The notes under the pieces: model-generated
Databases searched by the model: none
What the model was told of the DNA's origin: nothing
What the model saw: only the letters and a program-made list of their open reading frames with translations
Shown: positions 1 to 35,627 of the stretch, piece by piece
How the letters are laid out: every line of letters starts with the position of its first letter
Position numbering within the stretch: the first letter of the stretch is position 1
From: Nitrospira sp.
GTDB taxonomy: Bacteria > Nitrospirota > Nitrospiria > Nitrospirales > Nitrospiraceae
Length of the DNA: 35,627 nt
Assembly (NCBI GenBank): GCA_029881435.1
Contig: JAOUMR010000025.1
Span: forward strand, 1-35,627
Reading direction: 5' to 3'
Translations under genes and position numbers: made by a program

Positions 1-168
1 GTTCGGGCTTGTGGACTGTGGAATGCGACGACCTGGCTCGGCTACGGTCTTATCAGACCGGAGGCGTATCGATCTGCCACATTCCGAGAATCTCATGTAC
101 CACAATTCCAAGATACAAGGCGTAGACTCGCTGGGCTAATTCCGAGCCGTACGCGATCCGCGTTTTAC

Positions 169-196
169 TTGTCGGTGTGCCAAAAACCCGTATAGT
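169..196 (+). promoter_or_regulatory. Probable sigma-70 promoter of pilT
   Basis: A TTGTCG -35 box (169-174) and a TATAGT -10 box (191-196) are separated by 16 bases, just before the pilT leader. A strong AAGGAGG ribosome binding site at 212-218 lies ten bases before the ATG. The 168 bases to the left hold no recognisable gene. Confidence 0.55.
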
Positions 197-228
197 GAAA
201 GGGGTCGTAATAAGGAGGCTACTGAACA

Positions 229-1308
229 ATGCCGAAGATTGATGAACTCTTTCGCATGATGATCGAACAGGGGGCGTCGGACTTGCATTTGATTGCAGGA
301 CAAGTCCCGACTTTCCGCATCAACGGTGAATTGGAACGCCTCCCAGGGACGGCGGTGCTCGACAACCAAGTACTCCACGACATGCTCTACGAGATCACAC
401 CAAGCTCGAAGAAAGAGGTGTTCGAAGCGACCGGCGATATGGACTTTGGATATGAAATTCCGGGATTAGCCCGTTTCCGTTCCAACTTCTTCAACCACAA
501 GCACGGGATGGGGGCTGTCTTTCGGAAAATTCCCACCACGGTCCTCTCTGCTGAAGAATTGGGATTACCGCCAGTCCTGACACGCGCGGCGATGTTGCGG
601 AAAGGACTGGTCCTGGTCACAGGCCCCACCGGCAGCGGAAAGTCGACGACGTTGGCGGCAATGGTCGACTATGCGAACCGTAACCGGAAGGATCACATCC
701 TAACCATCGAGGATCCGATCGAATTCGTCCACCAGAGCAAGAGCTGCATCGTCAATCACCGAGAGATCGGCTTACATACCGTCACGTTTGGCTCTGCTCT
801 GCGTGGAGCCCTCCGGGAGGACCCGGATATTATCCTGGTTGGCGAGATGCGAGACCTCGAGACCATCGCGCTGGCGGTAGAAGCGGCGGCGACCGGACAT
901 CTGGTGTTTGGCACGCTGCACACGGAAAATGCCGCCAAGACGGTCGACCGTATCATTGAAGTCTTTCCGTCCTCGGAGCAGCCGCAGATTCGCAACACCT
1001 TGTCCACGGCACTGCGCGTCGTGGTGGCCCAAAACCTCTTCAAGCGCATCGATCAGAAGGGACGGTGTGCGGCACTGGAAATAATGGTCTGTACGCCGGC
1101 CATCAGCAATCTAATCCGTGACGCCAAAACCTTTCAGATCGCTTCAGCCATGCAGACCGGGAAGAACGTCGGTATGCAGACTTTAGATGACGCCATTCAG
1201 GATCTCCTCACCAAGAAATGGATCTCGCCGGAGGAAGCGTACGAGAAAGCCATCGACAAGAACCGATTCGCCAAGCTCCTCAAAACCCCGCCGGATGTGC
1301 TGCAGTAG
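229..1308 (+). CDS. pilT: Type IV pilus retraction ATPase, PilT family
   Basis: Hexameric cytoplasmic ATPase of the secretion-ATPase superfamily that powers pilus retraction and twitching motility. The 359 residues are full length for PilT. Seen directly: the N-terminal segment ending in ASDLHL, Walker A GPTGSGKST (about 132-140), Walker B with DIILVGEMRD (about 200-209), the His box GTLHT, and the PilT-typical C-terminal AISNLIRD and GMQTLDDAI stretches. The AIRNLIRE-like motif separates it from assembly ATPases such as PilB. The ATG is set by a strong upstream AAGGAGG. No other pilus gene is present, so it looks like a single transcription unit. PilU-type paralogues are similar, but the motif spelling fits PilT better. 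Confidence 0.93.
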   Translation: MPKIDELFRMMIEQGASDLHLIAGQVPTFRINGELERLPGTAVLDNQVLHDMLYEITPSSKKEVFEATGDMDFGYEIPGLARFRSNFFNHKHGMGAVFRKIPTTVLSAEELGLPPVLTRAAMLRKGLVLVTGPTGSGKSTTLAAMVDYANRNRKDHILTIEDPIEFVHQSKSCIVNHREIGLHTVTFGSALRGALREDPDIILVGEMRDLETIALAVEAAATGHLVFGTLHTENAAKTVDRIIEVFPSSEQPQIRNTLSTALRVVVAQNLFKRIDQKGRCAALEIMVCTPAISNLIRDAKTFQIASAMQTGKNVGMQTLDDAIQDLLTKKWISPEEAYEKAIDKNRFAKLLKTPPDVLQ

Positions 1309-1482
1309 CGACGAACAGGGATGTTGGCAAGACAGTCCGAAGCGATCGACTCACAGCAATCTTGCCATACACTGTAGCTTGCCAAAGTGTATACACAATA
1401 CAAGATCCCACCTGTTCTCGTTCAAATCGGTATCACGATCGAGGGGCCGACCACTGGCCGGCTCCTAATCACCGTTGTGAAT

Positions 1483-2586
1483 TCACGATGCCGCGTGGAA
1501 TTCTAAAGCTTCGTCGAGTTTTTCAGCGAGGAACAGGATGTCTTGAACTTCGGTCGATAAAGACCAGGACACTCGGAGCATTTGTGGTAACTCAGGATAC
1601 CTCAAGGGCTTGATCGCGATATCGTATTTTGCATTGAGGTATTCTGCCATGCGAGTGGCATCGAATCCTGCCCGAGCCACCCGAAACGACAAGATTCCCG
1701 GTGCATGAGGCCCATCCCACTCGACGATTTCCACGTCACCCATCCGACTCAAACATCCCCTGAACAATGTTCGGAAACAGGCAAGATTGCCCATCGCCGG
1801 TAATTCTTGGAGCTTCATTTCACAAGCACGGGAGAGTCCCGCGATCAAACCGATGTTCTGCGTGCCAAGTTCGAAACATTCTTGTGCGCTTCCTGTCTCC
1901 GAAAGACCGGATTCACGACTCGCAAGTCTTTCTTCGTATCGTTTTGTGATCAGGAGCGCACCGGTCCCCATGGGACCCGCACACCACTTGTGACCTGAGA
2001 AAAAATAGAAATCGACGTGGAGAGCACTCAGATCCACGGGAATATGGCCGACCGCCTGCGCACCATCTATCGTTAGGATAACGTTCCGTCTTCCGGCTAT
2101 CTCCCCTACCTGCTGTACAGGAAGGATTCTCCCGTCGGTGTGCGCCACATGGCTCACGGTAATCAACTTGATCTTTCTTTTCTTACAGACATCGTCGAGT
2201 TGAGTAAGAAATATTTCTTCAGAACTCGCGGGAATGACTACCAGCTCTATACCTCGCTGCTTCAGGTTGTCCAGCGTCTGCCACGTTGACAGATGCTCCT
2301 GATCTGACGTGACCACCACATCCCCACGATGGAAGTCGAGCGCAGACACCACGAAGCGGTAGGCGGTTGTGGAATTGGGGACAAAGGCGAGCGTATCGCC
2401 TGCCTCGCCATGCTTCGCGTGAAGGAGCCGCGCAACCTTCTCTCGGGTATTTTCCAGTTGTTTGCGGTACCAGGCGATGCCAAGCTCAGAGAAGAGTTTG
2501 GTGCCGAAGACGTCGGAGACAGCCTGCATCTCTTCGACGGCCTCGGCGCGTGCAGGACTGAACCCGGCATAATTAAAATAGCGCAT
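1483..2586 (-). CDS. Class V aminotransferase-fold PLP enzyme, possible EgtE-like C-S lyase
   Basis: PLP-dependent enzyme of the NifS/SufS/isopenicillin-epimerase fold, 367 residues. The PLP lysine is in SGHKW (about K200), with the TIDGAQ aspartate motif near 174 and the SHVAHTDG loop near 145-152. The start at 2586 is preferred over the ATG at 2610 because AAGGAGT sits about nine bases upstream of it. It diverges from the DUF427-egtB-egtD set, only about 85 bases away. In ergothioneine pathways an enzyme of this fold (EgtE) cleaves the hercynyl-cysteine sulfoxide to ergothioneine. That role here is inferred from position, since the fold also includes cysteine desulfurases and selenocysteine lyases. 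Confidence 0.8.
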   Translation of the reverse strand: MRYFNYAGFSPARAEAVEEMQAVSDVFGTKLFSELGIAWYRKQLENTREKVARLLHAKHGEAGDTLAFVPNSTTAYRFVVSALDFHRGDVVVTSDQEHLSTWQTLDNLKQRGIELVVIPASSEEIFLTQLDDVCKKRKIKLITVSHVAHTDGRILPVQQVGEIAGRRNVILTIDGAQAVGHIPVDLSALHVDFYFFSGHKWCAGPMGTGALLITKRYEERLASRESGLSETGSAQECFELGTQNIGLIAGLSRACEMKLQELPAMGNLACFRTLFRGCLSRMGDVEIVEWDGPHAPGILSFRVARAGFDATRMAEYLNAKYDIAIKPLRYPELPQMLRVSWSLSTEVQDILFLAEKLDEALEFHAAS

Positions 2587-2669
2587 GGATGGTGGACTCC
2601 TTCGCAACATTCTGCCATCTGCCAGGCCGGGAATGAAGCGGAAATCGTTCGTACAGGAGGGAGGATTTT

Positions 2670-2957
2670 ATGCCCCAAGCAATCTGGAATGGAAGGACGT
2701 TAGCCGAAAGCAACGAGGGCCAGGTGGTCGAAGGGAATTACTATTTCCCACCCCAGTCAATCAAACGAGAGCACTTCCAACCAAGCACAACGCATACGAC
2801 CTGTCCCTGGAAAGGGGAGGCAAGTTATTACGATATTGTCGTGGATGGGAAAATCAACAAGGACGCCGCTTGGTACTATCCATCACCAAAAGAGGCAGCC
2901 AAACACATTACAGGCTATGTGGCCTTTTGGAAGGGGGTACAAGTCGATGATCGCTAA
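2670..2957 (+). CDS. DUF427 family protein
   Basis: A 95-residue cytoplasmic protein with the DUF427 pattern: WNG near the N-terminus, then YYFP, CPWKG, AAWYYP and a final YVAFWKGV stretch. Members are small beta-rich single-domain proteins without an agreed biochemical role. A GGAGGGAGG ribosome binding site lies just before the ATG. Its 3' end overlaps the preferred egtB start by 11 bases, so the two are almost certainly translationally coupled. The coupling to egtB suggests a link to the thiol-histidine pathway, but nothing in the sequence shows what it does. Confidence 0.82.
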   Translation: MPQAIWNGRTLAESNEGQVVEGNYYFPPQSIKREHFQPSTTHTTCPWKGEASYYDIVVDGKINKDAAWYYPSPKEAAKHITGYVAFWKGVQVDDR

Positions 2958-4185
2958 AACGCCTACGACCACTCATTTCGCTGAGGCACTCGCTCGCGCT
3001 CGCGCCACCACTGACGCCCTATTTGACCTGGTTCGACCTGAAGCCTTCCATACCCGACCGGTCCCCGAACGGCACCGGACAATTTTCTATTTCGGCCATC
3101 TCGAAGCGTTTGACTGGAATCTCCTGAGCCAGGCTTTGGAAGTGCCATCGTTCCATCAGGGATTCGACCGCCTGTTTGCGTTCGGGATTGATCCGGAGCC
3201 TGGGCAGCTCCCACAGGACCGGCACTCGGATTGGCCAGAAAAAGCAGAGGTGCAACGCTATAATCAACACGTTCGGCAGGCCCTGGATGATCTCTCGAAT
3301 CAGGTACCGAAGCAGGTGCTCTCTATTGCGCTCGAGCACCGGTTGATGCATGCCGAGACCTTTGCCTATCTGCTTCATCACCTGTCAACCACACACAAGG
3401 ATATTCCGCCGGTCGCGCCGCTTCCATCCAGCCCGATTCCCGTTCCCACGGCCATTGAAATTCCAGGTGGGACCGTCACGTTGGGTCAACGACGCACGCA
3501 CCTCGACGGCCCATATCATTTTGGATGGGACAACGAATTTGATGGCCATGAAGTCTCTGTCGCTACGTTTGCCATAAGCAAGTACAAGGTCACGAATGGA
3601 GAGTATCTCGAATTCGTTCGCGCCGGTGCAAAGCCGCCGCACTTCTGGACATGGTGTGAAGGCCAGTGGTGGTGGCGAGCCATGTCGGAAGAAGTGCCGT
3701 TACCGATGGATTGGCCGGTCTACGTCACCCATCAGGAAGCGAGCGCCTTTGCAGCTTGGATTGGGAAAAGACTGCCCACCGAAGCAGAATTTCATCGGGC
3801 AGCATATGGGACACCGGACGGCGAAGAAGAACGAGCCTATCCCTGGGGCAATGACGTGCCGGATACCCGACGGGGAAATTTCAACGGAACCCGATGGGAT
3901 CCTATTCCCGTGACCGCGACCCCGCTCGGAGACAGCGCATTCGGAATTTCTCAACTGGTCGGCAACGGATGGGAGTGGACGTCGACGGTCTTCCAGCCTT
4001 TTCCCGGATTCCAACCCTTCCCCTTCTATCCAGGATACTCAGCGCGCTTCTTCGATGGCGACCATTATGTGCTCAAAGGAGCGTCCTCGCGGACGGACAT
4101 CGGTTTGCTGCGCCGATCATTTCGAAACTGGTTCCGGCCCAACTATCCGTATGTGTATGCCGGATTTCGCTGCGTGGAGGACTAA
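2947..4185 (+). CDS. egtB: EgtB-family sulfoxide synthase (DinB_2 plus FGE-sulfatase domains)
   Basis: Non-haem iron enzyme that, in characterised relatives, couples trimethylhistidine (hercynine) to a thiol using oxygen and yields a sulfoxide. The 412 residues have an N-terminal DinB_2 four-helix part with the three expected iron ligands (His51 in FGHLE; His131 and His135 in HRLMH), then an FGE-sulfatase domain from about 165 to the end with KVTNGEYLEF, RLPTEAEFHRA, WEWTS and AGFRC motifs. The start at 2947 is chosen because GGAAGGGGG precedes it and it overlaps the DUF427 stop. The usual RG-x-LSRP stretch of gamma-glutamylcysteine-using EgtB is replaced by PQDRHSDWPEKAEV, so the sulfur donor may differ. 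The egtD start follows one base after its stop. Confidence 0.85.
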   Translation: MIAKTPTTTHFAEALARARATTDALFDLVRPEAFHTRPVPERHRTIFYFGHLEAFDWNLLSQALEVPSFHQGFDRLFAFGIDPEPGQLPQDRHSDWPEKAEVQRYNQHVRQALDDLSNQVPKQVLSIALEHRLMHAETFAYLLHHLSTTHKDIPPVAPLPSSPIPVPTAIEIPGGTVTLGQRRTHLDGPYHFGWDNEFDGHEVSVATFAISKYKVTNGEYLEFVRAGAKPPHFWTWCEGQWWWRAMSEEVPLPMDWPVYVTHQEASAFAAWIGKRLPTEAEFHRAAYGTPDGEEERAYPWGNDVPDTRRGNFNGTRWDPIPVTATPLGDSAFGISQLVGNGWEWTSTVFQPFPGFQPFPFYPGYSARFFDGDHYVLKGASSRTDIGLLRRSFRNWFRPNYPYVYAGFRCVED

Positions 4186-4186
4186 C

Positions 4187-5158
4187 ATGATGTCCTCATA
4201 CACTGGACAAACCGACGCCTTCAGGGAATTCGCCGTCGCAGTGTGCGAGGGCCTCAGGAAGGTGAACCAACGCGAACTACCTTCGTCATACCTGTACGAC
4301 GAGCTGGGAACGGCGCTGTTTGAAGCGATCACTGTGCTACCCGAATATGGGCTGACCCGTGCCGAGGAACGCCTCCTCCGCCGCCATGCCGGAGACATGC
4401 TCGAACATCTTCCTCCTCCCGTGGCAGTGGTCGAACTGGGGAGCGGCAGCGGTCGAAAGACCCGCTGGATATTGGAAGCCCTCGCCGCTCGAGAGCCGGT
4501 GGCCTATTTCCCCATTGACATATCCGCTGCGGCCCTTACCAAATGCCACCAAGAATTGGGACACATCGGCGCACTCAGCATCGTCGGGCTTGAGACATCG
4601 TATCTGGAAGGGCTTCAGGAAGCAGCGACTCGCCGTCGCCCACATCAGGCACTCCTGGTATTGTTTCTGGGAAGCACCATCGGCAATTTTGATCCACCGG
4701 CAGCGGAGAAGTTTCTGCAGCACATCCGTCGGCATCTACGGCCCGGCGACGCCCTTCTTCTGGGAGTGGACGTGAAGAAGGCAGTCCATGACATGCTATT
4801 GGCCTATGATGACCCGACCGGAGTGACCGCCGCCTTCAATCTCAATCTGCTTGCCAGGATCAATCGGGAACTCGGAGGAGATTTTGTGCTACGGCACTTC
4901 GAACACCACATCCGGTATCAGGAAATAGGCTGTCGCATCGAAATGCACCTCCGCTCGACACGGAGGCAAACCGTGTCGATTCGGACCGCGGATTTCACGT
5001 GTACCTTCAGAGAAGGGGAAACGATCTGGACGGAAGCTTGCCACAAGTTCCGCGTCGAGGATATTCCTGGCATTGCTCGACGCGCGGGATTCCTGTGTGA
5101 AGCACAATGGGTCGATACCGAATGGGTGTTTGCCGAGAACCTTCTGATCGCCGATTAG
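4187..5158 (+). CDS. egtD: L-histidine N-alpha-methyltransferase EgtD
   Basis: SAM-dependent enzyme that trimethylates the alpha-amino group of histidine to hercynine, the first committed step of ergothioneine synthesis. The 323 residues match the usual length (about 320). Motifs seen: YDELGTALFE (37-46), LPEYGLTRAE (51-60), the SAM loop ELGSGSGRKT (83-92), FPIDIS and GSTIGNFDP. The usual EYY of the family reads EYG here. The start is a double ATG at 4187/4190 with a GGAGG-like site inside the end of egtB, one base after its stop, so the genes are coupled. Its 3' end overlaps the convergent osmoprotectant binding-protein gene by four bases. Confidence 0.9.
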   Translation: MMSSYTGQTDAFREFAVAVCEGLRKVNQRELPSSYLYDELGTALFEAITVLPEYGLTRAEERLLRRHAGDMLEHLPPPVAVVELGSGSGRKTRWILEALAAREPVAYFPIDISAAALTKCHQELGHIGALSIVGLETSYLEGLQEAATRRRPHQALLVLFLGSTIGNFDPPAAEKFLQHIRRHLRPGDALLLGVDVKKAVHDMLLAYDDPTGVTAAFNLNLLARINRELGGDFVLRHFEHHIRYQEIGCRIEMHLRSTRRQTVSIRTADFTCTFREGETIWTEACHKFRVEDIPGIARRAGFLCEAQWVDTEWVFAENLLIAD

Positions 5159-6045
5159 CGATGGAGCCCGGTATCCCGAAGGAACTGCTCAGCGACCTGC
5201 CGGACAGGACGATGTTCCCCGTCCACCTGATAGTTCAACTTGCTCATCGTAAGGTCTGTGAACAGTCCAGCCAGTTCAGTGAGAGCCATCCGCAAGGGCG
5301 GATTGTCCTTCAACATTGCGCTCCGCACGGCCAGGACACAGTCATACGGAGGGAAATAGTGCTGGTCATCCTGGAGTACCAGCACATCCAGAACCGACAA
5401 CTGGCCGTCGGTGGCGTTTCCAACCACCATGCTCACTTGCCGTTGTTCGAGTGCCCTGTACAGCAAGCCGAGGTCCATGGTCGTAGGAGATCCTAGGAGG
5501 GGAAGATTATAGGTTTTCTGTAAGCCAGCCAGTCCATCCGACCGCTGCTGAAATTCGTACCCTACACCGAGGTTCCAACCCGGAGCATACCGCGCTGCCT
5601 CGCTCAAGATGGCAATCTTGTTTTTCCGAGCGTCGTCTCCGCGGATCACCATTGCAAACGTGTTATTGAAGCCTAACGAATCCATCCATTCCACGTTGAA
5701 CCGCGCCTGATATTCGGCTCGGACAAGGGCCAACGCGGCAACCGGATCGTGAGTGGGCGGTAACTTTAAGACGGTCGCCAGCGCTGTCCCCGTGTACTCA
5801 GGATAGAGGTCGATGTCTCCGTTAATGAGCGCTTGATGCGCCAACATGGTCCCACCCAAGTCGAGTTTACGATCCACATGACGGCCGAGCCGATGTTCCA
5901 GATGCTGGGCCACGATCTCGCCGAGGATCACCTGCTCGGTGAAATTCTTCGAGCCGACCGTGATCGGTCGTTCCTTGGTACAGCCGACGATCCCGCTCGC
6001 CCATAACCCAACAATCAAACAGGCGATAATTTGTGTTCGACCCAT
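5155..6045 (-). CDS. Osmoprotectant (glycine betaine/choline-type) ABC transporter substrate-binding lipoprotein
   Basis: Extracytoplasmic binding protein of the OpuCC/OsmF/ProX type. The 296 residues begin with a lipoprotein signal whose lipobox ends at Cys22 (GIVGC), followed by the family opening ITVGSKNFTEQVILGEI, then GDIDLYPEYTGTAL and VVGNATDGQL. The start has GAGGA six bases upstream and lies 31 bases inside the end of the permease gene, so translation is coupled. It is last in a three-gene ATPase-permease-binder set. The substrate could be glycine betaine, choline, carnitine or ectoine, and the sequence does not decide between them. Confidence 0.88.
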   Translation of the reverse strand: MGRTQIIACLIVGLWASGIVGCTKERPITVGSKNFTEQVILGEIVAQHLEHRLGRHVDRKLDLGGTMLAHQALINGDIDLYPEYTGTALATVLKLPPTHDPVAALALVRAEYQARFNVEWMDSLGFNNTFAMVIRGDDARKNKIAILSEAARYAPGWNLGVGYEFQQRSDGLAGLQKTYNLPLLGSPTTMDLGLLYRALEQRQVSMVVGNATDGQLSVLDVLVLQDDQHYFPPYDCVLAVRSAMLKDNPPLRMALTELAGLFTDLTMSKLNYQVDGEHRPVRQVAEQFLRDTGLHR

Positions 6046-6632
6046 CCGAGTCCTCGATCGGCCGCCATCGCTATCATGGCAGCTGGAACCGCGCCGGCCA
6101 GAAGCAGCGTCGTATTGACGGATGCCAGGCCACGAAAGATAAATACACCGAGCCCACCGCCGCCAATGGCCGCAGCGATCGTCGCCGTCCCGATTGTCGT
6201 CACGGTCGCTATCCGCAGGCCAGTCAAAATCGTTCTGGTCGCTAACGGGAGTTCGACCTCCCAGAGAAGTTGCCGACCCGTCATGCCCATGGCGATCGCC
6301 GACTCACGCACAGCCGGGTCCACATTCAGAATGCCCGTGAGGGTATTTCGCAGAATCGGCAAGAGCGCGTACAGCACGAGCGCGACAATCGCCGTGTGCT
6401 TGCCGATCCCGCCAAGAAAGGGAAGCGGAATCAGAAACCCAAAGAGCGCCAGACTCGGCACGGTTTGCATGATATTCGCAAACCCCAACATCCACGGTTG
6501 AAGGAAGGCGCGCCGGGTGAGCACAATGCCCGCCGGAATAGCCAGCGCGGCGGCAATCGCCACAGAGAGGCCCACCAGGAACAGGTGTTCGAGCGTCAAA
6601 TCGAGAATATCATGCGCCAACCCTGAAGACAT
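6015..6632 (-). CDS. Osmoprotectant ABC transporter permease
   Basis: Inner-membrane permease of the OpuCB/YehW type, 205 residues with about five or six hydrophobic segments. The transporter coupling (EAA-like) loop is visible as AMGMTGRQLLWEVELPLA, and the family motif IMQTVPSLALFGFL is present. The ATG at 6632 is preferred over an upstream in-frame start because it forms a one-base stop/start overlap (TGATG) with the ATPase gene. The downstream binding-protein gene starts inside its 3' end. Confidence 0.88.
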   Translation of the reverse strand: MSSGLAHDILDLTLEHLFLVGLSVAIAAALAIPAGIVLTRRAFLQPWMLGFANIMQTVPSLALFGFLIPLPFLGGIGKHTAIVALVLYALLPILRNTLTGILNVDPAVRESAIAMGMTGRQLLWEVELPLATRTILTGLRIATVTTIGTATIAAAIGGGGLGVFIFRGLASVNTTLLLAGAVPAAMIAMAADRGLGWVEHKLSPV

Positions 6633-7381
6633 CAGATCGTCTCCTTCCACTTCTCCTCGAGGCACATATGGAAGGCCCGCACTTCCTGGTCCTGGGCCTC
6701 AAGAAACTCGGCGCGTTTACCCAGAAAGACCAACCGACCATTGTGAAGCACCCCGATGCGGGTGCCGAGTATCAATGCTTCTCGGACATCATGGGTGACG
6801 AGTATAGCCGTCTTGTTGAGCCCATGGCGCAGGTCGAGGAACTGCTGCTGCAGTTCCACACGGGTCACCGGATCAAGCGCACCAAACGGTTCATCCAACA
6901 ACAACAACGGCGGATCCGCCGCGAGCGCACGGGCGACACCCACCCGCTGACGTTGACCACCGGACAGCTCGCGGGGATAGCGCGTGGCGAACTGCGCCGG
7001 AGGAAGCCCGACCTGAGTCAACAAATCCTGCACGCGGGCGTCGATGTCGCTTGGCTGCCAACCCTCCAGACGGGGAACCAGTCCGACATTGGCAGCCACC
7101 GTGAAATGCGGAAAGAGGCCCGCATCCTGGATCACGTACCCAATCCGCCGTCTCAGCCGGATCAGATCCCAGGCGGTCGTGGGGATACCCTCTATCGAAA
7201 CATCACCGGCGCTTGGCAGGAGCAGACCATTCACGATCTTCAAGGCGGTGGTTTTGCCCGATCCACTACGACCCAGAAGCACCAGGGTTTCTCCGGTTTC
7301 GACATCGAAACTGAGATCGTAGAGAATATCTTTCTGACCGATACGAGCTGAAACTTGTCGGAAGGAGACAAGGGGACTCAT
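6632..7381 (-). CDS. Osmoprotectant ABC transporter ATP-binding protein
   Basis: Cytoplasmic ATPase subunit of the OpuCA/ProV type, about 249 residues. Walker A is GRSGSGKTT (37-45), then the Q-loop VIQDAGLFPH, the signature LSGGQRQR (139-146), Walker B LLLLDEPFGALD and the switch His in VTHD (about 197). It lacks the C-terminal CBS pair of longer ProV/OpuCA proteins, so any osmotic sensing must lie elsewhere. The start is uncertain: ATG at 7381 gives the usual family N-terminus, while an in-frame TTG at 7420 with an AGGA upstream would add 13 residues. It is first of three overlapping importer genes. Confidence 0.87.
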   Translation of the reverse strand: MSPLVSFRQVSARIGQKDILYDLSFDVETGETLVLLGRSGSGKTTALKIVNGLLLPSAGDVSIEGIPTTAWDLIRLRRRIGYVIQDAGLFPHFTVAANVGLVPRLEGWQPSDIDARVQDLLTQVGLPPAQFATRYPRELSGGQRQRVGVARALAADPPLLLLDEPFGALDPVTRVELQQQFLDLRHGLNKTAILVTHDVREALILGTRIGVLHNGRLVFLGKRAEFLEAQDQEVRAFHMCLEEKWKETI

Positions 7382-7487
7382 AAGCTCGATGCCACGCTCC
7401 CGCTCCAACTTTTCGACCAAGTGTTCCTAGAAGGGCACCATGCGTGCGATAGATCACTGAGTGGCATTGGCGCCCGCAAGAGGTGGG

Positions 7488-7703
7488 TCATGCTGTGCTC
7501 CTGTCGTTCATTCTCAGGTACTCGTGCACAAACCGCACCGCCATCGACCCTACTCCCACCGCAGAGACGACGCGCTTGATCGAGCTGAGCCGCAAGTCGT
7601 TCAGACTGCGTCGAACGTCGCGGTAAACATGCCGCTCAACCGGCGCGTCCAACGGTTGCGCTGCTGGGATCGCTTCCGCGTTATTCATGAAAAGACGTAT
7701 CAT
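7488..7703 (-). CDS. Small hypothetical protein
   Basis: A 71-residue reading frame with no recognised family. It is kept because a GGAG element about ten bases before the ATG at 7703 looks like a ribosome binding site and the composition is protein-like (Arg-rich middle, then a mildly hydrophobic VVSAVGVGSMAVRF stretch). An in-frame Met six codons further in is a second possible start. It lies alone at the left edge of the decayed islet and could equally be a chance open frame. Confidence 0.3.
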   Translation of the reverse strand: MIRLFMNNAEAIPAAQPLDAPVERHVYRDVRRSLNDLRLSSIKRVVSAVGVGSMAVRFVHEYLRMNDRSTA

Positions 7704-7943
7704 GTCCGCTCACTCCAGGGTGATCTTTGGCAAACGCTCGCGCATGTTGCTTTAATCTACCCCCGATTGTTGTACCACATCCCTTGTTAGTCTAGGCACC
7801 TTTGGTCGATCCTCGATTTCTGTGCCAGGGCTAGGGAAGCTTCCCGCAATGATGAGGGGCTCACAGAGCTGATTCACCGCGTGGGCTCTCGCGAATTCTT
7901 CAGGCATGCACTCCTGGAGCGCTTGGTGTAGTTCGAGTTCGTA

Positions 7944-8135
7944 TTGGAGACCGGCCCCGGCGTACACTACTTTGTGACGGACAGGATCACCTGGACCATG
8001 GGCGTGCGATACCACCATATCTCCAATGCCGACCTCGGCGAACGGAATACCGGGATCAACGAGGTGCTGGCCTATGTCGGCGTTACATTCTTCACGCCTC
8101 AATTGTCTTTGACACAGCGGGAGGCGAGGCCATGA
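7944..8135 (+). pseudogene. C-terminal remnant of a PagL-like lipid A 3-O-deacylase / acyloxyacyl hydrolase
   Basis: About 63 residues match the end of outer-membrane PagL-type beta-barrels: a TGPGVHYFVTDR strand, then VRYHHISNADLG with the His-Ile-Ser-Asn active-site segment, N-x-GIN, and a closing YVGVTFF strand. The matching frame extends a few codons further left (FEFV, from about 7931) and is then stopped by an in-frame TAG. No upstream barrel strands, signal peptide or ribosome binding site are seen, so about two thirds of the gene is missing. It marks past loss or rearrangement between 7704 and 7940, a stretch that holds nothing else recognisable. Confidence 0.6.
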
Positions 8136-8221
8136 CGATCAGAACTCGTTGGCTCAAGCTTGGAGGTCTTCTGGTCTTGATTGCGGGCGGTGCTCACTGG
8201 CATGCACCGAATAAGATGTGA
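8132..8221 (+). pseudogene. Truncated signal-peptide-like ORF
   Basis: A 29-codon frame begins at an ATGA overlap with the stop of the PagL remnant. It encodes a start typical of an exported protein (Thr-Arg-Trp-Leu-Lys, then GGLLVLIAGG) and ends abruptly at TGA within GATGTGACCCCTATTTTC. The basic N-terminus plus hydrophobic core suggest the beginning of a secreted protein whose body has been lost. It may also be chance. The following 60 bases up to the DUF2127 gene hold nothing recognisable. Confidence 0.3.
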
Positions 8222-8287
8222 CCCCTATTTTCACCCCGAACTTTGTACCGCATGGACGGTGCGCGCGCGTTCGCGTTAACCAGGTGG

Positions 8288-8758
8288 TTAGCCTGCATTC
8301 TCCGATTGCGCCTGACGTTTCCGCCACAAGGTATTTCCCACCAACCCTACGATTAGAATGTTCACCAGCAGGGCGGCAAGAGAGAGCCAAGCGATGCCTT
8401 TTAACAGCTCGTAGACCTCGAAGGGGATGTAGATCGTGCCGCTGACAACGGCAAACCATTCGGCCCATCGCCTTTCCCGCCACAAGCCATAGGCCTCGAC
8501 AAATCGTATCGATCCGTACGCGCCCGCTAAAGCAGCCAGCAGCGACAACCGAGCATCCGTCAAGTTGGCAGCGGCCTCAATAAAGATACGTGGATAACGA
8601 CTGGCTGGGTTGAGGTGTAAATGGGCAATCATCTGCTCGGCGAGTCGCTGAGCATCATGATGGATCAGGGATAGCGCGCCGAAGCCTGCCAGGAAGACAA
8701 GCGTACCCTTTGCTCCTTCAAGCAGCGCAACGGCACGGACCGTTTGATCGAACCGCAT
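8288..8758 (-). CDS. DUF2127 family membrane protein
   Basis: A 156-residue integral membrane protein of the DUF2127 type, with hydrophobic segments near residues 19-34, 70-85, 100-118 and 122-143. Family-like features are the LLEGAKGTLV opening, the RFVEAYGLW segment and EWFAVVSGTIYIPFEVYEL. No function is established for the family. No clear ribosome binding site precedes the ATG. It lies downstream of the broken MscS gene on the same strand, about 70 bases away, and could once have been cotranscribed with it. Confidence 0.72.
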   Translation of the reverse strand: MRFDQTVRAVALLEGAKGTLVFLAGFGALSLIHHDAQRLAEQMIAHLHLNPASRYPRIFIEAAANLTDARLSLLAALAGAYGSIRFVEAYGLWRERRWAEWFAVVSGTIYIPFEVYELLKGIAWLSLAALLVNILIVGLVGNTLWRKRQAQSENAG

Positions 8759-8826
8759 ACTGAATGATTGCCCAAGTTTGTCGCCACTGGCTAGGGCAGC
8801 AACACCATTGCAGGCTGACGTTTGAG

Positions 8827-9476
8827 CTAACCGGCATGCCGTGGCCCGTCCGATTGGGTGGATGGCTGGCGAGCTGCTGAGTCCGAGGACACCCTCGTAC
8901 CCTCGATTCGAATCACCACGCTATTTGCCATAACACTGTTGGGCACGATGACCTCGCTCCTGTCTGCATCACGAAGAACCGTGTGTAGCCGAGTGAGATC
9001 TGCATCACGGTGGCCGTTATTAAGCCCTTTGGGGAAGTCAACTGTACGTTGTCGCCCACTCGAATCGGACGGTAGAGCACCAAAGCCACACCGGCTACCA
9101 GATTACCAAGTGTATTCTGCGCTGCGAGGCCCAACACAACGGACACGACGCTGACTCCGGCAAGGAGTGCCGTGCCCAGAGCGCGCAGCTCAGGAACGAG
9201 ATGGGCATACAGAAGGAAACTAGCCAAGTAAACGAGCACTTGAGCAAGTGCGCTGGCAAATCGAAGGCCGGTTACATCCGACAAACGGAATTCCATTTGA
9301 CGTGCAAACCGCCGGACCGCCGCGGCCAGCAACAATGCAATGATCAAGAACACCGCGCCCCAAACCACTGCACCGATAACGTGCGTTGGATCAAGCAGGT
9401 CTGTGCGCACGGCGTTGAGCAGATTGTTCATGGTCTCGTTGACGAGCCGGCTAACAATGTTTAGGCCAATCCGCAT
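8827..9476 (-). pseudogene. MscS-type mechanosensitive channel gene broken by a two-base slip
   Basis: The intact part (to about residue 170) has three hydrophobic segments and the MscS pore/beta-domain pattern: GLAAQNTLGNLVAGV, RPIRVGDNVQL and ATVMQISLGYT. After GYT the frame drifts and stops at 8913. In another frame the expected continuation is plain: VLRDADRSEVIVPNS then VMANSVVIRIE, running to a stop at 8827. Removing one AC from the ACACAC at 8981-8986 (complement) restores the join GYT-VLRD. The product would still lack the long cytoplasmic alpha/beta domain of large MscS proteins. Start codons at 9491 (GTG), 9476 and 9431 are all possible. Confidence 0.75.
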
Positions 9477-9491
9477 ATGAGCGAGGCCCAC

Positions 9492-9888
9492 CCATTTCTA
9501 TCCGTATAACACGCCACAACTGTTCGTGACTAATACGTCAGATCCCCTTCTGTTTTTATGAGTTTGGGGACCAGTGAGCACGGGTTCTTATACGGATCGG
9601 CCTAACACCCGCCTTGCATGGGTTCACATCCCATCCAGGGACTGTGGACACCCATCGCTCCCGGTTTAATCCGAATCGAATGCGATGGCATCCTTGACTC
9701 CCCAACCCCACTCGGATCCCTTCTGTCAGGTGACCTACACCGACGCCCTCGGACTCGCCAACCTCTCACGACCCAGGTCCATGGCGAACTACGCCGTATT
9801 TTCATCCGATTCAGTTTATGTGGTCAAGCACGGGATAACCCCTCCTTCCCCCTAGCGCATTGATAGCTCAGCAGCATGGCTTCATTTA
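9492..9888. other. Non-coding or decayed stretch with a 10-bp inverted repeat
   Basis: About 400 bases with no convincing gene. ATCCGTATAA at 9500-9509 recurs inverted as TTATACGGAT at 9588-9597 and bounds a 98-base segment. Short frames run in several directions across 9600-9860, but none shows a family pattern or a supported start. Confidence 0.4.
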
Positions 9889-9891
9889 TAG

Positions 9892-10197
9892 TGCCGTTTT
9901 GGCTTTCCTTATGCAGCTCATAAAGGTTCACCGGCCGCAAGATCAAAGGGAACGGCCACGCTCGCCTGGGATGCAAATACAGAGGACGATCTGGTGGGCT
10001 ATAAAGTGCATGTGGGAACGTCATCCGGCAAGTATAACTACCCTGGCTCGCCATTCAGGGTCGGGAAGGCCACGACGTACACCGTGAAGGATCTCGAACC
10101 GAACTACACCTACTTCTTTGCGGTCTCGGCCTACAACAAGAACGGAGAAAGTCCTCTCTCCGAGGAAGTCAGCAAACGCATCTCCGACAACGACTGA
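9892..10197 (+). pseudogene. Fibronectin type III domain protein remnant
   Basis: The frame encodes one FN3 domain: ATLAWDANTEDDLVGYKVHV, then GTSSGKY, TTYTVKDLEPNYTYFFAV and SAYNKNGESPLSEEV before the stop at 10197. The frame is closed by TAG at 9889-9891 and contains no usable start before a GTG at 9994, which is inside the domain. The two other frames at about 9860-9925 encode signal-peptide-like hydrophobic stretches (FIVPFWLSLCSS and SAVLAFLMQLI). This suggests a secreted single-FN3 protein broken by a frameshift between its signal peptide and its domain. Confidence 0.6.
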
Positions 10198-10369
10198 AAC
10201 TGTTCTACAGTCCCACCCGTCCGCCATTGAGCCTATAGAAATTGCTTCGAGCAACGTCGCTTCTGGCCTTGAAGGATTCCAGACCGCATCCGAGCTGCAG
10301 GTCAACCTGCCAGTCTTATACTGCCCGCCGTATGATGTGAGATCTTATGAGCAGGACACGTTACAGGTC

Positions 10370-10714
10370 TCAACGTGACACGACTTTGAAGGTATCCCCC
10401 GCAAGGATGAGTCCCTCTGTGCCGTCGGCTAGTTTAACGTGGAAGGCGTCATGGCCCTCCCCATGATATTCCCCCACTGCCTTTACCGACTCACCGGCCT
10501 TCAGGATCACGATGACCTTCCCTGGTTCAACACTGGTACTCGAAGAATCTGGGGAAGACGGTACCTGAGCTAAGCTGTGAACTTCCGTTGGCTGTTCGAT
10601 CACGAGAATTGTCTCGCGATCGCCGCATCCCACTAGGGTGAAAGCACCTGAGACCACTAGAGCGACCACGGCGAAGTGCTCACGGAATCTTTTCGCAACA
10701 GCAATAAACCACAT
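10370..10714 (-). CDS. Small lipoprotein with SH3-like C-terminus
   Basis: A 114-residue predicted lipoprotein. The start at 10714 is supported by GGGAGA six bases upstream. The signal peptide runs through VVALVVSGAFTLVGC with the lipobox Cys at about residue 30. A Ser/Pro-rich linker follows, then about 55 residues (VIVILKAGESVKAVGEY to GTEGLILAGDTFKVV) that resemble a bacterial SH3-type beta fold. No enzyme motif is seen. It sits directly downstream of the detached methyltransferase end. Confidence 0.65.
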   Translation of the reverse strand: MWFIAVAKRFREHFAVVALVVSGAFTLVGCGDRETILVIEQPTEVHSLAQVPSSPDSSSTSVEPGKVIVILKAGESVKAVGEYHGEGHDAFHVKLADGTEGLILAGDTFKVVSR

Positions 10715-10734
10715 ACGTTGTCTCCCGTTTCCCC

Positions 10735-10847
10735 TCAATAAATGATGCCGCCGACTACCCAGTGTCGGTCGTCCGGAATGTCGATCAACAGTCGTGTCAG
10801 ATTCATGCAGGCGAGCTGAGAGCGGATTTCATCCTCGGTAACGGCGA
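10735..10847 (-). pseudogene. Detached 3' end of a methyltransferase gene (diverged copy)
   Basis: The last 34 codons read TEDEIRSQLACMNLTRLLID and on to VVGGIIY, matching the C-terminus of the methyltransferase at 11547-12206 with about two amino-acid differences. By eye the DNA is about 87% identical over 109 bases, with only one mismatch in the first 56 bases. Nothing of the SAM-binding part remains upstream, where the frame runs into the antitoxin gene. It is a remnant from a diverged paralogue rather than a fresh duplication. Confidence 0.75.
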
Positions 10848-10927
10848 CTCTCTCGGAGGTATGATTCCAAGGCATTGATGACGACTTATAAAGAAGGTCG
10901 ATAGAGAAACTTGGACAACTCTGCAGG

Positions 10928-11200
10928 CTATGCAGCCGATCGTTTCCGATGTGCTGACTTTTTGGTGGAGCGCCGAGATGACGGAGTTGACTTGCCAGCC
11001 GCGTCACACAAGGCCCGCAAGGCTCGGTTCACGGAAGCCGAATCCGGAAATACTTTTGCTAAGTCTGGATCGACTAGCACAAGATTTGTTCCCGCCATGG
11101 CTTGCTTATAGTATTTTCCGCGCACGGCCTTTCTCAGCTTAGTCAAATCGTATTCTGGTCGAAGGTCGTCTTTCACTGCTTTAGAGGAAACCTTCCGCAT
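10928..11200 (-). CDS. Antitoxin partner of BrnT-type toxin (CopG/RHH-like)
   Basis: A 90-residue protein with the pattern of antitoxins paired with BrnT toxins: LRPEYDLTKLRKAVRGKYYKQ, then GTNLVLVDPDLAKVFPDSAS and VNRALRALC, which fits a small ribbon-helix-helix-like DNA-binding core. The C-terminal 20 residues are Lys/Arg/Ser-rich. The ATG overlaps the toxin stop by 20 bases and has AAAGG seven bases upstream, so the order is toxin first, antitoxin second, as usual for BrnT loci. Expected role: neutralise the toxin and repress the shared promoter. Confidence 0.78.
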   Translation of the reverse strand: MRKVSSKAVKDDLRPEYDLTKLRKAVRGKYYKQAMAGTNLVLVDPDLAKVFPDSASVNRALRALCDAAGKSTPSSRRSTKKSAHRKRSAA

Positions 11201-11459
11201 ACTGTTGCCTTTCTTTTAGAGTTGCTTTTCTCGCACTTATGATTCGAATCCGATTTCCTCGATCACAATGCGAAAGGAACAACACGCGACCCGATCTCGA
11301 TAGACCAACGGTAAGCTCTCGAGGTTCTTCATCTGAGTGGTCTGGGTCCTCAAAGGTCAGTGCATTGACATCTTGAAATACCGTAGCCGCCTCCTCAAAA
11401 GACACACCATGCTTCCGTCGGTTTGCTTCAGCCTTCTTGGGATCCCACTCATAGGTCAC
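11181..11459 (-). CDS. brnT: BrnT family toxin
   Basis: A 92-residue protein of the BrnT type, RelE-fold ribonuclease toxins. Seen: the opening YEWDPKKAEANRRKHGVSFE, then VFQDVNALTFEDPDHSDEE, the central VGLSRSGRVLFLSHCDR, and the C-terminal IRIISARKATLKERQQY. The start is GTG at 11459 without a strong ribosome binding site. The gene overlaps the antitoxin by 20 bases. The pair lies between two related methyltransferase 3' ends, which suggests acquisition by recombination. Confidence 0.87.
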   Translation of the reverse strand: MTYEWDPKKAEANRRKHGVSFEEAATVFQDVNALTFEDPDHSDEEPRELTVGLSRSGRVLFLSHCDRGNRIRIISARKATLKERQQYAEGFL

Positions 11460-11546
11460 GCTCTAGGTTAGCATGTTTCAACAGCCTGGACGAATAGTCG
11501 ACCAGAAAGCCGGAGAATAGTATGATCTGTGTGCTTATCGTCCGGC

Positions 11547-12206
11547 TTAATAAATGATGCCACCGACTACCCAGTGTCGGTCGTCCGGAATGTCGATCAA
11601 CAGCCTCGTGAGATTCATGCGAGCCAGCTGCGAACCGATCTCATCCTCGGTGAAGGCAGCCAGCAGGGAATTATAGAAATCGCGGCGTAAAATATCCGGT
11701 TCGTTGGCGGCATATTGATCGACAATAGCTTGTGCCGTTTCGGGTGATTCCGGACGGAGGAGATCCATCACTAAGACCGGCGCACCGGGCTTCACCAGCT
11801 GGCGAAGCTTCTGCCAGAACTGCAACGGGTTCGGCAGATGATGGAGCAGGCTGTTGGAAATCGCGGCATCAACGATTCTTGCGCCAGCAACTTCCTCAAA
11901 CCGTTCGCAGCGTAACGTAATGCGGTCTGCCAGGGCCGCTTTCTTCACCGCGTGCTCACCTAACTGGATCATCGGGGCCGACGCGTCAACCCCGACGACC
12001 TGACAGGTCGGATACAGTCTGGCAAATCGAATCAGAATATCGGCCGGGCCGCACCCGAGATCCAACACTTGACCTTCTGAAAACTCAGGAAAGTATTCTT
12101 TAAAGCGATCGACGAATCCTTGATTCTCCACTACAAAATCGGCGCGCGCATAGGCCTCCGCCTGCTCTGGATCGTCCATGAGTTCTGGCTCGAGGACACG
12201 GTCCAT
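11547..12206 (-). CDS. Class I SAM-dependent methyltransferase
   Basis: A 219-residue cytoplasmic Rossmann-fold methyltransferase. SAM motif I is VLDLGCGPADI (about 47-57), followed by VVGVDASAPMI, the acidic motif II loop, and NSLLHHLPNPLQFW, which resembles UbiE/BioC-type enzymes. The substrate is unknown. Its start overlaps the MOSC gene stop by one base (TGATG), placing it third in prmA-MOSC-methyltransferase. Its C-terminal 34 residues recur as a fragment at 10735-10847. An 8-bp inverted repeat (11507-11514 and 11541-11548) lies at its stop and could act as a weak terminator. Confidence 0.82.
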   Translation of the reverse strand: MDRVLEPELMDDPEQAEAYARADFVVENQGFVDRFKEYFPEFSEGQVLDLGCGPADILIRFARLYPTCQVVGVDASAPMIQLGEHAVKKAALADRITLRCERFEEVAGARIVDAAISNSLLHHLPNPLQFWQKLRQLVKPGAPVLVMDLLRPESPETAQAIVDQYAANEPDILRRDFYNSLLAAFTEDEIGSQLARMNLTRLLIDIPDDRHWVVGGIIY

Positions 12207-12709
12207 CAGGAATTCTCCTTTGTATCCAGTCCAAAATGGATTTTCACCATGTCTCCCGGTCTTACCACGCCCCCGTGCAACACCTTGGCATAGACACGAC
12301 TCCAGCCGGGATTCAACTTCTCAGAAATGCGAGAAAAATCCTCGTCACGAAACCAGCGGCCATTGTGACTACATGGAGTCGTATAGCTGGTGACCTCAAG
12401 CTTAACATCTGGTCCGATTGCTAGCTGAAGGCCAGGTCGTACCAATTCCCACTTCAATCCCGACAAGGTCAGATTTTCCCCAGACGACCCGGCGTCGATC
12501 GAGTGGCCTTCATCTTGAAGTTGTTCAATGAGTTCGAGCGAATACAAACAGACGGCACGATCAGGTCCGCCGTGAAACTTGAGATTGCGCTGCCGATCAC
12601 CACTCAGCCCCTCTTTACTGACCGTGGCTTCCCAGACGGGAAGTTTGGGAACTCCCCCGTCGGACACGTTGATCTGATGCACATGGGGATAGGGCGGCCT
12701 TCTAGGCAC
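12206..12709 (-). CDS. MOSC domain-containing protein
   Basis: A 167-residue single-domain MOSC protein of the YiiM-like type, a fold that handles activated sulfur or binds molybdenum cofactor. Seen: HQINVSDGGVPKLPV, EGLSGDRQRNLKFHGGPDRAV, SSGENLTLSGL and the conserved Cys in TTPC (about residue 112), then GWSRVYAKVLHGGVVRPGD. A GTG start at 12709 is preferred because GGGAGAGGG lies about six bases upstream. A GTG at 12730 would add seven residues and overlap prmA. Substrate and partner are not shown by the sequence. Confidence 0.83.
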   Translation of the reverse strand: MPRRPPYPHVHQINVSDGGVPKLPVWEATVSKEGLSGDRQRNLKFHGGPDRAVCLYSLELIEQLQDEGHSIDAGSSGENLTLSGLKWELVRPGLQLAIGPDVKLEVTSYTTPCSHNGRWFRDEDFSRISEKLNPGWSRVYAKVLHGGVVRPGDMVKIHFGLDTKENS

Positions 12710-12711
12710 CG

Positions 12712-13587
12712 TTAGCCCTCTCCCTCGCACGATTCCGGCTTCAAGAACTTCATAGCCACCCAGCCCTCTTCTTCACATCTCTCCGAGCACACAAGGCCGA
12801 GACCGGACAAGTGATCGATGATCTCAATCTGCTGTTCAATCAGAATGCCGGAGACCATTATTCTCGCTCCACGTATCGCCGAGCCGGCCAAGTCGTCGGC
12901 GAGATTCAAGACCGTCTGTCGATCCAGATTAGCCAGCACAAGATTGGCGGCGGCGCGACTCTCTTGTGGCCGATCAGCCAACGTGCCACACACGATGTCG
13001 ATCTGATCGCTCAATCCATTCTGGGCGACATACTCTCTCGCACAATCTACCGCGACAGGATCAATCTCAACACCGACAGCGGACGCCGCGCCAAGTTTTA
13101 CTGCTGCCATGGCCAAGATGGCGCTGCCGGCACCGACATCCAGCACCATTTCTCCATCACGGATGTCTTGCTGCAGCCACATGAGCAACATACGCGTCGT
13201 CGCATGGTGACCGGTACCGAAGGCTTGTTTCGGGTCCAGCACGATCTCGATGTCGTTCGGATCCAACGTGATCGATTCCCAACTGGGTCGAATGACCAGT
13301 CTTCCGATCCGAAGGGGCTGCACGGAACGAGCCCAGGCTTCGTTCCAATCCTGGGAGGGGATCTGCTTCACCGACACAGGAACATCCCCAAGCGACGGCG
13401 CCAGGTCGGAGAGAATCAGCCGCAGTGAGACAAGTCGTTCGTCGCTCCACTGATCCTCCGGCCAATACAGATGGACCACGCCCTGATCTTCCCATGCGCC
13501 TTGCACAGAAGCATCGTCCAGCCGACTCAATAATTCCCCTGCGTCGAGCGGCTCTTGGATGCAGACATCTACCCAGTCATTCGACAT
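12712..13587 (-). CDS. prmA: Ribosomal protein L11 methyltransferase
   Basis: Predicted SAM-dependent enzyme that methylates ribosomal protein L11. The 291 residues are the usual length. An N-terminal substrate-recognition part (1-90) with the QDWNEAWARSV segment is followed by the family signature KQAFGTGHHATTRM (about 119-132) and the SAM motif VLDVGAGSAILAMAAVKLGA. The later catalytic loop reads NLVLANLD, a little unlike the common VANIL spelling. It heads the three-gene minus-strand set and diverges from the MutS-like gene across about 120 bases in which no strong promoter is obvious. Confidence 0.87.
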   Translation of the reverse strand: MSNDWVDVCIQEPLDAGELLSRLDDASVQGAWEDQGVVHLYWPEDQWSDERLVSLRLILSDLAPSLGDVPVSVKQIPSQDWNEAWARSVQPLRIGRLVIRPSWESITLDPNDIEIVLDPKQAFGTGHHATTRMLLMWLQQDIRDGEMVLDVGAGSAILAMAAVKLGAASAVGVEIDPVAVDCAREYVAQNGLSDQIDIVCGTLADRPQESRAAANLVLANLDRQTVLNLADDLAGSAIRGARIMVSGILIEQQIEIIDHLSGLGLVCSERCEEEGWVAMKFLKPESCEGEG

Positions 13588-13708
13588 CGTGATTCATTCT
13601 CTCTGGCTCGCTAAATGTCATACCCAGCACGTCTGGTCTTGATATGATGTGACTCGCGTGCCCCTCATCATTTGACGTTCGAATCGGTTCCCAGTAAGGT
13701 CGTCTGTT

Positions 13709-15556
13709 ATGACCACCTCACGAAGCGCTCAATTCGAAGCGATCATTCGTCGAACAGATCGCCTCATCGAACGCGGCACCAGCATCAGCGCATCCTTTAC
13801 GCGATGGCGGCTGGCCATTTTCCTCATCGGCCTCGTCGCCACGATCACTCTCTACAAGCTCGATTGGTATAGCAGCGGAAACTTCAGTCTCGGACTGTTT
13901 CTGACCCTCTTCCTCACCGTGGCGGCGTATCATAACAGGGTAGAAACTCGGATTCACCGGCTTCGCCACTGGAAGCACATCAAACTGACTCATCAGGCTC
14001 GGATCGCATTGGATTGGTCCGCGATTCCACCACGACCTGGTGAGGCTCCGAAATCTCATCCCTTCGCCGCCGATCTGGATCTTTTCGGTCCGCATTCCCT
14101 GACCCATCTCCTGGATACCACCGTGTCTGACCACGGACGAGAACGTTTACAGAGCTGGCTCCTGGAACAACCAGCTCCCCCGACACACTGGCATGCACGG
14201 CAGTCTTTGGTGAAAGAGCTGACACTTCGCTCTTTGTTCCGTGACCGTCTTGCGCTCGATGCGAAACTGACAGGAGACCAAGAAATTAACGGCAAGCGAT
14301 TGGCCGCCGTCGCGGAACATCCGATCAGCTTGCCCCACCTGGATACCATCCTTGTGGTCCAAAGCCTCCTCGCCCTGACAACGATCAGCCTGGCCCTCGC
14401 CACAATCTTCGGGCTGCTCCCCGGCTATTGGATGTTTTCGTTCGCGGCCTACGTGGTGATCTACTTCATGACCGACCAGGGGGAAGAGTTGCTGGAGCAT
14501 GCGGTTGGTTTGCATCACGAAACTGAACGGCTGGCCACTGTCCTCAGTTATATTGAGCGGTACGCGAGGCGGCAAAATACGGCACTGGCTTCAACATGGG
14601 CCACGCTGATCGGCGGAGCCAGTCCCACGTTGCAACTCAAGCGCGCCGCGCGCACATTGCACGCGATCAGTATCAAGGCCCACCCTCTCGTCCATCTGGC
14701 GGTCAACGCGCTGTGCCCATGGGATCTCTGGTTCCTACGCCAGCTGATTCACACGCAACACGAGATCAAGCAAGCCCTTCCTCAATGGTTGAACTGTTTG
14801 GCAGAAATCGAAGCGGCGTCGGCGCTGGCCACCTTTGCATATCTCCACCCTACCTACACATGGCCGACCCCGCTCACCCTGACCGGCGAACAGAACGGCA
14901 CCTCTCCGAGTTTGCAAGCTGGTCGACTCGCGCACCCGCTGCTCTCTGCCACAACCCGCGTCGCCAACGATGTTCATTTGGCTGGGCTTGGCTCAATCCA
15001 CCTCATCACCGGCTCAAACATGTCCGGCAAGAGCACGTTCTTACGAACGATCGGCATCAACCTCTGTCTGGCGCAAGCTGGAGGGCCTGTCTGTGCGCGC
15101 TCGTTCGAGTGGACATGGAGCCGGCTGGCCTGTTGCATCCGCGTCGATGATTCACTCGATGCCGGCTTGTCGTTTTTCTACGCTGAAGTCAAACGACTCA
15201 AAACGATCCTGGACGCTACTCGGGAGTCGACCGCGCCACCCACGCTGTTCCTGATCGACGAGATTTTCAAAGGCACCAACAACCGGGAGCGGCTCATCGG
15301 CAGCCAGGCCTACATTACTACGCTGTCGCAAGGAAACGGCTTCGGACTCGTCAGCACCCACGATCTGGAGCTGGCGGATTTGGAGCCGGCCGTGCCGAGA
15401 CTGATCAATGCGCATTTTCAAGAATCTGTGTCGAACGGCGCACTCGAGTTCGATTACCGGCTACGCCCAGGCCCCTGCCCAACGACCAATGCACTTCGGA
15501 TCATGGAGCTGGAAGGACTGCCTATTTCCCGAGAGACCCACAATCAGGCACAATAG
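13709..15556 (+). CDS. Membrane-anchored MutS-like ATPase
   Basis: A 615-residue protein with a C-terminal MutS-type ABC ATPase: Walker A ITGSNMSGKST (about 432-442), the DDSLDAGLSFFYAE segment, Walker B LFLIDEIFKGTNNRE (512-526) and the switch VSTHDLEL (547-554). There is no mismatch-recognition domain I. Instead, hydrophobic segments lie near 34-50, 59-75, 213-233 and 238-254, implying membrane attachment. Homologues are often labelled DNA mismatch repair protein MutS, but this architecture lacks the parts that read mismatches and its function is unknown. The next gene starts nine bases after its stop. A TAAGG about 12 bases before the ATG is a modest ribosome binding site. Confidence 0.85.
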   Translation: MTTSRSAQFEAIIRRTDRLIERGTSISASFTRWRLAIFLIGLVATITLYKLDWYSSGNFSLGLFLTLFLTVAAYHNRVETRIHRLRHWKHIKLTHQARIALDWSAIPPRPGEAPKSHPFAADLDLFGPHSLTHLLDTTVSDHGRERLQSWLLEQPAPPTHWHARQSLVKELTLRSLFRDRLALDAKLTGDQEINGKRLAAVAEHPISLPHLDTILVVQSLLALTTISLALATIFGLLPGYWMFSFAAYVVIYFMTDQGEELLEHAVGLHHETERLATVLSYIERYARRQNTALASTWATLIGGASPTLQLKRAARTLHAISIKAHPLVHLAVNALCPWDLWFLRQLIHTQHEIKQALPQWLNCLAEIEAASALATFAYLHPTYTWPTPLTLTGEQNGTSPSLQAGRLAHPLLSATTRVANDVHLAGLGSIHLITGSNMSGKSTFLRTIGINLCLAQAGGPVCARSFEWTWSRLACCIRVDDSLDAGLSFFYAEVKRLKTILDATRESTAPPTLFLIDEIFKGTNNRERLIGSQAYITTLSQGNGFGLVSTHDLELADLEPAVPRLINAHFQESVSNGALEFDYRLRPGPCPTTNALRIMELEGLPISRETHNQAQ

Positions 15557-15565
15557 ACTTCACGG

Positions 15566-18500
15566 ATGATCACCACGGCCGGTCCTGCAACCCAATCTCA
15601 TTCCCATCCTCTCCGTGGCCTGCTGACAGCCCAATTTTTCGGCGCATTTAACGACAACGCGTGGAAACTCATGGTGGCCCTGCTGGCCATCAGACAGGTA
15701 ACAACTACCGTCGGCCCGACTGGGCCGGCGTTCGAAGCGGCCTCCCAAACTCAGGCCACCATCGCGTTCGTCGTCTTTAATCTTCCGCTTATGCTGTTTT
15801 CCCTGGTTGCCGGGGCCCTATCAGACCGGTTGAGCAAGCGGACAGTCATCATTGTCATGAAGGTGGTCGAAGTCACACTGATGGGAGCTGGGACCATCGC
15901 ACTCTTGATGGATCCATTGGGTGGATGGCTTGCCTTGATCATCCTGGCAGGAATGGGTGTCCACAGCGCGTTCTTTAGTCCTGCCAAGTACGGCATTCTG
16001 CCCGAGTTGCTTCCCTATGAACAACTTTCGCTCGGCAACGGATTGCTGAAGATGTGGACCTTCTTTGCCATCATCGGGGGTACGACAGCCGGCGGCCTCT
16101 TTCTGGGGTTGTCCCACGCCAGTCCCTGGCTGGCGGGATTCGCACTGACGGTCCTGTCCTTTATCGGATTGATCGCCGCATGGACCATTCCACGCGTTCC
16201 AGCAGCGAGATCCGAGGGAGGCGTGAGGGCCACCATTACGGTCGCCTGGACTGCGCTACGCGCGGACCGCATGTTGCGGCTGGCCATCGGCATCAACGTC
16301 ATGTTCTGGACTATCGCCAGCCTGTTCGGCCAGGACATGCTGATCTATGCCAAGAGCCGGCTTGCGCTATCCGATGAATTGTCCGGGCTCCCACTTGCCG
16401 TCCTCGGTATCGGCATCGGTATCGGCGCCGTGTTGGCCGGTCGTCTGTCTGCATCAAAAATCGAAGTCGGCCTGATCCTGCCAGGCTGCTTGGCCTTGAC
16501 AGGAGGGCTGCTGGGACTGGGCCTGATTCCCCCCAGCCTAGCCGGCTCGCTGACACTGATGGCCGTACTCGGCATCGCCAGCGGCTTCATCAACGTGCCG
16601 ATCAACGCCCTCATCCAATGGCGGGCCCCGGCCGACCGGCGCGGCGCCGTAATCGCACTGGGCAACACCTTCATGTTCGGCGGCATTCTGGCCGGGTCGC
16701 TGGGTGCCGGATTCCTGTCGCAGGTAGGCCTCTCGGCCACCGACATTCTATTGGCCTGCGCGGGCATGGCGCTGATCGGCACGCTCATCGTCCTGTGGTT
16801 GCTTCCTGACAGCCTTGTTCGATTCCTCGTTGTGTTGCTGCCGCGCCTGATCTATCGGGTGGCCGTTATTGGGAGTGGGTCCGTACCGCGAGAGGGCCCG
16901 GCGCTGTTGGTACCGAACCATGTGTCCTTTATTGACGGGCTCTTGCTGATAGCAAGCCTGGACCGCCCGATCCGTTTTGTGGTGGATAGCCGGTACGCAG
17001 AGCACCCCTTGCTCAGGGTGCTCATGAAAACCATCCGTGTCATCCCGATTTCTTCGACAGGCAGGCCTCGCATGATCCTCCAAGCCCTGCGCGAGGCCGG
17101 ACAAGCCCTAGACGAGGGCCAGCTGGTCTGCATTTTTCCTGAAGGCCAGATCACTCGCACCGGCACGCTCCTGCCGTTTCGTCGGGGTTTCGAACGGATC
17201 GTCAAAGGACGAACGGCTCCGATCATCCCGGTTCACCTGGATCGGGTCTGGGGCAGCATCTTCAGCTTCAATCACGGACGCTTTCTCTGGAAACTTCCAG
17301 AACAACTCCCCTACCCGGTCACGATCTCATTCGGGGCACCGTTGCCCCCAGATACGACGCCGGATACATTGCGCGCGAAAATTCACGAGCTCGGCGAAGC
17401 CGCCTGGCAACTTAGGAAACCCGGTCGCCGACCTCTCCATCGTCAGTTTATCTCTGCGATGCGTCGCTACCCATTCCGCATGGCCATGGCCGACCAAAAT
17501 CGCCCCCGCGTGTCCTCCTTGCAAGCCCTGATCGGATCGATCGTCCTCGCGCGCACGCTTCGTCCCTACTGGCAGGATCAAGACCATGTCGGCGTCCTGC
17601 TGCCGCCGACCGTCGCCGCAGCCCTAGTGAACGTGGCTGTCGCCCTCTGCGGCAAGACCATCGTGAACTTGAACTACACCGTTGGGAAATCCGGCTTAGA
17701 ATCCGCAGTGCGCCTGGCAGGCCTGCGCACGATCGTCACAAGCCATACCTTTATCGAAAAAGCCAAGCTTGACCTGCCTGATGGACCCTCGGTGATTTGG
17801 CTGGAAGATGTGGCCACGACGATCGGCACCGGCCAGAAAGCGGTCGCTGCGCTCCTGGCCCTGTTCGCTCCCTGCCGCCTCATCGAACGAGCCTGCGGAC
17901 AAGCGACCCCGCTTACTCCCGACAGCCTGGCCACGATCATTTTCAGCAGCGGCAGTACCGGGGAACCCAAAGGCGTCATGCTCTCGCACTTTAGCATCGA
18001 CGCCAACTGCCAAGGCGCCACGCAGATGCTTCATCTCTATCAAGACGAACGAGTTCTCGGGATCTTGCCGTTCTTTCATTCATTCGGATACATGGTCTTC
18101 TGGTTCGTTATGTTCAACAACGCGCCGATGATCTTTCACCCGTCACCACTCGATGTGACGGCAATCGGCGAACTGATTCGCCAGTATCGCCTCACGTTCA
18201 TCGTCATCACCCCAACCTTTCTCCAGCTCTATAGCCGCCGCTGCACACCGGAACAGTTCAGTTCCGTACGCGTCATTCTGACCGGCGCAGAAAAACTGTC
18301 CGCACGGCTTGCGCAATCCATCGAGGACAAGTTTGGCATCGGACCGATCGAAGGCTACGGTGTCACGGAATGTGCTCCTGTCATTGCTGTCAACTGCCCG
18401 GACTTCCGCGCCGCCGGGTATTACCAGCCGGCATCGCGACGAGGCACCGTCGGCCAGCCACTCCCTGGGGTGTCACTACGGATCGTGGATCCGGACCATT

Positions 18501-19021
18501 ACACCTCACTGCCGACCGGCACGTCCGGGATGTTGCTGGTGAAGGGGCCGAACGTAATGAACGGCTATCTAGGCCGCGAAGACCTCACCACACAAGTGAT
18601 GCGGGACGGCTGGTATATTACCGGGGACATCGCCTCCTTGGATGACGATGGATTCCTGACGATCACCGACCGGCTCTCGCGATTCTCCAAAATCGGAGGC
18701 GAGATGGTCCCGCATGGCAAGGTCGAAGAAGCCTTGCAGCAAGCAGCCGGAGTCGATTCCCAGGTCTTTGCCGTGACCGGTCTTCCTGACGACAAGAAGG
18801 GAGAGCGATTGGCCGTTCTTCATACAATCGATGAAAGCCTGATTCCTGACATCTTAGGCAAAATATCGACCAGCGGCCTTCCCAATCTCTTCATCCCCTC
18901 GCGGAGCCAGTTTGTGAAGGTCGAGGCCTTGCCGGTTCTTGGGACCGGCAAGCTGGACTTGCGAGGTGTGAAGCGCATGGCAACAGAGCGACTCTTGTCG
19001 CACGAAGAAGTGAAGGATTAG
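15566..19021 (+). CDS. aas: LplT-PlsC-acyl-ACP synthetase fusion (Aas-type phospholipid acyltransferase)
   Basis: A 1151-residue fusion of three parts. Residues 1 to about 415 form a 12-helix MFS transporter like the lysophospholipid flippase LplT (opening QFFGAFNDNAWK). Residues 430-620 are a PlsC-type acyltransferase with NHVSFIDG (about 450-457) and FPEGQITRTG (about 523-532). Residues 640-1150 are an AMP-forming acyl ligase with the P-loop IIFSSGSTGEPKG (about 790-802), GYGVTECAP and YITGDIASLDDDGF. Together they could import lysophospholipids and reacylate them with ligase-activated fatty acids. The start has no strong ribosome binding site and probably depends on coupling to the MutS-like gene nine bases upstream. 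Confidence 0.9.
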   Translation: MITTAGPATQSHSHPLRGLLTAQFFGAFNDNAWKLMVALLAIRQVTTTVGPTGPAFEAASQTQATIAFVVFNLPLMLFSLVAGALSDRLSKRTVIIVMKVVEVTLMGAGTIALLMDPLGGWLALIILAGMGVHSAFFSPAKYGILPELLPYEQLSLGNGLLKMWTFFAIIGGTTAGGLFLGLSHASPWLAGFALTVLSFIGLIAAWTIPRVPAARSEGGVRATITVAWTALRADRMLRLAIGINVMFWTIASLFGQDMLIYAKSRLALSDELSGLPLAVLGIGIGIGAVLAGRLSASKIEVGLILPGCLALTGGLLGLGLIPPSLAGSLTLMAVLGIASGFINVPINALIQWRAPADRRGAVIALGNTFMFGGILAGSLGAGFLSQVGLSATDILLACAGMALIGTLIVLWLLPDSLVRFLVVLLPRLIYRVAVIGSGSVPREGPALLVPNHVSFIDGLLLIASLDRPIRFVVDSRYAEHPLLRVLMKTIRVIPISSTGRPRMILQALREAGQALDEGQLVCIFPEGQITRTGTLLPFRRGFERIVKGRTAPIIPVHLDRVWGSIFSFNHGRFLWKLPEQLPYPVTISFGAPLPPDTTPDTLRAKIHELGEAAWQLRKPGRRPLHRQFISAMRRYPFRMAMADQNRPRVSSLQALIGSIVLARTLRPYWQDQDHVGVLLPPTVAAALVNVAVALCGKTIVNLNYTVGKSGLESAVRLAGLRTIVTSHTFIEKAKLDLPDGPSVIWLEDVATTIGTGQKAVAALLALFAPCRLIERACGQATPLTPDSLATIIFSSGSTGEPKGVMLSHFSIDANCQGATQMLHLYQDERVLGILPFFHSFGYMVFWFVMFNNAPMIFHPSPLDVTAIGELIRQYRLTFIVITPTFLQLYSRRCTPEQFSSVRVILTGAEKLSARLAQSIEDKFGIGPIEGYGVTECAPVIAVNCPDFRAAGYYQPASRRGTVGQPLPGVSLRIVDPDHYTSLPTGTSGMLLVKGPNVMNGYLGREDLTTQVMRDGWYITGDIASLDDDGFLTITDRLSRFSKIGGEMVPHGKVEEALQQAAGVDSQVFAVTGLPDDKKGERLAVLHTIDESLIPDILGKISTSGLPNLFIPSRSQFVKVEALPVLGTGKLDLRGVKRMATERLLSHEEVKD

Positions 19022-19047
19022 ACACGGTCTCGCATGACGATCGACGA

Positions 19048-20025
19048 ATGACTCCTCCTAAATCGCTCATCGACTGCCACGTGCATCTGGCGGCACTACC
19101 GGATGGCAACAATGGGTGTTTCATCTCACCGCAACTCCTCCGGAGCCCTCTCTTTCGCTTTCTGTTGTGGAAACACAACCTCTCGCCGGTACATCCACAC
19201 GAGGCCAATCGACAATATCTGAACGACCTCATCACGGAGTTACGCGCCTCACGCCATGTTTCGAAGGCGGTGCTGCTCGGCATGGATGGATTCTACGATC
19301 AAACCGGTCTGCTTAATCGCCAGCACACCGACTTTCTGGTCAGTAACGACTACGTGTTCGAAACCGTGAACGCCAACCCCGACATCTTTTTGGCAGGCCC
19401 ATCCGTCAATCCGCAGCGCGAAGATGCTATCGACGAAGTTCATCGCTGTGCCGATGCCGGCGCTGTCCTAATCAAAGTCCTACCCAACGCGCAGCACTTC
19501 GATCCGGCTCATCCAAAATACATCCCGTTCTACCGGGCGCTGGCCCAACGGAAACTGCCATTTTTGAGTCATGTCGGTTATGAATTCAGTCTCATCGGGA
19601 AGGACCAATCACTCGGAGATCCGGAACGGCTGCGTCTCGCGTTGGACGAAGGGGTGACCGTCATCGCAGCTCACGCCTGTAGCTATGGCCTGATGCTGTA
19701 TGAAAAGTTTCTGCCCACCTTCCGAGCATTCGCGCGGCGTTATCCACATTTCTACGCCGACATTTCGGCCCTCACCCAGCCTCATCGCATGAGGATGCTC
19801 CTACATCTACGACATCAGCCAGACCTTCACTCGCGTCTGTTCTTTGGGACGGACTACCCACTATCTGTTTTTCACCTGGCGGCTTGGGGGCGGGTAGGTC
19901 TGGGCGCGTTGTGGAGTATGATCCGCACGAAAAACCGCTTCGATCGTCAAGTTGAAGTCTGCAGGGGGCTTGGGCTCGGATTCCGCTCGCTCGGAGAACT
20001 CTTGACACTCCCCACAAGTCACTAG
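19048..20025 (+). CDS. Amidohydrolase-2 family metal-dependent hydrolase
   Basis: A 325-residue TIM-barrel hydrolase of the amidohydrolase-2 type. The metal-binding DCHVH is at residues 9-13, with further likely ligands in LSHVGYE (about 171-177), the IAAHACS strand and the FGTDYPLS motif near 270-277. It has no signal peptide. Enzymes of this family act as decarboxylases or hydrolases on varied substrates, so none can be named. It lies 26 bases after the aas fusion and six before the sigma-factor gene, apparently in the same operon. The ribosome binding site is weak. Confidence 0.8.
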   Translation: MTPPKSLIDCHVHLAALPDGNNGCFISPQLLRSPLFRFLLWKHNLSPVHPHEANRQYLNDLITELRASRHVSKAVLLGMDGFYDQTGLLNRQHTDFLVSNDYVFETVNANPDIFLAGPSVNPQREDAIDEVHRCADAGAVLIKVLPNAQHFDPAHPKYIPFYRALAQRKLPFLSHVGYEFSLIGKDQSLGDPERLRLALDEGVTVIAAHACSYGLMLYEKFLPTFRAFARRYPHFYADISALTQPHRMRMLLHLRHQPDLHSRLFFGTDYPLSVFHLAAWGRVGLGALWSMIRTKNRFDRQVEVCRGLGLGFRSLGELLTLPTSH

Positions 20026-20031
20026 GCAACG

Positions 20032-20529
20032 ATGGACCGTGATCAGATACTAGCCACCCTTCGCGAAAGGATTCTCGCGTTTGCGACATCACGTGTATCG
20101 AGGGATTATGCCGAGGACCTGACCCAAGACGTGTTGGCAGTCCTTCATGATAGGTATCCAACAGTTCGCGAGCTGGCGGAACTGGTCCCTCTGGCTTTTC
20201 AAGTTCTGCGGTACAAGATGCTGGATGCCCATCGGAAAGCCTTGAGGCGCGGGGAGTACAATCAGGAATTGATCGAAGAACTGCCGCTTGCCGATACCGG
20301 CGACGATCCGGTCGCTCAACTCGACCAGAAACAACGCGTTGATTGGCTACTCACCGCCATTGCCCAACTCGGAGAACGTTGCCGGGAGTTGTTCAGATGG
20401 AAGTTAGAGGGCAAGAGCTTCCCAGAGATTCAAAAATTGATGAATCAGACCTCGATCAATACAATCTACACATGGGACTTGCGATGCCGAAAACAATTGT
20501 TGGCGTTCATGGGCGGAAGTTGGGAATAG
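20032..20529 (+). CDS. ECF-like RNA polymerase sigma factor
   Basis: A 165-residue sigma-70 family protein with the ECF layout. Region 2 includes the DYAEDLTQDVLAVLHDRY helix and the FQVLRYKMLDAHRKALRR promoter-melting and -10 helix. An acidic linker follows, then region 4 from about 108 (LLTAIAQLGERCRELFRWKLEGKS) with a helix-turn-helix ending TIYTWDLRCRKQLL. Region 4 is slightly unusual in having NQTSINTIYTWDLRC in the recognition helix. The next gene encodes a likely membrane partner 13 bases downstream. Its target promoters cannot be told from this window. Confidence 0.87.
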   Translation: MDRDQILATLRERILAFATSRVSRDYAEDLTQDVLAVLHDRYPTVRELAELVPLAFQVLRYKMLDAHRKALRRGEYNQELIEELPLADTGDDPVAQLDQKQRVDWLLTAIAQLGERCRELFRWKLEGKSFPEIQKLMNQTSINTIYTWDLRCRKQLLAFMGGSWE

Positions 20530-20542
20530 CGGTACGGTGACT

Positions 20543-21919
20543 ATGATGTCCGAGCATGATTTAGAGAAGCTGCTTGGTGGCTTTGCAGCCGACACCTTGA
20601 CGCCTGAAGAACAGCAACAGCTCTACAGCGTGGCACTGCAAGACCAAGAACTCTTCAACTCGCTCGCTGACGAACAGGCACTGAGGGAATTACTGGCCGA
20701 TCCCATCGTGCGTCGTAGGCTCTTGCAGGCTGTACAGGGGAAATGCTCGACGACTGACAGAGGTCCTGCGCCATGGCTCAACTGGTTCCGCCGCCCAGCC
20801 GGACTTGCGTGGGCGGGTGGCCTCGCCGCAGCCGTATTCGCGGTGACGCTAGGCACTCACGTCTATCAAGAAAGTCTAAGACAGGCAGGCCGATCCGTCG
20901 CCATCGAAGAGGAGTCGGCTAGACCCGCACCTACTCCAGCACCTTCTGAACCGCAACCAGCCTCACCTCCGATTGGTGAGTCTCGGTTGAACGCACAGAC
21001 CACTACGAAATCGGCAGACATGCCTGGGAAAGACACACGCGCCGCGAAGACGGCCAAACACGCAGCCGAGGTGATGGCCAAATCAGTAGAAGAGCCGGCA
21101 GCCGCGCGCCCTGGACTGGATGCAGTGCGAGAACGTTCTCCATCTACCCCACATGGATCCCCCCAATCCGAAGCAGAAGCACTGGGCTCGGCCGAGCAAG
21201 AACGTGCGAGCACGCCCTCGATCTCCGCTCTGGTGCCTGCGCCGGCCAATATACCGGCGACCGCAGCACCTACTGGCCAAGTTGGCTCCGCTCTGAGCGC
21301 TCGCTCCTTGTTCTACGGAGACACAGGGGAACTTACTTCGGAACTGATGACAGGAACGCAAGAACGTAGTCATTCCACCCAGCAGTTTGAAGGGCTTGAA
21401 CAGAAAAAGGATTTATTGCGCCCAAGCCAAACGAGAAACCTGACCGGCTCCACCAAGCCCTTGGGCCTTCGTTACAGCCTGGTGACTCACGGAATGAAGG
21501 GATCGCATGATGACGGAGACCTCGGAACCTCGCTTCAAACAGATTCGATTGATCTGATGATCGAAGCTAATCAGGACGGCTTCTTTCAGATGTGGGGAGA
21601 TGACGGTGCCCTAGAGCCTCACATCGTGTTCCCTCTGACGGAACACGATCCGGTTTCATCACGGCTGATTGCCCATCAACTTAGACGAATTCCCATACTT
21701 GCTGTCTATCGTACCATTACTGTCCACTTCTCTCGCATGCCATTTGGAGCACTCTCCAGTAAGGACCTCGTTGAGATGAATCGATCGCCACGTGGGCAAC
21801 TTCAAGAATCCTCCACTTCGATGGGAGCGTCCGGCTCCCAAGAACTGGCGATCTATGTAGTCAATCAGGATCCCTCGGTGGGCATGCTCGTGGTCCAGAT
21901 TCCGATACACCAACCATGA
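20543..21919 (+). CDS. Membrane-spanning putative sigma-factor partner with DUF4384-like C-terminus
   Basis: A 458-residue protein. Residues 1-80 are a cytoplasmic helical head (EEQQQLYSVALQDQELFNSL), with one transmembrane segment at about 86-106. A long Ala/Pro/Ser/Glu-rich region (about 115-250) follows, then a C-terminal domain from about 310 (LRYSLVTHGM, IDLMIEANQDGFFQMWGDDG, IVFPLTEHDP) that resembles DUF4384-type modules. The head has no zinc-binding His-Cys motif of classical ZAS anti-sigma factors. Anti-sigma function is inferred from position after the sigma gene and from topology. The ATG at 20543 with GGTGA just upstream is preferred over a GTG at 20537. Confidence 0.72.
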   Translation: MMSEHDLEKLLGGFAADTLTPEEQQQLYSVALQDQELFNSLADEQALRELLADPIVRRRLLQAVQGKCSTTDRGPAPWLNWFRRPAGLAWAGGLAAAVFAVTLGTHVYQESLRQAGRSVAIEEESARPAPTPAPSEPQPASPPIGESRLNAQTTTKSADMPGKDTRAAKTAKHAAEVMAKSVEEPAAARPGLDAVRERSPSTPHGSPQSEAEALGSAEQERASTPSISALVPAPANIPATAAPTGQVGSALSARSLFYGDTGELTSELMTGTQERSHSTQQFEGLEQKKDLLRPSQTRNLTGSTKPLGLRYSLVTHGMKGSHDDGDLGTSLQTDSIDLMIEANQDGFFQMWGDDGALEPHIVFPLTEHDPVSSRLIAHQLRRIPILAVYRTITVHFSRMPFGALSSKDLVEMNRSPRGQLQESSTSMGASGSQELAIYVVNQDPSVGMLVVQIPIHQP

Positions 21920-21959
21920 AAAGTCGACCAGTACGGTCGAAGAGTGCTCCAGCACAATA

Positions 21960-21993
21960 AACGGGCCGTTCTCCTTCTGGAGAACGGCCCGTT
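21960..21993. terminator. Bidirectional hairpin terminator between convergent genes
   Basis: A perfect 15-bp stem (21960-21974 pairing with 21979-21993) closes a TTCT loop and is rich in GC. It lies between the sigma-partner gene (plus) and the lipoprotein gene (minus). Neither side has a long U tract, so termination efficiency is uncertain. Confidence 0.75.
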
Positions 21994-22023
21994 ATAACTA
22001 CCCCAACAACCGATCACAACAAT

Positions 22024-22710
22024 CTATGGGCTTACCGAAATACGGTCCTTGATGAGATCGAAGGTTTCCTTTGGCACGACATTCTTTGCCACCAATTCAC
22101 CCTTCACCCGATAGGGACGATTATTCACGATCCGATCGGCTTCATCCTGTTTTAGCCCCAAGAAGAGAATCATGTCGTTTGCTGAGACTTTATTGATATT
22201 CATCGATGCAGAAGTCGCGGCCGGAGCAACGGAAGCCGTCCCGGATCCCCCCTGTTTTGGAGTCAGTGTGGCCGCCTGCACCGATCCCCCTGATTGAGAC
22301 CGATCCTTGAGCTCCTTCTGATAGCGAGCCACCAACGATTTCAGCGTATCGTTATGACGCTTGACGTCTTTATATTCCTGTTTCACGTTCCGATTTTGGG
22401 CCGACAACGCTCTGACTTTGTCCTCCAACTCCTTCGTTCTCGACTCAAGCGTGCCTCGTTCCGCGTCACGTCCGTGTTCAATTCGCTGCAGTTCATCCCG
22501 AGCGGCCTCGGCCTCGTTGTTGAATTTGACGTTCAGTTCCTTGAGAGTCCGGACCTGCTGTTCCATCGCGACTTTCTGTTGGCGAGTTTTTTCCAAATCC
22601 ATCTTGGCGCTATCCGCTTCGGTCAGCGCTTCTTGGTATTTCTTGTTGGATACGCAACCCGTAGTCAACACCGCGCCAATCAACACTATCGCCGTCCACT
22701 CGCGTTTCAT
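22024..22710 (-). CDS. Coiled-coil lipoprotein with C-terminal helix-hairpin-helix domain
   Basis: A 228-residue lipoprotein: the signal peptide ends at Cys19 (LTTGC), followed by a long coiled coil (about 25-140) rich in Lys, Glu and Arg, then a Gly/Ser/Ala linker. The last 60 residues (MNINKVSANDMILFLGLKQ to PKETFDLIKDRI) match a ComEA-like helix-hairpin-helix pair. GGAGGGAGG precedes the ATG. Such a domain usually contacts DNA or another protein, and on a membrane-anchored coiled coil its role is unclear. The gene stands alone with its own promoter. Confidence 0.75.
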   Translation of the reverse strand: MKREWTAIVLIGAVLTTGCVSNKKYQEALTEADSAKMDLEKTRQQKVAMEQQVRTLKELNVKFNNEAEAARDELQRIEHGRDAERGTLESRTKELEDKVRALSAQNRNVKQEYKDVKRHNDTLKSLVARYQKELKDRSQSGGSVQAATLTPKQGGSGTASVAPAATSASMNINKVSANDMILFLGLKQDEADRIVNNRPYRVKGELVAKNVVPKETFDLIKDRISVSP

Positions 22711-22810
22711 GCGATCCTCCCTCCATCAAGTCTTACAGCGTGAATGTATTTCACACGGATCTCCATACCCCACCCTGTTCTCCACCTCGTCCTTGGAATG
22801 GCTTTCTTTG

Positions 22811-22839
22811 TGTGTATGCCAACCCCCAGGCATTGTCAA
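22811..22839 (-). promoter_or_regulatory. Probable sigma-70 promoter for the helix-hairpin-helix lipoprotein
   Basis: Read on the minus strand, TTGACA (22834-22839) and TACACA (22811-22816) are separated by 17 bases. This is a consensus -35 box with an acceptable -10 box about 100 bases before the lipoprotein start. Confidence 0.55.
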
Positions 22840-22959
22840 CATATTTGCTCTTGCGCGAGACCGATCTCTCGCTCATCTTCAATGCGATGAGAAGGGCTCA
22901 TGCGCTTGACGGATCGTCGTCGCTCTGTGATTATCCGACACATTCTATCAAACCCAGCC

Positions 22960-22982
22960 AGGGAGGATGTACCCTCCCTACT
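22960..22982 (+). promoter_or_regulatory. Leader hairpin upstream of uppP
   Basis: AGGGAGG and CCTCCCT form a 7-bp stem around a short ATGTAC loop about 25 bases before the preferred uppP start. The stem includes a purine-rich sequence resembling a ribosome binding site, so it could mask a weaker upstream start. The rest of 22711-23005 holds no other gene. Confidence 0.35.
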
Positions 22983-23005
22983 CGCTATCGGAAGTGGAGC
23001 ACATC

Positions 23006-23881
23006 ATGAACGAATGGGGTCCAGCACTCGCAGTGATTCTCGGAGTCGTCGAGGGATTGACGGAATTTCTCCCCGTCTCATCCACTGGACATCTCATCCT
23101 AGTCGGCCATGCCCTTGGGTTCACCGGCGACGTGGCCGCAAACGCAGAAATTGCGATCCAGTTGGGCGCCATTCTGGCCGTCATTGTGTTCGAACGGGAA
23201 AAAATCAGCCGGCTTCTTTCTGGTGCCTGGCAGGAACAAAAGATATGGCGTTCGGCTACCGCAACCGAACCACTTGCCTCCTGGGCTGACCGCATTAAGA
23301 CCTCCATGCGAAGTCATCCGAACTTGTGGTTCTTGATCGGGTTAGGAATCGCCTTTCTGCCGGCTGCCACACTCGGCCTCGCAGCGCACGGATGGATCAA
23401 ATCGCATCTATTCACCCCGCAAACCGTGGCAATCACTTCGATCCTCGGAGGCATCATCATCCTCATCGTGGAAGCCACCAAACGCACGAGTCAGGCGATG
23501 AGTCTGGAACAAGTTTCACCCATCCATGCGTTCTGGATCGGAGTCGCACAATGTGCGTCGCTGATTCCGGGCATGTCCCGATCCGGCTCTACCATCATCG
23601 GAGGCCTCCTTGCGGGACTCGACCGGAAGGTTGCCACGGAATATTCATTTTTTCTTGCCCTCCCGACCATCATTGCGGCCACTCTCTACGAAACATGGAA
23701 GGCGCGCGGGACATTTACCGAGCAGGACTTTCTGGCGCTCGCTCTTGGAATGGTTATTTCATTCCTGGTGGCATGGGCAGTCATCGCTGCCTTCCTTACC
23801 TATGTCCAGCGGCATACCTTGCGGGCCTTTGCGTACTATCGTATTATGCTTGGAGTATTGGTGATGTTGGTCGCTCGTTGA
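23006..23881 (+). CDS. uppP: Undecaprenyl-diphosphatase UppP (BacA)
   Basis: Integral membrane phosphatase that recycles undecaprenyl pyrophosphate to the lipid carrier used for peptidoglycan and other envelope polymers. The 291 residues contain both family signatures: EGLTEFLPVSSTGH (about 16-29) and PGMSRSGSTIIGG (about 187-199), with several transmembrane helices. The ATG at 23006 is preferred because GGAG lies six bases upstream and gives the usual N-terminus. An in-frame ATG at 22967 would add 13 residues and has no properly spaced ribosome binding site. Confidence 0.93.
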   Translation: MNEWGPALAVILGVVEGLTEFLPVSSTGHLILVGHALGFTGDVAANAEIAIQLGAILAVIVFEREKISRLLSGAWQEQKIWRSATATEPLASWADRIKTSMRSHPNLWFLIGLGIAFLPAATLGLAAHGWIKSHLFTPQTVAITSILGGIIILIVEATKRTSQAMSLEQVSPIHAFWIGVAQCASLIPGMSRSGSTIIGGLLAGLDRKVATEYSFFLALPTIIAATLYETWKARGTFTEQDFLALALGMVISFLVAWAVIAAFLTYVQRHTLRAFAYYRIMLGVLVMLVAR

Positions 23882-23893
23882 AAGGAGTTGTTC

Positions 23894-24154
23894 ATGTCTT
23901 CGAATACGATTCATGTCTATGACACGTGGGTCAATGGAAAGAACGGTCGCATTCACTTCGATGTGATGACGACGGATGAAGCGACTGCTCTCAAGCTTGC
24001 CAAGGAATACTTGGTCGGCATCGGGGAGCCAACTGCTGCGGTGACGACAAAAGAATGTCAATTTTGTCACAGTGAACCGCTGGTTATGTTTTCAGCGGAG
24101 CAGCAGAAGGAAGTCAAGGAGAAGGGCGGATTTATCGTCCCAATGCCAGCCTAG
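23894..24154 (+). CDS. DUF2024 family protein
   Basis: An 86-residue cytoplasmic protein of the DUF2024 type: IHVYDTWVNGKNGRIHFDV at the start, then ALKLAKEYLVGIGE and the conserved CQFCHSE segment with paired Cys and His. AAAGGAG six bases before the ATG at 23894 fixes the start, and it lies 12 bases after uppP, probably in one transcript. The CxxCH pattern could bind a metal, but no function is established. Confidence 0.8.
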   Translation: MSSNTIHVYDTWVNGKNGRIHFDVMTTDEATALKLAKEYLVGIGEPTAAVTTKECQFCHSEPLVMFSAEQQKEVKEKGGFIVPMPA

Positions 24155-24169
24155 TGCCGAAGCCTAGGA

Positions 24170-24202
24170 GCATTGGTGCCGGGATCGCCCCGGCACCAAT
24201 GC
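24170..24202. terminator. Hairpin terminator between convergent DUF2024 and lspA genes
   Basis: A perfect 14-bp stem (24170-24183 with 24189-24202) encloses an ATCGC loop between two converging genes. There is no long U run, but the stem is very stable and could serve both directions. Confidence 0.75.
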
Positions 24203-24237
24203 ATTTCCGAAGCCCTACACACAAAACATGGGTCATA

Positions 24238-24762
24238 CTAGGGAAATGAGGTGGGCTCTGAGGCGGTAGAGGGGTCGGGCTTCTTCTCAAATGCGAAGTG
24301 AATGATCAGGAAGATCACGCCGACGGTGATCGCGGAGTCCGCCACGTTGAATGCGGGCCAGTGATAGCTCTCGACATACACATCCAGAAAGTCGATCACT
24401 TCCCCGAACCGCAGTCGATCGATCAGATTGCCGATCGCGCCGCCCAGAATTCCCGCCACACTGACGCGGCCGACCCAGTCCTGCTCGGGCATCCGTACCA
24501 AAATCGTACTCAGCAACCCGAGCGCGAAGATCGAGGTCAGCCCGAAAAAAACCATCCGAAACGCGTTGCTGCTCCCAGCCAATAAGCCGAACGCCGCTCC
24601 AGGGTTCCGAATATACGTCAGACTGAAGAGATTGGGGATGATGGGGATCGACTCGTGCAAGCGCATCGTTTGCATGATCTGCTGTTTCGTCAGCTGATCA
24701 AGAAGAATGATGCTGCCGGTCACCAACCCCAACGCCATATTGCGAAACCAGGATGCGCTCAA
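24238..24762 (-). CDS. lspA: Lipoprotein signal peptidase (signal peptidase II)
   Basis: Inner-membrane aspartyl protease that removes lipoprotein signal peptides. The window itself encodes several candidate substrates. The 174 residues have four hydrophobic segments. Catalytic aspartates are in [15 protein letters not shown] and FNVADSAI, and the family motif [10 protein letters not shown] is present. A TTG start at 24762 is preferred: GGAGG lies seven bases upstream and the TTG overlaps the ileS stop. An ATG at 24789 would lie 31 bases inside ileS without a spaced ribosome binding site. The ileS-lspA order is the classic one. Confidence 0.92.
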
Positions 24763-27566
24763 CGGACGGCCTCCACACATCGCTCGCATAGGGTCGGATG
24801 ATCACGATCCTTTCCGACAGCTTCTCGATAGTTCCAACAGCGTTCGCACTTCGGAGCAGCCGATTTCTCAACCGTGACCCGGATGTCCGCAGGGCCAATC
24901 CCTGCTGGCACAAGCGTCACACGAGACACGATGAAGATCGTGCTGAGATCGCCGGTGTACGTGGCCAGGAATTGATGCGCTTCAGGGCCGGCCTCGATTC
25001 GGACATGGGCCTCCAACGAGGATCCGATTATCTTATCTCGACGTCGAGCTTCTAACTCGCCTTGAATATGGGTCCGATACGTCAGCAACTTTTCCCACCG
25101 ACTCTCTAAAGCATGATCTTTCCAGCGACTCTGCTCTTCCGGGAGCGAGGCCAGATGCACACTTGTCGCGTCCTTACGCGCCGCCTCCGGTAGCATTTGC
25201 CAGATCTCGTCAGCCGTAAAACTCAATATTGGAGCCATCAGTTTCGCGAGCACCACGATAATCTCATACAGGACGGTCTGAGAGCCCCGCCTCAGCTTAG
25301 AGTCCGCACGAAACGTATAGAGGCGATCCTTGAGAATATCGAGATACACCGCGCTCAGATCGACCGAGCAAAAATTGTTCAGGGCATGAAAGATCGTGTG
25401 AAACTCAAAGTCTTGATAGGCTCGGCGTACTTTCGCAATCAGCTCCCCGAGACGCATCAGCGCCCATCGATCCAGCTCCGGGAGTTGGTCATAGCTAACC
25501 GCATGCGCTGATGGATCGAAATCATATAAGTTGCTCAGCAAGAAGCGGGACGTGTTGCGGATCTTCCGATAGGCCTCGATCAAATGAGTAAGAATTTCCT
25601 GCGAGATTCGCAGATCTTCACGATAGTCTTGAGCCGCCACCCAAAGTCGGATGATTTCTGCACCCGACTGCTTGATGACGTCCTGCGGCGCGACCACATT
25701 CCCGGCCGACTTGGACATCTTTTTCCCCTGCCCGTCTACGACAAACCCATGCGTCAACACCGCCTGATAGGGCGCGCGATGATCCGTTGTAACACCGGCC
25801 AACAAGGCGCTATGGAACCAGCCCCGATGTTGGTCGGACCCTTCAAGATACAAATCTGCCGGCCACCACTTCCTCGATTTGAGAACTGCCGCATAGCTCA
25901 CGCCGGATTCAAACCAGACATCAAGAATATCTCGTTCTTTCTCGAAGCCTGTCCCACCACATTTTGGACAGGTGGTTTCACCAGGCAACAGGTCGCCAGC
26001 GGATTGTTCGAACCACACATCCGCACCGTTTGATTCCATCAAGGCCGCGATATGCTCAACGATGGCAGGATCAGCCAACACATGCTGACACGTACTACAC
26101 GTAAACCCTGGGATCGGAACACCCCACACCCGCTGCCGTGAGAGACACCAATCCGGCCGGTTTTCGATCATGCCGAAGATCCGATCACGACCATAGCTCG
26201 GAATCCATCGGACTCGTTCGATTTCCGCCAGAGTCTCTCTCCGCAGGTCATTCGTCTCCATCGAGACGAACCATTGCTCAGTTGCGCGGAAGATCACGGG
26301 ATTCTTACACCGCCAACAGTGCGGATACGAATGATTCAGCGAACCGTGCCCCAGCAAGCGCCCGTTCCCCTGCAGATACTCCACAATCTTCGGATTCGCC
26401 TTCAAGACCTGCTGGCCGGCGAATTCCTTCACAATCGCTGTAAACCGACCTCTGTTGTCCACCGGTGCGAGAATTTCAAGCCGCTCACCGGGCGAAGCCT
26501 TCGCGTTGTGCTCCAGCACAAGCAGGTAGTCTTCCATGCCATGGCCAGGCGCGATGTGGACACAACCGGTCCCCTGATCGAGCGTCACAAAGTCACCGAG
26601 CAAGATGGGTGACAGGCCGGTGGACAACGGCCGTTGCGTTTCCAACCCCTCAAAACCTTCTCCACCTTTTTTCAATCCCACGACACGATAATCACTGAAC
26701 CCACACGCCTTCGCGACGTTGTCCACAAGTTTCTCCGCCACGATCAGCAGTTCATCGCCGACCTGAACAAAGGCATAGTCGAAATCTTGGTGGATGCAGA
26801 CAGCTTGATTGGCCGGCAGGGTCCATGGCGTCGTCGTCCAAATGACGACGGACACGAGCTTCGTTCCGTCAGGAAAGGACATACCAGGAAAGGTCTTCGC
26901 CAGAACAGACGGTGATGTGACGACAGGAAATTTCACATAGATCGACGGGGATGTGTGGTCGTCATATTCGACTTCCGCCTCCGCCAGCGCCGTTTGATCC
27001 TGGGTGCACCAGAGAACCGGCTTGAGGCCTTTGTAGACTCCCCCACGCTCAACAAACTTTGCAAACTCGCGAATGATGGTGGCTTCATACGTCGGAGTCA
27101 TCGTCAGGTAGGGATGCTCCCATTCTCCTAACACCCCCAGCCGCTTAAATTCGTCTCGCTGAATGTTGACGTAGCGTTCGGCATAGTCACGGCAAAGCCT
27201 CCGAATGGCCGACACGTCTAAGTCTTTTTTCTTGTCGCCCAGCTCCTTCATCACTTGGTGTTCGATCGGCAGCCCGTGACAGTCCCACCCCGGTACGTAG
27301 GGTGAATGAAACCCCGCCATCGTCTTCGACTTAACGATGATGTCCTTGAGCACCTTGTTCAGGGCATGTCCGATGTGGATGCGACCGTTGGCATAAGGAG
27401 GACCATCATGCAGCACATACCGAGGCCGTCCCTTCCCCAAGGCCTGAATCTGGTCATAGAGCTTCTGTTCTTCCCACCAGGCCAACATCGCAGGTTCCCG
27501 CTGAGGCAAATTGGCCTTCATCGGGAAATCGGTTTTGGGAAGATTGAGCGTTGATTTGTAATCCAT
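24759..27566 (-). CDS. ileS: Isoleucyl-tRNA synthetase
   Basis: Class I aminoacyl-tRNA synthetase that charges tRNA-Ile. The 935 residues are full length for the bacterial type. Seen: the HIGH signature in [12 protein letters not shown] (about 64-67), the editing-domain stretch with [16 protein letters not shown] (about 613) followed by AGNVV, and a C-terminal zinc finger with two CxxC pairs (CERCWNYR and LCERC). The ATG at 27566 gives the normal N-terminus ([12 protein letters not shown]). A GTG at 27587 is also in frame, and neither has a clear ribosome binding site. It is overlapped by lspA downstream. Confidence 0.96.
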
Positions 27567-27648
27567 AGGGCTATGGAATCCGAACACTCACAGGACGATC
27601 ATACAGAATCGTGGGACTATACCGGAAGGAGGGGGGGAGGTACCAGCC

Positions 27649-28752
27649 CTAACTGATAGCCATCATGCGGTCAAGCGCAACCTTTGCCCAGTGCTTGTCG
27701 TCCTCTGGCACAATGATGCGATTCACGACGTGCCCGTCAGCCAGATTCTCCATCGCCCAGCAGAGGTGCGCGGCATCGATCCGGAACATCGTGGCGCACT
27801 GACAGACCGTAGATGAGAGGAAAAACACTTTCTTGTCGGTGAGTTCGTGTTTCAAGCGATTGACGAGATTCAGTTCCGTCCCAACCGCCCACGTCGTACC
27901 GGCTGGAGCGGCAGTCACCGTGCGGATAATGAATTCTGTCGATCCGATGAGATCAGCCTTGTTCACCACATCCTCGTGACACTCTGGATGGACGATAACT
28001 CTGCCGTCTGGATACTGCTTGCGAAAGTGATCCACATGCACCGGCTGGAACATTTGATGGACACTGCAATGCCCCTTCCACAAAATCAGTTTGGCTCTCT
28101 TGATGGCGTCTCTGGTGTTCCCACCGTTGGGTTGATAGGGATCCCACACGATCATCTGTTCTCGGGGGATACCCATTTTGTTCGCCGTGTTCCGCCCCAA
28201 GTGTTCGTCTGGGAAGAAGAGAATCTTTTCTCGCCTCGCCCAGCACCATTCGATCACCGCTTTTGCGTTGGAGGAGGTGCACGTAATTCCTCCATGTTCG
28301 CCACAAAATGACTTGAGGACCGCCGCCGAGTTGACGTACACCGCCGGCATCACAGTCTCCTCCACCGGAACCACACGTCCTAAGGCTTCCCAGCATTGGT
28401 CGACTTGCTCGATCGCAGCCATATCGGCCATCGAGCAGCCAGCTGCCATGTCTGGCAAAATGACCGTTTGCTGAGAGCGGCTGAGGATGTCCGCCGTCTC
28501 AGCCATGAAGTGCACGCCGCAAAAAACAATGTACGGCCGTTCCGACCGCTCGGCCGCTAGTTTGGCCAACAGAAGCGAATCGCCACGAAAATCGGCATGC
28601 TGAATAACCTCATCTCGCTGGTAATTATGGCCCAGGACCATGACTCGCTCGCCCAGCATCTGCTTGGCCGCAACGATTCGACGGTACAATGCTTCCGGCG
28701 CCAGCGCCTGGTATTCGTCAATTGGCTTCGGTACTGTCACAGTGGCTGACAC
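27649..28752 (-). CDS. nadA: Quinolinate synthase NadA
   Basis: Iron-sulfur enzyme that condenses iminoaspartate with dihydroxyacetone phosphate to quinolinate in de novo NAD synthesis. About 367 residues. Likely 4Fe-4S cysteines lie in AAGCSMAD, HPECHEDV and STVCQCAT. Also seen are LGHNYQRDEV near the N-terminus, GITCTSSNA and FFPDEHLGRNTA. A GTG start at 28752 is chosen because GGGAGG lies four bases upstream. A TTG at 28764 is the alternative. A good promoter lies just upstream. NadB is not in the window. Confidence 0.94.
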   Translation of the reverse strand: MSATVTVPKPIDEYQALAPEALYRRIVAAKQMLGERVMVLGHNYQRDEVIQHADFRGDSLLLAKLAAERSERPYIVFCGVHFMAETADILSRSQQTVILPDMAAGCSMADMAAIEQVDQCWEALGRVVPVEETVMPAVYVNSAAVLKSFCGEHGGITCTSSNAKAVIEWCWARREKILFFPDEHLGRNTANKMGIPREQMIVWDPYQPNGGNTRDAIKRAKLILWKGHCSVHQMFQPVHVDHFRKQYPDGRVIVHPECHEDVVNKADLIGSTEFIIRTVTAAPAGTTWAVGTELNLVNRLKHELTDKKVFFLSSTVCQCATMFRIDAAHLCWAMENLADGHVVNRIIVPEDDKHWAKVALDRMMAIS

Positions 28753-28778
28753 AGATCCTCCCAACGAAAAGGAAAGTC

Positions 28779-28807
28779 ATTCTACGATAGCCTCCCCTCA
28801 CAATCAA
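28779..28807 (-). promoter_or_regulatory. Probable sigma-70 promoter of nadA
   Basis: On the minus strand, TTGATT (28802-28807) and TAGAAT (28779-28784) are separated by 17 bases, about 27 bases before the nadA start. This is a close match to the sigma-70 pattern. Confidence 0.6.
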
Positions 28808-28879
28808 TGAATTGCCCAGTGCGGAAAAGTCCTAGTTAGAGCCCCAAAGGAGAGTCGGCACGCTGGGTCTAATAGCCGA

Positions 28880-28908
28880 TTGACTTCGATGCCTTGTAGG
28901 ACTACGAT
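28880..28908 (+). promoter_or_regulatory. Probable sigma-70 promoter of the thiC-thi4 unit
   Basis: TTGACT (28880-28885) and TACGAT (28903-28908) are separated by 17 bases. Transcription would start near 28915, just before the TPP riboswitch. Confidence 0.65.
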
Positions 28909-28917
28909 CATCAACAA

Positions 28918-31050
<2,133 letters not shown>

Positions 31051-31061
31051 GGGAGTCCCTT

Positions 31062-31862
31062 ATGGCCAAACCACGACCAGCACCGTTACGGGAAAGAGAT
31101 ATCACCCGGCAGATCGCCCGGGAGTACTATAAAGAGTTTGATCAGCTCATTGAGAGCGATGTGATCATCGTCGGTGCGGGGCCATCGGGGCTTATCTGTG
31201 CACGTGATCTCGCAACAATGGGATTTCGAACCCTTCTCATCGAGCAGAGCTTGGCACTGGGTGGTGGGTTCTGGTCCGGCGGATATCTCATGAACAAAGC
31301 AACCATCTGCGAGCCGGCGAATGAGATCCTCGAAGAGATCGGCGTCCCCTGCAAGAAAATCAAAGAGTGCGAGGGAATGTACATGGTTGATCCCCCTCAC
31401 GCCACAGGTGCCCTGGTCGCGGCCGCCTACAAGGCCGGTGCCAAGATTATGAACTTGACGCGAGTACTGGACTTAATCCTCCGCAACGATGGCTCACTGG
31501 AAGGGGTTGTCGTCAACAACACCACGGCCGAGATGGCTGGACATGATCTGATCCACGTTGATCCAATCGCCCTTGAGAGTAAAATCGTGGTGGATGCCAC
31601 CGGTCACGATGCCGTCGTGGTCGAGCTTCTTCATAAACGACATCTGTATAATAAGGTGCCTGGAAACGGGGCCATGTGGGTGGCACGATCGGAAGAAGAG
31701 ATCATGGAGCGGACGGGAGAGGTCTATCCCAATTGTTTCGTGATCGGATTGGCAGTCGCCGCCGTCTACGGCACACCGAGAATGGGCCCTGCCTTCGGAT
31801 CGATGTTGTTGTCCGGTCGATACGGGGCGGAATTGATCAAGCAGAAACTGAAACAGGAGTAA
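31062..31862 (+). CDS. thi4: Thi4-type thiazole synthase, His variant
   Basis: Makes the ADP-thiazole half of thiamine from NAD and glycine. The 266 residues show the dinucleotide fold VIIVGAGPSGL (34-44), the family stretch LALGGGFWSGGYL, and GPAFGSMLLSG near the C-terminus. At the position where suicide enzymes such as yeast Thi4 carry the sulfur-donating Cys (Cys-x-Asp-Pro), this protein has His165 in IHVDP. That is the arrangement of catalytic, sulfide-using archaeal enzymes. GGGGAG precedes the ATG and the gene shares the riboswitch-controlled transcript of thiC. Neither thiG nor thiH is visible here. Confidence 0.92.
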   Translation: MAKPRPAPLRERDITRQIAREYYKEFDQLIESDVIIVGAGPSGLICARDLATMGFRTLLIEQSLALGGGFWSGGYLMNKATICEPANEILEEIGVPCKKIKECEGMYMVDPPHATGALVAAAYKAGAKIMNLTRVLDLILRNDGSLEGVVVNNTTAEMAGHDLIHVDPIALESKIVVDATGHDAVVVELLHKRHLYNKVPGNGAMWVARSEEEIMERTGEVYPNCFVIGLAVAAVYGTPRMGPAFGSMLLSGRYGAELIKQKLKQE

Positions 31863-31945
31863 CGTCAGCTATCATTCGTCGAGTGCAACGGGGCACGAGA
31901 CCATTCTAAACAGGAATGACGAATGACTACAGACGTGTAATAAAT

Positions 31946-32461
31946 ATGGATGTTGAAGATTTCCTGCTTCAAGGCGAAGGGCGCGAAGAAGACAAGCGTC
32001 AGGCGTGGAATCTATTTCAAAAGGCCTTTGAGCGACAGATGAAAGGGGAACTTGAAGAGGCCGTCACCCTCTACAAGCAATCGATCGCAACCCATCCAAC
32101 TGCCGAGGGCTACACGTTCTTGGGCTGGACCTATAGCTTCATGGGACGACTTGATGACGCCATTGAGGAATGTCGCAACGCCATCGCGCAAGACCCAGAC
32201 TTCGGCAACCCCTATAATGACATCGGCGCCTACCTCATTGAAAAGGGTGAATTCGATGAGGCTATTGCGTGGTTTCAGAAAGCGATGCAGGCGAGGCGAT
32301 ACGAAAGTCCGGCCTATCCTCACCTCAATCTTGGTCGTGTGTATGAGCGCAAGGGAAACTGGACGGAGGCCATTGATTCGTACAAGACAGCGCTCGCTTT
32401 GGACCCTAACTACAAGCTCGCCCGGAAGGCCCTCGGCCGACTGGTGAGCTCGCTGAACTAA
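31946..32461 (+). CDS. TPR repeat protein
   Basis: About 171 residues, built mostly of tetratricopeptide repeats: one at about 30-63 (MKGELEEAVTLYKQSI), then 64-97 (GWTYSFMGRLDDAIEECRNAI), 98-131 (IGAYLIEKGEFDEAIAWFQKAM) and 136-169 (LGRVYERKGNWTEAIDSYKTAL). There is no signal peptide, so it is probably a cytoplasmic scaffold. The start is uncertain: ATG at 31946 (MDVEDFLL) fits the domain limit, and an in-frame ATG at 31916 would add ten residues, but neither has a well-spaced ribosome binding site. It follows thi4 by about 80 bases and may or may not share its transcript. Confidence 0.8.
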   Translation: MDVEDFLLQGEGREEDKRQAWNLFQKAFERQMKGELEEAVTLYKQSIATHPTAEGYTFLGWTYSFMGRLDDAIEECRNAIAQDPDFGNPYNDIGAYLIEKGEFDEAIAWFQKAMQARRYESPAYPHLNLGRVYERKGNWTEAIDSYKTALALDPNYKLARKALGRLVSSLN

Positions 32462-32464
32462 AAT

Positions 32465-32596
32465 GGTCTATCTAGGTCGATCTTGTCGGACACGTCAGTC
32501 TAGTCGTCGGTCTATCGGGGGCACCATGGACTCCAAAGTCGAGGCGCACATATGAACACAACGGGGCACCAGACAGACAAGACAGACCGAATAGAC
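32465..32596. repeat. Degenerate GTCTGTC/GACAGAC tract forming an imperfect inverted repeat
   Basis: GGTCTATCTAGGTCGATCTT and following bases (32465-32491) is nearly the reverse complement of the AGACAGACAAGACAGACCGA-type tract at 32571-32596; by eye about 17 of 24 positions pair. A further GTCGGTCTATCGG copy lies at 32505-32517. The left arm is intergenic and the right arm encodes the N-terminus of the next protein. Confidence 0.55.
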
Positions 32597-32980
32597 AAAA
32601 CAAATGCGATTCTGGTCGCCATTACCGACCTGTTTTTCTATACCAAGGTTCGAGATGCGTTACGCCAACCGGAGTACCAACTCGAAAAAGCGCGTGCGCA
32701 ACAGGACATTCTCGGCAAGGCCGTTTCTATCAGTCCGGGGGCGATCATTCTTAATATGAACGACCTCACCCTCGACGCCTTTCAGGCCTTGGAAACACTG
32801 CAGGCCGATCCACGAGTCAAGGCCATTCCGACATTGGCCTTTGCCAATCATGAAGAAGTGGAGACGTGGAACCGCGCTAAGGCGCTTGGTGTGACTAAGA
32901 TCGTGTCTCGCAATGAATTTTCATCACGAACAAGGGAACTTGTCGAAGAAATCATCAACGGCCATGTCATCGCGCCGTGA
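32552..32980 (+). CDS. Degenerate receiver-like protein
   Basis: A 142-residue protein. Residues 1-18 (HQTDKTDRIDKTN) are encoded by the simple-repeat tract. Residues 19-140 have the alternating strand/helix layout of a response-regulator receiver: AILVAITDLFFYTKV, then AIILNMND, IPTLAFANH and KIVSRNEF. The strand-3 phosphoacceptor Asp position appears to be Asn (IILN), so phosphotransfer is unlikely. The start is supported by GAGG seven bases upstream. It has no output domain. It may act by protein contact, for example with the neighbouring TPR protein, but that is only inferred from position. Confidence 0.68.
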   Translation: MNTTGHQTDKTDRIDKTNAILVAITDLFFYTKVRDALRQPEYQLEKARAQQDILGKAVSISPGAIILNMNDLTLDAFQALETLQADPRVKAIPTLAFANHEEVETWNRAKALGVTKIVSRNEFSSRTRELVEEIINGHVIAP

Positions 32981-33048
32981 CGCCAAAAAGTCTTAATGCC
33001 CCAGGACCCTGGTTTGAAGACTGTTAGACTTTCTAGCTGAGATCGAAC

Positions 33049-34140
33049 ATGAAACAATCGCGTCTCCATCTGCAACATGCCCAACTCGGTGCAATTTTTG
33101 AAGAGGTGACCGGCTGGGACATGCCGGCCCACTACGGCGATATCACTGCCGAGCATCGTGCTATCCGCCAAGCCGTCGGCATTGCTGATCTCTCCCATCG
33201 CGGTAAGCTCAGGGTGACGGGAGAGGATCGCGTGAAGTGGCTACAAAGCGTCATCAGCAACGACATACTTTCTCTCCAACCTGGACAAGGCCGCTACTCC
33301 GGCTTTCTCACCCACAAAGGTAAGATGCTCACCTACCTCCGCCTCTATCTGCAAAAGGAGGCGGTCGTGTTGGAGGATGTCGGTGAGATTGGCGATGCCA
33401 CTTTTCAGGCTTTGCGCAAATTCTTGCTCTACGGGACCAAAGCGAAGATGGAAAACTGCGGTGAAAGTTGGGGGTTGCTGTTGATCAGCGGGCCAAAGGC
33501 CGCTCATGTCGTGCAATCTGCGTTTAGTGTGGATGTCACGGGCTTGGAGCCGGTCGATTTTATCACGGCGCAAATCAGCGGCCACCACGCCCTAGTTGTG
33601 CGCACTGAGGAAACCGGGGAGGTCGATCTCGAAGTCTTCATTCCGGCAGACGGTCTGGTGAGCGCATGGACCAATGCTATGCAGGCCGGAGCCACGCTCG
33701 GCATCAAGCCTATTGGGAGTCAAGCACGAGAAGCCTTGCGCTTGGAAGCCGGCATCCCGAAGGCTGGACCGGATTTGAATGAGGAGATTGTTCCTCCCGA
33801 GGCCAATCTCGAGGGCAAAGCGTTCAGTCTGAACAAAGGCTGCTATCCGGGGCAGGAAGTCGTCGCCCGCATGGATACATACGGCAACGTGCGTCGTAAG
33901 CTAGTTGGAGTGGTGCTCAAGGACTCAGTTGTTCCTCCCCACGGCGCCAAGCTTTATAGTGGTGATCGTGAGGTAGGCTGGATCAGCAGCGCGGTCCATT
34001 CCCCTCAACTGAACAAGGTCATTGCCTTCGGATTTCCCCTACGCGATTTCAGTACAGCTGGAACAGAATTAACCGTGGAATTCGAGAGTGGCAGGCACGC
34101 GGCCACCATCCAGCCTCTCCCCTTCTATACGAGACACTAG
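33049..34140 (+). CDS. ygfZ: YgfZ/GcvT-like folate-binding protein
   Basis: A 363-residue protein of the YgfZ (IBA57-related) family, which helps maintain certain iron-sulfur enzymes in a folate-dependent way. The signature KGCYPGQEVVARM is at about 264-276. The GcvT-like opening has IADLSHRGKLRVTGEDRVKWLQ, and REALRLEAGIPKAGPDLNEE matches family sequence. It lacks the full aminomethyltransferase active site expected of GcvT. Iron-sulfur clients nearby include ThiC and NadA, though co-regulation is not shown. The ribosome binding site (GAGAT) is modest. Confidence 0.9.
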   Translation: MKQSRLHLQHAQLGAIFEEVTGWDMPAHYGDITAEHRAIRQAVGIADLSHRGKLRVTGEDRVKWLQSVISNDILSLQPGQGRYSGFLTHKGKMLTYLRLYLQKEAVVLEDVGEIGDATFQALRKFLLYGTKAKMENCGESWGLLLISGPKAAHVVQSAFSVDVTGLEPVDFITAQISGHHALVVRTEETGEVDLEVFIPADGLVSAWTNAMQAGATLGIKPIGSQAREALRLEAGIPKAGPDLNEEIVPPEANLEGKAFSLNKGCYPGQEVVARMDTYGNVRRKLVGVVLKDSVVPPHGAKLYSGDREVGWISSAVHSPQLNKVIAFGFPLRDFSTAGTELTVEFESGRHAATIQPLPFYTRH

Positions 34141-34161
34141 CGCTATACCCTCGAAAACAGT

Positions 34162-34581
34162 ATGTCCCTTGATGAGCAGGAAGAACGCGCTGAACTCACC
34201 CCCTACCAAGCGGCCGGCGAGCTAGCGGGCATCACCAAATTAGTTGAGGAGTTTTACCTCAACATGGATACACTGCCAGAGGCCGAAACGATCCGAAACA
34301 TGCACCCACCTGATCTCACCGAATCCTGCAAGAAGCTAACCTATTTCCTGTGCGGCTGGCTAGGAGGCCCGAGGCTGTTTCAGGAACACTATGGCCCAAT
34401 TAGCATTCCTGGCGCACACAAACGATTCCCAATAGGGTACGAAGAGCGTGACGCCTGGCTGCTCTGCATGCAGCGAGCGATTGCTGTCCAGCCATTCAGT
34501 GACCAATTTAAAGACTACCTCTTCGCTGCCCTCAGCATTCCTGCAGAACGAGTCAGACAGGTCACCGCGGGAGAGGTCTAG
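34162..34581 (+). CDS. Group II truncated haemoglobin
   Basis: A 139-residue 2-over-2 globin of group II (YjbI/trHbO type). The features fit: TPYQAAGE at the start, EEFYLNMD with the B10 Tyr at about 32, the IRNMHPPDLTESCKKL segment, FLCGWLGGP, the proximal His86 in GAHKRFPIG, and the group II-defining G8 Trp99 in ERDAWLLCM. It probably binds haem and oxygen, nitric oxide or another ligand. In a nitrite-handling organism a role against reactive nitrogen is plausible but not shown. It starts 21 bases after the ygfZ stop. Confidence 0.92.
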   Translation: MSLDEQEERAELTPYQAAGELAGITKLVEEFYLNMDTLPEAETIRNMHPPDLTESCKKLTYFLCGWLGGPRLFQEHYGPISIPGAHKRFPIGYEERDAWLLCMQRAIAVQPFSDQFKDYLFAALSIPAERVRQVTAGEV

Positions 34582-34947
34582 CACCTCCCCCCATACATAC
34601 TAATCGGTTCCCCCCCAAACACGCACATTGAGACACATCGCTGAATCCTTCTGGATACAGTTCCTTTAACACGGCCGTGACTGCATCGTGCAGACATCTC
34701 CTTTAAAATCAGACCTATGAGTCCGTCCCCTAGCCCTACGGACACGGCGTTCATGTGGCACTTTCTTTGCTGACCCAACAGAATATGTCCGGCAACATTC
34801 ATGGAACACAAGTACCTGTGCAAGCCCCTGGGGCTCGATCAGCTGAATCTTCGGCATGGCTGAGAGAAATTGCAGGCCTACTATCGGGGGGATAGGCGAC
34901 AAGGATCCAGCATTGTAAGGTGGCCAATAGGTACCGAGGATCAAGAG
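34582..34947. other. Intergenic stretch without recognisable gene
   Basis: About 365 bases after the haemoglobin gene. A GGGAGAGGT/ACCTCCCCC hairpin with one mismatch (about 34569-34592) spans its stop codon but has no U tract. Short frames exist on both strands without family signals or good starts. Confidence 0.4.
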
Positions 34948-35199
34948 ATGGCTTTCTCCTTCTATAACCACACAAAGCAAAAACTTTCACTCCAGGTGGA
35001 ATCGGTTTCGATCGGATGTGAAGCCTGGATCGACGTGAGCCGATTTTGTGCCACAGAGAAGTCCAGGCACCAAGCCAATGGGGATTCCAGCGCTTCAGGA
35101 GACCACACACCTTCAGCTCCTGCGCCTGGCTCTTTGACGAAGTCGTTCACTCTCCTCCGCAAGAAACTTCGGCGAAGTGCTCCAGAAACTCTAGACTAG
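34948..35199 (+). CDS. Hypothetical small protein (uncertain)
   Basis: An 83-residue frame beginning MAFSFYNHTKQKLSLQVESV, preceded by GAGGA seven bases before the ATG. The first 40 residues are mixed beta-like, the next 25 are Ser/Pro/Gly-rich, and the end is basic (LLRKKLRRS). No family is recognised, and longer frames lie opposite it. The ribosome binding site is the only positive evidence. The following 35200-35328 holds no supported gene. Confidence 0.28.
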   Translation: MAFSFYNHTKQKLSLQVESVSIGCEAWIDVSRFCATEKSRHQANGDSSASGDHTPSAPAPGSLTKSFTLLRKKLRRSAPETLD

Positions 35200-35328
35200 C
35201 AGACCTCCGAGACCTTACAGTTCCACATTCCCTTCCATCGCATCTGATCTTGATTGACAAACACGAAGTCATCTGGCTGCACTGGTTATAGGTCTGCAAC
35301 CGAGCACACTACAGAAGTGACCTTTACG

Positions 35329-35627
35329 TCAGACGGCAAGACGTTCACGGGTGGTTCGGAGCCTCGTGATTTGTATAATCACGACATCATGTGAATCCAC
35401 AAAGACGATGTTCCGCTGTTGAAGAATTTTGAGCCAATCGGGCCACCGCCCAATTCGCTCACCAGCGGCAAAGTGAAGACTAGAGCATTTTCTATTTAGC
35501 CATGCAGCATATCCTGCGTGTTTGAAGTAATTGGCACACTCGGTTGGCGAGAAGGTGTCGAGGAGTGTGCCGATTTCGTTCCAGAGGGCGTCGACGGTTC
35601 GGGGGGCGGCCTTTTTCAGGAGCGCCT
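35329..35627 (-). CDS. IS630-type transposase, C-terminal part (runs off the right edge)
   Basis: The minus-strand frame is open from the window edge. The outer part reads LLKKAAPRTVDALWNEIGTL, LLDTFSPTECANYFKHAGY, the characteristic C-terminus of IS630-family transposases. The expected protein end is near GYAAW, yet the frame stays open for about 50 more codons to a stop at 35329, through CTAGAGCATTTTCTAT at about 35480-35495, which looks like an element end. The extra tail (WPDWLKILQQRNIVFVDSHD) is probably flanking DNA read in frame. Catalytic residues lie outside the window. Confidence 0.65.
   Translation of the reverse strand, partial: ALLKKAAPRTVDALWNEIGTLLDTFSPTECANYFKHAGYAAWLNRKCSSLHFAAGERIGRWPDWLKILQQRNIVFVDSHDVVIIQITRLRTTRERLAV
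35481..35627 (-). mobile_element. Probable left-hand boundary of an IS630-family insertion sequence
   Basis: TAG at 35481-35483 followed by AGCATTTTCTATTTAGC abuts the transposase C-terminus. IS630 elements insert at TA, and the TA at 35481-35482 would be the duplicated target. The other end is beyond the window, so the inverted repeat cannot be confirmed. Confidence 0.4.

Follow-up and report, generated by a model that had tools for sequence, protein, structure and literature searches.

Our study identified a His-type (non-Cys) thiazole synthase homologue in the window, the whole stretch of 35,627 nucleotides that was analysed. It is encoded by thi4 (31062..31862, plus strand, 266 aa), lies directly behind thiC and a TPP riboswitch, and occurs together with ThiG in nearly all Thi4-bearing genomes of its class. 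We regard it as fairly probable that its product is a metal-dependent, catalytic thiazole synthase of the sulfide type that is kept alongside ThiG. The product is a known kind of enzyme from a lineage that had been sampled previously, and what is worth keeping from our analysis is the pairing with ThiG and the place of the protein beside the Cys-type family. New here are the donor-position His of every class Thi4, the adjacency of the gene to thiC, the purifying selection on it and this position beside the Cys family.

The assignment to the family is based on full-length profile matches. The thi4 product scores 251.1 bits over residues 11-264 against the equivalog profile TIGR00292, which passes the curated THI4 cut-off of 148.3, and 219 bits against PF01946, the Pfam Thi4 family; judged by these scores, which are far above chance, the ORF is a genuine THI4 family member. 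The sequence-only reading had placed His165 (codon 31554..31556, plus strand) at the position of the Cys that suicide enzymes sacrifice, and our alignments agree, with the metal ligands kept. This residue lines up with a Cys in Arabidopsis THI4 and in the bacterial and archaeal Cys-type THI4s, with a His in methanogen THI4s and with a Met in Thermovibrio ammonificans, while the yeast Cys lies one residue earlier in the linear sequence (TQCSMDP vs TQSCMDP). A Cys aligned at the donor position was looked for and His was found instead, in all 82 distinct class sequences, compared with Cys in the Cys-type comparison set; with His165 at this position, the protein falls outside the suicide (Cys-type) THI4s and within the non-Cys ones. 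The predicted metal ligands Asp167 (31560..31562, plus strand; T. ammonificans Asp160) and His182 (31605..31607, plus strand; T. ammonificans His175) are 100% conserved in every aligned group, and the alignment also predicts Arg240 (31779..31781, plus strand; T. ammonificans Arg239) to contact the glycine carboxylate. In the T. ammonificans enzyme, Asp160 and His175 are the metal ligands, Arg239 is the glycine carboxylate contact and Arg58 contacts the ribose (PMC8454699). Its donor-position residue could be exchanged for His, Lys or Cys without effect, and the residue was judged non-catalytic (PMC8454699); therefore, His165 bars the usual suicide route and is no evidence of multiple turnover.

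Among proteins of solved structure, the relatives of the thi4 product are, best first, the methanogen enzymes 4y4m, 4y4n and 6hk1, then 7rk0 (Thermovibrio) and the plant 1rp0. The Thi4s of M. jannaschii and M. igneus (4y4m, 4y4n; about 212 and 195 bits, nearly full length) share the donor His and the metal ligands with the window protein, but their hosts are anaerobic and sulfide-rich, and the window protein does not belong to their clade: its donor loop is three residues longer, and it groups elsewhere. T. ammonificans THI4 (7rk0), a candidate for aerotolerant multiple turnover, is likewise a non-Cys bacterial enzyme with the same metal ligands; unlike the window protein, it has a donor Met, a shorter loop and Arg57/Arg58 where the window protein has Gln/Ser at positions 62/63, as plants also do. 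Arabidopsis THI4 (1rp0) resembles the window protein in its fold family, its GluGlnSer ribose site and its equal donor-loop length, but it carries a sacrificial Cys, performs a single turnover and matches at just 126 bits.

Closest by both sequence and tree is the Cys-type bacterial and archaeal family (HvThi4 of Haloferax volcanii; loci L014 and L134-L213), which has in common with the window protein the donor-loop length and a VDP-ALES motif; its member L014 shares 51% identity with the window protein. In HvThi4, which carries this family's REL-T-C-VDP motif (taken from the mutagenesis primer), the C165A variant did not restore growth, and the Cys is thus essential (PMC4215014). A search seeded with the phylum's own Cys-type protein recovered 80 loci, spread over archaea and many bacterial phyla; unlike the window protein, 77 of them have Cys as donor and the remaining 3 have Ala. 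These three (L191, L206 and L207), from Chloroflexi and placed inside the Cys family, read Ala-Ala-Leu-Asp-Pro for Thr-Cys-Val-Asp-Pro, so that the donor Cys has been lost again there. In our phylogeny, the class Thi4s form a single clade (support 100/99) whose neighbour is the Cys-type family (91/85); the class, the Cys family and the eukaryotes together are set apart from the methanogen-type enzymes (97/96). The alternative in which the class lies on one side together with the remaining non-Cys enzymes was not rejected by the AU test (p 0.55); therefore, His165 either replaced a Cys or precedes Cys. A Cys-to-His reversal as a firm claim was not upheld, because the tree and the AU tests fit either direction.

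The genomic context of thi4 bears out the earlier proposal that it lies under the thiC riboswitch. A TPP riboswitch aptamer (THI element, RF00059; 66.8 bits vs a gathering threshold of 54.3) is located at 28913..29015 on the plus strand, 5' of thiC-thi4; no other TPP riboswitch was detected anywhere in the genome, and the same element was present at 16 of the 16 class loci scanned. It is followed by a terminator-like hairpin with a U-run (29022..29068, plus strand), a putative expression platform whose folding (MFE -25.1 kcal/mol, z = -3.3) was equalled by none of the shuffled sequences. A simple terminator scan did not list this hairpin, possibly because its stem is interrupted; it presumably acts as a terminator. 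The gene for phosphomethylpyrimidine synthase, thiC, occupies 29134..31050 on the plus strand (NF006763, 1072 bits; PF01964, 625 bits), with its start set at an ATG in an ORF opened by the TTG at 29068, and 11 bp separate its stop from the thi4 start. With this arrangement, thi4 would be co-transcribed with thiC and shut off by TPP. Against close relatives of 92-97% identity, thi4 has a dN/dS of about 0.03-0.04, indicating strong purifying selection. Downstream of thi4, we also observed a truncated-haemoglobin-like protein (PF01152; 34162-34581) near a GcvT/YgfZ-like gene (33049-34140).

The sequence-only reading had further supposed that thi4 replaces thiG, and had suggested searching the genome for thiG and thiS. 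This genome (3.72 Mb, 99.85% complete) contains both, in a thiS-thiG-thiE operon on a contig other than that of thi4: ThiG (PF05690) matches with 377 bits at G000:C184:13043-13777, ThiS with 70 bits and ThiE with 179 bits. The genome also encodes a second ThiE and two ThiF/MoeB homologues. The replacement of thiG is ruled out by the ThiG match and its operon; since this operon is present and unlinked to thi4, the organism has two thiazole routes. Profile searches of the genome recognised no ThiO and no ThiH above cut-off. The best ThiO candidate (G000:C159, 74 bits) is an L-2-hydroxyglutarate oxidase (NF008726, 314 bits), and the best ThiH candidate reached 46.6 bits against a cut-off of 380. 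We also considered that ThiS might be broken, given that it ends in GGGSL instead of GG, and rejected this because short tails past GGG are common in the phylum, including in genomes with a ThiH match. By eye, the thiG and thiE genes adjoin apparent bacterial proteasome genes (L130, contig G000:C184, 8023-15984): an ARC-like AAA ATPase, Dop/PafA-like ligases and 20S subunits. This neighbourhood would fit a Nitrospira-like nitrifier. Another contig (G000:C165, L118, 143-5076) carries cysK, a ThiF/MoeB gene, a threonine-synthase-like gene, a SAMP/MoaD-like carrier with a GG end, a second ThiF/MoeB and a JAMM/desampylase-like gene, a cluster that is probably a sulfur-carrier amino-acid pathway.

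Our survey covered 245 genomes of the phylum (Nitrospirota), 88 of them from the window's own class, and found Thi4 in 88 and ThiG in 229 of the 245. Within the class, 80 genomes have both Thi4 and ThiG, three have Thi4 only and five have ThiG only; all 12 single-contig genomes have the pair, and those that depart from it are draft assemblies. His occupies the donor position in each of the 83 class Thi4s, and thi4 lies directly behind thiC in 81 of the 83 genomes (82 of 84 when counted as loci, two of these loci belonging to one genome, G200). A real loss of thi4 was not upheld in any of the five class genomes without it: in three of them thiC is missing as well, in one thiC is cut at a contig end, and in the fifth a transposase-like ORF and a contig end adjoin thiC. 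The three thiG-less genomes, drafts of 110-160 contigs, have Thi4 and one ThiE each, which is consistent with Thi4 being sufficient. The co-retention of ThiG in 80 of the 83 Thi4-bearing class genomes, for its part, suggests that Thi4 alone may be insufficient. Outside the class, the phylum has five Thi4 carriers, four of them without ThiG; four of the enzymes are methanogen-like His enzymes, and one is of the Cys type, in a genome without thiG. This last gene (L113, 3716-4756) has its own TPP riboswitch directly upstream and adjoins genes resembling a tripartite tricarboxylate transporter. Across the phylum, 94 of the 229 ThiG-bearing genomes gave no match to ThiO, ThiH or Thi4 by the models used, possibly because their ThiG draws on a dehydroglycine source that escapes recognition, or because the models are insensitive.

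Much of this ground has been covered experimentally. Joshi et al. (2021) catalogued 199 non-Cys THI4s from aerobes and anaerobes, 171 of them with His (PMC8454699); their study, which selected 26 of these enzymes and included Nitrospira, already raised the questions of how oxygen is tolerated and where the sulfide comes from, and ThiG occurred in just 6 of the 26 genomes selected (PMC8454699). An E. coli thiG-minus strain was complemented in air by 16 of the 23 non-Cys THI4s tested, better with Cys (PMC8454699). The idea and the test put forward in the sequence-only reading are, therefore, largely published. The closest tested enzyme, THI4 of Nitrospira defluvii, likewise non-Cys and from an aerobic nitrite oxidiser, is very probably an orthologue from the same class; it was soluble, yet gave little or no complementation in air or at ~1 ppm O2, an outcome with many possible causes according to the authors (PMC8454699). 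For N. marina, the genome paper describes a complete thiamin pathway (PMC8115632).

The reading that we favour, a catalytic Thi4 kept next to ThiG, agrees with the family scores, the intact ligands and Arg240, the thiC adjacency, the riboswitch and the low dN/dS. Thi4 would be unable to use the usual suicide route, and a sulfide or derived donor would be expected; we infer its thiazole synthase activity, sulfide donor, turnover and metal identity. The ThiG route is not replaced, the unlinked thiS-thiG-thiE genes being a second thiazole route, and the two may divide the labour according to, for example, oxygen, sulfide or glycine-imine supply. Against this reading stand the near-inactivity of the N. 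defluvii homologue and alignment changes relative to T. ammonificans, Arg57/Arg58 (Arg58 at the ribose site) to Gln62/Ser63 and Ser178 to Val185. The same inactivity in E. coli would be accounted for if the class Thi4 no longer stood alone, with ThiG making the thiazole and Thi4 performing a related or partial thiamin reaction or relying on a class-specific sulfur donor that E. coli lacks, which we consider unlikely though deserving of serious attention. It fits the retention of ThiG in the class compared with 1 of 5 Thi4 carriers elsewhere in the phylum, a contrast whose p value of 7e-5 is overstated because the genomes are phylogenetically clustered, and it fits the lack of a recognised ThiO or ThiH; however, the failed complementation has its many causes, the catalytic residues are conserved, and the 94 ThiG-bearing genomes described above show that an absent imine source is not peculiar to Thi4 carriers.

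The missing ThiO and ThiH, together with a riboswitch found on thiC-thi4 only, could also mean that the work is done by Thi4, with the ThiSG route left as a relic or an idle reserve; we think this improbable, given that thiS-thiG-thiE is intact and high-scoring in nearly all class genomes. Even less probable in our view is a functional coupling of Thi4-His with ThiSG instead of redundancy, such as sulfur delivered by a thiocarboxylate carrier (ThiS/SAMP-like) or an intermediate fed to ThiG, in genomes where ThiO and ThiH are not recognised, which, if true, would also explain why the enzyme fails alone in E. coli. We give very little credence to a suicide enzyme that sacrifices another Cys near the active site. 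The protein does have several Cys residues, one of which, Cys46, is 99% conserved in the class at a position that is Ala in the Cys-type enzymes. However, this residue follows closely on the GxGPSGL nucleotide-binding motif, a long way along the sequence from the donor loop, and methanogen 4y4m has a Cys there too.

Air-tolerant non-Cys THI4s are sought as energy-saving substitutes for the suicide enzyme of crops. As the class enzyme is His-type, comes from aerobes and lies closer to the Cys family than any other non-Cys THI4 sampled, it bears on the gain or loss of the sacrificial Cys. The pairing of two thiazole synthases across the class, moreover, offers a natural system in which to ask why a single one is insufficient. 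That the host is a probable aerobe, as had been proposed, is supported within the window itself, where an ergothioneine/ovothiol-type cluster (1483-5158) comprises EgtD (300.7 bits), an EgtE/SufS-like PLP enzyme and an EgtB/OvoA-like protein that scored below cut-offs; EgtB/OvoA-like and EgtD genes fit aerobic life.
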